From an endosymbiont of Escarpia spicata (GTDB lineage: Bacteria; Pseudomonadota; Gammaproteobacteria; Chromatiales; Chromatiaceae), in contig QFXE01000010.1 in the NCBI GenBank assembly GCA_003349915.1, positions 62,001 to 126,000 of the forward strand: a stretch of DNA of 64,000 bases. Direction: 5' to 3'. The translations under genes were made by a program, and so were the position numbers. The notes beneath the pieces were generated by a model that was not told the DNA's origin, searched no databases, and saw only the letters and a list, made by a program, of their open reading frames with translations. This document shows, in pieces, positions 1 to 64,000 of the stretch. Position 1 is the stretch's first letter; each line of letters begins with the position of its first letter.

Positions 1-1577
1 CTGGTATCGGTTGGATCGATCGATTCTGCCTCGCAGGCCTCCTTATTGAGTACGATGAGCGTGGTGAGAAAGGGTTTTGCCTCACCGATGACCATCGCCT
101 GTTCAAAGAGTGCATCAAGGTCAATGCACATCTCCATATCGGCAGGCGGGACTTTTTCGCCATTGGCAAGGACGATGATCTCCTTGAGACGGCCTGTGAT
201 GAAGATGTGCTCATTCTCGATTCTGACCTTGTCGCCGGTATGCAGCCAGCCTTCACTGTCGATGACGTCTGAAGTCGCCTCCTGATTATTCCAATAGCCC
301 AGCATCACGCTTGGACTGCGGGAGAGCAGTTCGTCGTTTTCGCCGATCTTTGTCTCTATGCCAGGCAGCACTCTGCCGACACTGGCGGGCACATTATCCT
401 CCAGCGGATTTGCAGTGATGATTGGGCTGGTCTCTGTCAGGCCATATCCCTGCAGGATCGGCACACCCAGCCCGATGAAGAGCTTGGCGATCTCCGGGGT
501 CAAAGCCGCGCCACCGGAAACGGCAATACGCAACTGTCCACCGAGTTTGGCCTGAATCTTACTGGCCACCAGTTTTTTATAGAGCGGCCAGAGTGCCAGT
601 TTTGCGCTCCATGGCGCCCGGCCCTGATCATGTTCAAATCGTAGCCAGCCTGTCTCGACCGCCGCATTGAAAAGCTTGCGGGCAACGGCGGAATCGTCCG
701 CCAGCTTTGCCTGTATCTTTGCGTAGACACGTTCAAAGATACGCGGTACTGAGATCATAATCGTCGGTTTTATCTCCATCAGATCCTCTCCCAATTGCGG
801 GATGGATCTTGCATAGGCGACATTGGCGCCGACCGCAATCGGCATGTAGTAGCCGACGGTGCGTTCCAGGGTGTGGGAGAGTGGCAGGAAGGAGAGAAAA
901 CGGTCGGTGGGATAGATGGTAATAAGCTTCAACCCAGCCTCAATGTTCCAGAGAATATTGCGGTGACTGAGCATGACACCTTTCGAACGCCCGGTTGTTC
1001 CTGAGGTATAAACGAGAGAGGCAAGGGCATTGGAAGCAATATCCGCCGCCTCATATTCACCCGCTTCAGCGGGTAGCCAGTCGGCCAGGGAGGCCAGGCG
1101 TGGCTGCAGTCCCATAGGATCGACAGGTTCAATGGTCAGGATACGATTGAGTCCCGCCAACTGGTGACGAATCTGTTGCAGATTCTGCCACTGCTCATCC
1201 CCTTCCAGCAGTAACAGACGCACCCCTGCATCCTGCAGAATGTAACCAATATTCTCCGGGCGGTCGTTGGTGTAGATGGGAACGGTGACCAGCCCCAGTC
1301 CCTGGGCGGCAAGGTCGAACATGGCCCACTCGCGGCAGTTGCGAAGCATCAGGGCGACCCGTTCGCCGGGTTTCAGATCCTCCTGTTGGAAGGCAGCCTG
1401 CCAGCGGGCGACTTCACGTCCCATCTCGCGCCAGGAAGTGTCCAGCCAACTTTCCGACGTGGGATCGAATTGGGTGTAGGCAACAGCATCAGGTGTACGG
1501 CGAACCCGTTCCTGAAAAAGTGCGCCCAGTGTATCTGCCTCCTTGAGCAGAATATAGTCGGTCTTCTGTTCCCTCAT
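1..1577 (-). CDS. Long-chain acyl-CoA synthetase (AMP-binding), C-terminus beyond window
   Basis: I translated this strand by hand: an open frame runs from an ATG at 1577 to the window edge (525 codons, no stop), starting MREQKTDYILLK. It has the AMP-binding loop YTSGTTGRSKGVMLSH (about residue 185), the A5-type motif GYGLTETSP, the GD motif WLHTGDK and the hinge GRLKEIIVLANGEKVPP, all standard for long-chain fatty acyl-CoA ligases that activate fatty acids with ATP and CoA on the cytoplasmic side of the membrane. An ATG five bases upstream (1582) hits a stop at once, so 1577 is the usable start. It lies 88 bp downstream of the fadJ-like gene on the same strand and probably supplies acyl-CoA to that pathway. 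FadD15/FAA1-type architecture is likely; the exact substrate is unknown. Confidence 0.9.
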   Translation of the reverse strand, partial: MREQKTDYILLKEADTLGALFQERVRRTPDAVAYTQFDPTSESWLDTSWREMGREVARWQAAFQQEDLKPGERVALMLRNCREWAMFDLAAQGLGLVTVPIYTNDRPENIGYILQDAGVRLLLLEGDEQWQNLQQIRHQLAGLNRILTIEPVDPMGLQPRLASLADWLPAEAGEYEAADIASNALASLVYTSGTTGRSKGVMLSHRNILWNIEAGLKLITIYPTDRFLSFLPLSHTLERTVGYYMPIAVGANVAYARSIPQLGEDLMEIKPTIMISVPRIFERVYAKIQAKLADDSAVARKLFNAAVETGWLRFEHDQGRAPWSAKLALWPLYKKLVASKIQAKLGGQLRIAVSGGAALTPEIAKLFIGLGVPILQGYGLTETSPIITANPLEDNVPASVGRVLPGIETKIGENDELLSRSPSVMLGYWNNQEATSDVIDSEGWLHTGDKVRIENEHIFITGRLKEIIVLANGEKVPPADMEMCIDLDALFEQAMVIGEAKPFLTTLIVLNKEACEAESIDPTDT

Positions 1578-1665
1578 CTCATCCGTTCCGTGATTGTGAT
1601 TGCCGTTATCTTGCACCGCTTTGGAAGCCGATGTTTCCGCATGGGTTGTATCAAAGAATAGCATG

Positions 1666-3684
1666 TCAGGCACCACTCAAGTTAGTCCAGCCGGAGTCCG
1701 GATGAAACTGGTCGCCGTGCAACTGTTCCAGTTCATTCAGGCGTTGGCGCATACGTGTTAATCCACCGCTGTGGATGTAGTGCATCGGGCCGCCGTGGAA
1801 TGGAGCAAAGCCGGTGCCGAAAATGATGCCGGCATCCAGCAGATCCTCATCTTCGACCACCTGTTCACGCAGGCAGGCCACTGCTTCATTGAGCAGACGA
1901 AAGATCATTCGGTCAGCCAGGTCATTCGGCGCGTGAAACTGGCTATCCAGGTTCTCCTTGATGGCCTTGCCCTTTTCGTAGCGATAGAAGCCCGCACCGG
2001 TTTTTACCCCCAACTGTTTCTGATCGACCATCACATGCAGTTGTTCCGGTACCTCAAGATCGAAGACAGGCGCCAGCTTGTTCGCCACGGCAAGACAGAT
2101 ATCGAGTCCCACCCGGTCCGCCAGTTCCACGGGTCCCATCGGCATGCCAAAGCGGGTGGCGGCATTGTCGATCAGCGGGCCGGGAACCCCTTCCTCCAGC
2201 AATTCTATGGCTTCCAGCAGATAGGGCATCAGGATGCGATTGACCAGAAATCCGGGACTGCTTCTGACCGGCAGGGGAAGGCGGTCGATGCTGCGGGAGA
2301 AGGCGGCGCCTTTTTGCATCAATAGGGGATCGGTCTCTCTGCCGGAAACCACTTCGATCAGCTGCATCTTCGCAACCGGGTTGAAGAAGTGCAGTCCGAT
2401 CAGGCGCTCAGGGTTTTCGAGCGCTTCGCTGATACTCTCCAGTGGAATGCTGGAGGTATTGGTGGCGAGCAGGGTGTCCGGTCCCACTTTTGATTCAAGG
2501 TCGCGGAACAGGGTCTGTTTGGCCTCCAGATCCTCGTATATCGCCTCGATGACCACATCTGCGTGCTTAACCCCGTAGCCTCTGGGGTCAGGCATCAAGC
2601 GGTCCATGGCAGCCTGAACCAACCGTTTGGACTTCAGTTTGCGTTGAAACAGTTTGTGGGCGCGGTTTACCGCCTGTATGAGGAATTTCGCCTCCCGATC
2701 CTGCAGTGTGACGCGTTGACCTTTCAGGGCACACCATGCAGCGATGTCTCCCCCCATGATGCCGCCGCCGATGACATGAACCTGTCGGGATTTGAAGTCG
2801 ATACCAGCCGCAACCGATTTGAGTCGCTCCTGCAGAAAGAAGACCCGAATCAGATTTTGCGCCGTTGGACCGGTGATCAGCTGGCCCAGATTTGTCGCCT
2901 CACTGGCAAACATGAGCTGCTCGTTTCCCCCGGTATCACGCCAGTGATCGATCAATGCGAAGGGGGCGGGGTAGTGGGCTTTGCGCACTTTTTTGGCCGT
3001 GACTCTGTGCAGTATCGGTGCGAGCAATTGGCGCGCGGGAGTGGTGTTCAGCAGTTTTTGCCAGCCTGTCGGTCGATGGGGTGGCGGCGTCGAGATTATC
3101 AATTGCGATGCGGCATGTTTCAGTTGGCGCTCCGGCGCTGTTTGGTCCACCAACCCCAGCCGTTTTGCGCTGCGTCCACTGATGCTGCGTCCACCCAGCA
3201 TGAATTTCATTGCCGGAATTGGACCCAGCAAGCGCACACTTCCCCCATAGCCGGGAAAGATGCCGAGCCGGACTTCGGGGAAGGAGAGGCGGGTCCCCTC
3301 GTCATCCCGTGTTATGCGGTAGTCGCAGGCAAGGGCGAGTTCGAGACCGCCACCGAGGCAGAAGCCATGAATCAGTGCCAGGGTGGGACAGGCCAGATCC
3401 TCCAGACGTTGGAAGATTCTGTGAATATGGTGGATATGCGCCTCAACCTGGTCGGGCTGCTGGGCCTTGCGGAAGTTTTTGACATCTGCGCCGGCGATGA
3501 ATCCAGACTTTTTGTCGGAGAGGATGATCAATCCCTTGGGGGGATCGGCCTCGATCTCCGCCAGTATGTCATCGAACTGCTCAAAAGCTTCTGTGGAGAG
3601 AATGTTGACTGGTGAGTCGGCATGATCGAAATGGAGCCAGTCTATGCCGTCAGGGGTTCGTTCCAATTTCCAGTGTTTCTTCAT
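1666..3684 (-). CDS. fadJ: Enoyl-CoA hydratase / 3-hydroxyacyl-CoA dehydrogenase, FadJ/FadB type
   Basis: A 672-residue bifunctional beta-oxidation enzyme. The N-terminal crotonase domain (about 1-190) has the oxyanion-hole segment GFIAGADVKNF and the catalytic-glutamate regions GFCLGGGLELALACDY and FPEVRLGIFPGYGG. The dehydrogenase domain begins near residue 300 with the NAD loop VIGGGIMGGD and carries the catalytic-histidine motif HFFNPVAKMQLIEVV; a C-terminal HCDH domain follows. Its ATG overlaps the stop of the upstream thiolase gene by four bases (ATGA), so the two are probably translationally coupled. Thiolase-first order matches the fadIJ arrangement rather than fadBA, and the length is somewhat shorter than E. 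coli FadJ. It hydrates trans-2-enoyl-CoA and oxidises the 3-hydroxyacyl-CoA product. FadB versus FadJ assignment is an inference from order. Confidence 0.92.
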   Translation of the reverse strand: MKKHWKLERTPDGIDWLHFDHADSPVNILSTEAFEQFDDILAEIEADPPKGLIILSDKKSGFIAGADVKNFRKAQQPDQVEAHIHHIHRIFQRLEDLACPTLALIHGFCLGGGLELALACDYRITRDDEGTRLSFPEVRLGIFPGYGGSVRLLGPIPAMKFMLGGRSISGRSAKRLGLVDQTAPERQLKHAASQLIISTPPPHRPTGWQKLLNTTPARQLLAPILHRVTAKKVRKAHYPAPFALIDHWRDTGGNEQLMFASEATNLGQLITGPTAQNLIRVFFLQERLKSVAAGIDFKSRQVHVIGGGIMGGDIAAWCALKGQRVTLQDREAKFLIQAVNRAHKLFQRKLKSKRLVQAAMDRLMPDPRGYGVKHADVVIEAIYEDLEAKQTLFRDLESKVGPDTLLATNTSSIPLESISEALENPERLIGLHFFNPVAKMQLIEVVSGRETDPLLMQKGAAFSRSIDRLPLPVRSSPGFLVNRILMPYLLEAIELLEEGVPGPLIDNAATRFGMPMGPVELADRVGLDICLAVANKLAPVFDLEVPEQLHVMVDQKQLGVKTGAGFYRYEKGKAIKENLDSQFHAPNDLADRMIFRLLNEAVACLREQVVEDEDLLDAGIIFGTGFAPFHGGPMHYIHSGGLTRMRQRLNELEQLHGDQFHPDSGWTNLSGA

Positions 3685-4971
3685 TTCACCGCCTCCACCA
3701 ACATTGCGCCGCCCTGGCCACCACCGATGCAGAGACTCGCCACACCGGTTTGCGCATTATTTTGATGCAGGTTTTTTACGAGATGCAGAACCAGCCGCGC
3801 GCCGCTTGCGCCGACAGGATGGCCGATGCTGATGGCACCGCCATCCACATTCAGCCGATCTCTGGGGATAGGTGCGAGCGGTTTGCCAATACCCACTGTT
3901 TCCTGCATGTAATCGGTATCCTTCCAGGCAGTGAGGCAGGCGAGTACCTGTGCTGCGAAGGCTTCATTAATCTCCCAGTAGTCGATGGCTTCACTCTCCA
4001 GGTTTCTGCGCTGCAACAACCTGGCCATGGCATGCACCGGACCCAGTCCCATCTGACTGGGATCGAGTGCACTCCATTCGGTATCGATGATGCGGCCAAG
4101 CACCGGTAGATGGTGCTGTTCGACGGCGCGTTCGGATGCGAGTAACAATAGGGCGGCACCATCAGTCACCTGGGCGCTGTTGCCGGCAGTAACCTTGCCG
4201 ACCGGGCGGTCGAAAACCGGCCGCAGGCGGGCCAACTGTTCCATATCGCTGTCGGGACGCAGACCCTCATCCGTCTCATAGAGATTACCCTTGTGGTCGA
4301 AGATCGGTTCGATCGTCATCCAGACGTTTTTCGTTGGCGGCCTGTGCGAGATGCTGATGGCTCAAGAGGGCAAAGGCATCCATCGCCTCACGACTGATGT
4401 TGAATCGCCATGCAAGTTTTTCCGCAGTCTGTCCCATGGAGAGGCCGACGATCGGATCTGTCAGACCTCGCAGCAGAGCGATGATCAGCTGAAAATGGTG
4501 GGGACGCAGGGCGGCAAGCTGACGGCTGCGGGCGGTGAAACTCTTGGTGCGGTTCCATTGGGCGAGCCAGTTGAGCATGCGGTCGTTAATGAGTACCGGG
4601 TGGTGACTCATCGCCTCGGTACCGCCGGCCAGAACCAGATCACTTCGCCCAGTGGCGATATTTTGTGCGGCACTGTCCAGCGCCTGTAATCCCGAAGCGC
4701 AATTACGCTGTACGGTCCAGGCAGGCACCTTGTCGCCGCAGCCGATACGCAGCGCGGCAACCCGTGCGATATTGACTTCATCCGGACCGGATGAGACACA
4801 TCCGAGGATGACTTCATCCAGTTGGGACGGACTGAAATTGTGCCGGGCCAGCAGTGGCCGGCCTGCGGCAACCGCAAGATCAGATGCCCGGAAGGGGCCG
4901 GGACGGCCCTTCATCTTGATGAATGGTGTACGGCTTCCATCCACGATATAGACGGGTCTCTTCTCTTCCAT
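3681..4971 (-). pseudogene. fadI: Thiolase (acetyl-CoA C-acyltransferase), frameshifted into two halves
   Basis: Two overlapping reading frames (4971-4285 and 4319-3681) together encode one thiolase of about 430 residues. The N-terminal half starts MEEKRPVYIVDGSRTPF and has the nucleophile motif VQRNCASGLQA (Cys near 91); the C-terminal half holds the catalytic histidine GHPVGASGAR and second cysteine ASLCIGGGQGGAM. The break falls near 4311-4320: the upstream frame reads RLDD and then leaves register, while the downstream frame resumes IEPIFDHKGNL, as expected after LDD. One extra base explains it. All catalytic residues survive, so this is either a very recent mutation or a sequence error. 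It cleaves 3-ketoacyl-CoA, the last step of beta-oxidation, and its stop overlaps the fadJ start. FadI is preferred over FadA because of gene order. Confidence 0.85.
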
Positions 4972-5006
4972 TATTCCTTCTCCTTCAAAACCTGATGCTT
5001 TTTAAC

Positions 5007-5042
5007 CGTAGGCCGGATCAAGCGCAGCGGATCCGGCCTACG
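5007..5042. repeat. Palindromic dispersed repeat, family A
   Basis: Perfect 13-bp inverted arms (CGTAGGCCGGATC at 5007-5019 and its complement at 5030-5042) around the loop AAGCGCAGCG. The fadE stop codon (complement of 5038-5040) lies inside the right arm. Related copies occur at 28712-28735, 35353-35440 and 61513-61601. In this position it could act as a processing or stability hairpin between fadE and the thiolase gene. Confidence 0.85.
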
Positions 5043-7506
5043 CGGCGCCAAGATGTCTGATCGATGTCCCACTCTGTTGGGATTTTTCCTTGTTTCTTGG
5101 CGATAGACTATCGAAGGCGTCGACCTGTATGACTTGGTCTCTCAGTCTCTGCGTCTCCAGCACGAGTTGGGCATCGCTCTCCGTGAGGATGCCGATCTCC
5201 ACTGCTTCGGCGACCATCGCTTCGTTTGTGCCGGAGTGAATTTGTCCGGCCCGCCGTGCCTGTCGCAGTGTCTTCTCGATCGGGGCTGATGCCGCTACGG
5301 CCTCTAACGCCTGGTCGAGGCGCGCCACAGGTTCGTGGAGATCGCTGCTGAGAAATATCCCGGCGGTAAGACGCGTTCTGGCCTCACCCGGCTTCAGGAT
5401 GGCACCTGCTACGGCGTGATCCAGGCGGTCTGATGGTTTGTGGTAAGGCAGTCCTGTGGGGAAGGTGAGCAGTCTCACTATCCATGCCAATGGGCGATTG
5501 CGAAAGATGCCGATGAAGGCCTCCTGCATTCGATAGAGAGAGTCCTCCATCGCCCACCGCAGCAGAGGGATGTCGGCGTAGCGCTGATGCCCGTCGATAA
5601 AGTTCTTGAGGGCGGCACTGGCAATGTAGAGTTCGCTCAGCAGGTCACCCAACCGCGCAGAGAGGCGCTCTTTGCGTTTGAGTGAGCCGCCCAAGGTCAT
5701 CAGTGCGAGATCCGCCGATAGCGCGAAGGCGGCGCTCATCCAGTTGAGCTGCTGAAAATAGTGCCCAGCCACACCCTTTACGGGACGCTCGGAGAGGCGT
5801 CCATGAGTGATGCCGAGCCAAAAAGTACGCGCAAGATTGGTGACAAGGAAACCAATGTGTCCAAAGATCGCCTTGTCGAAGGTACTCAGCGCATGCTTCC
5901 ACTCCTTCTCTTGGGCGGCGGAAAACTCCTGCAGGATATAAGGGTGGCAGCGAATTGCACCCTGCCCAAAGATGATCATGCTACGGGTCAGGATATTCGC
6001 TCCCTCTACCGTGATAGCAATGGGAATGGCCTGATAGACCCGGCCCATAAGGTTACGTGGTCCCAGGCAGATACCGCTGCCGCCCTGGATGTCCATCGCA
6101 TCGTTGACCACCTGGCGATAGCGTTCGGTGAGGTGGTATTTCACGATGGCGGAGATCACCGACGGCTTTTCACCACTGTCTAGCGCGCTAACAGTCAGCA
6201 GTCGGGCAGAATCCATCTGATAGGTGATACCGGCAATTCTGGAGAGTGCCTCCTCGACACCTTCAAAGTTACCGATGGGTTGTCCGAACTGACGGCGGAC
6301 CGCAGCGTAGGTGCCGGTGTAGCGGCTGGCGGCCTTGCCGGCCCCGGTTGCCAGTGCCGGTAGTGAGATACCGCGTCCTTCGGAGAGACTTTCAACCAAC
6401 ATCCGCCACCCCTGGCCGATGCCGGACTGCTCGCCGATCACCCAGTCGAGGGGAATAAAGACATCTTTACCCCGGATGGGACCATTCTGGAACGGAATGT
6501 TCAGTGGCATGTGACGTTGCCCGATTTCAACGCCTTTGGTTTCACTGGGAATCAATGCAACCGTGATTCCCAGGGAGGTATCACTACCCAGCAGGTGATC
6601 GGGATCGTAAAGTTTAAAGGCCAGTCCAATGAGCGTGGCCACCGGACCCAGCGTGATATAGCGTTTCTCCCAGTTGAGACGAATACCGAGCATCCGCTGG
6701 CCATTAAACTCGCCCTCGGTGACCACCCCGCTGTCGGGGATCGCGCCGGCATCACTGCCGGCATCGGGGCCGGTAAGGGCAAAACAGGGGATCTCCTCAC
6801 CCTTCGCGAGTCTTCTTAGATAACGCTCTTTTTGCCTCTGAGTCCCATATTGCAGCAGCAGTTTTGCCGGTCCCAGAGAATTGGGAACCATCACCGTGAC
6901 GGCTGCAGTGATACTGCGGCTGGAAATCTTCATCACTATGGTGGAGTGGGCAAGGGCGGAGAACTCAAGACCGCCATAGGCGCGGGGAATGATCATGCCG
7001 AAGAGGCCCGACTGTTTGATAAATGACCAGACCGCTTCAGGCAGGTCCTTGTCGTGATGGGTGATCTGCCAGTCGTCCAGCATTTTACAGAGTCGTTCGA
7101 CTGGCCCGTCGATGAAGGCCTGCTCTTGTTCCGTCAATTGGGGTTCTGGTTGTTCCAGCAGCCGTTGCCAATCGGGTTGGCCACTGAAGAGTTCACCATC
7201 CCACCACACATTTCTGGCGTGCAATGCTTCACGCTCTGTTGATGACATGGCGGGCATGACACGCCGGAATTGTCTTAACAGCGGTCCGCTGATCAAACGA
7301 AGACGCAGGTCCGGAAGCAGGTAGAAAAACATACCGGTGCCGTAGGCAATCCAGGATACAGTTGCCCCAAATGTGCCGATCAGACCACCCAGCTGCAGAG
7401 AGACGAGCAGGGCAGGGGGTAATAAAACCCAGACGATAGCCTTGGCTGAACTGTAGGCCAGAGCCCACAGGACGATCAGAATCAGAAGAGTGCCTATTGC
7501 CGCCAT
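5038..7506 (-). CDS. fadE: Acyl-CoA dehydrogenase, FadE type
   Basis: An acyl-CoA dehydrogenase of about 822 residues, close to the length of E. coli FadE (814) and far longer than ordinary ACADs. Hydrophobic helices fill residues 1-70, followed by ACAD N-terminal, middle (CFALTGPDAGSDAG) and C-terminal domains (DIQGGSGICLGPRN, TVEGANILTRSMI) and the FadE-specific tail. It introduces the trans-2 double bond into acyl-CoA at the membrane. The frame can start at GTG 7512, but GGGAG lies only one base from it and seven bases from ATG 7506, so ATG 7506 is preferred. It is the first beta-oxidation gene of the minus-strand cluster; a palindromic repeat occupies its stop codon and the gap to the thiolase gene. 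Confidence 0.93.
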   Translation of the reverse strand: MAAIGTLLILIVLWALAYSSAKAIVWVLLPPALLVSLQLGGLIGTFGATVSWIAYGTGMFFYLLPDLRLRLISGPLLRQFRRVMPAMSSTEREALHARNVWWDGELFSGQPDWQRLLEQPEPQLTEQEQAFIDGPVERLCKMLDDWQITHHDKDLPEAVWSFIKQSGLFGMIIPRAYGGLEFSALAHSTIVMKISSRSITAAVTVMVPNSLGPAKLLLQYGTQRQKERYLRRLAKGEEIPCFALTGPDAGSDAGAIPDSGVVTEGEFNGQRMLGIRLNWEKRYITLGPVATLIGLAFKLYDPDHLLGSDTSLGITVALIPSETKGVEIGQRHMPLNIPFQNGPIRGKDVFIPLDWVIGEQSGIGQGWRMLVESLSEGRGISLPALATGAGKAASRYTGTYAAVRRQFGQPIGNFEGVEEALSRIAGITYQMDSARLLTVSALDSGEKPSVISAIVKYHLTERYRQVVNDAMDIQGGSGICLGPRNLMGRVYQAIPIAITVEGANILTRSMIIFGQGAIRCHPYILQEFSAAQEKEWKHALSTFDKAIFGHIGFLVTNLARTFWLGITHGRLSERPVKGVAGHYFQQLNWMSAAFALSADLALMTLGGSLKRKERLSARLGDLLSELYIASAALKNFIDGHQRYADIPLLRWAMEDSLYRMQEAFIGIFRNRPLAWIVRLLTFPTGLPYHKPSDRLDHAVAGAILKPGEARTRLTAGIFLSSDLHEPVARLDQALEAVAASAPIEKTLRQARRAGQIHSGTNEAMVAEAVEIGILTESDAQLVLETQRLRDQVIQVDAFDSLSPRNKEKSQQSGTSIRHLGAA

Positions 7507-7537
7507 CTTCACGCTCCCGCTGCTGCGCAGCTTTACA

Positions 7538-8458
7538 TTAGGTTTTATTCTCTAACGGCTGATACGTTTCATCTCCGGTATTTGGTTTCACCTCATGCAG
7601 ATGTGTCACCTTGGCACAGGGTTCGCAATAGTTTTGCGCCTGTTCCGCGAATTCAGACTCATTGTCGTTGTACATCATGGCTTCATCGCACCAGGGCAGA
7701 CGCCGATAGACACCCAAGTCGTCCAATCCAAGAAACGGATACTTGATGATGTTGAAATAGGGGGAATAGTCGAAATCCTTGGGTGTGAAGAGCCTTGGGT
7801 TGCGTTTGAAAAAACGGATGCTGCCGTCATCGCTGCGATCTATAAAAGGCAGGATGGGAAAATTTACCTGATTAAACGCCTCGGCCAACAGGCAGGAGCA
7901 GACCGTCCTTGTAGGGCCACCTGCATTATGTTCAAAGACGCTGGATCGCCAGCGTCGCGGCAGTATCGCCCAAGGGAAGAGGAAGCGGGCCAGATCAAGC
8001 AGGTGGCGTACATCGTAGCTGCTTCCAAGTCCCTGTATTGCATAGCCTATCACCTCATGAGCATCATCCGGTTCAAGTCCTGATGGACGGCAGATACGCA
8101 GGTGATCCATATGGTATTTGGATACAGGCGCCACGATGGTTCCTTCATGCAGAAGAGACTCAACCATCAATTGTTCGCCGGGATCTCCCTGAAAGTGTTC
8201 GGCAACCAGCGCTTGCAGGTCTGGATCTCTGACGTCGTACAATCTGCCGATGTAGATCGCCGAGTGGGTCCAGGAGCTTTGGGTGATGATTTTTATCACC
8301 TCACTGACCCTGCTGCGCCCTTCCACCAATAGAACATCGCCGGGGCGTAACTCAAAGCTTAAGCGTTTGAAATCGCACAATGGTGAGTTGGGTGGTGGGC
8401 CATCTCTGACCAGCCACTCGGAAATCGCTCTGGATAACCACTGCACAAAAATACTCAT
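7538..8458 (-). CDS. Permuted papain-fold (YaeF/YiiX, NlpC/P60-LRAT clan) hydrolase
   Basis: A 306-residue protein with the circularly permuted order of the YiiX/YaeF (peptidase C92) group: the block RPGDVLLVEG, then WTHSAIYIG with the candidate histidine near residue 65, and later RTVCSCLLAEAF with the candidate nucleophile Cys near 187. In canonical NlpC/P60 enzymes the cysteine comes first. A hydrophobic stretch (DLARFLFPWAILP) lies in between, and there is no clear signal peptide. GTG 8470 is possible, but the ribosome-binding sequence AGGTGG covers it and sits eight bases before ATG 8458, so ATG is chosen. The gene ends 31 bp before fadE, so co-transcription with the beta-oxidation genes is likely. 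Family members include amidases and lipid-acting acyl hydrolases/acyltransferases; the substrate here is unknown. Confidence 0.75.
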   Translation of the reverse strand: MSIFVQWLSRAISEWLVRDGPPPNSPLCDFKRLSFELRPGDVLLVEGRSRVSEVIKIITQSSWTHSAIYIGRLYDVRDPDLQALVAEHFQGDPGEQLMVESLLHEGTIVAPVSKYHMDHLRICRPSGLEPDDAHEVIGYAIQGLGSSYDVRHLLDLARFLFPWAILPRRWRSSVFEHNAGGPTRTVCSCLLAEAFNQVNFPILPFIDRSDDGSIRFFKRNPRLFTPKDFDYSPYFNIIKYPFLGLDDLGVYRRLPWCDEAMMYNDNESEFAEQAQNYCEPCAKVTHLHEVKPNTGDETYQPLENKT

Positions 8459-8824
8459 ATTAATAACCACCTAATTTACTGTGGTACTTCCCAGTATAGA
8501 CAGTCTTATTGGGTTTAGGGTTGCGCTGTTTGTTTACATAAAAGTGGCGTATATAAATAACTATGTTAATAAACAATGTATTACATTCATTTCATGAAGT
8601 AATATCTGTATGAATTAATGTTTTTTGATGAACAGCCGATATGTTATTGGATGAGATAAATTGTATTGGCCATTAACCATTTGCCTACAATAGTGATCAT
8701 TTTTCCGCGCAGCATTGACGGTGACAATTGAGGATTTAAACAGATAAATACCAAACACCCCGAGTGGGTTCTCAAGGAGCAGGTTCACCTACTGTTTGGA
8801 AATGCTGTAGTCGCAAACCTTACC
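8459..8824. other. AT-rich divergent intergenic region
   Basis: A 366-bp gap between the divergent hydrolase and GGDEF-EAL genes, clearly richer in A+T than the flanking genes. It has an imperfect palindrome near 8580-8603 (ATTAC ... GTAAT arms). The last part, from 8732 on, is open in the frame of the downstream gene and reads like coding sequence (see the start-codon finding). No other gene is visible. Confidence 0.5.
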
Positions 8825-10831
8825 GTGATTGCAGCAGCGCTCCTGTTCACTGTGATTATGAAAGATAGCCTTGACCGCTCGCTGCTTGTTCTGTGGGTGG
8901 CTTCAATGATATTTTTTTGCGTTATCCGTATGTTTGTATGGAAGCGCTACAATCACGATGAAAATGCCGTTTCCCCGGAAATCTGGGTGCGGCGATATGT
9001 ACAGAGCACTCTGTTTGTTGGCATGCTCTGGGCAAGTCTGTCCCTGTTCCTCTATTTTTCTGATGACCTGGTTGTGCGAAGCCTGGTCTTTATGATGATT
9101 ATTGGCGCTATTGCAGCAAGCGTCCCCGTTCTCTCCAGCATACTGCCCGCATTCTATGCTTACATCACTCCCATGGCTGCCGGACTGGCAGTTGCATTTA
9201 TATTGGAAGGTTCAGCGTTCAATATAGCCGTTGGTGTTGCAGTGCCTGTCTATGCCGCATTAATTGCGCAGACGGCGATAAATACCAACCGACACCTGAG
9301 AGAATCCCTGATACTTCAATATAAAAACCAGGCCCTTATTTCTGAACTTAATATAGAGATTAAGGATCGAAAGAGCGCGCAGCAGGAACTGAAAAGGCAC
9401 GGTGATCAACTTGAAAAACTGGTGGATGAACGTACTAATCAGTTGGTCGTGATCAACAGATCACTGGAAAAAGAGGTTGAAGAGCGCCGGCGGGCTGAAT
9501 ATAACCTCAAACACCTGGCGCATCATGATGCGCTAACCAATCTTCCCAATCGTCTCTTGCTGGATGCCCGGCTTGAACACGCTATCGAAAGAGCACGTAG
9601 ATACGAGGCTCAAGTGGCCGTGTTGTTCATGGACTTGGACAACTTTAAAAATATAAATGACAGTTTGGGCCATGCCGCAGGGGATGAGCTATTGCGTATG
9701 GTCGGCGAACGACTCCGCACCGGCATAAGAGAGGATGATACGGTTTCCCGATTGGGTGGCGATGAATTTATCATCGTCATGGAACAGGTCGAAAACCAGA
9801 ATGTGATCGAACATCTGGCACAAAAACTCATGTCTGCCCTCGAAGAGAAATTCGAGATCCAGAATCAGGCGCTATTTATCGGCACAAGTATCGGCATCAG
9901 CCTTTTTCCACAAGACGGTGGTTCTGCTGAAAAACTGGTCGCTAATGCCGATGCCGCAATGTACCGGGCAAAAGAACAGGGGCGGCGTAATTACCAGTTT
10001 TACACCCATGAGTTAACAAAGACCGCATATGATCGGGTTATGCTGGAGGGTGGTTTGCGAAATGCACTGGAAGCACAAGACCTGATGCTCTATTACCAAC
10101 CACAAATCTCACTTGCAGATGGCCGGATTACAGGCGTAGAGGCTCTGATACGCTGGGAACATCCTGAACTTGGCCTGCTTCCGCCGGGACGGTTCCTGCA
10201 AGTAGCTGAAGACTCAGGCCTCATCATACCTATGGGTAACTGGATTCTGCAGACTGCCTGCCAACAGATGAGCGCTTGGAAAAAGTCGGGATTCCTGCTT
10301 GAACGCATGGCGGTCAATCTCTCAGGCAGACAGATCCGTGACAACAGCCTGGTTCAAACTGTTGAAAAGACGCTTCAGTCCAGCAATTGCAGGGCAGAGT
10401 GGCTCGAACTGGAGATAACCGAGAGTTTCATTATGCAAGAGACAGGTCACTCCATGGAGACACTGGATAACCTGAGAAAGCTCGGCACACACATGGCTAT
10501 CGACGACTTTGGCACCGGATACTCCTCCCTGAGTTATCTAAAGCGACTGCCTGTGGACAAACTGAAAATCGACCGCTCCTTTGTCCGTGATCTGGTCAAG
10601 GATCCCAATGATGCAGCCATTACGCGGGCCATTATCGCCATGGGAAAGACACTCCAGCTCACTGTCACGGCAGAGGGAATTGAGAGCCTGGAGCAGGAGG
10701 CATTCTTAAAGGAGCAGGGCTGCGACCAGGGTCAGGGATTTCGTTATGGACGCCCACTGCCTGCTGCCGATATCACGCACCTGCTGGAACGGGAATCGCT
10801 CAACCTGAGCAGTAGTATGGTTTGCCTCTAA
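8825..10831 (+). CDS. Membrane GGDEF-EAL protein (c-di-GMP cyclase/phosphodiesterase)
   Basis: Six hydrophobic helices fill roughly residues 1-155, followed by a coiled-coil linker, a GGDEF domain (intact GGDEF at about 311-315, with the DLDNFKNINDSLGH region before it) and an EAL domain (EALIRWEHP near 439, NLSG, EITES, IDDFGTGYSSL, KIDRSF, TAEGIE). Both catalytic cores look complete, so it may make and degrade cyclic di-GMP; in many dual proteins one activity dominates. The coordinates use the first conventional in-frame start, GTG 8825, but this has no ribosome-binding site and cuts into the first membrane helix. The frame is open back to 8732, and an ATA at 8744 sits nine bases after GAGGA, so the true N-terminus probably lies upstream. 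No adjacent partner gene is on this strand. Confidence 0.9.
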   Translation: MIAAALLFTVIMKDSLDRSLLVLWVASMIFFCVIRMFVWKRYNHDENAVSPEIWVRRYVQSTLFVGMLWASLSLFLYFSDDLVVRSLVFMMIIGAIAASVPVLSSILPAFYAYITPMAAGLAVAFILEGSAFNIAVGVAVPVYAALIAQTAINTNRHLRESLILQYKNQALISELNIEIKDRKSAQQELKRHGDQLEKLVDERTNQLVVINRSLEKEVEERRRAEYNLKHLAHHDALTNLPNRLLLDARLEHAIERARRYEAQVAVLFMDLDNFKNINDSLGHAAGDELLRMVGERLRTGIREDDTVSRLGGDEFIIVMEQVENQNVIEHLAQKLMSALEEKFEIQNQALFIGTSIGISLFPQDGGSAEKLVANADAAMYRAKEQGRRNYQFYTHELTKTAYDRVMLEGGLRNALEAQDLMLYYQPQISLADGRITGVEALIRWEHPELGLLPPGRFLQVAEDSGLIIPMGNWILQTACQQMSAWKKSGFLLERMAVNLSGRQIRDNSLVQTVEKTLQSSNCRAEWLELEITESFIMQETGHSMETLDNLRKLGTHMAIDDFGTGYSSLSYLKRLPVDKLKIDRSFVRDLVKDPNDAAITRAIIAMGKTLQLTVTAEGIESLEQEAFLKEQGCDQGQGFRYGRPLPAADITHLLERESLNLSSSMVCL

Positions 10832-10899
10832 CGGTCTTACGACGCACTTGGCGGCTGTTCTCAGTAATCAAGGTGCGTACGGTGCACCCTGCATTCAGC

Positions 10900-10926
10900 T
10901 AAAGAAATTCTGACTTTGGCCGAAAG
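10900..10926 (+). promoter_or_regulatory. Candidate sigma-28 (FliA) promoter of chemoreceptor 1
   Basis: TAAA at 10900-10903, exactly 15 bases, then GCCGAAAG at 10919-10926. The sigma-28 consensus is TAAA-N15-GCCGATAA, so the -35 is perfect and the -10 matches 6 of 8. It lies about 70 bp before the chemoreceptor start, as expected for a flagellar-regulon gene. Confidence 0.65.
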
Positions 10927-10996
10927 GCAGTAAACAGCCTATTTTAATGAACCAAAAAATGTCGACTGAATTTCGAATATACTCAAGGAGTTATAG

Positions 10997-12690
10997 GTGA
11001 ATAACCTTCTCAACAATCTCTCTATCAAAACCAAGATCATCGGAAACTCATTGATCCTGCTGGCCCTGCTCCTAGCCAGTTCGGGTTATGCGTTATATGC
11101 GATGAGCCAGGTCGGCAAAGAGCTCGAGGCCATTGCCGAACAGGATATTCCAATGACGCAGAACCTCACCGCAACTACGGAACATCAGCTGGAGCAGGCT
11201 CACCACTTTGAACGGGCTTTGCGTTTCGGGATTCTTCTGCAGCAAGGAGATAAGGCAGCTGCGCATTTCAAGGCTGAGATCGCTGCATTTGATAAGCTCA
11301 GTAAGCAGGTCGATGAGGAGATTCATGCGGGTGAGCTTCTTGCTGAAACGGCCATGGCCAAAGCCCATAACGAGGAAGAGGCAAAAGAGTTCAAGCGCAT
11401 CGGTCAAGCGTTGAAGAAGATCGAGAAAGAGCATGCGGATTTCGAACTCCATGCCCATCAGGTCTTTGCCATGCTTGCGGATGGAAAGAGACATGAGGCC
11501 GAGGTCTTTGCTGAAAAGATGGAGCCTGAGGAGGAGCAGCTTGCTGTTGAGCTTGAATCCCTGCTGACAGAGATTGAGAAGTTCACAGAAGTGGCCGGAC
11601 GTCGTGCGGCGGAGCATGAACAGACCGCGATCTACCTGCTGAGTGGTTTCACCCTTCTTGCGTTCCTTATCGGTGGTTTCGTGAGCTGGACTATCTCCCG
11701 TAATGTCGTGAATCGTATGGGTGAGACGGCCCGTGGACTCGAAGTCATTGCCTCGGGTGACCTTAGCCACAAGGTAACAGTGGATGGGCGGGATGAAATC
11801 GGAAAACTGCAACAATCGATGCAGACGATGCGCAATAATTTGCTGGAGATGATCTCACAGATCAACGCCACCACAGCCCAACTCTCCACGGCGGCAGAAG
11901 AGGTGTCTGTGATAACAATACAGACCAGTGCCAATATTCAGCAACAACAGTCAGAGACGCAACAGATAGCAACGGCGATGAATGAAATGAGCGCCACCGT
12001 ACGGGAAGTGGCGGTGAATGTTAACAGCACGGCCTCTGCGGCAAATGGGGCCAGCACCGAAACTGAGAAGGGACGAAAGATAGTTGCAGGGGGGGGCAGG
12101 GAATCCAGCAACTGGCAGCACAAATTGAAGGCGCAGCGGATGTCATCGCCCATGTCGAGACGGAAAGTGAAAATATCGGTACCGTGCTGGACGTGATTAA
12201 AAGCATTGCCGAACAGACCAATCTGTTGGCGTTGAATGCGGCGATCGAGGCGGCCCGCGCCGGTGAGCAGGGCCGTGGATTTGCCGTGGTGGCAGATGAG
12301 GTGCGCACCCTGGCGAGCCGGACTCAGGAGTCCACCGCAGAGATCAATCAGATCATCGAAAAACTCCAGACCGGCTCCCGGAATGCGGTGCAGGTGATGA
12401 CTCAGAGCCGGGGACATGCCAAGTCAGTTGTCGATCAGGCGGTGCTGGCAGGTTCTTCATTGAGCGCCATCGCGGAATCCGTATCACAGATCGATCAAAT
12501 GAGCGCCCAGATTGCAACAGCCGCAGAAGAACAGAGCATTGTGGCGGAAGATATGAACCGCAACGTCGTACGGATCAGTGACATGGCGACCCAAAACGCC
12601 ACTGGTGCCGAGCAGACTTCCCAGGCCGGGAAAGAGTTGGCGCACATGGCTGCCGAGCTGCAAGGATTGGTGGTTAAGTTCCAAGTTTAA
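10997..12690 (+). pseudogene. Methyl-accepting chemotaxis protein 1, out of frame at an 8-G tract
   Basis: An N-terminal frame (10997-12196) encodes a membrane helix (residues about 10-32), a helical-bundle sensor domain, a second helix near 213-235 and a HAMP domain. The signalling hairpin continues in another frame to 12690, with the family tip motif [20 protein letters not shown]. The frames meet at a run of eight G (12089-12096): upstream reads GRKIVAG, and immediately after the run the second frame reads [12 protein letters not shown]. Six or nine G would restore one protein of about 564 residues. As written, the receptor lacks its kinase-control tip. Possible causes are a sequencing indel, fixed loss, or slipped-strand phase variation. 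The upstream sigma-28-like promoter supports membership of the flagellar regulon. Confidence 0.85.
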
Positions 12691-12697
12691 ACACATA

Positions 12698-12744
12698 GCG
12701 CACCCTACTGCCATTTAGAGAACGTAGGGTGCGCCATGCGCACC
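12698..12744. repeat. Palindromic dispersed repeat, family B
   Basis: GCGCACCCTAC at 12698-12708 pairs perfectly with GTAGGGTGCGC at 12724-12734, followed by CATGCGCACC. The same core, GTAGGGTGCGCC-TGCGCACC, recurs at 30161-30181 and 45661-45719, with a degenerate copy near 10872-10890. It could form a hairpin just after chemoreceptor 1, but no T-run follows, so it is not a classical terminator. Confidence 0.8.
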
Positions 12745-12775
12745 AATGCCACTCCAGTCAGAAATAATTATTTCC

Positions 12776-12802
12776 TCAAGTAAATAAAGGCAATGCCGCC
12801 AA
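12776..12802 (+). promoter_or_regulatory. Weak candidate sigma-28 promoter of chemoreceptor 2
   Basis: TCAA at 12776-12779, 15 bases, then GCCGCCAA at 12795-12802. This is 3 of 4 and 6 of 8 matches to TAAA-N15-GCCGATAA with exact spacing, about 118 bp upstream of the start. It is weaker than the elements before chemoreceptor 1 and the HDOD gene. Confidence 0.4.
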
Positions 12803-12919
12803 GTTTTATGTTCGAGTCAATCACCCGGAGTCATTTACTCGGAAAAAGGTAAGAATAAAACTATTGACTGAGGCGTTTTTTTATCTGCCCAGTTTGGAAA
12901 AAACAGGGAGTAGAACAGG

Positions 12920-15249
12920 ATGTTGTTGAAACGGAAGATAATGATCGGTGCAGCTATTTTGGCAGCTGTACCACTCCTGGCTGCCAGCCTAGCCATCATC
13001 GGCGTTGCGACGGAAAAGAGTCATCAAGCACTCGAAGAAGCTGCCAGAGAACGTTTGATCGCGCTGAGAGACATCAAGAAGTCCCAGATTACGGATTACT
13101 TTGAGACGATCCGGAATCAGATACATAACCTCTCCAGGGCATATGAAGTCACCGATGCGCTGCAGAATTTTCGCAGTTCGATATCCACTTACCGGAATGA
13201 AATTTTTCAGCCGGACATCGAAAAATACAGAAGCGAACTTGCCCACTACTACAGCGGCGAATTTACAAAAGAGTATAAAAACCGCAATCGTGGGGGGAGT
13301 GCAAATACGGACATGTTGCTTAAAGGGCTGGATGCCGATGCCGTTGCGCTCCAATACCAATACATCAAAGCCAATCCCAACCCCTTGGGTGAAAAAGACA
13401 GACTGATCGATCCCATCGACGGGACTCAGTACGGAGAGTGGCATGCGCAATTTCACCCGTTTCTGCGCGATTTCCAACAGCGGTTTGGTTATTACGATAT
13501 TTTTCTGGTGGATGCGGAGACCGGTCGAATCGTCTATTCGGTTTTTAAGGAACTCGACTTCGCAACTTCTTTAAAGAATGGCGCCTACGCCAACTCGGGT
13601 ATAGGAGAGGTATTTCGTCAAGCCAATCAGGCAAATTCCCCCGATTTCGTGGCGCTGTCCGATTTTTCACCCTATCTGCCTTCATACCAGGATCAGGCGT
13701 CCTTCATAGCCTCGCCTGTTTTCGACAATGAAGGCGGGAAGTTAGGCGTTTTGATCTTCCAGATGCCCATCGATGGCATCAATGCTGTGATGACAAACGA
13801 TCATCAATGGAAACAGGCGGGTCTAGGTGACTCTGGAGAAACCTATCCCGTGGGCGCGGATGGAAGGATGCGCAGCAACAGTCGATTTCTCATCGAAGAC
13901 AAGGAGGGGTATCTGCAGGCTATCCGCGATGGGGGGCTTTCAGAAGAGATTGTAGGTTTGATTGGAGATAAGGGGAGTAGTATTGGGCTGCACCCGATCG
14001 AAACAATCGGCGCAAAAGCCGCGTTGGCCGGTCAGTCAGGTTTTGGAATCTTTCCAGACTATCGGAATGTCCCGGTTCTTTCCGCATACGCCCCTCTCTC
14101 ATTCAATGGATTGAATGGAGCCATCTTTGCGGAGATCGACGAGGCAGAGGCATTCGCTGCCTCCGATGCGCTCAGTAAGCAACTGCTATTGATTTCCGGG
14201 GGGATCGCATTGGTACTGATTGTGCTGGCGATTGCAGCAGGTGTCTGGTTTGCCAGTCGGATCTCCAAGCCTATTCTACAGCTCAGTCGAACAATCAAGG
14301 ATATCGAACAAAATTCAGACCTGACACAGCGGGTCGCTATTCAATCCAGTGATGAATTGGGGATGGCTGCTGGTGCATTTAACAGCCTGATGAAGAAATT
14401 CCAAAATAGTCTCCAGCAGGTTAATGATGCAAGCGTCCAACTCGCCACTACCTCCGAAGAGACCTCCGTGATCACTGAGCAGACCAATACAATTGTTCAG
14501 AACCAGTTGATGGAGACGACTCAAGTTGCAACTGCAATGAATGAGATGAGCGCCACAGTGCAGGAGGTTGCCAACAGTACTTCGAATGCATCGGAGACCG
14601 CAGCCATGGCCAATAGTGAAGCGACTGCCGGACAGCAGGCGATGGAACAGACCATTGTACAGATTCGGCAGTTGGCCTTGGATGTCGAGAGCACCTCCAA
14701 CGTCATCAAGACACTTGAGAAAAACAGTGGCGAGATCAATTCAGTGCTTGATGTCATAAAAAGTATTGCGGAGCAGACCAACCTGCTGGCACTCAATGCA
14801 GCCATTGAGGCAGCACGGGCGGGTGAGCAGGGAAGGGGGTTTGCTGTGGTGGCGGATGAGGTACGAACCCTTGCAAGTCGTACGCAGGCGTCAACAGAAG
14901 AGATCAATCAGATGATCGAGAAGCTGCAGAGTGGACACGGCAGGCAGTAGCGACAATGGGCAAGAGTCGCGACAAGGCCCACGCAGTTGCTGAACAGGCT
15001 TCCAATACCGGAAGCTCCCTGGTATCTATAGTCGGGGCGATTGGCCGGATTACGGATATGAGCGCACAGATTGCCAGCGCATCAGAAGAGCAGTCAGCGG
15101 TTGCTGAAGAGATCAACCGCAATGTGGTCCAAATCAATGACATGACGGAACAGAGCGCAGCAGGTGCGCAGCAGACCTCTGTCGCCAGCGGGGATCTGGC
15201 CCGGCTGGCAACGGATCTTCAGTTGCTTGTGGGGCAGTTCAAAGTTTAG
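12920..15249 (+). pseudogene. Methyl-accepting chemotaxis protein 2 (cache-type sensor), frameshifted
   Basis: Frame one (12920-14950) encodes an N-terminal membrane helix, a long periplasmic sensor domain of about 380 residues with the look of a double cache domain, a second helix near residue 425, HAMP, and most of the signalling hairpin, including [20 protein letters not shown]. It stops early just after [11 protein letters not shown] second frame (to 15249) continues MGKSRDKAHAVAEQASNTG and ends at VGQFKV, exactly like the C-terminus of chemoreceptor 1. One missing base near 14930-14934 restores [14 protein letters not shown] and a receptor of about 776 residues. There is no homopolymer at this break, unlike in chemoreceptor 1. 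Its ATG is preceded by CAGGGAGTAGAACAGG. The gene converges on hypD nine bases later. Confidence 0.83.
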
Positions 15250-15258
15250 AACGCTTTT

Positions 15259-16347
15259 CTACAGCCTGAGTCCATTGCTCCACCAGATCCGGCAGGCTCC
15301 CTCATCGGAAACCATGCAGGGGCCGACGGGGTTTCTGGGGGTGCAGGCCTCGCCATAGAGCCGACACTCATTGGGATATTTTTTGCCAAGTACGACTGCG
15401 GCGCAGTCACACCCAGGTGGCATCTGTCCAGCGCGACGGCGGCTCTCTGAATCGTAATCCGGATAGCGTTTTCGGGCGTCCCATCTCTCATAAGTTCTCT
15501 TCAATGCGTAACCCGATTTTGGAATCGTGCCGATGCCGCGCCAGTTTGCATCGACCACATCCAGCGCGGTCTCAAGATGTTTGCGGGCGCTGGGGTTGCC
15601 GCCGGGACGGACCAGTTCCGGGTAGCAGTTGTCGAGAAACAGCCGCTGGTCGATCTGTTGCCGCAGCACCGAATAGGTGGCGGCCAGCAGACTCTCGGGT
15701 GTAAAACCGGCCACCGCGCTGGGAATCTGGTGCTTATCGACCACAAACTGCCACTCTTCAGGCCCCATGACAGTAGCGACATGACCAGGGGCCACCAGGG
15801 CATTGAATCCGGGTGTGCCGGAATCGAGCAGCATGGAAACTGCGGGCCAGGTGAGCCGTCCGGAGAGCAGAATGGAGAGGTTGTCGGGAATGCCCTCCAC
15901 GAGCAGGGCGGCAACGGGTGCGGTAGTGGTCTCGAATCCCGCGGCAAAAAAGACTATCTCGCGGTCAGGATTCTCCCTCGCAATTTTCAACGCCTCAATG
16001 GGTGAAGAGATGGGTCGGATGTCGGCACCGGCGGCGTGGGCCTGATCAAGAGAGCGGGGTTCATCCTTCGATACATTGACGGGGACCCGCAGCATATCCC
16101 CAAAAGCCACCAGGATGATCTGCTCATTGAGCGCGAGTTGTATCGCCTGATAGACATCCTCCTCCGGGCAGACGCAGACGGGACAGCCGGGGCCGGGGAT
16201 CAATTCGATCTGCTCCGGCAGAGCACCGCGAAGGCCAGCCTGGGTGATGGAACGTTCGTGGCCACCGCAAACATTCATGATGCGGATCCGTTCCGGGAGC
16301 TGCAGGGACCGGATCTGCTGCAGCCAGTCTTTTGCGCTGAGTGACAT
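15259..16347 (-). CDS. hypD: [NiFe] hydrogenase maturation protein HypD
   Basis: A 362-residue iron-sulfur protein that, with HypC, forms the scaffold on which Fe(CN)2CO is assembled. It has the family signatures RIMNVCGGHERSI near residue 22-35 and IPGPGCPVCVCPEED near 60, the FFAAGFETTTAP block, and the C-terminal cysteine cluster region (CDCAAVVLGKKYP ... CRLYGEACTP). It is the last gene of the minus-strand hyp set, 11 bp after hypB, and converges on chemoreceptor 2. HypE and HypF, which supply cyanide, are not encoded in the window. Confidence 0.96.
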   Translation of the reverse strand: MSLSAKDWLQQIRSLQLPERIRIMNVCGGHERSITQAGLRGALPEQIELIPGPGCPVCVCPEEDVYQAIQLALNEQIILVAFGDMLRVPVNVSKDEPRSLDQAHAAGADIRPISSPIEALKIARENPDREIVFFAAGFETTTAPVAALLVEGIPDNLSILLSGRLTWPAVSMLLDSGTPGFNALVAPGHVATVMGPEEWQFVVDKHQIPSAVAGFTPESLLAATYSVLRQQIDQRLFLDNCYPELVRPGGNPSARKHLETALDVVDANWRGIGTIPKSGYALKRTYERWDARKRYPDYDSESRRRAGQMPPGCDCAAVVLGKKYPNECRLYGEACTPRNPVGPCMVSDEGACRIWWSNGLRL

Positions 16348-16358
16348 GGATGTTGAGT

Positions 16359-17177
16359 CTAACCGTGTGCGTGAAGCTTTTCGCCGCTTGGCTGGATTTT
16401 GGGTTTTGTGGTCTCACCCGCTGCTCTGCGTGCGGCCTGAATGGCGAATGCCTTGCGCAGCCAGGTCAGCCAGTTGTCCAGCGTACTGCTGTTGCGGGCA
16501 GACAGGTTCAAAACCGGGGCTTCACTGGCGAGATGGCGGATTGCCTGTTCAGCCTGTTCCGGTTTGAAGTCATCCAGATAGGGAAGCAGGTCGGATTTGG
16601 TGATGAGTACCGCGTCGGCGGCCCGAAAGATGACGGGGTATTTGGCGGGTTTGTCATCCCCCTCGGTGACCGACAGCAGGGTGACATTGAGGTGTTGCCC
16701 AAGATCGAAGCTGGCGGGGCAGACCAGATTGCCGACATTTTCCACGAAGACGATGTCCAGATCGTCCAGGTTCAGCTGGTGGAGCGCGGAGTGCACCATA
16801 TGTGCATCCAGGTGACAGGCGGTGCCGGTGGTGATCTGCACGGCGCTGATGCCTTTGCTGCGTATGCGTTCAGCGTCGTTTTCTGTCTCCAGATCGCCCT
16901 CGATGACGGCGATTCTGAACTCCTGATTGAGTGCATCGATAGTTGCTTCGAGCAGGCTGGTCTTGCCGCTGCCGGGGGACGACATCAGATTGACGGCAAG
17001 CACGCCATGATTGTCGAAGTGTTGCCGATTGTGGCCAGCCTGATGATCGTTTTCACTGAGCAGGTTCTGCAGCACCTCCACGGCAACCTTGCCGTCGTGG
17101 GTATGCTCATGTTTGCCGCCGGCCTCAATGAGGTGGCGATTACCCTGGGTGACGTTACAGCCACAGGTGTCACACAT
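16359..17177 (-). CDS. hypB: Hydrogenase nickel-insertion GTPase HypB
   Basis: A 272-residue SIMIBI-class GTPase that drives nickel delivery to the hydrogenase large-subunit precursor together with HypA. The N-terminus MCDTCGC is the high-affinity metal site (CxxCGC type). A short histidine-containing stretch (GKHEHTHDGK) follows rather than the long His tract of some homologues. Walker A is SSPGSGKTSLLE (about 65-76); EGDLETENDAERI, the metal-site CH pair in TTGTACHLD, ENVGNLVCP and TKSDLLPY (G4) follow in order. It lies 11 bp upstream of hypD but is separated from hypA by a 261-bp gap containing a repeat, which is unusual for these co-transcribed genes. Confidence 0.96.
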   Translation of the reverse strand: MCDTCGCNVTQGNRHLIEAGGKHEHTHDGKVAVEVLQNLLSENDHQAGHNRQHFDNHGVLAVNLMSSPGSGKTSLLEATIDALNQEFRIAVIEGDLETENDAERIRSKGISAVQITTGTACHLDAHMVHSALHQLNLDDLDIVFVENVGNLVCPASFDLGQHLNVTLLSVTEGDDKPAKYPVIFRAADAVLITKSDLLPYLDDFKPEQAEQAIRHLASEAPVLNLSARNSSTLDNWLTWLRKAFAIQAARRAAGETTKPKIQPSGEKLHAHG

Positions 17178-17252
17178 CTTTTTGCTCTCCAGAGATATTT
17201 ACAACGAAAATTATGGTAGCGATTAGTTTGGTCCTGAATTGGTGCCTTTTTT

Positions 17253-17406
17253 GTAGGTTGGGTTAGATGTGCATTGCTGCAAACTTTCATTTTGCCATCA
17301 AGCTTCGCGCGCATCGTAACCCAACAGCGGTTTGTCAGGTTACGTCGCGCACAAAGTGCTGTGCCGTATTTCGGCTTTGTACTGTCGCACGACTAACCAG
17401 ACCTAC
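17253..17406. repeat. Inverted-end repeat element between hypA and hypB
   Basis: The element opens with GTAGGTTGGGTTAG and closes with CTAACCAGACCTAC, near-perfect inverted ends about 154 bp apart, with internal GTAACCCAACAGCGG. It fills most of the otherwise empty 17178-17438 gap between hypA and hypB. It has no coding capacity. It looks like a dispersed short repeat inserted within the hyp operon. Confidence 0.6.
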
Positions 17407-17438
17407 GTCGCTGCATCTATCGTAAAGATAATAGCGGT

Positions 17439-17801
17439 TTATTCCACCGCCTGCTCCGCACGGTTTAACTCAACGCTGGCGAGTAACAACTCATCGCCAC
17501 TGAGAAGTTGGGTATGGTAGTCGCCACACTCGCCGCAGATCATCCGGTTGATTCCGGCTTCTGTTTCAGCGCCGCACTGGCTGCACCTCACCCGAATGCT
17601 GGTGGACTCCGTAATCAGCTCAGCCTGTTGCGCGATGGTACCGGCGCGGGCAATGGTAAAGGCCTGTTCCAGCAGTTCCGGCACGACACCGGACAAGGGG
17701 CCGATACGGACCACTATCCGGGTGATCTCCGACGCCTGCTCCCGGGATGCGATATCGGCGACCTGTTCAAGCATCGCCTGGCAGACCGCAAGCTCATGCA
17801 T
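17439..17801 (-). CDS. hypA: Hydrogenase nickel metallochaperone HypA
   Basis: A 120-residue HypA. It begins MHELAVCQAM, with the nickel ligand His2 and adjacent Glu3 invariant in the family. The zinc domain has two cysteine pairs, CSQCG and CGECG, separated by about 13 residues. It passes nickel to the hydrogenase large subunit together with HypB. Its ATG follows the hypC stop directly (TGAATG), so the two are translationally coupled. Confidence 0.95.
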   Translation of the reverse strand: MHELAVCQAMLEQVADIASREQASEITRIVVRIGPLSGVVPELLEQAFTIARAGTIAQQAELITESTSIRVRCSQCGAETEAGINRMICGECGDYHTQLLSGDELLLASVELNRAEQAVE

Positions 17802-18047
17802 TCAGAGGCTCCCAGGCTGCTCGTCCAGTGTCTTCAGCATCTCATCGTAGACCTCCCAGGCGGAGCGGGCCTCCTGAGGGGTGACTTTCTGGATCGCATA
17901 ACCGACATGCACCACCACGAAATCGCCAGGTTCCAGCGTCTCATGCTGCAACATGAAAAGGCTGACGTCACGTTCGACACCTTTCGCCTCGCAGCGGGCG
18001 GTATATTCAACGATCGTCTTGATCTGCATTGGAATACCGAGACACAT
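17802..18047 (-). CDS. hypC: Hydrogenase assembly chaperone HypC
   Basis: An 81-residue HypC/HupF-type chaperone starting MCLGIPMQI; Cys2, exposed after removal of the initiator methionine, is the residue that carries the Fe(CN)2CO unit and contacts the large-subunit precursor. The family segment GDFVVVHVGYAIQKV follows. It is first in the hypC-hypA-hypB-hypD set and diverges from the hydrogenase maturation protease gene 65 bp away, so the intervening DNA probably holds promoters for both directions. Confidence 0.95.
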   Translation of the reverse strand: MCLGIPMQIKTIVEYTARCEAKGVERDVSLFMLQHETLEPGDFVVVHVGYAIQKVTPQEARSAWEVYDEMLKTLDEQPGSL

Positions 18048-18112
18048 GGCTAGTGAGCTGCCTCTTGACTATTATGGACGTAAAATTTCTACCGACTATT
18101 CTCCCAAGGAGC

Positions 18113-18589
18113 ATGAATTTGTCAATTGAATCTGTCCTTATTCTGGGTATAGGCAATACGCTACTGACCGATGAAGGCATCGGCGTGCACGTGGTGAAAC
18201 GCATGCAGGCATTACATGGCGAGTTGAAGGGTGTCGAATTTATGGATGGCGGAACCCTGAGTTTCACCCTGGCGGAACCGATTAGCAGAGCGGATGGGTT
18301 GATAGTGGTTGATGCGGCCAGGATGGAGAGTCCGCCAGGCACAGTCAGGGTATTTCGCAATGAAGAGATGGATTCTTATCTCAGCGGCAATCGACAGAGT
18401 GTGCACGAGGTTGGACTGACGGATCTGTTGGATATCTCACGTCTGACGGAACAGTTGCCTGTACAGAGGGTGCTTGTGGGCATTGAGCCGGAGTCGCTGG
18501 AGTGGGGGGAATCACCCAGCAAAACGGTTTTCCCTGCCATCAATAGGGCGATCGATGAAATTCTGTCTATACTTCGTGAATGGCGTTAG
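18113..18589 (+). CDS. hynD: Hydrogenase maturation endopeptidase (HynD/HupD/HyaD family)
   Basis: A 158-residue nickel-dependent endopeptidase that trims the C-terminal peptide of the large subunit after metal insertion. The N-terminal motif ILGIGNTLLTDEGIGVHVV holds the acidic nickel ligand; a mid-region aspartate lies in VVDAARM and the histidine ligand in SVHEVGLTDLL. The frame is open from 18029, but similarity to the family begins at MNLSIESVLILGIGN, so ATG 18113, which follows AAGGAG closely, is chosen. It is the first gene of the hydrogenase block, and its predicted substrate, the HynL tail, is encoded about 5 kb downstream. Confidence 0.92.
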   Translation: MNLSIESVLILGIGNTLLTDEGIGVHVVKRMQALHGELKGVEFMDGGTLSFTLAEPISRADGLIVVDAARMESPPGTVRVFRNEEMDSYLSGNRQSVHEVGLTDLLDISRLTEQLPVQRVLVGIEPESLEWGESPSKTVFPAINRAIDEILSILREWR

Positions 18590-18649
18590 CTATAGCAAGG
18601 AATACTGCACCAATATTTTTCAATAAAATCACCGAATTTCGACCTCTAA

Positions 18650-18689
18650 GTGATCTGGATCAGTACCGGCTCCATCGGTTAGAGATAAT
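18650..18689 (+). promoter_or_regulatory. FNR-like site and -10 element upstream of the hydrogenase genes
   Basis: TGAT-CTGG-ATCA at 18651-18662 matches the core of the FNR/ANR palindrome TTGAT-N4-ATCAA; the outer bases differ. GATAAT at 18684-18689 resembles a -10 hexamer, and its distance from the site centre is within about two bases of the class II geometry. Known: an FNR homologue activates hynS-isp1-isp2-hynL in Thiocapsa roseopersicina. Its function here is inferred. Confidence 0.5.
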
Positions 18690-18720
18690 CTACTAATAGA
18701 TGAAATGAACGGTGTTGTAT

Positions 18721-19188
18721 ATGCAAAAACTGCAGGACATCGATATACGTGTAGAGGCGCCTGTTGATCAGCTTGCTCAACATGGCAACGCCGTCCCTGT
18801 TCTGCATGAAATCCTTCATGCCCTGCGCCGTCTTGGCGAAACCGAAGAATCCACTACCATCGATCTGAGATCGATCCCCTTTGGCCCCGGTGATGAAGAG
18901 CTGTTGCTCGACGTACTGGGCCGTGGGGAGGTGGCGGTCAAGCTGGAAACCCTGGGCGCCAGCGAAATATACGAAACCGCATATGCCGGTGTCTGGATCG
19001 TCGACCACAGAAATACCGAAGGCGAGCGCATTGCCTTGCAGATCGAGATCACCCGGGTGCCTGAGATCCTTCTTACTCAGCTTGCAGATCTCACAGACTC
19101 TATTTCACGGCTCGAAAATCGTTTGCGTACTCCAGATGGGGTCGCGTCGCAGAGCAATCCTATGAGCGGGAGAAGACGTGATGGCTGA
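18721..19188 (+). CDS. HupH/HyaF-like hydrogenase expression/maturation protein
   Basis: A protein of about 155 residues with the HupH C-terminal signature DVLGRGEVAVKLE followed by ETAYAGVWIVDH. Family members (HupH, HyaF, HoxQ-like) help assemble or check the iron-sulfur small subunit, especially under oxygen. It is about half the size of some HupH proteins, so only one copy of the domain is present. GTG 18712 is an alternative start; ATG 18721 gives MQKLQDIDIRV. It overlaps hynS by eight bases, so the two are probably translationally coupled. It sits just downstream of the FNR-like site. Confidence 0.8.
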   Translation: MQKLQDIDIRVEAPVDQLAQHGNAVPVLHEILHALRRLGETEESTTIDLRSIPFGPGDEELLLDVLGRGEVAVKLETLGASEIYETAYAGVWIVDHRNTEGERIALQIEITRVPEILLTQLADLTDSISRLENRLRTPDGVASQSNPMSGRRRDG

Positions 19189-20284
19189 CTCAAAAACAGA
19201 ACCCAAAACTCTCGGCGAAAGCCTGCGGCAGCAGGGTGTGTCACGACGGGGGTTTCTGAAATTCTGTACCGCGACTGCCTCGATGATGGCACTGCCTCCG
19301 GCCATGGTACCGGCTATTGCGGAGGCGCTGGAAAAGGCCAGGCGTCCCTCTGTAATCTGGCTCTCCTTTCAGGAGTGTACCGGCTGTACAGAATCCCTCA
19401 CCAGAGCCCATGCCCCCACCATAGAAAATCTCATCTTCGATCACATCTCACTCGATTATCACCACACTCTGCAGGCGGCTGCAGGAGAGGGGGCAGAGGC
19501 TGCGCGTGAAGCGGCAATGCATGAAAATCATGGGAAATATATAGTAGTAGTCGATGGATCGATTCCGCTAAAAGACCCTGGTTTTTCAACGATTGCCGGT
19601 ATCAGCAACCTCGATATGCTGAAGGAGACCGTGGCGGGGGCCGCAGCAGTCATAGCAGTGGGTAGTTGCGCGGCCTTTGGTGGTCTGCCCCATGCCAGCC
19701 CCAATCCTACCGGAGCAGTGTCGGTCTCGGAGATCATCAAAGACAAGCCGGTGGTCAATGTCTCCGGCTGTCCACCAATCCCAACGGTGATCACTGGTGT
19801 GTTGGCGCACTTCCTGACTTTTGGCGGTCTGCCTGAGCTGGATGATCTGGGTCGGCCGAAGGTCTTCTATGGCCAAAGCATTCATGATCGCTGCTATCGC
19901 CGTCCGTTTTACGATAAGGGCCTGTTTGCAGAGACCTTTGATGACGAAGGCGCACGCAAAGGGTGGTGCCTCTATCGAATGGGATGCAAGGGCCCGATGA
20001 CCTACAACGCCTGTGCCACAACCAAGTGGAATCAGGGTACGAGTTGGCCGGTTGAGTCAGGGCATGGCTGCCTGGGTTGTTCCGAACCCAATTTCTGGGA
20101 CGGCGGCGGTTTCTATAACGCCATCTCCATTCCCGATGGGGATATTGCCCGCAACGTTGGGCTTGGTGCTGTAGCCGGTGTGGCTGTCGGTGCCGCAGCC
20201 GGCATGCTTAATCGCAATGCCAAGGCAGATGCAGTTGCCAGGCACGAAACCGTCACTGTGGATGATCTGGAAAAAACATCATGA
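19181..20284 (+). CDS. hynS: [NiFe] hydrogenase small subunit, Tat-exported
   Basis: A 367-residue small subunit carrying the electron-relay clusters. The twin-arginine signal SRRGFLKF (Arg22-Arg23) is followed by a hydrophobic stretch and a cleavable region, so the enzyme works in the periplasm. Cluster ligands include ECTGCTE, GSCAAFGG, the histidine/cysteine pair HDRCYRR, GWCLYRMGCKGP, and ACATTKWN with GHGCLGCSEPNFWD. Where oxygen-tolerant enzymes have two extra cysteines near the proximal cluster, this protein has glycine (CTGC, AFGG), so a standard proximal [4Fe-4S] cluster is expected. The C-terminal stretch GAVAGVAVGAAAG is only weakly hydrophobic. ATG 19181 is preferred over GTG 19178, with GGGAGA seven bases upstream. 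Gene order places it in the Isp-type (group 1e) hydrogenases. Confidence 0.95.
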   Translation: MADSKTEPKTLGESLRQQGVSRRGFLKFCTATASMMALPPAMVPAIAEALEKARRPSVIWLSFQECTGCTESLTRAHAPTIENLIFDHISLDYHHTLQAAAGEGAEAAREAAMHENHGKYIVVVDGSIPLKDPGFSTIAGISNLDMLKETVAGAAAVIAVGSCAAFGGLPHASPNPTGAVSVSEIIKDKPVVNVSGCPPIPTVITGVLAHFLTFGGLPELDDLGRPKVFYGQSIHDRCYRRPFYDKGLFAETFDDEGARKGWCLYRMGCKGPMTYNACATTKWNQGTSWPVESGHGCLGCSEPNFWDGGGFYNAISIPDGDIARNVGLGAVAGVAVGAAAGMLNRNAKADAVARHETVTVDDLEKTS

Positions 20285-20943
20285 GCAGCCCGATCGACTT
20301 TCTGTTGTGGGTGAAGGGACCTGCCTTTGATATCGCCCTGGCGGTGTTCGTCATAGGTATTGTCGTCCGTCTGCTGGAGATAGTGTTGCTTGGGCGGAAA
20401 CAGGATCTTGCGGAGCCGAAGGGTGAGGAGTTTGGCCCCGGCTTGCGCACTATCGTGACCCGGACACTGCCGGAAGCGGGCAGCTTCAAACAGTCCCCAT
20501 TTACAGTTATCGGTGGTTACATCTGGCATATCGGATTTCTGATCTGCCTGCTGTTTTTCGTTCCCCATATCGAATTGTTGCACAGCGTTCTGGGCATCAA
20601 GTGGCCGGGACTCTCCAACCATATCGTGGATGCCGTGGCAGTGGTGACAATGGCGACACTGGTTGCGATGCTGATCGACCGCATCACTCATTCGGTGAAG
20701 CGATTTCTAAGCGGACCGGAAGACTATCTGGTGTGGTTGGCCGCATTTCTGCCGATAGTGACCGGCTACCTGGCCTATCATCGCGTGCTGGTTCCCTATC
20801 CACTTGTGCTTGGGATACATATCCTAAGCATTGAATTTTTGATGATTTTATTCCCCTTTACCAAACTGATGCATACCTTCACATTTCCCTTGGCCCGTTG
20901 GTATAACGGTGCAATGGCCGGACGCCGGGGGGTACAGTCATGA
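20281..20943 (+). CDS. isp1: Isp1: hydrogenase-associated b-type cytochrome membrane subunit
   Basis: A 220-residue protein with about five membrane helices, resembling the NarI/DsrM-like cytochrome b fold. Histidines suited to heme ligation occur within or next to helices (YIWHIGF, RITHSV, LGIHILS, KLMHTFTF). It overlaps hynS by ATGA at its start and isp2 by ATGA at its end. In hydrogenases of this kind Isp1 anchors the periplasmic HynSL dimer and passes electrons through the membrane to Isp2. It differs from the HupC/HyaC cytochrome normally found with group 1 enzymes. Confidence 0.88.
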   Translation: MSSPIDFLLWVKGPAFDIALAVFVIGIVVRLLEIVLLGRKQDLAEPKGEEFGPGLRTIVTRTLPEAGSFKQSPFTVIGGYIWHIGFLICLLFFVPHIELLHSVLGIKWPGLSNHIVDAVAVVTMATLVAMLIDRITHSVKRFLSGPEDYLVWLAAFLPIVTGYLAYHRVLVPYPLVLGIHILSIEFLMILFPFTKLMHTFTFPLARWYNGAMAGRRGVQS

Positions 20944-22208
20944 GTAAGGCAACCCTGGAACGTGGACTCAATGCATTGCGTGAAGAGATAGATGCGCCGG
21001 TGGCGGCCTTCTTTTCCAGTTGTGTCAACTGCGGACTTTGTGCGGAGGCCTGTCTCTTCTACACGGAAACCGGTGATCCCCGTTACACCCCCATCAACAA
21101 GCTTGAACCCCTGCGCCGCATCTGGGAGCAGGAGTTTACTCTCTGGGGGCGGATCAAGAAGGCGCTTGGTCTGGCGCAGCCGGTGACCGATGAACTGTTG
21201 CAGGAGTGGGAGCCGCTGGTCTATGACGCCTGCTCTCTCTGTGGACGCTGCTCCATGGTCTGCCCGGTGGGCAATGATATCGCCTATATGATCCGTAAGG
21301 AGCGGGAAGGTTTTGTCGCCTCGGGTAATGCTCCCGAAGGCATGAAAGGCGCTAGTACCCGTGCCATCAAGGTCGGCAGTCCGATGGGGGTGAAATTTCA
21401 CGCGGTGCAGGCACAGATCAGGCATATCGAGGCAGATACCGGACTGGAGGTCCCTGTCGATGTGGAGGGTGCTGACTATCTGGCGCTGCTCTCTTCGATG
21501 GAGATCATGAATTTCCCTGAGTACATCGAGGCGTTGGCCAGGATCTTCAAACAGGCGGGGGTCAGCTGGACGCTCTGCTCAGAGGCATTTGAAGCGACCA
21601 ATGCAGGGATCCAGATAGGCAGTAGCGATATCGCCGCAGAATTGGTTGAACGGGTGGTAAAAGGCGCTGAGAAATTGAAGGTCAAATATGTCATCAGTCC
21701 CGAGTGTGGTCACGCCTATACTGCCATCCGCTGGGAAGGGCCGAATCTGATCGGCCGGCGCTACCCCTTCAAGGTGGTGCATATTCTCGAACTGCTGGAT
21801 GAGTTGCGAGCCGCTGGAAGACTGAAGACCCAGGGTATGGATGAGGCGCGGCTGACTTTCCATGATCCCTGCCAGATCGTGCGCAAGGGCGGAGTGTTGG
21901 AACCCCCGCGTAATCTGCTTAAGCAGGTTGCGGCGAACTTCGTGGAGATGAGCGATCACCGTGAGATGAACTGGTGTTGCGGCGGTGGTGGCGGTGTCAG
22001 TGCCAATGAACGGGCAGATGAACTGCGGCTCAAGGTGTTCGCGAGGAAAAAGAGCCAGCTGGATGAGCTGAATGTGGACAAGTTGGTTACGGCTTGTGCC
22101 AATTGCCGCTTGATGCTGGAAGATGGCCTAGAAGAGTATCGGGTGGAGCTTCCGGTGGTTGGGCTGACCGAGATGTTGGCGGAACATCTGGTAGAAGATA
22201 GCGAATAG
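20940..22208 (+). CDS. isp2: Isp2: HdrD-like iron-sulfur subunit (two 4Fe-4S motifs plus CCG domains)
   Basis: A 422-residue cytoplasmic protein. Two ferredoxin motifs lie in the N-terminal third (CVNCGLCAEAC near 24 and CSLCGRCSMVCP near 97). The C-terminal part resembles the heterodisulfide-reductase HdrD/DsrK module, with SPECGHAY, HDPCQIV, CCGGGGGVSANE and CANCRLML. It has no membrane helices, so it probably faces the cytoplasm on Isp1. Together they would carry hydrogenase electrons to the quinone pool or to a thiol/disulfide-type acceptor. It overlaps isp1 by ATGA; hynL follows after 63 bp. The DsrK resemblance is notable in a sulfur oxidiser; the electron acceptor is not known from sequence. 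Confidence 0.9.
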   Translation: MSKATLERGLNALREEIDAPVAAFFSSCVNCGLCAEACLFYTETGDPRYTPINKLEPLRRIWEQEFTLWGRIKKALGLAQPVTDELLQEWEPLVYDACSLCGRCSMVCPVGNDIAYMIRKEREGFVASGNAPEGMKGASTRAIKVGSPMGVKFHAVQAQIRHIEADTGLEVPVDVEGADYLALLSSMEIMNFPEYIEALARIFKQAGVSWTLCSEAFEATNAGIQIGSSDIAAELVERVVKGAEKLKVKYVISPECGHAYTAIRWEGPNLIGRRYPFKVVHILELLDELRAAGRLKTQGMDEARLTFHDPCQIVRKGGVLEPPRNLLKQVAANFVEMSDHREMNWCCGGGGGVSANERADELRLKVFARKKSQLDELNVDKLVTACANCRLMLEDGLEEYRVELPVVGLTEMLAEHLVEDSE

Positions 22209-22271
22209 AGTGTAGGTTCGGCTTGACCGGACTTGTGGGGCGGCAGAAACCCCTTCAGGAGACGAGAAAAA

Positions 22272-23993
22272 ATGAGCGAACGTATCGTCGTAGATCCGAT
22301 CACACGAATCGAAGGGCACCTCAGGATCGAAGCAGAGATGGCGGGGGATCGGATCGCCAGTGCCTACTCCTCCGGCACCATGGTGCGCGGTATCGAACTT
22401 ATCCTGCAGGGCCGGGACCCGCGTGATGCCTGGGCATATACACAGCGAATCTGCGGTGTTTGCACCCTGGTTCATGGTATCGCATCAGTACGGGCAGTGG
22501 AGAATGCACTGAACTATCCGATCCCGCCCAATGCGCAACTGATCCGCAATTTGATGATCGGCGCGCAGTATATCCATGATCATGTGATGCACTTCTATCA
22601 TCTGCACGCGCTGGACTGGGTGGATGTGGTATCTGCGCTCTCCGCCGACCCTGGAGCGACATCCCAACTGGCCCAATCGATCAGCAAGTGGCCCAAGTCC
22701 TCTCCCGGCTACTTTTCCGACATGAAGAAGAAGCTGAAAAGCTTTGTCGAAGCCGGACAGCTTGGTATCTTTGCCAAGGCCTATTGGGGCCACTCTGCCT
22801 ACAAACTGCCCCCTGAAGCCAACCTGATGGCAGTCTCCCACTACCTGGAGGCCTTGAGCTGGCAGCGTGATGTGGTGAAGCTGCATGCTATCTTCGGCGG
22901 CAAGAATCCGCACCCGAACTTCCTGGTGGGCGGGACGGCTTCCCCGATCGATCTCAACTCCGATTCCGCAATCAATGCAAAGAAATTGGCACAGGTGCAG
23001 AATGTCATCACACAGATGCAGGCGTTCGTGGATCAGGTCTATGTGCCGGATACACTCGCAATCGCAGGTTTTTACAAAGACTGGGGAGAAAGAGGCGAGG
23101 GCGTAGGTAACTTCCTCTCCTATGGTGACCTGCCAGGCACTACCATGGATGATCCATCCAGCTACTTCCTGCCTGCGGGTGTGATTCTGAACCGTGACAT
23201 CTCCACTGTTCATCCGCTGGACATGAACAATCCTGACGAGATTCAGGAGTTCGTTTCACACTCCTGGTATGACCAGGATGATGGCAAAGATGTGCCTAAA
23301 CATCCCTACGATGGCGAGACCAATCTTAACTACACAGGTCCGAAACCACCCTATAAACACTTGAATGTGGAGGAGTCCTACTCCTGGATAAAATCCCCGC
23401 GCTGGAGAGGAAAACCGATGGAGGTAGGGCCTCTCGCTCGCGTGTTGATACTCTATGCCAAAGGCCACGAGCAGACCAGGGAACTGGTCAATATGACCCT
23501 CAAGACACTGGATCTGCCGGTCAGGGCGCTTTTCTCCACCCTTGGCAGAACAGCGGCCCGAACACTGGAGACCAAGATCATCGCCGATGCCATGCAGGGT
23601 TGGCAGGATCAACTGATCGCCAATATCAAGGCGGGGGATACCAAGACCTTCAACGAGGCGCTCTGGGAGCCATCAACCTGGCCGAGCCGGTGTCAGGGAG
23701 TGGGCTTTATGGAGGCGCCGCGCGGCGCACTCGGTCACTGGGTGGTGATTGAAAACGGTAAGATTTCCAATTACCAGGCGGTCGTGCCCAGTACCTGGAA
23801 TGCCGGTCCTCGGGATGCCCAGGGACAACCTGGTGCCTATGAAGCTGCACTGCAGGACAATCACCAGGTGGTCGATCCCAAGCAGCCGGTGGAGATTCTC
23901 CGCACCATTCACAGTTTCGACCCCTGCATCGCCTGTGCAGTCCATCTGTCTGATCCTGAAACGGGGGAAAAGATCGAAGTGAAGGTGACTTAA
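22272..23993 (+). CDS. hynL: [NiFe] hydrogenase large subunit
   Basis: A 573-residue catalytic subunit holding the NiFe(CN)2CO site. The nickel/iron cysteines are in RICGVC (Cys61, Cys64) and SFDPCIACAVH (Cys552, Cys555, with His558). A 15-residue tail follows that histidine, which is the expected cleavage point for the maturation protease encoded at 18113. The protein lacks its own signal and would be carried through the Tat system by HynS. The frame is open from 22233, but ATG 22272 has AGGAGA nine bases upstream and starts MSERIVVDPITRIEGH, the usual N-terminus. It converges with tpm, whose stop is three bases away. Confidence 0.97.
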   Translation: MSERIVVDPITRIEGHLRIEAEMAGDRIASAYSSGTMVRGIELILQGRDPRDAWAYTQRICGVCTLVHGIASVRAVENALNYPIPPNAQLIRNLMIGAQYIHDHVMHFYHLHALDWVDVVSALSADPGATSQLAQSISKWPKSSPGYFSDMKKKLKSFVEAGQLGIFAKAYWGHSAYKLPPEANLMAVSHYLEALSWQRDVVKLHAIFGGKNPHPNFLVGGTASPIDLNSDSAINAKKLAQVQNVITQMQAFVDQVYVPDTLAIAGFYKDWGERGEGVGNFLSYGDLPGTTMDDPSSYFLPAGVILNRDISTVHPLDMNNPDEIQEFVSHSWYDQDDGKDVPKHPYDGETNLNYTGPKPPYKHLNVEESYSWIKSPRWRGKPMEVGPLARVLILYAKGHEQTRELVNMTLKTLDLPVRALFSTLGRTAARTLETKIIADAMQGWQDQLIANIKAGDTKTFNEALWEPSTWPSRCQGVGFMEAPRGALGHWVVIENGKISNYQAVVPSTWNAGPRDAQGQPGAYEAALQDNHQVVDPKQPVEILRTIHSFDPCIACAVHLSDPETGEKIEVKVT

Positions 23994-23996
23994 TGG

Positions 23997-24650
23997 TTAT
24001 CGATGCAGTTGATACACCTTCTCGGTGAGCTGGCTCAGCCCCTTATTACGAAACTGCGGATTTTCATCCAGAATCTGCTGACTGAACAAGGTTTCTATCC
24101 GATAGTCTGCCTGATAGAGCGATCGCACCTCATCTTCATGGACAGCAAAAGGTGGTCCCTGCATCTCGGCCTGATCGTACTCCATGGTAACCAGCAGCGT
24201 TGTTGCGGCAGAAGGCTTGATCTCAATGAGATGCCGGGCATATCGCGCCCGCATTTCAGGCGGCAGAGCGACCAGTGATGCCCGGTCGTAAATGCCTCCT
24301 ATGCCCTTCAGGTCGTCTCGTCTCAGGTCAAAAAAGTCACCGAGCAGCAGGGTGAGTCCGTCGGTCGAGTACTCAGTGAAAGCCCCGGTTTGGGTGATTC
24401 GGGGCGTCAGATTGTTCTCCTGGAAGAAATCCCCTACGGCAATGGGACTGATTTCGATACCGAGCACCTCATGTCCCTGAGCGCGGAGCCAGAGCAGGTC
24501 GCGACTTTTTCCGCATAGAGGAACAAAGATCCGGCTTTGGCCTTCCACCTTCAGACTGCCCCAGAATGTCTGAAGGTGGGTATTGATCTCATGCTGGTGG
24601 AAGCCGATCTGATTCTGCCGCCAGCGTTCAATCCAGAAGTCGGGTTCCAT
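23997..24650 (-). CDS. tpm: Thiopurine S-methyltransferase family protein
   Basis: A 217-residue SAM-dependent methyltransferase. It starts with the family signature MEPDFWIERWRQNQIGFHQ, then FVPLCGKSRDLLWL (SAM loop), GIEIS, GDFFDL and YDRASLVALPPEMR. Bacterial Tpm proteins methylate selenium, tellurium or thiol compounds. It is transcribed towards hynL, with three bases between the stop codons and no visible terminator between them, and is probably unrelated to the hydrogenase. It diverges from hrpA at 24651-24804. Confidence 0.93.
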   Translation of the reverse strand: MEPDFWIERWRQNQIGFHQHEINTHLQTFWGSLKVEGQSRIFVPLCGKSRDLLWLRAQGHEVLGIEISPIAVGDFFQENNLTPRITQTGAFTEYSTDGLTLLLGDFFDLRRDDLKGIGGIYDRASLVALPPEMRARYARHLIEIKPSAATTLLVTMEYDQAEMQGPPFAVHEDEVRSLYQADYRIETLFSQQILDENPQFRNKGLSQLTEKVYQLHR

Positions 24651-24804
24651 TGTGTGCCTCTAGGGTAAGGGTCGTTGCGATATATTATCCAAAACATCGC
24701 GGCCAGCATACTGACTAATATTTAGTGAAGAGAGGATTCCCCGTTTGGCTCGGGAGTGACAAAATAGCGCTTCCCAATCTTCAGTCAGATGAGCAGCAGC
24801 CACC

Positions 24805-27800
24805 TTGGTCGATAACAGCACCTCTCAGCCGTTTCCGTCACAATCGGATATCGAAACCTGTATGCAGGTCGACCGGCACCTTTTCGTCCGGCGTCTGAGG
24901 GGAGTGCAGCGACGGCGCAAGTCAGGGGAACCCTATGATCAGGGGTTGTTCAAGCTGAACCGGGATATTCTGGCCTCGCAGGCGCGGCTGCAGCAACGGC
25001 GGAAGAGCCTGCCCGAAGCGTCCTTCCCCCCGGAACTGCCCATTACCGCGCGCCTCGAAGATATACAAGCGCTGATCGCCGAGAATCAGGTTCTCGTGCT
25101 CTGCGGCGAGACCGGCTCCGGCAAATCGACCCAACTGCCTAAGATCTGCCTCAGTCTGGGGCGAGGGGTGGGGGGGTATATCGGCCATACCCAGCCGCGC
25201 CGCATCGCGGCCCGGACGCTCTCATCCCGTATCGCCTCGGAACTTGGGGTGGAAACTGGCACCTCTGTTGGTTACAAGGTTCGTTTCAGCGACCGGGTGG
25301 GACCCAACACCCATGTCAAGTTGATGACCGACGGCATCCTGCTGGCAGAGATACAGCAGGACCCTTTCCTGAATCAATACGACACCCTGATCATTGATGA
25401 GGCCCATGAACGCAGTCTCAATATCGATTTCCTGCTCGGTTATTTGCAGAACCTGTTGCCCAAGCGCCCGGATCTGAAGCTGATCATCACATCGGCTACC
25501 ATCGATCCCGACCGTTTTTCCAAACATTTCAACGATGCGCCGGTGATCGAGGTCTCCGGCCGTACTTTTCCGGTTGAGGCTCGCTATAAGCCACCAGAGG
25601 AGGAGGGGAGCAGTGAGCGCGACGACCCCGCTATCGTGGATGCGGTGGATGAACTCTCCCGCATAGACCGGGGAGATATCCTTATATTCCTTAGCGGCGA
25701 GCGGGAGATTCGGGAGACCGCCGAGAATCTGCGCAAACATAAGCTCGATCTGACCGAGGTGTTGCCTCTCTACGCCCGGCTGAGTCCAGCAGAGCAGGGA
25801 CAGATTTTCAAACCCCATAGAGGGCGGCGCATCGTGTTGGCCACCAACGTGGCGGAGACTTCCCTCACCGTGCCCGGCATCCGCTACGTCATCGACGCCG
25901 GTTTTGCACGTATCAGCCGATACAGCCACAAGAGCAAGGTACAGCGTCTTCCGGTTGAACGCATCTCACAGGCCTCCGCAAACCAGCGTATGGGGCGTTG
26001 TGGTCGTGTCGCCAAAGGCGTCTGTATCAGGCTCTATTCGGAAGAGGATTTCGAGTCCCGCACGCCTTTTACCGAGCCGGAGATCCAACGAACCAATCTC
26101 GCATCTGTCATCCTGCAGATGAAGTTGTTGGGTTTTGGGGAGATCGACGATTTCCCCTTTGTTGATCCACCCGACAGCCGCCTCATCAAGGACGGTTACC
26201 GGGTGTTGGAGGAGATCGGCGCAATCGGGGGCGATCAGCGGGTGACAAAGCTTGGCCGGCAACTTGCCCGGTTGCCTGTCGACCCGCGTATCGGGCGTAT
26301 GATGCTGGCAGCGGCTCACAGCCACTGCCTGCGGGAGGTGATGGTAATCGCAGCGGCCCTCAGCGTACAGGACCCTCGGGACCGTCCGCTGGACAAGCAG
26401 CAGCAGGCGGATGAGGCACACGCCCTGTTCCGCCACGCCGAGTCCGATTTTCTCGGTTATTTTCAGCTCTGGGAGGATCTGGAAATCCAGCGCAAGCATC
26501 TGACCCGCAACAAGTTCAGAAAATATTGCCGCACACGATTTCTCTCCTGGACACGGGTGCAGGAGTGGCACGATATTCACACACAACTGCGTCTGCAGAT
26601 GCACGGCATGGGTTTCAAAGAGAACACGGAAGAGGCAGGTTATGAGCAGGTGCATCGCGCCATGCTCAGCGGCCTGCTGAGCCATATTGGATTCAAGTCG
26701 AAGGAACGGGACTATCTGGGTGCGCGCAACAGCCGTTTTTTTATCTTTCCCGGCTCCGGTCTGTTCAAGAAGCCGCCCAAGTGGGTGATGGCGGCAGAGC
26801 TGGTGGAGACCACCAAGCTCTATGCCCGTACCAATGCAGCCATTCAGCCGGAGTGGATCGAGGCCTGTGCCGGACATCTGCTCAAGCACAACTATTCTGA
26901 GCCCCATTGGGAGAAGCGGCGGGGGCAGGTGGCGGGTTACGAGAAGGTTACGCTCTACGGACTTACGCTGGTACCCCGGCGCAGGATCAACTTCAGTCCC
27001 ATTGATCCAAAGCTGGCGCGGGAGATATTCATCCGCTCCGCACTGGTGGAGGGGGATTTTCAGACACGTGCCCCTTTCTGGCGGCACAACCAGGAGAAAA
27101 TCGCTGCAGTCCATGATCTGGAGGCAAAATCCCGTCGACGTGACATCCTGGTGGACGAGGAACGCATCTACGGCTTCTACGACCAACGTATCCCCGAGGG
27201 GATCTGCACCACGCCGGCATTCGAGAAGTGGCTGAAAAGGCAATCGAAACAGGAAGCAAAACGGCTCTATCTTAGTGAGGCCGACCTGATCAGGGAGGAG
27301 TCCTCTATCGTCCCGGATGATCAGTTCCCCAACCATCTGGATATCAATGGCATGGCGCTTCCCCTGGAGTATTCTTTTGATCCCGGACAGCAGCAGGATG
27401 GGATTTCACTGGTGGTGCCGAAAGATGTCCTGGGTCAGGTTACCGAGGCCAGATGTCAATGGCTTGTGCCTGGATTGCTGCGGGAGCGGGTCATTGCGCT
27501 GATCCGGGGACTGCCAAAATCCCTGCGCAAGTCCTTCGTGCCGGTCCCTGACTTTGCCGATGCCTGTCTGCAGGGGATTGAGCCCTCGGACAGGCCTTTG
27601 ATCCAGGTGCTCGGTGAGCGTCTGAAGCAGCTTACCGGCGTCCATGTGCCGGAGGATGCCTGGTCCGATGTCGAGCTGCCTGAGCATCTGCGTATGCAGA
27701 TCAAGGTCGTCGACGAAACGGGGAAACAGATTGGAACGGGCCGGGATCTTGATGCTTTGCACAAAGCACATCGGACAAGCCACAGAGGATTCCAGCAACT

Positions 27801-28710
27801 TGCCTCACCCGGTCTCGAGCAGAAGGGGCTGACCGATTGGGATTTCGGACCCCTGCAGCCCAGCCTCTCTGTAAAACGCGGCGGTATCACCCTGAAAGGG
27901 TTTCCTGCGCTGGTGGACGAGGGTGACAGCGTTGCCATCCGTCTGCTGGATTCGGAAGTCTCTGCCCATCAGAGCCACAAGGCGGGTGTGCGGCGCTTGA
28001 TCATGCTCAAGTTGGCAAAGGAGATCCGTTATCTGCGCAAAAATCTGCCCAACCTGGCTCGCATGCGCCTGCAATATGCCAAAGTGCCAAAGGCACCGGA
28101 GGGGCTACCCGTCGAGAAGCAGAGGGATCTGGAGGATGAATTGGTTACCTATATCCTCAACCGTACCTTTCTGGACGGATTGCCTGAGATAAGGTACAAG
28201 GAGATTTTTCTCGACCGAATAGAGCGCTGTCGCAATGCGATGATGACGGTGACCAACGACGCCTGTCAGGAGGTTGGAAAAATCATCGAAGGGTACCAGA
28301 AGGTCAGAAAAAAACTCTCCGGCACTACGCAGATCAACTGGATGGCATCCGCTGCCGACATGCAACAACAACTCGATCGCCTGGTTTTCAAAGGATTTCT
28401 GGGAGTGACGCCGCCGGAACAGCTTGGCCGTTTTCCCCGTTATCTGCAGGCGCTGGAAAAGCGTCTGGAAAAACTGCAAAGTACTGCAGCCCGTGATCAA
28501 CAGCAGATCCGGGAGATGGCAAAGGCCTATCAGCAGTGGAAGCAGTGGGATGAACAGTGCAGGAAAAACGGGCGCAGCGATGAGCGGATCGAAGAGATGC
28601 GCTGGCACTTTGAGGAGTTACGGGTCTCCCTGTTTGCCCAGGAGTTGGGAACTGCCTATCCCATATCCCTGAAGCGAATCGAGAAACGCTGGAAGGAGTT
28701 AGGGCTCTAG
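24805..28710 (+). CDS. hrpA: ATP-dependent RNA helicase HrpA
   Basis: A 1301-residue DEAH-box helicase, matching the size of E. coli HrpA (1300). Walker [13 protein letters not shown], motif II DEAHERS, motif III TSAT, and the [14 protein letters not shown] and QRMGRCGR motifs are in order, followed by the HA2/OB-fold and the long HrpA-specific C-terminal region. It acts in mRNA processing and rescue of stalled ribosomes. The annotated start is TTG 24805; the next methionine is ATG 24861, but residues before it still align with the HrpA N-terminus, so an upstream start is favoured. A stretch of seven G near 25170 does not disturb the frame. A palindromic repeat follows its stop. Confidence 0.95.
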
Positions 28711-28736
28711 ACCGGATCAAGCGAAACGGATCCGGC
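28711..28736. repeat. Palindromic dispersed repeat, family A, short copy
   Basis: CCGGATC at 28712-28718 and GATCCGG at 28729-28735 flank the loop AAGCGAAACG just after the hrpA stop. It is a shortened relative of the copy at 5007-5042. Confidence 0.7.
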
Positions 28737-28822
28737 ATCATTTGATCCAGACAACTATTTGGTTGCCTGGTGACGCCGTGCTATCTTTTCCGCGCATGTC
28801 GAATTCACAGGAACAACTACTC

Positions 28823-29311
28823 ATGACTCAGTGCTATTGCGGCTCAGGCCGGGACTTTGAAACCTGCTGCCAACCGATTCTGGAAGCCAGCCAGACTGCG
28901 GGGACCGCAGAGGCATTGATGCGTGCCCGCTACAGTGCGTTTGTCATTCAGCAACCGGAGTTCCTGCATGAGTCACTCCATCCCGATCATAGAAAAGATC
29001 ACGATGTGGCGGCAACCCGGCGCTGGGCAATGAATTCACAGTGGCTCGACCTGGAGATTGTCGAGGTGAAAGGTGGTGGGATAGATGACAAAGAGGGTAC
29101 GGTTGAGTTCATCGCCTCCTACAAAGAGAGGGATCTGCTGCGCAAACATCATGAACTGAGTCATTTCAGCAAATCCGACGGTCTCTGGTATTTTGTCGAT
29201 GGTGAACTCGTACTGCCTAAGACTGAGGTCCGGGATACGCCAAAAGTTGGCCGAAATGACCCATGCCCCTGCGGTAGTGGTAAGAAGTACAAGAAGTGTT
29301 GTGGACGGTGA
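28823..29311 (+). CDS. YchJ-like protein with SEC-C motifs at both ends
   Basis: A 162-residue UPF0225/YchJ family protein. The N-terminal SEC-C-like motif ([13 protein letters not shown]) and the C-terminal SEC-C motif ([16 protein letters not shown]) frame an NTF2-like domain ([14 protein letters not shown] ... LHESLHP). The cysteine pairs probably bind zinc. The frame is open from 28742 with another ATG at 28796, but ATG 28823 has AGGAA nine bases upstream and gives the family N-terminus MTQCYCGSG. The exact role of YchJ is not established. It stands alone between hrpA and the lytic transglycosylase gene. Confidence 0.88.
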
Positions 29312-29461
29312 ATTCGTCTATTTTGTGACTTCTCTCCCTGGAATTATTATCGGTTTTCCTCAAGAATAGTGGTTATGTGCCGAAAATCTGATCATTCAAG
29401 GGCTTTTGCTGTTATCAGACAGACATCGGGTTTTCGTAATGAAAGAACAGATTATATTGAG

Positions 29462-30100
29462 ATGAAACGGGCCAGAAGCAGGAAAAAATGCTCCATGACG
29501 GCAGGCAGATCACTATTGATCTTCTGCCTGCTGGTTTCCTCGTCTCCCCTGATGGCGCAGATCTTCAAATATCGAGCACCGGATGGGCACATCCATTTCA
29601 CCGACCATCCCATGGCGGGCAATTATCGCCTCTTATGGAAATCTGCCCCAGCAGCCAGCGCCTACGGCGATTACTCTGTTGCAGCGTTCAAACAGAACAA
29701 ATCAAAACTGTCACCGCTGATTGACGCAACTGCCAAAAATATGCGTCTGCACCCGGGGTTACTCCACTCGGTGGTGCGGGCGGAATCTGCCTACAATCCC
29801 CGTGCGGTTTCAAAGGTGGGTGCTCAGGGGCTGATGCAGCTGATGCCGAAAACCGCCAGGCGTTACGGCGTCAACGACTCCTTCAACCCCCGGCAGAACC
29901 TGGAGGGTGGTGCACGTTATCTGAAAGATCTTCTGCAGCAGTTCGGTTTCGATTTGAAACTGGCCTTGGCGGCATATAATGCCGGTGAGGGTGCGGTTAA
30001 GAAGTTTGATAATCAAATCCCCCCCTATCCCGAAACACAACAGTATGTGAAAAAGGTGATGGGCTACTATCGCACCCACCTGCAGGGATCCGCCAACTGA
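29462..30100 (+). CDS. Exported lytic transglycosylase with N-terminal DUF4124 domain
   Basis: A 212-residue exported protein. A basic, then hydrophobic, leader ends at LMAQ near residue 34; next comes a DUF4124-like segment (IFKYRAPDGHIHFTDHP), then the Slt/LysM-type goose-lysozyme fold with catalytic-glutamate motif VVRAESAYNPRAVSKVGAQG, LMQLMPKTARRYGV and ALAAYNAGEGAV. It cuts peptidoglycan strands with formation of anhydro-muramyl ends. The frame is open from 29369, but the signal peptide begins at ATG 29462. Confidence 0.9.
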   Translation: MKRARSRKKCSMTAGRSLLIFCLLVSSSPLMAQIFKYRAPDGHIHFTDHPMAGNYRLLWKSAPAASAYGDYSVAAFKQNKSKLSPLIDATAKNMRLHPGLLHSVVRAESAYNPRAVSKVGAQGLMQLMPKTARRYGVNDSFNPRQNLEGGARYLKDLLQQFGFDLKLALAAYNAGEGAVKKFDNQIPPYPETQQYVKKVMGYYRTHLQGSAN

Positions 30101-30160
30101 TTGATATAGAGGAAATTGTCATTTCGACCGCAGGGAGAAATCTCATATCTCCGACAGAAT

Positions 30161-30181
30161 GTAGGGTGCGCCATACGCACC
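30161..30181. repeat. Palindromic dispersed repeat, family B, single unit
   Basis: GTAGGGTGCGCCATACGCACC, with GGTGCG/CGCACC-type internal symmetry, between two convergent genes. It is one base different from the unit at 12724. Confidence 0.7.
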
Positions 30182-30209
30182 ATGTTTGCTTGAGTAATCA
30201 GAACCTGTT

Positions 30210-31209
30210 TTATCCAACCATGAGATAATCCACTCCCCGCCGGTACCCCATATCCTCAAGTTCCTGCCGGATGAGATCCTGCGCGCCGTGGTTGGTGACA
30301 TAGACGAGAACAAAAGGTTTGCTCTCCTGTAGAAGCCACTCGGGTGAGACGACTGGGATACCCTGCAAACGGTTTCCAATCTTACGTGGATCGATATCGA
30401 TCCAGGCCTTTACCTGAAAACCCTGCTTCAACAGCCGCTGACAGCGTTTACGGGTTTTGCGCCCGGCACCCCAGATCACCAGTTCGTCGCGTCGTGCCAG
30501 TAGTAGTGGATCCTGGGCGAGGTAGTGGGCACGCAACTGATCGAACGCTTCCCTGCTGCAACGTGGATCCTGCCTGGAGATGCGGTTTTCACTCTCCCGC
30601 CAGTCGAGCAGGATCTGCGGCAGCTTGGCCATCCGGTAACCGGCAAGGTACAGCCTGAACCAGAGATCGTAATCCTCGGGAAACATCCCTTCGCGATAGC
30701 CACCCGCTTCAATGATGGCTTTGCGCCGGAACATAACACTGGGATGGGCAAAGGGGGATTCGATGTAGATATCCGCAGCAATCTCATCAGGATCAAGGCA
30801 CTGGTTTTGCCAACGCACATATTCACGGTAACCTGCCTGGATCAAAGTTTCCGGGAACAGTCTGACCTGGCATCCCACCAGGGTAATGATTTTGTTTTGC
30901 TGCAGATAATCCACCTGTAATTGCAGGCGCTGTTGATCCATCAGGTCGTCAGCATCCATGCGTGCAATCAGTGGAGAAGTGGCCTAAATTCAGTGCGTTG
31001 ACCAGACCTGGGTGGGGATTGTGCAGCAGGCGTATCCGCTTATCGCAATTGGCGTGTTGCTGCACCACGCTGCAGGAGTCATCATGACTGTGATCGTCGA
31101 TGGCGAGCAGTCGAAAGTCCTGAAAGGACTGCTGCCTGATGGAAGTCAGACAGGCATCAAGTGTGGTCGCCGCATCACGGAACGGGAGGATGATCTCCAG
31201 CTTGATCAG
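30210..31209 (-). pseudogene. Family 2 glycosyltransferase with C-terminal Rossmann-like domain, frameshifted
   Basis: The long frame (30959-30210) begins at MDADDLMDQQRL, which is the middle of a GT-A fold: MDADD is the metal/nucleotide-binding motif. Upstream, another frame encodes the missing N-terminal half: LEIILPFRDAATTLDACL, SFQDFRLLAIDDHSHDDS and NPHPGLVNALNLG. They join near 30962-30985 if one base is removed. The C-terminal part, VIWGAGRKTRKRC and AWIDIDPRKIGN, looks like a nucleotide-binding sensor domain. The N-terminal frame has no ATG; the earliest candidate is a CTG at 31209 overlapping the PilZ stop, so the start is uncertain. The enzyme would transfer a sugar to a surface glycan. 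It follows a PilZ gene closely and may form one operon with it. Confidence 0.78.
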
Positions 31210-31550
31210 GAGATGCTTGCCCAGTCCACAATCATGGTATCGATGACAGTGGTCACTTCATCCGAGATGTCGATGATACGAAAGCCGGTCCAATAGGTAT
31301 CGGGTTGAGCGGCTTCGCTGCACCAGAGTGCTTCAGCACCAAACGAAATCTTGCTATGACCCTTCACCAGATACGGGAGCCGCATATCCAACTGGTAAAT
31401 GGACCCCGTCTTGATGGGGTTGGCGCTGAGCAGCATGAAGCCTTCAACGGTGATATTTACCACCTGCCCCATGTAGGCCGCCGTTATTTGGTCCAATACT
31501 TCAAGGACTTCATTGGCTATCTTGCGTGGCAGAATACGGTGCTCAACCAT
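31206..31550 (-). CDS. PilZ-domain protein (predicted c-di-GMP receptor)
   Basis: A protein of about 114 residues. The PilZ c-di-GMP signature is present in two parts: RILPR (RxxxR) near residue 5 and NITVEG (D/NxSxxG type, Thr for Ser) near 37, followed by a beta-barrel-like pattern and the end motif GFRIIDIS. The frame is open to 31700, but the region before ATG 31550 lies inside the DUF1631 gene and has no PilZ similarity; ATG 31550 overlaps the DUF1631 stop by eight bases. The glycosyltransferase gene begins at or near its stop codon. Binding to c-di-GMP is predicted from motifs only. Confidence 0.75.
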   Translation of the reverse strand: MVEHRILPRKIANEVLEVLDQITAAYMGQVVNITVEGFMLLSANPIKTGSIYQLDMRLPYLVKGHSKISFGAEALWCSEAAQPDTYWTGFRIIDISDEVTTVIDTMIVDWASIS

Positions 31551-33957
31551 CGGCTGGATTCCTATAGGTGCTACCGGGAACCTTTGACCAAGCGTCTTCT
31601 CCCGTCTCGTTATCGTTAGTGATATTCTCAGCAATCTCTTCTGTTGCCTTGAGAGAGCGTTGCAGCATTCTGCGAATGGCGTGCAGCGTGCGTTCGACAA
31701 ATGGGTCGTTGCTCTCTTCTAGGATCTTCGATTTTCCGTCCATGATCTCTTGTGCCAGTTTGCGCAGGGGTTTTATGGCGGTTTGCACTCCGGCCCTGTC
31801 CACGAACATGCATGAGAACGTCAACGGGCTGAGCCATGAAAGTTTCACCCGTCTGACATCATTGGGACCGCTGCTGAGATCAAACCAGGTGCCGAACTCG
31901 ATTTTACGTAACTTGTCCATCATCCTCAGGAGATCGTCAGGGATCTGCTCTTTGGACTCAGTGGGTTCCGGAACAGGTATAGGAGGCTCTGGTTGAGTGG
32001 TTTGAAAAGGTTTTGCTTCAGGCGCTTTTGGGGTGCTGACACTCTTGGGTTCACTGACCGCAGATGAGCCGGCAGACATGGCGTTTTCTGCATTGGCCAG
32101 GAGTTCGAAAAGTGCACGACTCTTCTCCTGATGGTAGCCGCCTAGAGACTCAAGTCCTTCTTCAATCGTATTGCGCAGGTAGGGTAGAGTCTTCTCAAGT
32201 TCCTTCCGCTCATCTTGGGTCTTTTTCTCTTCAAAGACCCAAGCCAGCTCATCTGCAACATGCAGTGCGTCCTTCCAGTCTTCACTCATCTCACCATCGG
32301 GGTGGCGCAGCAGGATGAAGATCAGCTTGTCCGTCCAGGTTTGAACCAGAAAGTCCTTCGCCACCTGAGGCAGGGAGGAACCGAAGGTTCGGGCTTTCAT
32401 CTCCTGGCCTGCCCTCTGCCTTGCATCGTTGAGCTTTTCCCGCCCCTTGGCTGAGTCCTGAGCCCGTTTTTCCAGAACCTCGGTTTTTCGGCGAAAATCA
32501 TCCATTCTCGCCTTGAAGTTGGTCAGCAGATCGGAAAAGAGTTTGATGTCGTCAGAAAACTCTTTGAGTACGCGATCGACTACCGCCTGCATGTCCGGAT
32601 AGATACCACGCTTGAGATTGTGCTCATCGATCCAGTGGCTGCCTGCTTCAACCATGCAGTCGAGTAGCTGGCGAGCATCGTGATTGCTGTCGGTGAGCAG
32701 ATGACGGTCGATAATAGCCACTTTCAGGTAGGGTGTGTGCAGGTGACTGATCAGAGCCTTGGCGACTGCAGGAAGAACCGGATCGTTCAGCATGTATTCA
32801 AACAGCATTCCGACAAGATCGATGGTGTCTTCATCCACAGTATCCAACTGATCAGTGTCAATCTGACTGTAGAGTTTGTTTCGCTCCTCGATCAGTGTCT
32901 GTTTGATACGGGTAAGGAACTGCTCATCGAGTTCAATGTTTGGAATGAACGGGGCTTCTGTCGAAGCATCGGGCAGATAATCTGATCTTGTGGCTGGCTG
33001 AATATCATTAAGTGCGGAGACAAGGTTCGCGGTAGTGGGCAGCTGCCCGCCGCCGGAGTGCCCGCTGGCGCCACTCACTCTACCAGCTGACCCACTCCCA
33101 CTCCCCTGCGGAGCTGCTGAGTGTCTTTGGGGTGAACTGCCACGCCGGGATGCGAGGAGACCGATGATTGAGTCAAAGAGTTCTTCCCCTAGATCCTCTT
33201 CTGAGGTTGCGGCGTTTTGATCCTCGGTTTGCTGGGCACTCTTGTCCGCTTTGCCACCGTGTTGGCCAGCTGCCTGCGGATTTCGGATAGTAGGTCTAAG
33301 GTGGGGCAGTACACCGGCATCCTTGAGGTTGTTGTTGAAATCCTCATACAGAGAGCCTAGCTGCTTCAAAACGTACTTGTTGAAAAGCGCGAGAACAATA
33401 AGCTTGATGTTGGATTCGAGACTCAGACTGTCGATAGCACTGGCGAAGGCGTCGACAAGATGCTGCGGGGAGGCAGGGGTCCTGTTTTTTTCTATCGCCT
33501 CGCCACCGTTGATAACTGCAAGACGCTGGCTCAGTGCATAGAGTTGAGACCGATGGCCGATGGTCGCTTTACTGACCATGTTTTCGATGGCCGTGGTTTG
33601 ATCCATGGAGTCGTCATCGACCAGTTCGAGTTCGATATCGCTGCCCAGATCGGAGAAGGGATCACTGTCCGGTTTCCTTGCCCAGAAATTATCAAAACCT
33701 GCGCTGAGTTGCTCTCTGAACTCATGTTCCACCAGGCCGTGGCGGTTCCGAATCAGGCTAATCGCTTCAAAAAAGCGATTCTGCATCAGATCGTTCTCCG
33801 CTTTTTGGGCGAAACTCATCAACGCCTTGTCCGTGTTGGCAAACAACTCGGTCAGCAGGGCGCTAACATAGACCAGCACCATGTCCTTGCAGCGGCTCAT
33901 GAGTGGTTGAAACTGGGTCTGATATTTACTTTTTCGTGATTCCGGTGATGGCACCAT
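31543..33957 (-). CDS. DUF1631 family protein
   Basis: An 804-residue cytoplasmic protein, largely helical, that I recognise as the DUF1631 family of proteobacteria; some databases mislabel members as thymidine phosphorylase. It has acidic and Gly/Ser-rich linkers around residues 230-310 (for example SGSGSAGRVSGASG), a long central helical part and a C-terminal region with GTWFDLSS followed by a beta-rich PilZ-like segment (RRVKLSWLSPLTFSCMFVDRAG). TTG 33972 is possible, but GAAGGA lies seven bases before ATG 33957. Its stop overlaps a PilZ gene, so the family may act in c-di-GMP output; no biochemical function is established. Confidence 0.82.
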   Translation of the reverse strand: MVPSPESRKSKYQTQFQPLMSRCKDMVLVYVSALLTELFANTDKALMSFAQKAENDLMQNRFFEAISLIRNRHGLVEHEFREQLSAGFDNFWARKPDSDPFSDLGSDIELELVDDDSMDQTTAIENMVSKATIGHRSQLYALSQRLAVINGGEAIEKNRTPASPQHLVDAFASAIDSLSLESNIKLIVLALFNKYVLKQLGSLYEDFNNNLKDAGVLPHLRPTIRNPQAAGQHGGKADKSAQQTEDQNAATSEEDLGEELFDSIIGLLASRRGSSPQRHSAAPQGSGSGSAGRVSGASGHSGGGQLPTTANLVSALNDIQPATRSDYLPDASTEAPFIPNIELDEQFLTRIKQTLIEERNKLYSQIDTDQLDTVDEDTIDLVGMLFEYMLNDPVLPAVAKALISHLHTPYLKVAIIDRHLLTDSNHDARQLLDCMVEAGSHWIDEHNLKRGIYPDMQAVVDRVLKEFSDDIKLFSDLLTNFKARMDDFRRKTEVLEKRAQDSAKGREKLNDARQRAGQEMKARTFGSSLPQVAKDFLVQTWTDKLIFILLRHPDGEMSEDWKDALHVADELAWVFEEKKTQDERKELEKTLPYLRNTIEEGLESLGGYHQEKSRALFELLANAENAMSAGSSAVSEPKSVSTPKAPEAKPFQTTQPEPPIPVPEPTESKEQIPDDLLRMMDKLRKIEFGTWFDLSSGPNDVRRVKLSWLSPLTFSCMFVDRAGVQTAIKPLRKLAQEIMDGKSKILEESNDPFVERTLHAIRRMLQRSLKATEEIAENITNDNETGEDAWSKVPGSTYRNPADG

Positions 33958-34336
33958 CACTTGATCCTTCAACGCGATTGACTAAATCCGACTTGAGCCA
34001 GTATCTGCCGGCATCAGGTCTTTAACCCGCACACTCTCCCCAATCGTCTTTATTCTCATGCGGGAACACCAGAGCATCATTGGCTGCCTTTCCCGCTAAG
34101 GTTAGCACAGACGAAACTGATTTATGAAACAGAAAGTTAGACAGGTTTTCTCATGAGCAGCGATTAGTTGGCGAAGGGCCAATTGGCTAAGGCCTGTTAA
34201 TGCTGCATCCGAATAGTGTTAACTGGCCCCAAGTAACAGAAGGAACGAAAGGCAGTGGGGAAATCTGGGGAATATCATTCTGATAACGTAACTGAATTCA
34301 GCTGAATTCGCCTCTAGGGCTGGCCAGCCCTGATTT
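33958..34336. other. Intergenic region between divergent DUF1631 and HDOD genes
   Basis: About 380 bp without a convincing gene. It has GAATTCAGCTGAATTC (34300 area), a 16-bp palindrome, and a short GGCTGGCCAGCC palindrome near 34319. A sigma-28-like promoter follows immediately. No RNA gene or repeat family member was recognised. Confidence 0.5.
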
Positions 34337-34363
34337 TCAAGAAACCGGCAGGCTGGCCGATAA
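34337..34363 (+). promoter_or_regulatory. Strong candidate sigma-28 (FliA) promoter of the HDOD gene
   Basis: TCAA at 34337-34340, exactly 15 bases, then a perfect GCCGATAA at 34356-34363. Only one -35 base differs from TAAA-N15-GCCGATAA. The HDOD start is 35 bp beyond the -10 element. It places the HDOD protein in the flagellar regulon. Confidence 0.75.
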
Positions 34364-34397
34364 AATTGTGAAATAGGGTTAACTGCAGGTGAATTAA

Positions 34398-35265
34398 ATG
34401 AATGCCGAGGAACTGGTCAAAGGGATAGAACATCTGGTTTCATTGCCGGATGTCTGTATCAAGGTCAATATGATGGCTGATTCTCCGCTCTATTCATCAA
34501 AAGATATCGGGGAGGTGATCTCTCAGGATACCGACCTTTCCGCACGCCTCCTGAGTTTGGTCAACAGCGCCTTCTACGGTATGCGGGCTCCGGTGGATAC
34601 CATTTCCAGAGCTGTTACGGTCATTGGTACGAAGGGTCTGCGCAACCTGGTTCTGGTTACCTCGGCGGCGGAGGTTTTTACCGGCATCCCTGCCGATTTG
34701 GTCGATATGACAGAATTCTGGCGATACTCAGTGACGACCGGGGTTATTGCCAAGGCGCTCTCAACCCAATGCAATGTTTTGCATGGTGAACGCCTGTTTG
34801 TGATGGGTGTACTGCATGATATCGGCAGGCTGGTTATCTACTTGCGCCTGCCGGAGCAGTCGCGGGATGTATTGCTGATTGCCGGGGGGGGACGATGCCA
34901 TTCTTGCTGACGCTGAGGCGGATGTTTTCGGTTTTACCCACATGGATGCAGGTGCAGCATTGCTGAAAACCTGGAAACTGCCGGAAAGCCTGATCGCCGT
35001 CGCAGGAACTCACCATGAACCGATGAATGCGGGCGACTACCGGCTTGAGGCTTCCCTGGTAAACATCGCGGGCTTGCTTTCACAGGGTGAAATGAGCGGT
35101 GAGCCATTGGATGAAATTCTTGATCAGGTACGGCCCGAGGTCTGGCAGGCCACTGGTCTGGACAGCGATAAAGTTGCATCGGTGATGGAAGAAGTTCCGG
35201 CCCGGGTGGCCGAGGTACTGGATGTCGTGCTGGCGCCCAATGTGCCTGCAGAGCAAAGGCGCTGA
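34398..35265 (+). pseudogene. HDOD-domain signalling protein, out of frame at an 8-G tract
   Basis: Frame one (34398-34910) encodes the first half of an HDOD domain (DTDLSARLLSLVNSAFYGM, TVIGTKGLRNLVL, GVLHDIGRLVIY), and a second frame to 35265 supplies the rest (HMDAGAALLKTWKLPESL, GTHHEP, DEILDQVRPEVW). They meet at eight G at 34884-34891; seven G would give AGGDDAILADAEAD and one protein of about 289 residues. HDOD proteins resemble HD-GYP phosphodiesterases without full metal sites and act in signalling, often of motility or c-di-GMP. The upstream sigma-28 promoter fits that. It may be a phase-variable locus or a homopolymer read error. Confidence 0.85.
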
Positions 35266-35352
35266 TTTATTACTCATGACTCTCTGCCCTGTGGAGCGGA
35301 GCTGCCGCTATTCAATAGCCTGCAAGCCTGGCATTTTTCAGACAAACATGAA

Positions 35353-35440
35353 GTAGGCCTGATCAAGCGCAGCGGATCAGGCAAAACTCGCGACGAAGGA
35401 ATAACCCATGCCCGATCCGCTACGCCTGATCGGGCCTACG
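35353..35440. repeat. Palindromic dispersed repeat, family A, head-to-head pair
   Basis: One unit at 35353-35382 (GTAGGCCTGATC ... GGATCAGGC) and an inverted unit at 35410-35440 (GCCCGATCCGC ... CGGGCCTAC) are separated by about 27 bp. The whole could fold into one long hairpin ahead of recC. Confidence 0.8.
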
Positions 35441-35508
35441 AAATTTAATATTCCTGTGATTACTGCAGGCTCATGATTTGAGCCTCAGAGAGGGTAGAAT
35501 AGGGCCTC

Positions 35509-38500
35509 ATGTTGAGACTCTATCAATCCAATCGACTCGAGATTCTGTCCCTGCGGCTGAGTACGCTGCTGGCTGAACCGATGATCTCTCCTCTGGAGGA
35601 GGAGGTGTTGGTTGTGCAGCACCCCGGCATGGCACGGTGGCTCTCCCTTGAAATTGCGGAAAAACTGGGGATCTGTGCCAATATCCGCTTTCCCATGCCT
35701 GCCTCCTTCGTCTGGGAGGTGTTTCGCGCCTTTCTTCCCGATGTCAGTGAATTCAACCGGTTTGAACCCTCCCTGCTCAGATGGCGAATATTCCAACTGC
35801 TCGATGAGATTGGCCAGGAGCCGGTATTTGCGCCAGTTAGCCATTACCTGAGGAAGGAGAGTGAGAAGCGTCGCTTCCAACTGGCTGACAGACTGGCAGG
35901 TCTATTCGACCGCTATCTGGTCTATCGTCCCGACTGGATCCGGAAATGGGATAAGGGTGAGTCTGCTGTTGCGGGGGATGAGTGGCAAGCGGAAATCTGG
36001 CGCCGGTTGGCCGTAGACGATGCTGTTCATTGGGTGCATCTGCAGGAGTCCCTGTTCCAGGCCATGTCGGGCGATGCCGCAAATCCTCCCCGCGGCTTAC
36101 CTGCGCGGCTCTTTCTCTTTGGGGTGCCTACGCTCTCTCCGGGTTATCTTGAGATTATCAGGCAGCTCTCCCATTGGATGGATATCCATCTTTTCCTGCT
36201 GAATCCCTGTGAGGCCCATTGGCTTGAAATCATGCCCGAGGGGGAGAAGGTGAGACGGGAGTTGATGTCATCCGATATCGAAGACCTCTACCTGGAGGTC
36301 GGCAATCCGCTGCTTGCCTCTCTGGGGCGACAGGGCAGAGATTTTTTCTCCGCGATCAATGATTTCGATCCGGGTTCCGAGGAGTGGTTCGATGATGCGG
36401 GAGGGGACGGCTGCCTGGCTGGACTGCAGCGTGAGATTCTGCATCTCGAACAACCTGAAACCATTGAAGGCGAACGAGATCATTCTGTTGCATTTCACCG
36501 CTGCCACAGTCCCATGCGGGAGATTGAAGTCCTCTATGATCAGCTGTTGGCAATGTTCGAGGAGATGCCGGATCTGACTCCCGCGGATATTCTGGTGATG
36601 ACGCCCGATATCGATACCTATGCACCGCTTATCGAAGCCCGTTTCTCTGAGCCGGGGGATTGTCCTGCCATCCCTTACCGCATCAGCGACCGGACCCAAG
36701 GGCTTGAAAATCCCTATGTCACGGCATTCCTTGATCTGCTTTCGGTCCCTGCCAGCCGCTATGGGGTCGATGAGGTTCTCAGGTTACTGGAGTTTCCGGC
36801 GATTCAGCAGCGGTTCGGCCTCGATGAGGCGGGCCTGGAACGCATCGTCGACTGGATTGAGCAGGCGGTAATTCGCTGGGGGCGGGACGCTGAGAGTAAA
36901 TTGGAGTTTGATCTACCTGCCGACCCACGGAATACCTGGCGCTTCGGGCTGGAGCAGCTGGTGCTGGGTTACGCCATGTCGCCAAACGATGAAGCCTTGT
37001 GGCAGGGCATTCCACTCCCGGAGAGTGCTGAAGGTTCGGAATCTGTTTGGTTGAGTGGATTGTTGGGCTTCTGCCGATTCCTGTTTGAATTGGAGGATAG
37101 GCTATCCGGTATGGTCTCGGTTGCCATATGGTGTGACCGCCTGCAGCGGATGCTGGATCGTTTTTTTGCCGCTGATGAGAACGCGGAGCAGCCGCTGCAA
37201 CTTGTTCGGGACACCCTTGTGCGATTGGGTGAAGAGGCGGAAGAGGCCGGCTTTCAGGGCCAGGTATCTCTCTCCCTGATTCGTCAGCAACTTGAACTGC
37301 TCTTCAGTCACGGTTCAAGCCGGGGCTTTCTTGGTGGTGGTGTCAATTTCTGCGCATTCACCCCCATGCGCAGCCTGCCCTTCAAGGTGATCTGTCTGAT
37401 CGGGATGAACGACGGCGCCTTTCCCAGGGAACCCCCAACCCTGGATTTTGACCTGATGGCGAAGCAGTTTCGCTTTGGCGACCGCTCACGACGGGCCGAT
37501 GATCGTTACCTGTTTCTGGAGACACTGATCTCTGCCCGTGAACGGCTCTATATCAGCTATGTCGGCCGCAGTCTCAAAGACAACAGTGCACTGCCGCCTT
37601 CGGTGTTGGTGGAAGAGTTGCGGGACTATATGGCGTCTCAAGTGGGTGAGTCCGGTTTGGATAGGATGACCTTTACGCACCCGCTTCAGCCCTTCAGCCC
37701 CAACTATTTCCAACCTGAGGGGCATCTCTTTAGCTACTCATCGAGAATGCAAGAGGCAGCCCAGTTGGTTGGACGTGGAGAAAAACAGCGCCAGCCACTA
37801 GTGGCCGCGCCGCTGCCAAAAATGGAACCAGTAACAGATTCAGTGGATCTGCATCTGCTGAGGCGTTTTTACAGTGCCGGTCCTGCGCGGGCATTTGCGG
37901 CCCAGCGACTCAATCTCAGGTTGGAAACCGCCCGGGATATTCCTGATGCACGTGAAACCTTCGAGATGGAAAAATTTACCGCCGAAGCCGTTGAGCGCGA
38001 ACTGGTGGAACGGCTACTCTCTGGAGAGTCAGCGGAATCCTTCTATCAACTGCTCGATCTCCGGGGTGAGTTGCCGCACGGAAAACCCGGACGACGTCAC
38101 TATCAACAGCTCTGCGGATCCGCTCAGTTAATGGTGGAACGGTTGAATGCGGGTGCTTTTGGTGAAGAGATGCCGCCCCTGGATGTCGATCTGATACTGG
38201 ACGGCCTGCGGCTGAGCGGTCGGCTGAACGGATTGCGCAGTACAGGCCTGCTCGAATACAGCGCAGGCAAGATATATCCCCATCAAAGACTGGATCTCTG
38301 GATTCGATTTCTGGCGTTGAATCTTATCAGGCCTGAAGGAGTGGCGTGGGAGGCAATCTGGCTGTCACCGGATGAGGAGGGGAGGTTTATTGCCCCTGAG
38401 AACCCGGAAACCCATCTGCAGCAACTGGTGGCGTTCTACCGGCAGGGTTTGCTGACGCCATTGCATTTCTACGCAGGCACCTCCTGGTCCTATGCTGAGA

Positions 38501-38697
38501 AATGGCGGGCGACGGAAGACCGGCCTGCGGCCCTCTACCAGGCCCGAAAGCGTTGGTTCAACGACCCTCCGGCACACGGGAGCAAACCCCACCACAGACT
38601 GCTGATGCCTGGCGAAGAGATGCTGGATGAGGCATTCCATGAGATCAGTCTCGCCGTCTTTTTGCCCCTCATGGATCACATGGAGCTGGTGGAGTGA
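35509..38697 (+). CDS. recC: Exodeoxyribonuclease V subunit RecC
   Basis: A 1062-residue RecC (E. coli 1122). The N-terminal inactive helicase-like domain has HPGMARWLSLEIAEKLGICAN and FPMPASFVWE; the central part has VNFCAFTPMRSLPFKVICLIGMND and FPREPPTLDFDLMA; a nuclease-like but catalytically inactive C-terminal domain follows, as in RecC, where it recognises Chi. It forms RecBCD with the next two products for double-strand break repair. It overlaps recB through GTGA, giving the order recC-recB-recD without the ptrA gene found in enterics. Confidence 0.96.
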   Translation: MLRLYQSNRLEILSLRLSTLLAEPMISPLEEEVLVVQHPGMARWLSLEIAEKLGICANIRFPMPASFVWEVFRAFLPDVSEFNRFEPSLLRWRIFQLLDEIGQEPVFAPVSHYLRKESEKRRFQLADRLAGLFDRYLVYRPDWIRKWDKGESAVAGDEWQAEIWRRLAVDDAVHWVHLQESLFQAMSGDAANPPRGLPARLFLFGVPTLSPGYLEIIRQLSHWMDIHLFLLNPCEAHWLEIMPEGEKVRRELMSSDIEDLYLEVGNPLLASLGRQGRDFFSAINDFDPGSEEWFDDAGGDGCLAGLQREILHLEQPETIEGERDHSVAFHRCHSPMREIEVLYDQLLAMFEEMPDLTPADILVMTPDIDTYAPLIEARFSEPGDCPAIPYRISDRTQGLENPYVTAFLDLLSVPASRYGVDEVLRLLEFPAIQQRFGLDEAGLERIVDWIEQAVIRWGRDAESKLEFDLPADPRNTWRFGLEQLVLGYAMSPNDEALWQGIPLPESAEGSESVWLSGLLGFCRFLFELEDRLSGMVSVAIWCDRLQRMLDRFFAADENAEQPLQLVRDTLVRLGEEAEEAGFQGQVSLSLIRQQLELLFSHGSSRGFLGGGVNFCAFTPMRSLPFKVICLIGMNDGAFPREPPTLDFDLMAKQFRFGDRSRRADDRYLFLETLISARERLYISYVGRSLKDNSALPPSVLVEELRDYMASQVGESGLDRMTFTHPLQPFSPNYFQPEGHLFSYSSRMQEAAQLVGRGEKQRQPLVAAPLPKMEPVTDSVDLHLLRRFYSAGPARAFAAQRLNLRLETARDIPDARETFEMEKFTAEAVERELVERLLSGESAESFYQLLDLRGELPHGKPGRRHYQQLCGSAQLMVERLNAGAFGEEMPPLDVDLILDGLRLSGRLNGLRSTGLLEYSAGKIYPHQRLDLWIRFLALNLIRPEGVAWEAIWLSPDEEGRFIAPENPETHLQQLVAFYRQGLLTPLHFYAGTSWSYAEKWRATEDRPAALYQARKRWFNDPPAHGSKPHHRLLMPGEEMLDEAFHEISLAVFLPLMDHMELVE

Positions 38698-41600
38698 AAC
38701 TGATGGATCTCAATACCGCACCCCTGGAGGGGTTGAATCTGGTGGAGGCCAGCGCCGGAACCGGCAAGACCTATACCCTTACCGGACTATATCTGCGGTT
38801 GTTGATCGAACATGAGGTCGATCCGGATTCCATTCTCGTGGTGACCTATACCAATGCCGCGACCGCAGAGCTGAAGGCCCGTATCAGAGGACGTCTACTG
38901 GAAGTGAGGGAGGCCTTTTCCAACGGGAAGTCGGATGATCCGCTACTAATTTATCTGCTCCAGACTCAGCCGGATCATGCTGTGATGGTCAAACGTCTCA
39001 ACCTGGCGATTGCAGGATTTGATCGGGCAGCGATCTACACCATCCACGGCTTTTGTCAGCGGGTATTGACTGAAAATGCCTTTGGGAGTGGCCAATCCTT
39101 CGATGCGGAACTGGTTCCGGATCAGACGGCTCGCGTGCAACAGATTGCGGATGATTTTTGGCGGCGGGAACTGGAAGATCTACCGGATGGCATCACTGAC
39201 CGGGTAAGGGCTGAAATCGGCACACCGGAAGGTCTGCTCTCGGCGGTTCATGATGGTTTGGGTAAACCCTATCTGACAGTGCGTGGGGCAGAATCTCCTG
39301 CCGATCCTGCTGGATTGGAGACGCAGGCGGCGCAAATCATCTCGCAGTTGCAACCTTTATGGCAGGCGGGTGGAGAGTGGATTCGTGAAACGCTGGGTGA
39401 TACAGCCGTTTTCAATCAGACATCCTACAAATCCAGCACTATCTCACCCTTGTGCGATGAGATGGATCACTGGTTGTCACAGGAGATTCCGGCGGTTGGG
39501 GCGTTTGAAAAACTGGAAAAATTTTCTTCCAGCTCCATTGAGAAGGCGATTAAAAAAGGTCATCAGATCCCGGAACACGAATTCTTCGACCGATGCCAAC
39601 AGTTTGCAGATCTGAAGTCTGCGATCACCAGCGCCTATGCTGACAGGATCAAAACAATCTATCTGCAATTCTACAATTTTCTGATTGACGAGCTGCCCAG
39701 GCGACAGGCGGAAGCGGGTGAATGGTCCTATGATGATCTGCTGCTGCAACTCAATCAGGCGCTCTCAGGCAGTGGCGGGACGCATCTCGTAAGAACGTTG
39801 CAACATCGCTATCCGGCGGCCCTGGTGGATGAATTCCAGGACACTGATCCGGTGCAGTATGAGATCTTTTCGCGCATCTATCGTAAGTCAGGTCTGCCGG
39901 TCTTTCTGGTGGGCGATCCCAAACAGGCGATCTACAGCTTTCGCGGTGCTGATATCTTTGCCTATCTGAGGGCTCGCAACGACGCCAAAAACCGTTATCA
40001 CCTAACCGTCAACTGGCGCTCAACGCCAAGACTGATAAAGGCGGTGAACGCCCTGTTCGACAACGCCCCGACGCCTTTTTTCTACAAAGAGATACCATTT
40101 CATCCTGTTGAGGCCGCCAACCAGCAAGAGGAAGGGCTGGTAGTGAGGGGGGATACATCCCAGCCCATGCGGATCTGGAAGCTGGCAATGGAGGAGATGA
40201 AGGTTGATGAGCTGCGTCACGCGGTGGCAACGACCACTGCCCGGGAGATCGACAGGCTGCTTGTACTGGGTCGGACCGGCAAAGCGGCCATTGATGAAGT
40301 TTCCCTGTGTGGCAATGACATTGCGGTGTTGGTGCGCAAGCACAAACAGGCCGAACAGATTTCCGAGGCCCTGCTGGAACTGGGTATTCACAGTGTGCGC
40401 AGTGCCCAGGACAATATCTTTCATGGCCTTGAGGCGGAAGAGCTTGAACGCCTGCTGCACGCCTGTTTCGATCCCCGACGAGAGTCTCTGCTACGGGCTG
40501 CCCTGGCCACCGATATGTTGGGCTGGAGTGGTGAAGAGATCGATGCACTGACCTGGGATGAGACGGCAACCGGCGGTCAGGTGGAAAATTTTCTCGACTA
40601 CCATCAAATCTGGAGAGACCAGGGATTCATGCGAATGTTTCGCCACCTGTTGATACGACGGGGGGTGGAAAACCGATTGCTTTCATACGAAGACGGAGAA
40701 CGGCGCCTGACCAATCTCTATCAGCTGGGTGAGCTGCTGCATCAGCATGACAGATCGATGCAGCCAGGTATGGAGGGTTTGATAAAATGGCTCAGCCAGC
40801 AACGGCAAAGCGATGCACCCGTCGATGAAGAAAAGCTGCTGCGTCTTGAGAGCGACGGTAACCTGGTGCGTATCGTAACCCTGCACACCAGCAAGGGGTT
40901 GGAGTATCCAGTGGTATTTTGTCCCTTCCTCTGGGACGAACAGCCCGGATTCCGAAAGGGCCAAAAGTCCTACCTGTTCCATGATCCTGATACTGATTTC
41001 AAACCTGTCCTGGAACTGGGATCAGCCAACTTTGAAAAAGGCAAGATCCACAAGGCGGAAGAGGAACTGGCAGAGAACCTGCGGCTGCTCTACGTTGCCT
41101 TGACCCGTGCCAAGCACCGCTGCTATCTGGCTTGGGGCAAGGTAAAAAACAGCGAAAATTCTCCACTGGCCTGGTTGCTCCATCCGGGGGAATCATCCTC
41201 CGATGAGCCGATCAGCCAGTGGAAAAAAACCTACAAAAAAGTGAGTGCCGTATCAGTGGCTCAACGGCTTGATGAGCTGGTGAAGCAGTCTGGTGGAAAT
41301 ATTCTTATCCAGCCGCTGATGGAGATCAACGAAGTTGCCCAGTTTCCCCTGACGCTCACCCCGGAGCTTGTTTCGGCCAGAGTCTTTGGCGGCACAATCA
41401 GACCGGGTCCCAGGATCACCAGTTTCTCCGCGCTGGTCTCGGGTCATGGAACCGACCTGCCGGATCGTGATGCGGTTCGCTCTGAGACGGTCGTCACCCT
41501 GGAGCCCACTCACGATATCCATGGATTTCCCAAAGGTCCCAAGCCTGGAACCTGTCTGCACGCAATCTTTGAACACCTCGATTTTACAAATGCAGGCGAT

Positions 41601-42251
41601 CCAGGGCTGGAAACTGTCATCCAGCAGCAGCTGCAAAATCACGGAATCGAGGCGCACTGGACACCTGTCGTTGAAAGGATGGTGCAGTCTGTGGTGAATA
41701 CCGGGTTGGATGAAACCGGGCTGCGGTTATGTGATGTCAGAAGCAGACAACGAATCAACGAGATGGAGTTTCACTATCCGGTAGCCGGATTTGATTCGGC
41801 CAGACTGAAAAGTATTCTGGGAGAGGAACCATTCGCGATTTCTGAGCGGGTCCAGCAGGCAGCAGCCGGTATTCGGTTCGGTTCGATCCAGGGTTTTATG
41901 AAAGGCTTCATCGACCTGGTCTTTGAGACGAACGGGCGATTCTATCTGCTGGATTACAAGTCGAACTGGCTTGGCACTGAAACTTCTGACTATGGTCAGA
42001 CTCAGTTGGAAAATGCCATGATCACGCACGACTATCCGCTGCAATATCTTTTCTACACCCTTGCCGTGCACCGCTTTCTGCGGCTGCGCCTGGCCGATTA
42101 CGATTATGACCGCCATTTCGGTGGCGTCTTCTATCTCTTTCTCCGGGGTATGCAACCTGCAACCGGGGCCGGTTTCGGTGTTTTTCGGGAACGGCCGCCG
42201 AAAGCCTTTATCGAGGCGTTGGATCTGGCAATGCCGGGGGCTGAGGCGTGA
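38694..42251 (+). CDS. recB: Exodeoxyribonuclease V subunit RecB
   Basis: An 1185-residue SF1 helicase-nuclease, same size as E. coli RecB (1180). Walker A EASAGTGKTYTLTG is near residue 20; DEFQDTDPVQYEIF (motif II), VGDPKQAIYSFRGAD (III) and VTLHTSKGLEYPVVF (V) follow, and LLYVALTRAKHRCYL is motif VI. The C-terminal nuclease domain retains FIDLVFE and the catalytic LDYKSN. It can start at GTG 38694 (GTGA overlap with recC) or at ATG 38703, which has GGAG eight bases upstream; the difference is three residues. It overlaps recD through a second GTGA. Confidence 0.97.
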   Translation: MKLMDLNTAPLEGLNLVEASAGTGKTYTLTGLYLRLLIEHEVDPDSILVVTYTNAATAELKARIRGRLLEVREAFSNGKSDDPLLIYLLQTQPDHAVMVKRLNLAIAGFDRAAIYTIHGFCQRVLTENAFGSGQSFDAELVPDQTARVQQIADDFWRRELEDLPDGITDRVRAEIGTPEGLLSAVHDGLGKPYLTVRGAESPADPAGLETQAAQIISQLQPLWQAGGEWIRETLGDTAVFNQTSYKSSTISPLCDEMDHWLSQEIPAVGAFEKLEKFSSSSIEKAIKKGHQIPEHEFFDRCQQFADLKSAITSAYADRIKTIYLQFYNFLIDELPRRQAEAGEWSYDDLLLQLNQALSGSGGTHLVRTLQHRYPAALVDEFQDTDPVQYEIFSRIYRKSGLPVFLVGDPKQAIYSFRGADIFAYLRARNDAKNRYHLTVNWRSTPRLIKAVNALFDNAPTPFFYKEIPFHPVEAANQQEEGLVVRGDTSQPMRIWKLAMEEMKVDELRHAVATTTAREIDRLLVLGRTGKAAIDEVSLCGNDIAVLVRKHKQAEQISEALLELGIHSVRSAQDNIFHGLEAEELERLLHACFDPRRESLLRAALATDMLGWSGEEIDALTWDETATGGQVENFLDYHQIWRDQGFMRMFRHLLIRRGVENRLLSYEDGERRLTNLYQLGELLHQHDRSMQPGMEGLIKWLSQQRQSDAPVDEEKLLRLESDGNLVRIVTLHTSKGLEYPVVFCPFLWDEQPGFRKGQKSYLFHDPDTDFKPVLELGSANFEKGKIHKAEEELAENLRLLYVALTRAKHRCYLAWGKVKNSENSPLAWLLHPGESSSDEPISQWKKTYKKVSAVSVAQRLDELVKQSGGNILIQPLMEINEVAQFPLTLTPELVSARVFGGTIRPGPRITSFSALVSGHGTDLPDRDAVRSETVVTLEPTHDIHGFPKGPKPGTCLHAIFEHLDFTNAGDPGLETVIQQQLQNHGIEAHWTPVVERMVQSVVNTGLDETGLRLCDVRSRQRINEMEFHYPVAGFDSARLKSILGEEPFAISERVQQAAAGIRFGSIQGFMKGFIDLVFETNGRFYLLDYKSNWLGTETSDYGQTQLENAMITHDYPLQYLFYTLAVHRFLRLRLADYDYDRHFGGVFYLFLRGMQPATGAGFGVFRERPPKAFIEALDLAMPGAEA

Positions 42252-44068
42252 GAGATGAGAGACGACTGATCGGCCAACTTCAGGGTCAGGGTTTGTTGAG
42301 CGATCTGGACGTTTATTTTGCCGATATCCTGCTGCAGAAGTCGGATCAGCCATCGGAATTGTTGGCGCTTGCAGCTGCAATGGCCAGCCGGGCAACCAAT
42401 GAAGGGCACGTCTGCTTTGATCTCAATGAGATGGCGGATCGGCCTCTGAACGGGCTCGATGGCCAAGTGATAGCCTCCGTGCCTTCATTGAACGACTGGT
42501 CTGTCCAACTGCACCAGAGTGGAGTGGTCGGAACGCCCGGTGAACATCAGCCATTGATCCTTGATGCTTCAGGCCGGCTCTATCTGCATCGCTACTGGGA
42601 ATATGAACACCGCCTTGGTTTTCTACTCGATGAGCGGGCGGCTCGCCAAGCCTCCAATGTGGATGAAGCGGTGTTGCAAACAAGTCTGAAACAGCTGTTT
42701 CCAAATACAAGCGATGAAATCGATTGGCAAAAACAGGCCGCTGCCACAGCGGTGTTACGACGGCTCAGTGTGATCTCCGGCGGGCCTGGCACCGGCAAGA
42801 CCACCACGGTGATGCGTCTACTTGCACTGTTGCGCCAACAGCCGGGTGGTGAGGCGTTGCGTTTCGCACTGGCAGCCCCAACCGGCAAGGCGGCTGCGCG
42901 GTTGCAGGAGACAATTCAGCAGTCGCATGACTCTCATCTGGCACCGATGGGTTCTCTGCCTGAGCTGGCCTCAACGCTACATCGATTACTGGGGGTCAGG
43001 CACGGCAGTACAGGTTTTGTTCACAATAGAGACAACCCTCTGGCATTGGATGTGTTGGTGCTCGATGAAGCTTCGATGGTGCCTGTGGCACTGATGGCGA
43101 AGTTGCTGGAAGCTCTACCCGATTCCGCCCGTCTGATTCTGCTGGGTGATAAGGATCAGCTTGCCTCGGTTGAGGCCGGGGCGGTACTGGGTGATATCTG
43201 TAGTGGTTATCGCGGGCCAACGCCTCACTTCGCAGAGCAGCTGCAGCGAACCACTGGGCAGAGCCCACCCCCTGATTCCAGTGACCCGAGGGCACTGGCG
43301 GATTCAGTGGTGGTACTTAAGAAAAGCTACCGGTTCGATTCGGCAAGTCCTATCGGACGTCTTGCCAGCGCGGTGAACACAGGAAACTTCAAGCAGGCTT
43401 GGGAACTGCTGGAAGAGGGCGGTGCAGCATCGCAAATTCGCCGGATTCCAGTGAACGATGACACTGCAAAGCTTGCTGCTGGACGTTATGCGAAAATATT
43501 TGAAATGATCGAAAAGGGGGCGGCGCCGTCAGAGATCTTCGCCTCTCTTAACGATTCTCGTGTGCTTTGTGCATTGCATCAGGGTCCCGACGGCGTCATT
43601 GCCATCAACAGGCGGATTGAGGCCGAACTGCGTAGCAGGGGCTATATCACCGGGGATTCCCGGTGGTTTCAGGGGCGACCAGTATTGGTTACCCGCAACA
43701 GCTACGGATTGGGACTATATAATGGCGACATTGGCATTACCCTACCGAATCCACAAGCAGGAGGAGAGATCTCAGTGGTTTTTCCTATGGCGGATGGCAG
43801 CTTCCGTTGGATAGCGCCTGCCCGTCTGCCCGAACACCAGACTGTTTTCGCCATGACGGTGCACAAGAGTCAGGGGTCCGAGTTCAATGAAGTCCTTCTG
43901 CAACTGCCTGCACGGGACAACCCGCTATTGACCCGTGAACTGCTGTACACCGCGATTACCCGTGCACGCAGCAGATTTCTTATCTCAACTGAGCAAGAAG
44001 TTTTCCGCGCTCTCGTTCATAGGCAGTTACGCAGGAGCAGCGGTCTGGCGGAAGTTTTATGGCAGTAA
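42248..44068 (+). CDS. recD: Exodeoxyribonuclease V subunit RecD
   Basis: A 606-residue fast SF1B helicase subunit (E. coli 608). Walker A SGGPGTGKTTTVMRLL is near residue 180; DEASMVPVALMAKLL (II), LLGDKDQLASVEAGAVLGD (III), and the C-terminal TVHKSQGSEFNEVLLQLP and LLYTAITRARS (V-VI) are in order. It starts with GTG overlapping the recB stop. The unit ends at 44068 with no visible terminator hairpin. Confidence 0.96.
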   Translation: MRDERRLIGQLQGQGLLSDLDVYFADILLQKSDQPSELLALAAAMASRATNEGHVCFDLNEMADRPLNGLDGQVIASVPSLNDWSVQLHQSGVVGTPGEHQPLILDASGRLYLHRYWEYEHRLGFLLDERAARQASNVDEAVLQTSLKQLFPNTSDEIDWQKQAAATAVLRRLSVISGGPGTGKTTTVMRLLALLRQQPGGEALRFALAAPTGKAAARLQETIQQSHDSHLAPMGSLPELASTLHRLLGVRHGSTGFVHNRDNPLALDVLVLDEASMVPVALMAKLLEALPDSARLILLGDKDQLASVEAGAVLGDICSGYRGPTPHFAEQLQRTTGQSPPPDSSDPRALADSVVVLKKSYRFDSASPIGRLASAVNTGNFKQAWELLEEGGAASQIRRIPVNDDTAKLAAGRYAKIFEMIEKGAAPSEIFASLNDSRVLCALHQGPDGVIAINRRIEAELRSRGYITGDSRWFQGRPVLVTRNSYGLGLYNGDIGITLPNPQAGGEISVVFPMADGSFRWIAPARLPEHQTVFAMTVHKSQGSEFNEVLLQLPARDNPLLTRELLYTAITRARSRFLISTEQEVFRALVHRQLRRSSGLAEVLWQ

Positions 44069-44404
44069 TGCAGGGTACCCACAGCTCCCTCTGCAATGGA
44101 TGAATGCTCATATTTGCGGAAATTTTTTTCTCCCATTGGAATTTTGCTGACGGCATAAAAATATATTTGGGATGAATAATCCCCGGCTGTGATAGGGTAT
44201 GTCTGTTTTAGATTTCAGAATCTGCGCTCGATGCGTATTTTCATTGTAAAAACATAAAGTTAGGTGAGCTTTCTGAGGTTGAAAATTATCAGCGTCAGCA
44301 AGATAACATAACGGTCTTTTGAGAATCCTGTGCCGGCATGGATCACACAGTGTGGCCCGACCGGTTGATTGAATTTTCGTGCGAAGCGAAGGAGACGAAA
44401 TATC
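44069..44404. other. Intergenic leader upstream of sat
   Basis: A 336-bp, A/T-rich gap between recD and sat with no gene. It contains AATTTTGCTGACGG and TAAAAATATATTTGG near 44140-44175, which could hold a sigma-70 promoter, but no pair with ideal spacing was found. AAGGAG at 44388-44394 is the ribosome-binding site of sat. Confidence 0.45.
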
Positions 44405-45595
44405 ATGATCAAGCCTGTAGGTACCGACGAACTGCAACCTCTGTTTGTCTACGATCCGGACGAGCATCACAAACTGTCCCACGAGGCGGAAAGTCTTCCG
44501 TCAGTCACGGTCAGTTCGCAGGCCGCTGGTAACGCGGTGATGATGGGCACCGGTTACTTCAACCCTCTTAAGGGCTTCATGAACGTGGCTGATGCCATGG
44601 GCGCTGCAGAATCCATGACGCTGACTGACGGGACCCACTTCCCGGTGCCGGTCCTCTGCCTGCTTGATAGCGCTGACGCCATTGGTGGCGCCAAGCGCAT
44701 CGCACTGCGTGATCCCAACATGGAAGGCAACCCCGTGCTGGCTATCATGGATGTGGAAAACATCGAAACCGTCTCCGACGATCAGATGAAGGTTATGACC
44801 GACAAGGTCTACCGCACCCAGGATATGGACCACGTCGGCGTCAACGCCTTCAACACCCAGGGCCGTGTGGCAGTCTCCGGTCCGATCCAGGTATTGAGCT
44901 TCTCCTACTTCCAGAGCGATTTCCCCGATACTTTCCGTACCGCAGTCGAGATTCGCAATGAGATCAAGGAACACGGCTGGGAGAAGGTTGTTGCCTTCCA
45001 GACCCGTAACCCTATGCATCTGGCCCACGAAGAGTTGTGCCACATGGCGATGGATCGTCTGGGCTGTGATGGCCTTGTCATTCACATGCTGCTGGGTAAG
45101 CTGAAGAAAGGTGATATTCCCGCGCCGGTTCGTGATGCCGCTATCCGCAAGATGGCTGAGCTCTACTTTCCGCCGAACAGCGTGATGATCACCGGTTACG
45201 GCTTCGATATGCTCTACGCAGGTCCACGCGAAGCCGTGCTGCACGCCTATTTTCGTCAGAACATGGGTGCCAGCCACTTCATCATCGGTCGCGACCATGC
45301 CGGTGTTGGTGACTACTACGGCGCCTTCGACGCACAGACTATTTTCGATGACGAAGTACCCGCAGGCATGCTGGATATCGAGATCTTCCGCGCCGACCAC
45401 ACCGCGTACTCCAAGAAGCTCAACAAAGTTGTTATGATGCGTGACGCACCGGATCACAGCAAAGAAGACTTCGTACTGCTCTCCGGCACCAAGGTACGTG
45501 AGATGCTGGGCCAGGGCATCGCACCTCCGGCTGAGTTCTCCCGTCCCGAAGTGGCTCAGATCCTGATGGATTACTATCAGTCTCTGAATTCCTGA
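44405..45595 (+). CDS. sat: Sulfate adenylyltransferase (ATP sulfurylase), homo-oligomeric Sat type
   Basis: A 396-residue Sat with the nucleotide-binding motifs QTRNPMHLAHEE and GRDHAGVGDYYGAFDA and the N-terminal PUA-like domain (NPLKGFMN). In sulfur oxidisers this enzyme runs in the direction APS + pyrophosphate to ATP + sulfate, the last energy-yielding step of the sulfite pathway; the same family works in reverse in sulfate reducers. ATG 44405 is chosen over upstream codons because AAGGAG lies ten bases before it and MIKPVGTDELQ is the expected N-terminus. aprAB, its usual partners, are not in the window. Its codons look strongly biased towards C-ending ones, as expected for a highly expressed gene. 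A strong terminator follows. Confidence 0.96.
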   Translation: MIKPVGTDELQPLFVYDPDEHHKLSHEAESLPSVTVSSQAAGNAVMMGTGYFNPLKGFMNVADAMGAAESMTLTDGTHFPVPVLCLLDSADAIGGAKRIALRDPNMEGNPVLAIMDVENIETVSDDQMKVMTDKVYRTQDMDHVGVNAFNTQGRVAVSGPIQVLSFSYFQSDFPDTFRTAVEIRNEIKEHGWEKVVAFQTRNPMHLAHEELCHMAMDRLGCDGLVIHMLLGKLKKGDIPAPVRDAAIRKMAELYFPPNSVMITGYGFDMLYAGPREAVLHAYFRQNMGASHFIIGRDHAGVGDYYGAFDAQTIFDDEVPAGMLDIEIFRADHTAYSKKLNKVVMMRDAPDHSKEDFVLLSGTKVREMLGQGIAPPAEFSRPEVAQILMDYYQSLNS

Positions 45596-45608
45596 TAGAC
45601 GCTGTTTG

Positions 45609-45645
45609 AAAAAGCCCGCATCTGGAAACAGATGCGGGCTTTTTT
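45609..45645 (+). terminator. Rho-independent terminator of sat
   Basis: A perfect 16-bp stem (AAAAAGCCCGCATCTG and complement) with a GAAA tetraloop at 45625-45628 and a run of T after the GC-rich part. It starts 13 bases after the sat stop. Confidence 0.93.
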
Positions 45646-45660
45646 ATTGCAGTTTTGTGC

Positions 45661-45719
45661 GTAGGGTGCGCCGTGCGCACCAGGTTCCGGCAATCATGGT
45701 GCGCGCGGCGCACCCTACG
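45661..45719. repeat. Palindromic dispersed repeat, family B, head-to-head pair
   Basis: GTAGGGTGCGCCGTGCGCACCA at the left and its near-complement TGGTGCGCGCGGCGCACCCTAC at the right enclose about 15 bases. It lies between the sat terminator and the terminator of the opposing PEP-CTERM gene. Confidence 0.85.
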
Positions 45720-45741
45720 TTCTTTGTGTTTTTTTGTCAGG

Positions 45742-45775
45742 CAAAAAAAGGGTGGCCACAAACTGCGGGCCACCC
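45742..45775 (-). terminator. Rho-independent terminator of the PEP-CTERM gene
   Basis: Read on the minus strand, GGGTGGCC (45775-45768) and GGCCACCC (45757-45750) form an 8-bp stem followed by a run of seven T. It is about 20 bp beyond the PEP-CTERM stop codon. Confidence 0.85.
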
Positions 45776-45796
45776 AAATTGCTGCTGTGACATTTA

Positions 45797-46645
45797 TTAT
45801 TTTGTCTTGCGGCTCATGCGGCGACGTCCGGCCATTCCCACCAGGCCGATGGTCAGCAGAAGCAGTGCACCCGGCTCGGAGACATGGGTGGCAGGCATAT
45901 CCAGTTGCAGCCAGTCATTGTTGCAGTTGGGTGCCCAGTGAATGCGATAGGGGTCGTCTTCCAGACCCAGGTTTACCAGGCCGAGCATGGCAAGATCGAG
46001 ACTGGTTTCGATCATGAAGTGATCCCCGGCGAATTCGCCGATCTGATTCGGGCTGCTGCCGTTGTAGAGAAGATCGGTATACTCGAGATTGACGCTGCCC
46101 AGTAGTGAGCCGCTCTGGATATTGACGGGGTGGGAATCCTTATAGAGGCTGCTGCCGCTTGGATTGTAAACATTGGGTGCTGTCCAGATGCCGTAGTTCC
46201 AGTCACTTACCGCATAGACATCACCCTGTGTCATACCGTCGTGATCGCGGGTTACGATACCAAATTCGAAGCTGGTGGCATCGACGCCGAAATCGAAGTT
46301 GAAGGAGATATCGCCACCACTCCAGCCGCTTGCGTTCGGGTCACGGCCGGTCACGATGGCGATATTCAGGCTTGTCCCCATCTGTTCTGCAAGTATGGCC
46401 TCTACATCATAGACCTGACCGCCATACCCAGGATCGAGATAGTAGCTATTCTGATCTTCGTCGACATGGGATATTGAGCTACGCAATACATTGCCCCAGT
46501 CTGAAGCCTGCCCCTGCGGTGCACTGAGCCAGTCATTGATATCCCCGTCAACTGTGATTGCCTGCGTCGCACCTGCGAATGTAAGCAGCACAGCCCCAGC
46601 AGCCACTTGCAGGGATTTAGAGAGTAAAGAATTTGCATTTGCCAT
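45797..46645 (-). CDS. PEP-CTERM sorting-domain protein with CBM9-like segment
   Basis: A 282-residue exported protein. The signal peptide ends at AGATQA before ITVDGDINDWL; that start resembles the CBM9/DOMON-like beta-sandwich often seen as DGxxxDW. The C-terminus is a PEP-CTERM signal: VSEPGALLLLTIGLVGMAG then the basic tail RRRMSRK. Such proteins are processed by exosortase and linked to extracellular polysaccharide; no exosortase is in the window. TTG 46660 is possible, but ATG 46645 begins the signal peptide directly. A sigma-54 promoter sits 40 bp upstream and a terminator follows, so it is probably monocistronic. Confidence 0.85.
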   Translation of the reverse strand: MANANSLLSKSLQVAAGAVLLTFAGATQAITVDGDINDWLSAPQGQASDWGNVLRSSISHVDEDQNSYYLDPGYGGQVYDVEAILAEQMGTSLNIAIVTGRDPNASGWSGGDISFNFDFGVDATSFEFGIVTRDHDGMTQGDVYAVSDWNYGIWTAPNVYNPSGSSLYKDSHPVNIQSGSLLGSVNLEYTDLLYNGSSPNQIGEFAGDHFMIETSLDLAMLGLVNLGLEDDPYRIHWAPNCNNDWLQLDMPATHVSEPGALLLLTIGLVGMAGRRRMSRKTK

Positions 46646-46684
46646 ATTGAGTGATCTCAAAAAAATGATTTACATCACTGATAC

Positions 46685-46701
46685 TGCAAAGGGTGGGCCA
46701 A
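46685..46701 (-). promoter_or_regulatory. Candidate sigma-54 (RpoN) promoter of the PEP-CTERM gene
   Basis: On the minus strand the sequence TTGGCCCACCCTTTGCA has GG and GC exactly ten bases apart and matches TTGGCAC-N-TTGCA-type -24/-12 elements well. The ATG is about 40 bases downstream of the -12 element. The 14-bp palindrome ATTCTGATCAGAAT at 46735-46748, about 50 bases further upstream, could bind an activator. Established: PEP-CTERM genes in floc-forming bacteria are controlled by RpoN with PrsK/PrsR. Confidence 0.6.
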
Positions 46702-47098
46702 TCTTTGTTTTTGGTATTGATCAGGGGTGGGATTATTCTGATCAGAATCCATAAAATACTTCTATCTTATTGAAATAAAATAAAAAAATAGAATGAGAAC
46801 AGACTTCCCCAATGATTTTTTTGGGGAAATAGATTCAAAATCGGTTGCTTGGGCAACAACTTCCCAGGAATCAGAGTGGTAACTGTAAAATCCACTGACA
46901 GCATCCAGAGGTATATTCCCGTTTGGGGAAAGTTGTTCGTTATTTCAGAGGATTAGGAATTTGTGGAGTAGAAAAGAGGATAAAACGAGAAAAGGCAGGC
47001 GTCAGAAAAACGAAAGGTGTCAATTTTTCCGACGATAAAGAAATCTAAATCTTATCCGCAGGGGGGATGTATGAAAAATCGGGTTGTATTGACTAAAT
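46702..47098. other. Intergenic region upstream of the PEP-CTERM gene
   Basis: About 400 bp without a credible gene. It contains the 14-bp palindrome at 46735-46748, a hairpin of TTCCCCA (46805-46811) with TGGGGAA (46822-46828), and a further CGTTTGGGGAAAG near 46920. The repeated TTCCCC/GGGGAA units may be binding sites. No RNA gene recognised. Confidence 0.45.
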
Positions 47099-47563
47099 TC
47101 AGGCGTCAGAACCGCCAAAGAACTTACCCAGACTGCGGGATAGCCAACCGCTCTTCTTTTCGGTACCGAGCATCTTCTGCACAGCGGGGACATAATCGGC
47201 GTCATCATTCTTGATGTGGTTGATGAGCCAATTGCGCAACATCCTGTTGACCTGTATTACAGCATCAACATTACCGTCATCGAAATCCTTCTTATATTCC
47301 CCGAGTTTTTTTATGAAGACTTTGTGAACCCGCTGGTGCGCGGATCGAAATTCGTATCCAGCCTTTTCCTGGAGGCCCTCTTCAAAGGTAAAATGGGTAA
47401 TCGTGTAGTCGATCAACCCGTCAAAGACATCGGAAATTGATTCATTATCACCAGTCTCTGTGGCATCCACCAGTTGATTGATATAATCAACGATGCGTCT
47501 GTGTTGTTTGTCGATGACATTGACCCCGGTATCCAGGTCTTTTGTCCATTCGAGATAGTCCAT
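47099..47563 (-). CDS. Bacteriohemerythrin
   Basis: A 154-residue single-domain hemerythrin. The di-iron ligands are in DKQHRRIVDYIN, THFTFEE, HQRVHKVF and NHIKNDDADY, and the domain opens with MDYLEWTKDLDTGVNVID; the last 25 residues are a basic, glycine-rich tail. It binds oxygen reversibly and may store, deliver or sense it, which suits a microaerophilic sulfur oxidiser. The frame continues to 47683, but ATG 47563 has GGAG eight bases upstream and starts the domain. It stands alone on the minus strand. Confidence 0.92.
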   Translation of the reverse strand: MDYLEWTKDLDTGVNVIDKQHRRIVDYINQLVDATETGDNESISDVFDGLIDYTITHFTFEEGLQEKAGYEFRSAHQRVHKVFIKKLGEYKKDFDDGNVDAVIQVNRMLRNWLINHIKNDDADYVPAVQKMLGTEKKSGWLSRSLGKFFGGSDA

Positions 47564-47711
47564 GTTCAGGTCTCCGGTGAGTTTATTGGTGCCTGTCGCG
47601 GCTGCCGTGGTTTCGGTAGTGGCAAAAAAGCTAAGGCCCCCAATGTCTGACATCCAGGTTATACAATCTAACAATTCTACCACGATGTATCTGTGACTTG
47701 GTCTGGACTGT

Positions 47712-49340
47712 CTAGTTTTTTCGTTTTGGCGAGTAGTTGTCGGGGATCAGTACCGTGGCTTTGCGTTGCACCTGATCATCCCGGTAGGGGAAATCGATGG
47801 TGTAGTGTAGCCCACGACTCTCCCTGCGGCTCTGGGCAGAACGAATGATCAGGTCTGCCACGTCAACCAGATTCCGTAGTTCCAGCAGATCGTTGCTGAC
47901 CCGGAAATTGCCGTAGTATTCGCCGATCTCCCTTCTCAATAGCTCGACCCGGCGTTTGGCGCGTTCCAGTCTTTTGTTGCTACGTACGATACCAACATAG
48001 TCCCACATGAAGCGTCGTAGCTCGTCCCAGTTGTGTGAGACCACCACCTCTTCGTCAGAGTCGGTAACCCGGCTTTCATCCCAAGGGGGAAGTTCCCGGG
48101 GGAAGGGTATTTTGTCCACATTCCTATGGATATGCTCAGTAGCCAGTTCGGCAAACACAAGGCATTCGAGTAGGGAGTTACTGGCCATGCGGTTGGCCCC
48201 GTGCAGCCCGGTGTAGGCAGTCTCTCCTATGGCGTAGAGACCCGGCAGGTCCGTTTGTGCCTGGTGATCGGTCATTACTCCACCACAGGTATAGTGAGCG
48301 GCGGGCACAACGGGAATGGGCTCACGGGTGATGTCGATGCCGAAATCAAGGCAACTCTTGTGGATGGTTGGAAAGTGTTCCCTGATGAAGTCAGCCGGTT
48401 TATGACTGATATCGAGAAACAGGCAGTCGGCGCCGATACGTTTCATCTCGTGGTCGATGGCTCGGGCAACGATATCTCTTGGAGCCAACTCGGCACGTTC
48501 ATCGAAGTTGGGCATGAAACGACTGCCATCCGGCAACAGTAGGTGACCGCCTTCTCCCCGAACCGCCTCGGTAATAAGAAATGTCTTTGAATGGGGGTGG
48601 TAGAGGCAGGTGGGGTGGAATTGTATGAACTCCATATTCGCTACCCGGCAGCCTGCTCGCCAAGCCATGGCAATGCCGTCCCCGGTTGAGACATCGGGAT
48701 TGCTGGTGTAGAGGTAGACTTTACTGGCACCGCCGGTTGCAAGTATGACGAAGCGCGCACGAAATGTGTCCACCTTGCCGTTTTTCTGGTTGAGTATATA
48801 GGCACCAAGGCAGCGCTTGGTTTTTTGGGCGCCGTTTTTGCTACCGGTAATCAGGTCGATAGCAATATGGTAATCGAATATCTCCACATTCGAGCGTGAC
48901 ATCACCTGGGATTCCAGGGTCGATTCCACCTCTTTCCCCGTTGCGTCCGCAGCGTGAATAACTCGCCGGTGGGAGTGTCCTCCCTCCCGTGTCAGGTGGT
49001 AACCACCACTGCTGACAGCAGAGTCGTCACGGGTAAAATGGACGCCATTGGACATCAGCCAGTCGATGCTTTTGGGTCCGTGTTCGACCACCAGCCGGAC
49101 GATATCCTCATCACAGAGCCCGGCGCCGGCATCAAGGGTATCTTCGACGTGGGAGGAGAGGGTATCCCCCTCATCCAGTACTGCCGAGATACCGCCCTGG
49201 GCGTAATAGGTGCTGCCCTCTTCAAGCTCTCGTTTGGAGATGACCGCAACTTTCAGGTCTTCTCGCAGCCGCAGGGCCAGGCTGAGTCCGGCAGCGCCGC
49301 TGCCAATGATCAATACGTCGTGGAGGTGATCTTTAGTCAT
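47712..49340 (-). CDS. nadB: L-aspartate oxidase
   Basis: A 542-residue flavoprotein of the succinate dehydrogenase/fumarate reductase family. It has the FAD loop [16 protein letters not shown], the substrate loop [35 protein letters not shown]-type [11 protein letters not shown], and [14 protein letters not shown] near the flavin. It oxidises aspartate to iminoaspartate, the first step of NAD synthesis. It diverges from rpoE across 181 bp, the gene pairing common in gammaproteobacteria. Confidence 0.96.
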
Positions 49341-49447
49341 ATTTGCGGGGCGGGGTGGATACAGTGATAATGCGCACTTAAATCAGACTGCATCCTAGCG
49401 CAAATCGATGGTTCATTGAACCAGCTCAATAAAGTATGGGATTGCAC

Positions 49448-49474
49448 GAACTAATTCATCCTATGGTTGTCAAT
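49448..49474 (+). promoter_or_regulatory. Candidate sigma-E promoter of rpoE
   Basis: GAACTA at 49448-49453, 16 bases, then TCAAT at 49470-49474, similar to the sigma-E pattern GGAACTT-N16-TCAAA. It sits about 48 bp before the rpoE start and would allow autoregulation, which is known for rpoE operons. Confidence 0.5.
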
Positions 49475-49521
49475 GAGACTGAGCGCAAGGAAGCGCGAGT
49501 CACGAGGAGGGTAAAGCCCGG

Positions 49522-50100
49522 ATGGGCGAGCGGCAAGTCGATCAGGAACTGGTCATCCGTGTACAGCAGGGCGACAAAAAGGCTTTCGATGTGTTGGTTC
49601 TCAAGTACCAGCAGAAGATTGCCAATCTGGTCTCCCGTTACATCCGGGACTCTCACGAGGTGTTGGACGTCACACAGGAGGCCTTTATCAAGGCCTACAG
49701 GGCGCTTCCCCGGTTTCGTGGCGAGAGTGCCTTCTACACCTGGTTGTACCGCATTGCTATCAATACGGCTAAGAATTACCTCGTAGCCCAGGGTCGGCGC
49801 CCCCCCTCGTGGGATGTGGAACCCGAAACTGCGGAACAATTGGATGAAGGTTCGCGTCTTAAGGAGTATGGGACGCCAGAGAACCATGTGCTGACTGAAG
49901 AGATCACCATGACGGTACAGCATGCGATTGATGCTTTGCCGGAGGATCTGCGCACAGCCATCATTCTGCGTGAGCTTGAAGGAATGAGTTATGAAGAGAT
50001 TGCAGAGGCCATGTCCTGTCCAGTCGGCACAGTGCGCTCCCGGATATTCCGGGCTCGCGAGGCGATCGATAAACGTTTAAAACCCTTGATTAACCCATAA
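49522..50100 (+). CDS. rpoE: Envelope-stress sigma factor RpoE/AlgU
   Basis: A 192-residue ECF sigma factor. Region 2 is LVLKYQQKIANLVSRYIRD with DVTQEAFIKAYRALPRFRG and FYTWLYRIAINTAKNYL; region 4 is ALPEDLRTAIILRELEGMSY with AEAMSCPVGTVRSRIFRARE. It is nearly identical in layout to E. coli RpoE and Pseudomonas AlgU. It is held by RseA until envelope stress. ATG 49522 is preceded by GAGGAGGG at a somewhat long distance. Confidence 0.97.
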   Translation: MGERQVDQELVIRVQQGDKKAFDVLVLKYQQKIANLVSRYIRDSHEVLDVTQEAFIKAYRALPRFRGESAFYTWLYRIAINTAKNYLVAQGRRPPSWDVEPETAEQLDEGSRLKEYGTPENHVLTEEITMTVQHAIDALPEDLRTAIILRELEGMSYEEIAEAMSCPVGTVRSRIFRAREAIDKRLKPLINP

Positions 50101-50115
50101 TAAGTGGTTACGGCA

Positions 50116-50673
50116 ATGACAGAAAAAGAGCGCGAAAAACTGTCCGCATTGACGGATGATGAACTATCCGCCTTTGAAATTCCCGGTGCGGTAAAAAAGC
50201 TTATCCACAGTGAGGATCAACAAGCTTCCTGGAGTCGTTACCATCTGATTGGTGATGTGATGCGTCAGGAAACAGGTCCGGCTGTGATGCCAAACCTGGC
50301 AGCTTCAATCAGGCAGCGTCTGGAAGATGAGCCGGTAGTGCTCGCTCCGGGTAATATGAGTCGCAGATGGGTTAAACCCGTTGCTGGCGCGGCCATCGCT
50401 GCTTCAGTGGCGCTGATGGCCGTGACGGTAGCGCCGCAGTTTATCAACCCGGAGCAGGGTGGAACTTCCCTGCCGCAGGTTGCGGTAAATCAATCATCCA
50501 ATGAGCGTACCTATGCCAGCCAGAAGGGTACACGTTGGGAGTTGCTGTCCAAACCTGAAGTTGAATCCCGTCTGAACAGTTATCTGGTTAATCACCAGGG
50601 ATATGCCCCAGCCGGCAACATGAAAGGAATCATGCCGTATGCGACTTTCGTAAGTTATGACGGAGCACGGTGA
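50116..50673 (+). CDS. rseA: Anti-sigma-E factor RseA/MucA
   Basis: A 185-residue inner-membrane protein. The N-terminal cytoplasmic domain (LSALTDDELSAFEI ... WSRYHLIGDVMR) binds sigma E; the membrane helix is at about 93-113 (GAAIAASVALMAVTVAPQF), and a periplasmic domain follows, cut by DegS-type proteases in the family. The frame can be extended to 50104, but ATG 50116 matches the family N-terminus. Confidence 0.93.
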   Translation: MTEKEREKLSALTDDELSAFEIPGAVKKLIHSEDQQASWSRYHLIGDVMRQETGPAVMPNLAASIRQRLEDEPVVLAPGNMSRRWVKPVAGAAIAASVALMAVTVAPQFINPEQGGTSLPQVAVNQSSNERTYASQKGTRWELLSKPEVESRLNSYLVNHQGYAPAGNMKGIMPYATFVSYDGAR

Positions 50674-50680
50674 TTGCTTC

Positions 50681-51727
50681 ATGAAGGGTTTGGGATGTCG
50701 TTTTCCTTGTCTCTCCCGGCCCGCCGGGATCTCCTCTTTTCTACGCTCTGGCATGACGGGATTTTACGGATTTGCGCTCTTTCTGCTCCTCTTTTCCGGG
50801 TCAGTCACGGCATCTGACGATGAAAATGTAGCGCGCCAGTGGCTGGAGCGCATGATGGAGGCTGTCAGGGTTCTCGAATATCAAGGGACATTCATCTATC
50901 TGCACGACAATCAATTGGAGACAATGCGCATCATCCATGCAATAAGCGACGGTCAGCCCCATGAAAGATTGATCTCGCTCAATGGTGCGCCCCGTGAAGT
51001 GATACGTGATCGGGACTCTGTCACTTGTGTCATGCCGGAATCGCAACAGGTCTCTATCGACAAGCGACCGCCAACGAATAAATTTCTCGGCCTGTTACCT
51101 GAGAATCTGGAGCAACTCTCATTGAGCTATGCGTTCCGTACGCTTGGTGAGACAAGAGTCGCTGATCGTCAGGCCAAGGTCGTGGCGATCATCCCGCGAG
51201 ACGGTTTTCGTTACGGTTACCGCTTCTATCTGGATCAGGAAAGTGCACTTCCGCTTAAGTCCGACCTCATGAATGAAGAAGGGGAGGCGGTGGAACAGAC
51301 GATGTTTACCGAACTGGAAGTGGGTACTGCAGAGTTGGGTGTTGTCGTGCACAAAAGCGCCAGCAAAAGTGTCGATGCAAATTCAAATACGCCTGAAAGA
51401 ACCACAAGCAGTGTCGCAAACTGGTCGTTCCGTAAATTACCGGCTGGTTTTACCCTTAGTGTGCAGGATCTGTTGCCCAACTCAACGGATGGCGAGATGG
51501 TCGAACATTACGTTTTGAGTGACGGTCTTGCCTCTCTCTCGGTGTTTATCGAGCCGATTGGCCAGACCACTGCCCTGGAGGGCGTTTCACGCCTGGGCGC
51601 AATCAATGCATGGGGTGGACAGGTGGATGACCATCAGGTTACTGCCGTAGGAGAAGTGCCTGCTGTGACTCTACTCAGCGTGGTGAAATCCATGCATCGA
51701 ACTCAAAAGACCGCTCGTGCCGAATGA
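50681..51727 (+). CDS. rseB: Sigma-E regulatory protein RseB/MucB
   Basis: A 348-residue periplasmic protein that binds RseA and senses lipoprotein and LPS intermediates. After a hydrophobic export segment (GFALFLLLFSGSVTA) come the family blocks VLEYQGTFIYLHDNQLETMRI, FRYGYRFYLDQESALPLKSDL and a C-terminal domain with VEHYVLSDGLASLSVFIE. Three starts are possible: ATG 50657 (overlaps rseA), ATG 50681 with GGTGA seven bases upstream, and ATG 50753 just before the hydrophobic segment. 50681 is chosen for its ribosome-binding site and basic leader. Confidence 0.9.
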   Translation: MKGLGCRFPCLSRPAGISSFLRSGMTGFYGFALFLLLFSGSVTASDDENVARQWLERMMEAVRVLEYQGTFIYLHDNQLETMRIIHAISDGQPHERLISLNGAPREVIRDRDSVTCVMPESQQVSIDKRPPTNKFLGLLPENLEQLSLSYAFRTLGETRVADRQAKVVAIIPRDGFRYGYRFYLDQESALPLKSDLMNEEGEAVEQTMFTELEVGTAELGVVVHKSASKSVDANSNTPERTTSSVANWSFRKLPAGFTLSVQDLLPNSTDGEMVEHYVLSDGLASLSVFIEPIGQTTALEGVSRLGAINAWGGQVDDHQVTAVGEVPAVTLLSVVKSMHRTQKTARAE

Positions 51728-52191
51728 TTGAGGAAAATGCAACCGTGGTCTCCTGCGAGGGCGATCACGCTGTGGTGGAAACCAGGCAAAAGGCAGCTTG
51801 CGGTTCCTGCCACTCTGCAGACAGCTGCGGCACTTCCGTGATCTCCGGGCTCTTCAAGCGCAAACACAATCAATTGCTGGTTCTCAATGCAGTTGGAGCC
51901 AAACCCGGGGAACGAGTCGTTATTGGCCTGCAGGAGAGGGCGCTGGTGAGCGCATCGCTTGTTGCTTACCTGTTGCCCCTGTTTTTCATGATCTCATTCG
52001 CCCTTGCCGGGCAGGAGTTGATGAAGCCGTACTTCCAACCTGCCGGGGAACTCATCGCTATTTTATGTGGTCTATTGGGACTGATTCTTGGATTGTTTCT
52101 AACACAGTGGTATGCCCGGAGGAAAAAACGTGACAGCGCCTTCCAGGCTGCCATTCTCCGGCAGGAATCGAACAGTCCAGTACATTTTTAG
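51724..52191 (+). CDS. rseC: RseC/MucC family sigma-E regulator
   Basis: A 155-residue membrane protein. The cysteine cluster CGSCHSADSCGTS lies near residues 26-38, and two adjacent helices lie near 79-100 and 110-131, ending in a basic tail. Its start overlaps rseB by ATGA. RseC modulates sigma E and is linked to redox complexes through its cysteine motif. Confidence 0.9.
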   Translation: MIEENATVVSCEGDHAVVETRQKAACGSCHSADSCGTSVISGLFKRKHNQLLVLNAVGAKPGERVVIGLQERALVSASLVAYLLPLFFMISFALAGQELMKPYFQPAGELIAILCGLLGLILGLFLTQWYARRKKRDSAFQAAILRQESNSPVHF

Positions 52192-52197
52192 GCGAAA

Positions 52198-52269
52198 GGG
52201 TCGGAGTCAAAGTTGATGGGCGTCCGATATTGAATGTCATGTTGCTTTGATCAAATTCGACTCCGACCC
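52198..52269. repeat. Inverted repeat GGGTCGGAGTC ... GACTCCGACCC
   Basis: Perfect 11-bp arms at 52198-52208 and 52259-52269 with about 50 bases between, and inner similarity of TTGATGGG/TTTGATCAA. This arm sequence is typical of dispersed REP-like elements often seen with RAYT transposases in other gammaproteobacteria; no such transposase is in the window. It separates rseC from the protease gene. Confidence 0.75.
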
Positions 52270-52310
52270 CCTACAAATTCGCGTATCCCGGCTATGCAAG
52301 GAGTTAGTTT

Positions 52311-53735
52311 ATGAAATCCCTTAACCCCCCCCTGATGCAGTGGACGGTTCTTGTCCTGGTTGCTCTACTGAGCATCCCGGCACAGGCACAACTGCCGGAC
52401 TTTACAGACCTTGCGACGGAAAATGCGCCATCGGTAGTCAATATCAGCACTCACCAGCAGCAGAATATCCGTCAGCAGATGCGCCGATTCAACATCCCGG
52501 AGATCCCCGATGACAACCCTTTTGGTGAATTGCTGAAGCGATTTCTCGATGAACATGGAAATCTGCAAGAGGACGAGGTGGAGAAACAGTCTCTCGGTTC
52601 AGGTTTCATCATCTCTCCCGATGGCTATATTCTCACCAACAACCATGTCGTTGCAGAAGCGGATGAAATCATCGTCCGGATGCACAATCGGCGTGAATAT
52701 GTCGCCAGGCTGATTGGCACAGACGAGCGTAGTGACGTGGCGCTGATCAAGATCGAAGCCACCGATCTTCCTATTGTAAAGATCGGCAGTTCAAAAGAGT
52801 TGAAAGTTGGTGAATGGGTATTGGCCATCGGCTCTCCTTTTGGCTTCGACCATTCGGTTACCGCTGGTATCGTCAGTGCAAAAGGGCGGAGTCTGCCGAG
52901 CGAAAACTATGTGCCCTTCATTCAAACCGATGTTGCCATCAATCCAGGCAATTCAGGTGGTCCGCTCTTCAATCTCAAGGGCGAAGTGGTTGGGGTGAAC
53001 TCTCAGATCTACAGCCGTTCCGGTGGGTTCATGGGTCTCTCTTTTGCAATTCCCATTGATGTGGCGATGAATGTGGCGGATCAGTTGAAGACCCGTGGCC
53101 ATGTGAGTCGTGGTTGGCTCGGGGTGCTGATTCAGGATATCACGGGCGAACTTGCCGAAAGTTTCCACATGTCCCATCCGCGTGGCGCCTTGGTTGCCAG
53201 AGTGTTGCCAGACAGTCCTTCCTCCCAAGCGGGCCTGCAAGTGGGTGACGTGATACTCAAGTATAATGGTACCGAATTGCGCAGCTCATCCGAATTGCCG
53301 CCGCTGGTCGGCAGCAGTCGCGTCGATCGCCCGGCACGGCTGGAGGTGTTGCGAGGTGGAAAGAATATCATTGTCATGGTCAATATAGGCGAGTTGCCAC
53401 CTGAGGAGGACGCCCAACTGACCCAGCAGGTGAAACCAAAAATTGCGAAAAACCGGCTTGGCGTAACTGTATCCGACCTTACCGAAGAGCACCTCAGTCA
53501 GTTTGCGCTACCAGCAGGTCAGGGTGTAATGGTCGATTCGGTGACGGGCAATGAGGCGCGTGAGGCAGGCGTCAGGGAAGGTGATGTCATCATGATGTTG
53601 AATAACGACAATATTGAGAATGCGAAGCAGTTCGGGCAGTTGGTCAAAAGGTTACCTGGCGGCAAGACGGTCGCCTTGCTGGTACACCGTACCTCTGGTC
53701 CCATGTTCCTGGCTCTGCGTGTCCCGGAGGAATGA
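52311..53735 (+). CDS. mucD: Periplasmic serine protease/chaperone, DegP/MucD family
   Basis: A 474-residue HtrA-type protease. The signal peptide ends at IPAQAQ near residue 26. The catalytic triad is His in YILTNNHVV, Asp in DERSDVALIK and Ser in INPGNSGGPLFN. Two PDZ domains follow (AGLQVGDVILKYNGTEL and AGVREGDVIMMLNNDN regions). It degrades or refolds damaged envelope proteins under sigma-E stress. AAGGAG lies seven bases before ATG 52311. Position after rseC matches mucD of Pseudomonas. It overlaps the next gene by ATGA. Confidence 0.95.
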   Translation: MKSLNPPLMQWTVLVLVALLSIPAQAQLPDFTDLATENAPSVVNISTHQQQNIRQQMRRFNIPEIPDDNPFGELLKRFLDEHGNLQEDEVEKQSLGSGFIISPDGYILTNNHVVAEADEIIVRMHNRREYVARLIGTDERSDVALIKIEATDLPIVKIGSSKELKVGEWVLAIGSPFGFDHSVTAGIVSAKGRSLPSENYVPFIQTDVAINPGNSGGPLFNLKGEVVGVNSQIYSRSGGFMGLSFAIPIDVAMNVADQLKTRGHVSRGWLGVLIQDITGELAESFHMSHPRGALVARVLPDSPSSQAGLQVGDVILKYNGTELRSSSELPPLVGSSRVDRPARLEVLRGGKNIIVMVNIGELPPEEDAQLTQQVKPKIAKNRLGVTVSDLTEEHLSQFALPAGQGVMVDSVTGNEAREAGVREGDVIMMLNNDNIENAKQFGQLVKRLPGGKTVALLVHRTSGPMFLALRVPEE

Positions 53736-53974
53736 CACTACTAAAACTGTTCTATCGTGATGGTTGCCACCTGTGTGAAGACATGCTGGAACAACTACAG
53801 CAACTCCAGCGGGAGCAGATGTTCCCGTTGGAGTTGGTCGATGTTGACCGTGATCCTGCGACGCAGGCCAGATATAACGACATTGTGCCGGTGCTCGAAA
53901 ATGGTGATGGAATCCAGTTGAGTGAATATTTTCTCGATGAGGCCGGACTGCGGCGCTATTTGCAGGGAGGCTGA
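53732..53974 (+). CDS. Glutaredoxin-like DUF836 family protein
   Basis: An 80-residue thioredoxin-fold protein with YRDGCHLCEDML, a CxxC motif near residue 12-15, and the cis-proline loop DIVPVLENGDG. It is overlapped by mucD through ATGA. Members of this family commonly sit in this operon next to lepA; the redox partner is unknown. Confidence 0.85.
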   Translation: MTLLKLFYRDGCHLCEDMLEQLQQLQREQMFPLELVDVDRDPATQARYNDIVPVLENGDGIQLSEYFLDEAGLRRYLQGG

Positions 53975-54071
53975 TTTGGTATGATTGTCGCCTTTTGCGG
54001 TATCTGCGCTCACCTGGGCTGGTTTCAGGAACGGAGGTTCCTATTCACTGGCCCGGATATCATTAACATCC

Positions 54072-55877
54072 ATGACTGATTTGCGACACATACGGAATTT
54101 TTCCATTATCGCCCATATTGATCACGGCAAATCCACGATTGCTGATCGTTTTATACAGGTGTGCGGGGGACTGAGCGAACGCGAAATGGAATCGCAAGTG
54201 CTTGATTCCATGGATCTGGAGCGGGAACGGGGCATCACCATAAAGGCCCAGAGCGTCACGCTGGACTATACGGCGAAGGATGGTGAGACCTACCAGCTCA
54301 ACTTTATCGATACACCTGGGCATGTGGATTTCTCATACGAGGTTTCCCGTTCCCTGGCAGCCTGCGAAGGGGCTCTGCTGGTGGTCGATGCCGCGCAGGG
54401 GGTAGAAGCCCAGAGCGTGGCCAACTGCTATACCGCCATCGAACAGGGACTCGAAGTGATGCCGGTACTGAACAAGATCGACCTGCCCTCGGCGGAACCG
54501 GAGCGGGTGATCAACGAGATCGAAGAGATTATCGGCATCGATGCGTCCGAAGCCATCAATGTCAGCGCCAAGACCGGTCTGGGCATCAATGAACTGCTGG
54601 ATGATCTGGTCAATAGGATTCCTCCACCCGAAGGCGATTTAGATGCTCCGCTACAGGCACTGATCATTGACTCCTGGTTCGACCCCTATGTGGGGGTTAT
54701 CTCTCTGATCCGGGTGGTCAATGGCTCAATCAAACCCAAGGACAAGATGTTCATAATGTCCACGGAGCGGACCTATCAAGTGGAAAAAGTGGGTGTTTTC
54801 ACACCCAAGCGGCTTGATAAAACTGTGCTGGGCACAGGTGAGGTAGGTTATCTCATTGCCGGAATCAAAGAGATCGATGCGGCGCCGGTGGGAGACACGA
54901 TCACTCTGGAAAATCGCAAGGCAGAAGCGCCGTTGTCGGGGTTTGAAGAGATAAGGCCCAGGGTCTTTTCCGGTCTCTATCCTGTCAGCTCAGACGATTA
55001 CGAGAATCTCCGTGACGCATTGCAGAAGCTGCGCCTGAATGATGCTTCGCTGCACTATGAACCCGAAACCTCCCAGGCATTAGGATTTGGCTTTCGCTGT
55101 GGCTTTCTCGGCATGCTGCATATGGAGATCGTTCAGGAGCGTCTGGAACGCGAGTATGACCTTGATCTGATCACGACCGCGCCTTCCGTCGTCTACGAGG
55201 TATTGCTCAACGATGGCGAATTGATACGCATTGAAAATCCGGCCAAACTACCGGATCCGATGAAGATCGATGAGGTTCGTGAACCAATCATCAGCGCCAC
55301 CATCCTGGTGCCTCAGGATCATCTGGGTGCCGTGATCACCCTCTGCATAGAGAAACGGGGTGTGCAAAAATCGATGCAATATCTCGGTGGACAGGTTTCG
55401 GTCAATTATGAACTGCCATTGAACGAGGTGGTGCTCGATTTTTTCGACCGTTTGAAATCGGTGAGCCGGGGTTATGCGTCTTTTGAATATGAGTTCAAAC
55501 GCTTTCAAGCGGCGCCACTCGTTAAACTCGATATTCTGATCAATAGCGAGAAGGTGGATGCGCTTTCACTGATTGTTCACAAAGACCAATCCCAGGCAAG
55601 AGGCCGCGAATTGACCTCAAAAATGAAAGAACTCATCCCCAGACAGATGTTTGAGGTGGCGATTCAGGCGGCTATCGGCAGTAAAATCATTGCCCGTACC
55701 ACTGTCAAGGCGTTACGGAAAAATGTTACCGCCAAGTGTTACGGTGGCGATATTACCCGTAAACGCAAGCTGTTGGAAAAGCAGAAGGCGGGCAAGAAAC
55801 GCATGAAACAGGTAGGACGGGTGGAGATCCCTCAGGATGCCTTCCTTGCCGTGCTGCAGGTGGGAAAAGATAATTGA
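54072..55877 (+). CDS. lepA: Elongation factor 4 (LepA)
   Basis: A 601-residue translational GTPase, near E. coli LepA (599). G1 [15 protein letters not shown]3 [10 protein letters not shown] and G4 VLNKIDLP are clear, as are the LepA-specific C-terminal domain ([20 protein letters not shown]) and the region [21 protein letters not shown]. It back-translocates or aids recycling of stalled ribosomes. An open frame begins at 53985, but [13 protein letters not shown] is the family N-terminus. Confidence 0.97.
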
Positions 55878-55941
55878 TTGCAGGTTTCAGTAAGAAATCT
55901 GCATCTCTCCATAACTAATAGTCAGGAACTCCTTCGTAACC

Positions 55942-56775
55942 ATGAATTTTGATTTCCCTGCTTTTTTGGTGTTGGCAAGTGCTGTCACTGGTGGAATATG
56001 GCTGATTGATGTGCTTTTCTTTGCCCCTGCAAGAAAGCGACGTCACGTAGCAGATGCTTCAGCACTAGAGACCAGAAGCGAACCGCTGATGGTTGAGTAT
56101 GCCCGCTCGTTCTTTCCTGTAATTTTCGCTGTTTTGATCCTGCGATCTTTTTTAGTGGAGCCCTTCCGCATCCCATCAGGTTCCATGATGCCGACTCTGC
56201 TGGTGGGTGACTTTATCCTGGTCAATAAGTTTGCATATGGAATACGCCTGCCGGTATTGAATAAAAAGGTTATCGACCTGGGTTCACCGGAGCGGGGGGA
56301 CGTGGTGGTATTCCGCTATCCCAAAAATCCCGCTATCGACTACATCAAGCGGGTCGTGGCAGTCCCCGGAGATACCATCTATTATCGGATGAAGACCTTA
56401 TACATCAATGGAAAACCCATGTCGCAGACGCCCGTCGGAGTCTATTCCGGCTCCGGTGGTGGAGCGCGGGAGACCGGATCTATGAAATCGGTGGAGAACC
56501 TTGCCGGCGTTGAACATGCGATTCTGGCGCATCCGATGGCTGGAGACTTTGCCATGGGTTGCAATGTATTGATTCGGGGTCCCATTACCATACCTGAGGG
56601 CCACTACTTCGCAATGGGTGACAACCGTGACAACAGTAATGACAGCCGCTGTTGGGGACTGGTGCCGGATCAGAACCTTGTCGGAAAAGCCTTCGGAATC
56701 TGGATGAACTGGGATTCCATGAAAGAGGGCTTCCCACCAATTGCCTGGGAGAGGATTGGCAGAGGAATCGATTAA
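55942..56775 (+). CDS. lepB: Signal peptidase I
   Basis: A 277-residue membrane endopeptidase. It has two N-terminal hydrophobic segments (LVLASAVTGGIWLIDVLFF; FPVIFAVLILRSFLV), the catalytic Ser in IPSGSMMPTL, and the catalytic Lys in IDYIKRVVAVPGD, then GDNRDNSNDSR and a final membrane-proximal segment. It removes signal peptides from Sec/Tat substrates such as HynS. It follows lepA by 64 bp. Confidence 0.96.
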   Translation: MNFDFPAFLVLASAVTGGIWLIDVLFFAPARKRRHVADASALETRSEPLMVEYARSFFPVIFAVLILRSFLVEPFRIPSGSMMPTLLVGDFILVNKFAYGIRLPVLNKKVIDLGSPERGDVVVFRYPKNPAIDYIKRVVAVPGDTIYYRMKTLYINGKPMSQTPVGVYSGSGGGARETGSMKSVENLAGVEHAILAHPMAGDFAMGCNVLIRGPITIPEGHYFAMGDNRDNSNDSRCWGLVPDQNLVGKAFGIWMNWDSMKEGFPPIAWERIGRGID

Positions 56776-56849
56776 GACGTGAAAGATTCGTTCCCGGTTT
56801 AATCGATATTTATTCTGTCTCCCCATAAAGATACTGAGGTTTGAAATAC

Positions 56850-57224
56850 ATGCTTTCCATTAAAAAACAACATGGGCTGTCTGGCATCGGTTGGCTGTTT
56901 GTCCTCAGTTTGATTGGATTCTTTGTGCTCATGGGGTTAAAGATGGCGCCGGTATATATGGAGCATTACACGATAAAAACTGCTCTTGAGTCATTGGAGC
57001 GCGAACCGTTCATCGGTCAGAAACCCGTCTCAGCAATACGCAAGATGTTTATGCGGCGTCTGGACATCAACTATGTCACCAACGTCAAGAAAGATCACAT
57101 CAAAATCAAGCGCTCAGGCGGCAGAACGACCATTGATGTAAATTATGAAGTACGTGAACATCTTTTTGCCAACCTGGATGTGGTAATGACATTCAATGAA
57201 TCTGTCATGCTGAACGCCAATTGA
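56850..57224 (+). CDS. DUF4845 domain membrane protein
   Basis: A 124-residue protein with one N-terminal helix (GIGWLFVLSLIGFFVLMGLKM) and a small periplasmic domain with RRLDINYVTNV. This conserved protein regularly sits between lepB and rnc in many beta/gammaproteobacteria. TTG 56841 is an alternative start, but ATG 56850 follows GAGG at ten bases. It overlaps rnc (TTGA). Function unknown. Confidence 0.85.
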   Translation: MLSIKKQHGLSGIGWLFVLSLIGFFVLMGLKMAPVYMEHYTIKTALESLEREPFIGQKPVSAIRKMFMRRLDINYVTNVKKDHIKIKRSGGRTTIDVNYEVREHLFANLDVVMTFNESVMLNAN

Positions 57225-57898
57225 GACCTTCAATTGACAGCCTCTGCAGATCGTTAGGCTACTCCTTCAGTGATATAACGCTTATTGAGCAGGCACTCAC
57301 TCATCGAAGCGCCGGCGGTCTCAACAATGAAAGATTTGAGTTTCTGGGTGATGCGATACTGGGTTTCGTTATTGCGGATGTGCTTTTCCAACATTTCGGG
57401 CATGCCAGTGAAGGCCAATTGAGTCGTTTACGTTCAAGTCTGGTAAAGCGGGATACGCTGGCAATCATCGCCCGGCAACATCAGGTTGGCGACTATCTTC
57501 ATCTCGGATCAGGCGAATTACGCAGTGGTGGCCAATCAAGAGATTCCATCCTGTCCGATGCGGTGGAAGCCATTATCGCCGCCGTCTATCTTGACGGTGG
57601 TTATGGTTCCAGTCGAAAAGTGATTTTGGACCTCTTTGAGGAACGTCTTGAGAAGATAGATCTTACTGCACAGCAGAAGGACCCAAAGACCCGCCTGCAG
57701 GAATTTTTACAGGCCAGAAAACAGGATCTTCCAAGCTATGAAGTCGTATCGATCAGCGGTGATCCTCACGACCAGAATTTTAAGATTCGATGCCAGATTG
57801 CTGAGACCGGCCATGAAACCCTGGGTGAAGGTTCCAGTCGGCGTCGAGCGGAACAGGATGCAGCACAGCAGATGTTGCAGGGACTGAAAGATGCCTGA
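57221..57898 (+). CDS. rnc: Ribonuclease III
   Basis: A 225-residue dsRNA endonuclease. It has the RNase III signature NNERFEFLGDAILG with the catalytic acidic residues, SDAVEAIIAAVYLDGG, and a C-terminal dsRNA-binding domain (DPKTRLQEFLQ ... RRRAEQDAAQQML). It starts at TTG inside the DUF4845 stop (TTGA) and overlaps era by eight bases. It processes rRNA and mRNA. Confidence 0.96.
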   Translation: MRPSIDSLCRSLGYSFSDITLIEQALTHRSAGGLNNERFEFLGDAILGFVIADVLFQHFGHASEGQLSRLRSSLVKRDTLAIIARQHQVGDYLHLGSGELRSGGQSRDSILSDAVEAIIAAVYLDGGYGSSRKVILDLFEERLEKIDLTAQQKDPKTRLQEFLQARKQDLPSYEVVSISGDPHDQNFKIRCQIAETGHETLGEGSSRRRAEQDAAQQMLQGLKDA

Positions 57899-58787
57899 TA
57901 ACAAGAATCGTTGTGGTTATACAGCCATCGTGGGGCGTCCCAATGTGGGAAAATCCACACTGATGAACCGAATCATTGGCCTCAAGCTGGCTATTACCTC
58001 CCACAAAGCACAGACAACCCGGCATAGTATCCTGGGTATCAAGACCCTGGATGGTGGGCAGGTCGTGTACGTGGATACGCCAGGCATTCATGAGCGGGCC
58101 GATCATGCGATGAATCGCTACCTCAATCGTACAGCAAAGACTGCACTGACGGATGTGGATGTCATCATATTTGTTGTCGAAGCACTGCGCTGGACAAGCG
58201 AGGACAACAAGGTTTTGAAGATGTTGCAAGAGTGCTCCATGCCGGTCATTCTTGCCATCAACAAGGTCGATACGATAAAGCAAAAAGAAGAACTTTTGCC
58301 CTATCTTGCTGAAATGGCAGAGCGTTATGCTTTTGCAGAAGTCATTCCGATCTCAGCAAAAAACGGAAACAATGTTGAGGCGCTTGAATCGCGGGTCCTG
58401 GAAACTCTGCCCCCCGGAGATAATTTTTTCCCTGAATATCAAATAACCGACAGACCGGAAAAATTCTTCGCTGCTGAGATGGTGCGCGAGCAGATTACCC
58501 GGCGTTATGCAAAAGAGCTTCCCTATGCTGTCTCCGTCGAGATTGAGCGTTTCGAAGAGGATAACGGACTCTACCGAATCAGCGCTGTGGTGTGGGTGGA
58601 AAAACCGGGACAGAAAGCAATAATTATTGGCAAAAACGGGGCAGCGCTAAAAAGTGCGGCTACTCAGGCCAGGAAGGCGATGGAAAGCTTTTTTGACTGC
58701 AAGGTCTATCTGGAGGTTTGGGTCAAAGTGAAGCGAAGTTGGTCCAGTGACGAATCGGCGCTGGTACGCCTTGGTTATGGAGATTAG
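57891..58787 (+). CDS. era: GTPase Era
   Basis: A 298-residue GTPase for 30S subunit assembly. G1 GRPNVGKSTLMN, G2/G3 TTRHSILGI and VDTPGIH, and G4 NKVD are present, with the KH domain in VEKPGQKAIIIGKNGAALK followed by the C-terminal SSDESALVRLGY. Its stop codon is immediately followed by an inverted-end element (58787-58944). Confidence 0.96.
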   Translation: MPDNKNRCGYTAIVGRPNVGKSTLMNRIIGLKLAITSHKAQTTRHSILGIKTLDGGQVVYVDTPGIHERADHAMNRYLNRTAKTALTDVDVIIFVVEALRWTSEDNKVLKMLQECSMPVILAINKVDTIKQKEELLPYLAEMAERYAFAEVIPISAKNGNNVEALESRVLETLPPGDNFFPEYQITDRPEKFFAAEMVREQITRRYAKELPYAVSVEIERFEEDNGLYRISAVVWVEKPGQKAIIIGKNGAALKSAATQARKAMESFFDCKVYLEVWVKVKRSWSSDESALVRLGYGD

Positions 58788-58944
58788 GGCCTCGGAAAAT
58801 TTAAAATATCCGAATATTGCGCTGGATTGTTGTTCAGATTCAAGGCGCAGCAAGGGGCGCATAGCTTGCTATGTAACCCTTGCTGCAACGCAGAAGCTGG
58901 GCGACAAGACAAGCAAGAGCGGATAATTTATTTTTCCGCGGCCC
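58787..58944. repeat. MITE-like element with about 25-bp inverted ends
   Basis: The left end 58787-58812 (GGGCCTCGGAAAATTTAAAA ...) and right end 58920-58944 (... TTATTTTTCCGCGGCCC) are imperfect inverted copies. Inside is a second palindrome, CAAGGCGCAGCAAGGG ... CCCTTGCTGCAACG, around GCATAGCTTGCTATG. It has no coding capacity. It separates era from recO, which are normally adjacent. Confidence 0.75.
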
Positions 58945-58963
58945 TTAGGCTGGATTTTTCACC

Positions 58964-59677
58964 TTGTCTGCACTGGAACTTCAGCCCTGCTTTGTTATCC
59001 ACCGGCGTAACTATCGTAACAGCAGTCTTCTGTTGGAGTTGTTCACTCCTCAGGATGGACGCTTTGCCGCTATTGCCAAAGGCGTAAAATCCGGGCGTTC
59101 ATCCAGGAGCGCACTATTGCAACCTTTCAGACCACTGCTGGTCGGCGTCAGTGGACGGGGTGAGATAAAGACACTGCGGCAGGCGGAGGCTGAGGGAAAC
59201 GTCTACACACTTGCTCGTAAGGCACTCTATTGCGGTTTCTATCTGAATGAGCTGCTGATGCGCTTGCTGGAACGCAATGATCCTCATCCCACACTCTTTT
59301 TACACTACATCAATGCTCTGCAAGCACTGAGTGAAAGCCCCTCTCTGGAGGATACGCTACGCAGTTTCGAGGTTTCTCTGTTAAGGGAGACCGGTTATGA
59401 ATTGCTGCTTGACCACGAGGCGGAAAACGGCGAAGCGGTGCAACCGGATGGCCTCTACGATTATCATATCGAACAGGGTCCCATAAGGACGGTTGTGAAA
59501 GCGGATGCCGAAAATCATAATGTTATACATGGCAGTACGCTGATTAGTTTGCAACAAGGACTTCAGTTGACTTCGCAGGCCAGGAGAGAGGCACGCGGGC
59601 TGATGAGGCGTATTCTTGCGTTTTACCTTGGAGACAAGCCTTTAAAAAGCCGTGAGCTATTTCGTGGACCGAACTAG
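58964..59677 (+). CDS. recO: DNA repair protein RecO
   Basis: A 237-residue RecO. It has the N-terminal OB-fold (LQPCFVIHRRNYRNSSLLLE, AKGVKSGRSSRSALLQPFRPL) and the helical C-terminal domain (CGFYLNELLMRLLERNDPH, FEVSLLRETGYELLLD). It loads RecA with RecR in the RecFOR pathway. The start is TTG 58964, since no ATG precedes the OB-fold. The element between it and era may have separated it from the operon promoter. Confidence 0.94.
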   Translation: MSALELQPCFVIHRRNYRNSSLLLELFTPQDGRFAAIAKGVKSGRSSRSALLQPFRPLLVGVSGRGEIKTLRQAEAEGNVYTLARKALYCGFYLNELLMRLLERNDPHPTLFLHYINALQALSESPSLEDTLRSFEVSLLRETGYELLLDHEAENGEAVQPDGLYDYHIEQGPIRTVVKADAENHNVIHGSTLISLQQGLQLTSQARREARGLMRRILAFYLGDKPLKSRELFRGPN

Positions 59678-59745
59678 TGTTCGCACAGAAACCATAGCTC
59701 ACCACGAAGAACACGATATATTTGTTTGGAAAAACAGGAAAAGAG

Positions 59746-60477
59746 ATGAGCGACAGACAAGAGATTCTGCTGGGCGTCAATATCGATCATGTGGCTACGC
59801 TGCGCCAGGCACGGGGAACCCGCTATCCGGAACCTGTCCAGGCTGCGCTGGTTGCAGAACAGGCAGGGGCGGATGTGATCACGCTGCACCTGCGGGAGGA
59901 CCGGCGCCACATCCAGGATCGTGATGTGGAGATGTTGGCGGATATTCTACAGACCCGTATGAATCTCGAAATGGCTGCCACTTCTGAAATGGCTGCCATC
60001 GCTTCCAGGTTTCGCCCCCATGATTGCTGTCTTGTGCCAGAAAAAAGAGAGGAGCTCACCACTGAAGGGGGTTTGGATGTGGCGGGAAACCTTGACTATA
60101 TGCGGGATTACTGCGATGAACTTCGGGATGCAGGCGTTCGGGTCTCCCTTTTCATTGATGCAGACAAGAAGCAACTGGATGCCGCTGTGGAGGTTGGTGC
60201 TCCTGTGGTCGAGATCCATACCGGACACTACGCAGATGCTCCGTTGGGCCGGTCACGGGATGAAGCTCTCGAAAAGATCATTCATGCGGTGGAGTATGGG
60301 AACCAACTCGGTCTGCTGGTCAATGCGGGCCACGGACTCGACTATCACAACGTCCAGTCAATTTTACAGATCGGTGGCATTCGTGAGCTGAATATTGGTC
60401 ACTCGATCATCTGCCGGGCGGTTTTCACTGGCCTGGATGCTGCCGTACGTGAGATGAAAAACCTCTTAAAGGAATAG
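59746..60477 (+). CDS. pdxJ: Pyridoxine 5'-phosphate synthase
   Basis: A 243-residue TIM-barrel enzyme, identical in length to E. coli PdxJ. It has [20 protein letters not shown] at the N-terminus, [44 protein letters not shown] and [14 protein letters not shown]. It condenses 3-amino-1-hydroxyacetone phosphate with deoxyxylulose phosphate. The start at ATG 59746 is preceded by AGGAAAAGAG. It closes the lepA-to-pdxJ run. Confidence 0.97.
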
Positions 60478-60557
60478 TCTTCCTATTTCTTCTTGATTCT
60501 GAGTATAATGCCGCGCCTTTATAAGGGAATTTACTTAAGATTGATTAGGAGAAAGGA

Positions 60558-61493
60558 ATGAAAGCAGGATATTTAGGGATGATTTTGGGTGTTTCGCTGG
60601 TCCTCGGGGCCTGTGGAGGCGGCGGCGGCACTACTGTCACCGCCGCCTACATTGGTAACCGTGCGCCAGCAGATATCACTGTTGCCAATGGCGAGACACT
60701 CGCCAGTGGAGGGCTTGGAGGAAGCCAGTCAGTTGGTGGTCTGGCTAATGCAACGGGACGCCCGCAGGGTGAGGCGAGTGGTTCGCTCATACTTGGTCCC
60801 ATTGATGCGATTACCCACCTCGTCAATCGCTCCCTGGAAAAAACTGCTACGCGAGCCACCTCGCAGGCGCGCACAGTTTCAGATACTCTTGGCTGTTCGT
60901 CAGGTGGATCTGCTTACCTCTCCTTTGATATACCAGATGGCGGGGACGACTTCTACGGGTATATGGATTTCAACGGGTGTGGAGAAACTGGCGTTTTGAT
61001 CGACGGCAGGGTGGATATCCGTGGCGCTTTCGCTGGTGATGTCATTGATGGAATGAAGCTAACGATTCGTAGTGAATCGCCATTGGTAGTGGCCGGCAGT
61101 GGTAGTTCTGTAACCCTTACGGGCACGTTGGCAATGCAGTTCGACGCATCATCAACCTATATTGATACCACTCTGCTGGTTGAAAATAGTGACGGCAGTA
61201 TCGAGATGCTGGAAAACTTCACCCTGGAGTATTCTGATGGACCTGTATGGGCACACACGCTGCATATTTCTGGTCGATACTATCATCCTGTGGAAGGTTA
61301 CGTGGAGATTCGCACGACGAATTCTTTAGCGCTAAATCCAACTGACATATGGCCCTTTTGGGGTTCACTTTTATTGACCGGTGCCCACGGTTCAATCGCC
61401 CAGATCGACATCATCAACAATGCCCAATACACCCTCTCTATCGACGAAGATGGGGACGGAAACTGGGAATCATCAGAAGTGGTTAATTTCTGA
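60558..61493 (+). CDS. Unrecognised exported lipoprotein
   Basis: A 311-residue protein with a lipoprotein signal: hydrophobic residues 5-17, lipobox LGAC with Cys at about 19, and a Gly-rich stretch (CGGGGG) just after. The rest is Gly/Ser/Thr/Asp-rich beta-type sequence with two conserved-looking cysteines (DTLGCSSGG and FNGCGETG), and it ends with an EF-hand-like DEDGDGNWESSE loop, which may bind calcium. A good AGGAGAAAGGA ribosome-binding site precedes the ATG. I do not recognise the family. It lies alone between pdxJ and cysM with its own TATAAT-like element near 60505. Confidence 0.7.
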   Translation: MKAGYLGMILGVSLVLGACGGGGGTTVTAAYIGNRAPADITVANGETLASGGLGGSQSVGGLANATGRPQGEASGSLILGPIDAITHLVNRSLEKTATRATSQARTVSDTLGCSSGGSAYLSFDIPDGGDDFYGYMDFNGCGETGVLIDGRVDIRGAFAGDVIDGMKLTIRSESPLVVAGSGSSVTLTGTLAMQFDASSTYIDTTLLVENSDGSIEMLENFTLEYSDGPVWAHTLHISGRYYHPVEGYVEIRTTNSLALNPTDIWPFWGSLLLTGAHGSIAQIDIINNAQYTLSIDEDGDGNWESSEVVNF

Positions 61494-61512
61494 TCTTCCG
61501 ATATTTAAAAAA

Positions 61513-61601
61513 GTAGGCCCGATCAAGCGTAGCGGATCGGGCATTCCCAGATAGACAGATAACCTGGGGCTGCCGGTTCCGCTTCGCTTGAACCGGCTTA
61601 C
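61513..61601. repeat. Palindromic dispersed repeat, family A, two-unit copy
   Basis: One unit at 61513-61542 (GTAGGCCCGATC ... GGATCGGGC) and a diverged inverted unit at 61572-61601 (GCCGGTTCC ... GAACCGGCTTAC). It lies between the lipoprotein gene and cysM. Confidence 0.75.
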
Positions 61602-61651
61602 CTTTGGATTCACCACTGATCTTGACAGAGAAATCGCGCTAAACTCCTGTC

Positions 61652-62545
61652 ATGAACTACAAAACAATCGAAGACTATATCGGCAATACGCCACTGGTGC
61701 GCCTGCAGAGACTGCCCGGCAACACATCCAACACCTTATTGGTGAAACTTGAGGGAAACAATCCGGCAGGCTCCGTTAAGGATCGCCCGGCCCTGAGTAT
61801 GATCCAACATGCGGAGAAGCGTGGCACGATCAAGCCGGGGGATACCCTGATAGAGGCAACCAGCGGCAATACCGGCATTGCGCTGGCCATGGCTGCCGCC
61901 ATCAAGGGATATCACATGATCCTGGTAATGCCCGAGCACATGAGTCTGGAGCGTCGGGCCGTTATGAAAGCCTATGGCGCCGAACTGATTCTGACGCCAA
62001 AGGCAGGCAGTATGGAAGCGGCGATCGATCGTGCGCGCAGTCTTGAGGCAGAAGGAAAAGGGATTGTTCTCGATCAGTTTTCCAATCAGGATAACCCGGC
62101 TTCTCATGTCGAAGGCACGGGACCGGAGATCTGGCGCGATACCGAAGGCAAGGTAACCCACTTTGTCAGCGCCATGGGTACCACCGGCACCATCATGGGA
62201 ACCTCCCGCTATCTCAAGGCACAGAATCCGGCTATTGAAATTGTCGGGGTCCAACCCATGGAAGGTTCCAATATTCCGGGAATCCGCCGTTGGCCGGAGG
62301 AGTACCTGCCTAAGATCTATGATCCGAAACGGGTCGACCGGATCATTGATGTCTCACAGCTGGATGCAGAGGAGACCACCCGCGAACTGGCAGCAAAAGA
62401 GGGGATCTTTGCCGGCATCTCATCAGGTGGTGCGGTGGCGGCAGCATTGAAGCTCTCTCGGGAAGTGGAGAATGCGGTCATTGTTGCGATCATCTGCGAC
62501 CGTGGCGACCGTTATCTCTCCACCGATGTCTTTCCTGCGAACTAG
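61652..62545 (+). CDS. cysM: Cysteine synthase B
   Basis: A 297-residue PLP enzyme (E. coli CysM 303). The PLP lysine is in NPAGSVKDRPAL, the substrate loop in EATSGNTGIALA, the phosphate loop in GTTGTIMGTSRYL, and GISSGGAVAAAL lies near the C-terminus. The arginine-containing variant loop (KIYDPKRVDR) favours CysM over CysK. It makes cysteine from O-acetylserine with sulfide or thiosulfate. It overlaps the start of the next gene by 20 bases. Confidence 0.94.
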   Translation: MNYKTIEDYIGNTPLVRLQRLPGNTSNTLLVKLEGNNPAGSVKDRPALSMIQHAEKRGTIKPGDTLIEATSGNTGIALAMAAAIKGYHMILVMPEHMSLERRAVMKAYGAELILTPKAGSMEAAIDRARSLEAEGKGIVLDQFSNQDNPASHVEGTGPEIWRDTEGKVTHFVSAMGTTGTIMGTSRYLKAQNPAIEIVGVQPMEGSNIPGIRRWPEEYLPKIYDPKRVDRIIDVSQLDAEETTRELAAKEGIFAGISSGGAVAAALKLSREVENAVIVAIICDRGDRYLSTDVFPAN

Positions 62546-64000
62546 ATACTTGTCGATACGGGCTGCCCTTTTGGGTGGTCTGTTTCTCTTCAGCGCTATT
62601 TTTTCCGCACTGGCGGTTGATCAGCTTACCCTCAGCGTCGAAAAAATCGATGCTGCCACCTGGCAGGCTGAACGTATCAATCTGCAGCTTGAATGGTTCC
62701 CGTCTTCAAAGAGTGCCTACCGGCTAAAGATCGGCAGGATTCAACTGCCGCAATTGGCTAAGCCTCTTGAAAACCTCACTCTGGATTGCCGCAGAGGCCA
62801 AGTCTCAGAACAGCTGATCCAGTGCGATAGCGGGAAACTGCATGTGACCGGATTGAAACTGGATAGGCCGGAGATGCAGGTGCATTTCAGGCTCAACCTT
62901 GACACGTTAAACCTGCAGGCTTCGCTCAAACAGTTAGCGGTAGCGGGTGGCAAACTCGATTTGGACCTCTCAGCCGGCAAGAATCGATGGGAAATCGATC
63001 TGCAGGGCAGCGGAATCGATCTCCTCGCGTTGACGAAATGGCTACCCCCAAAAGCCAGGCCCAAGGGTGGGTGGAGCTATTCGGGGCAGCTGAATCCTGA
63101 TATCCATTTAGCCGGAAATGCTGGACTGTTGAAACAGGTAAAGTGGCAGCTCGAACTGGCCGATTTTGCCTTCAGTGATCCTGATGCCGCCAATCTGGCA
63201 GAAAGTTTAACCCTGAGATCCCAAGGCTCGGCCGACTTCAAAGATGCACGGTGGGGCGGAGAGATGGAATTTGGGCTGCTCAGCGGTGAGGTCTTAACGC
63301 CTTTTTTCTATTTGAATCCCTCATCAAACCCATTCCACGCTACAACGAATTTCTCCAGCAACGAAGGGTTTAGTCACCTGTCGCTGACAAAGTCACACTG
63401 GGGCATTAAAGAGGTATTGGATGTGAGTTCGGATCTTTTGTTGGATCTCCAGCAGGAATCTCCCATCCGCTCCTTGCACCTCACGGCAAAAGCCTTCGAT
63501 GTAGGCAAGGTCTATCAAGAGTACCTGCAGCCCGTTGTTACAGGTACTCCCTGGGGAGACCTTGTGCTGGATGGCAGGCTTGACCTGTCTCTGAAGCTCG
63601 ATGAGAACAAACATTTGCTTTCAGCCACGTTGCACAATCTGCACTGGGATGATTCTGCAATCAGTGGTCAACCCCGGCGCATCGGGATCAAGGGCCTCGA
63701 TGGCCAGCTCTATTGGAGCCATGGTTATATACCCAAAAATTCCTGGTTGAGCTGGCAGGGAGGGCATCTGCTGGAAAACATTACCTTGGGGGCATCGCGG
63801 ATCGACTTCCAGTTGGACGACCGGCAGTTTCGTTTGACCCGCCAGGCCAAGCTTCCTCTATTGGATGGGGCGCTCCTGATTGACCGGTTGGATGCCGATG
63901 ATACAAACGGAGAGGGGCCACAGATAAAATTTGACGGCATGTTGACGCCTGTCTCCATGAAAGTACTTAGTCAGGCGCTGGATTGGCCGGAGTTATCGGG
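62526..64000 (+). CDS. YdbH/AsmA-like large envelope protein, C-terminus beyond window
   Basis: The open frame from ATG 62526 runs to the window edge (491 codons). It begins with a signal-anchor (ALLGGLFLFSAIFSALA) and continues with long beta-strand-rich repeats typical of AsmA/YdbH-type intermembrane lipid-transport proteins, for example WEIDLQGSGIDLLALTKWL and GIKGLDGQLYWSHGYIP, the latter resembling YdbH GVDGRL blocks. No sharp motif defines it. It overlaps cysM by 20 bases, suggesting translation coupling or a chance overlap. Family assignment rests on overall pattern. Confidence 0.6.
   Translation, partial: MSFLRTRYLSIRAALLGGLFLFSAIFSALAVDQLTLSVEKIDAATWQAERINLQLEWFPSSKSAYRLKIGRIQLPQLAKPLENLTLDCRRGQVSEQLIQCDSGKLHVTGLKLDRPEMQVHFRLNLDTLNLQASLKQLAVAGGKLDLDLSAGKNRWEIDLQGSGIDLLALTKWLPPKARPKGGWSYSGQLNPDIHLAGNAGLLKQVKWQLELADFAFSDPDAANLAESLTLRSQGSADFKDARWGGEMEFGLLSGEVLTPFFYLNPSSNPFHATTNFSSNEGFSHLSLTKSHWGIKEVLDVSSDLLLDLQQESPIRSLHLTAKAFDVGKVYQEYLQPVVTGTPWGDLVLDGRLDLSLKLDENKHLLSATLHNLHWDDSAISGQPRRIGIKGLDGQLYWSHGYIPKNSWLSWQGGHLLENITLGASRIDFQLDDRQFRLTRQAKLPLLDGALLIDRLDADDTNGEGPQIKFDGMLTPVSMKVLSQALDWPELS

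Follow-up and report, generated by a model that had tools for sequence, protein, structure and literature searches.

Does the compact gene set in this tubeworm symbiont, comprising a DUF1631 gene, a PilZ gene and a glycosyltransferase (GT) frame, represent a single regulatory unit, and which of its members belong to it? The window analyzed here is a 64,000 nt stretch of contig QFXE01000010.1, from an endosymbiont of Escarpia spicata, and its features of interest are listed in Table 1. The initial annotation read the three genes as a surface-glycan module, in which PilZ-bound c-di-GMP controls the GT and the DUF1631 protein serves as a scaffold. Its placement of the DUF1631 and PilZ genes is confirmed by Pfam matches, and the eight-base overlap it described between them is exact. 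Among the surveyed loci this overlap (-8) is found only in this genus of vestimentiferan tubeworm symbionts, and elsewhere the two genes are separated by a short gap, mostly of 2–83 bp.

Table 1. Features of the DUF1631-PilZ locus, in window coordinates.
Feature	Position	Strand	Evidence
SLT lytic transglycosylase with DUF4124	29369..30100	plus	PF01464, 102 bits
GT2, C-terminal piece (rest of GT2 and Rossmann-like C-terminal domain)	30210..30983	minus	PF13641, 27.9 bits
GT2, N-terminal piece	about 30988..31233	minus	PF00535, 44.5 bits; aligned with five congeners
PilZ protein, 114 aa, single domain	31206..31550	minus	PF07238, 23.8 bits; RILPR and NITVEG motifs
8-bp overlap of DUF1631 stop and PilZ start, ATGGTTGA	31543..31550	minus	
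DUF1631 protein	31543..33972	minus	PF07793, 586.7 bits; AlphaFold2 model; dN/dS among congeners

The SLT gene is convergent with the operon and holds the same position in most relatives that have the DUF1631-PilZ pair; it is probably a neighbor marking a conserved position rather than a member of the module. In most relatives DUF1631 is preceded by a gene for a small, roughly 72-aa protein (MPYFVYK...ERVIGED; e.g., L051:5647-5862, L066:8386-8604 and L217:3070-3303). This protein has zero matches in Pfam and NCBIfam, and the tubeworm-symbiont genus lacks its gene at this position. The ancestral order is likely to have been small gene, DUF1631, PilZ and GT, convergent with SLT and YchJ, with parts repeatedly lost. 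Upstream and divergent in the window is an HDOD gene (34398-35265), which is a single 288-aa frame in congeners and is interrupted here by a single additional G within a G run near 34890, making it either a pseudogene or an assembly error.

The DUF1631 gene has two start options, TTG at 33972 (809 aa) and ATG at 33957 (804 aa). Its PF07793 score is far above the cut-off of 33.7 bits, with positions 4–737 of the 741 in the profile covered, and it is under purifying selection (dN/dS 0.12–0.14 among the congeners compared). Among named genomes, the best DUF1631 matches are in endosymbionts of the tubeworms Lamellibrachia and Escarpia, with Candidatus Thiodiazotropha and Sedimenticola next. A second DUF1631 copy is present in the genome that carries the window, and has no adjacent PilZ. 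The AlphaFold2 model (mean pLDDT 74.7, pTM 0.50) predicts a helical body (residues 10–635), disordered linkers, a small beta-barrel (696–751) and a long helix (758–789). Foldseek returned no match to the full-length model at E ≤ 0.001, and a sequence search of solved structures with the DUF1631 profile gave zero matches. The C-terminal segment had been described as beta-rich and PilZ-like; the first part of this description stands but the second probably does not, as RxxxR and [D/N]hSxxG are found in neither the consensus nor the invariant columns of 51 DUF1631 C-terminal segments, and the fold search favors Tudor/SH3-like barrels, with no PilZ structure in the matches listed. The predicted barrel aligns with the TraI translocation-signal domain (Z 8.3, rmsd 2.1, 67 residues) and with Spindlin Tudor domains (Z about 7), although Z values near 8 may mirror just an arrangement common among small barrels.

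The neighboring PilZ protein passes the PF07238 cut-off (22.5 bits) marginally, while its counterpart in a Pseudomonas relative (L145) scores 37.1 bits. Its RxxxR motif is RILPR, and its [D/N]h[S/T]xxG motif is NITVEG, in which Thr replaces the Ser of most relatives. R5, R9, G28 and G37 do not vary across a 29-row PilZ alignment, and N32 hardly varies; R5 and R9 also appear constant, by eye, in a larger alignment, and the complete homologues aligned in the locus survey retain both motifs. Selection is again purifying (dN/dS near 0 to 0.18 among congeners). Solved structures searched by sequence with the gene-pair PilZ profile yielded zero matches. Elsewhere in the genome is another PilZ that fits this broad profile (G000:C2:608106-608429; L184:5978-6445), with no DUF1631 alongside, and a similar PilZ in L185 adjoins PhoU-like and phosphate-transporter genes (named by eye).

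The case for a linked unit depends on how often the two genes occur together elsewhere, which the initial annotation had itself put forward as one of the points that could refute its reading. Of the 79 loci retrieved with a DUF1631 profile, 41 have PilZ as the next gene downstream in the same orientation; the survey was seeded with the window's type of DUF1631, so its proportions do not represent the family at large. The PilZ of these loci keeps RxxxR and [N/D]h[S/T]xxG, and Thiodiazotropha, most Sedimenticola and Pseudomonas benzenivorans are among them. There is sufficient downstream DNA but no PilZ beside DUF1631 at 35 of the 79 loci (11 of Chromatiaceae type and 24 others, mostly Xanthomonadales), and the remaining three are cut off. 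A sample of 229 genomes taken across Gammaproteobacteria gives a different picture: DUF1631 is present in 73, and a PilZ profile search found a PilZ adjacent to it in only six of these, from four families. The nadC/FKBP-linked type of DUF1631 has no adjacent PilZ. Since most DUF1631 genes of the class have no PilZ next to them, DUF1631 can work without one. The two results are reconciled by a tree of 130 DUF1631 sequences, where all PilZ-adjacent members group in a single clade (support 0.94). This clade includes P. benzenivorans as well as representatives of three further families whose flanking genes differ, and PilZ has been lost within it in Chromatiaceae and in L047/L147. The pair is flanked by SLT and YchJ in Sedimenticolaceae, by rnhA-, dnaQ- and gltX-like genes in G113, and by hemW-like and prolidase-like genes in G197 (the last two sets named by eye from protein starts). 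Adjacency is thus rare for DUF1631 overall but usual within one clade spanning several families, and the link between the two genes is stronger than the window alone could show.

A second connection between PilZ and DUF1631 is seen in long, multi-domain proteins that form a separate clade in the tree (n = 20, support 1.0). All eight that were scanned with Pfam contain DUF1631, GGDEF and EAL domains, and five of the eight have an N-terminal PilZ above the cut-off; most of the other long proteins carry RxxxR and [D/N]F[S/C]xxG-type motifs at their N-termini. The gene-pair PilZ profile found none of the fused PilZ domains, so adjacency and fusion are not close copies of one another and look either independent or very old. 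Fusions of this kind are classic evidence for joint function and, judged from domain content, PilZ and DUF1631 probably work together.

The reading we favor, with slightly better than even confidence, is that DUF1631 and PilZ are a two-gene, split c-di-GMP receptor unit in which PilZ acts through DUF1631. The single-domain PilZ would bind c-di-GMP via RxxxR and [N/D]h[S/T]xxG, and the bound and free forms would differ in how they dock on the large helical DUF1631 protein or in what they release from it, presumably by direct contact. DUF1631 would then carry the output, if control runs in this direction, and the final target would most likely be an envelope or surface process. The gene pair could be seen as the split counterpart of the one-chain PilZ-DUF1631-GGDEF-EAL proteins, which add domains for making and breaking c-di-GMP. 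The c-di-GMP part of the original proposal is well supported because of the clade-wide adjacency and the PilZ/DUF1631/GGDEF/EAL fusion clade. Against a split receptor are the many DUF1631 genes of the class that have no PilZ next to them, the Thr for Ser substitution in the window PilZ, the other PilZ genes in the genome, and the sub-branch of Chromatiaceae in which DUF1631 has no PilZ alongside.

It could be argued instead that the two genes are merely co-transcribed, with PilZ an ordinary c-di-GMP receptor for some other target, such as pili, flagella or the envelope. The many DUF1631 genes without PilZ would fit this, as would the frequent action of single-domain PilZ proteins on distant partners, an example being the PilB-PilZ-FimX complex (PMC8389850). 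However, bystander status is hard to square with a pair that is kept across deep divergence while its flanks change, or with a second, distinct PilZ fused to DUF1631, and simple co-location is considered unlikely.

The three-gene surface-glycan module of the initial annotation, with c-di-GMP-bound PilZ switching the adjacent GT2 and DUF1631 as scaffold, is somewhat more doubtful again, and it is the glycan part that is weak. Cellulose synthase and Alg44 are established cases of PilZ-controlled GT2 enzymes, and an intact GT directly follows PilZ in five congeners and in L094, L114, L122, G021 (L214) and G028 (L216). The GT is also under purifying selection within the genus (dN/dS 0.10–0.19 among congeners), and its domain is intact in the congener G005 (PF00535, 86.2 bits). 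In the window, the N-terminal piece does lie in a frame that opens at or before the PilZ stop (TCCTGATC), much as had been proposed, but the GT as a whole is broken into two frames and has no usual start. An 11-bp deletion at about 30986 puts the C-terminal piece out of frame with the N-terminal one, and an alignment shows this deletion to be specific to the window; the five congeners (L032-L035 and L037) are intact and hold GGCCTGCATCAGGCC, a perfect inverted repeat, at this site. An ATG, GTG or TTG start before the GT2 domain is absent from all six genomes (the window and five congeners), which have the start region CTGATCAAG in common (window 31200-31215), implying that the start would be CTG or AUC if the frame is translated. 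Programmed -1 frameshifting from PilZ into the GT was also considered and set aside, as no slippery heptamer was seen by eye. Purifying selection in the congeners indicates that the GT was functional until recently, or else that the deletion is an assembly fault. A comparison with G005 over some 60 kb of the window leaves about five frameshifts that are not compensated, of which two fall in G runs, so the 11 bp may be truly deleted or lost in assembly. Away from this locus, uncompensated frameshifts relative to G005 are at window positions 4315, 12091 and 54046-54068, one of them in a G run.

The distribution of the GT also bears on the glycan module. The claim that it consistently accompanies the PilZ unit fails, as it is missing beside most pairs, including those of Thiodiazotropha and most Sedimenticola, while G017, G007 and G033 have it with no pair next to it; a decayed copy follows PilZ in G018. 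In G017, and at a contig edge in G014, the GT still faces the SLT gene. The intact congener protein consists of GT2 with a Rossmann-like tail and is predicted to be soluble, not a BcsA-like membrane synthase. Since the GT is often missing after PilZ and can be present where the pair is not, a dedicated glycan switch is only a minority view, and the GT is better seen as an older, optional addition, disrupted or recently lost in the symbiont. In some lineages it may be among the enzymes under control, but the general output has to be something else. Finally, that the locus is a partly relic operon decaying in the symbiont, as the 11-bp GT deletion, the small upstream gene missing from the genus and the frameshifted HDOD gene might suggest, is very improbable given that DUF1631 and PilZ are both intact and under purifying selection and that some of the frameshifts may be assembly errors.

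The split receptor can be compared with several described systems. Both PilZ receptors with partner proteins and DUF1631-GGDEF-EAL proteins, the latter visible to Pfam, are already known. The window PilZ resembles single-domain, c-di-GMP-binding PilZ proteins (PF07238) in its RxxxR and [D/N]hSxxG-type motifs, its length (about 110 aa) and its single domain, but differs in being genetically tied to a DUF1631 gene, as well as in its Thr. The fusions combine the same two modules, but in one chain with cyclase and phosphodiesterase domains, in a separate DUF1631 clade, and with a PilZ that the pair profile misses. BcsA and Alg44 also place PilZ next to glycan chemistry, but there it is either part of the synthase or a membrane subunit, whereas the GT of the window is predicted to be soluble, and is separable and broken. 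In the FimX-PilZ-PilB complex of Xanthomonas a PilZ protein also works via a large partner, as proposed here; its PilZ is degenerate and c-di-GMP is bound by FimX (review PMC6637768), whereas the window PilZ retains both motifs. The only named DUF1631 group found was the PacR family (NCBIfam NF058594), which is homologous to the window protein over most of its length; the window protein scores 287.2 bits against a cut-off of 1200. PacR members above the cut-off were found in a single family (f13); in its genomes G045 and G197, the DUF1631 copy that qualifies as PacR is not the one beside PilZ. Open-access literature contains passing mentions of DUF1631 with no described function, no mention found of PF07793, no usable paper found on PacR, and no account found that makes DUF1631 a partner of PilZ. 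In P. aeruginosa, the DUF1631 gene next to nadC is presumably PA4523. A rise of PA4523 at biofilm dispersal has been reported (PMC13128677).

More broadly, it can be proposed tentatively, with the balance still somewhat against it, that DUF1631 is a new class of c-di-GMP output protein in many gammaproteobacterial families, with a helical scaffold and a Tudor-like barrel, set by a PilZ subunit that is either separate or fused with GGDEF-EAL as a self-sensing enzyme. The scaffold role is plausible but putative. Two distinct links to PilZ, by adjacency and by GGDEF-EAL fusion in different clades, make DUF1631 a testable c-di-GMP output family. PilZ proteins outnumber known targets in many bacteria, and a conserved PilZ partner is a useful lead. 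In the symbionts of tubeworms and lucinids, DUF1631 might contribute to switching between free-living and host-associated states.
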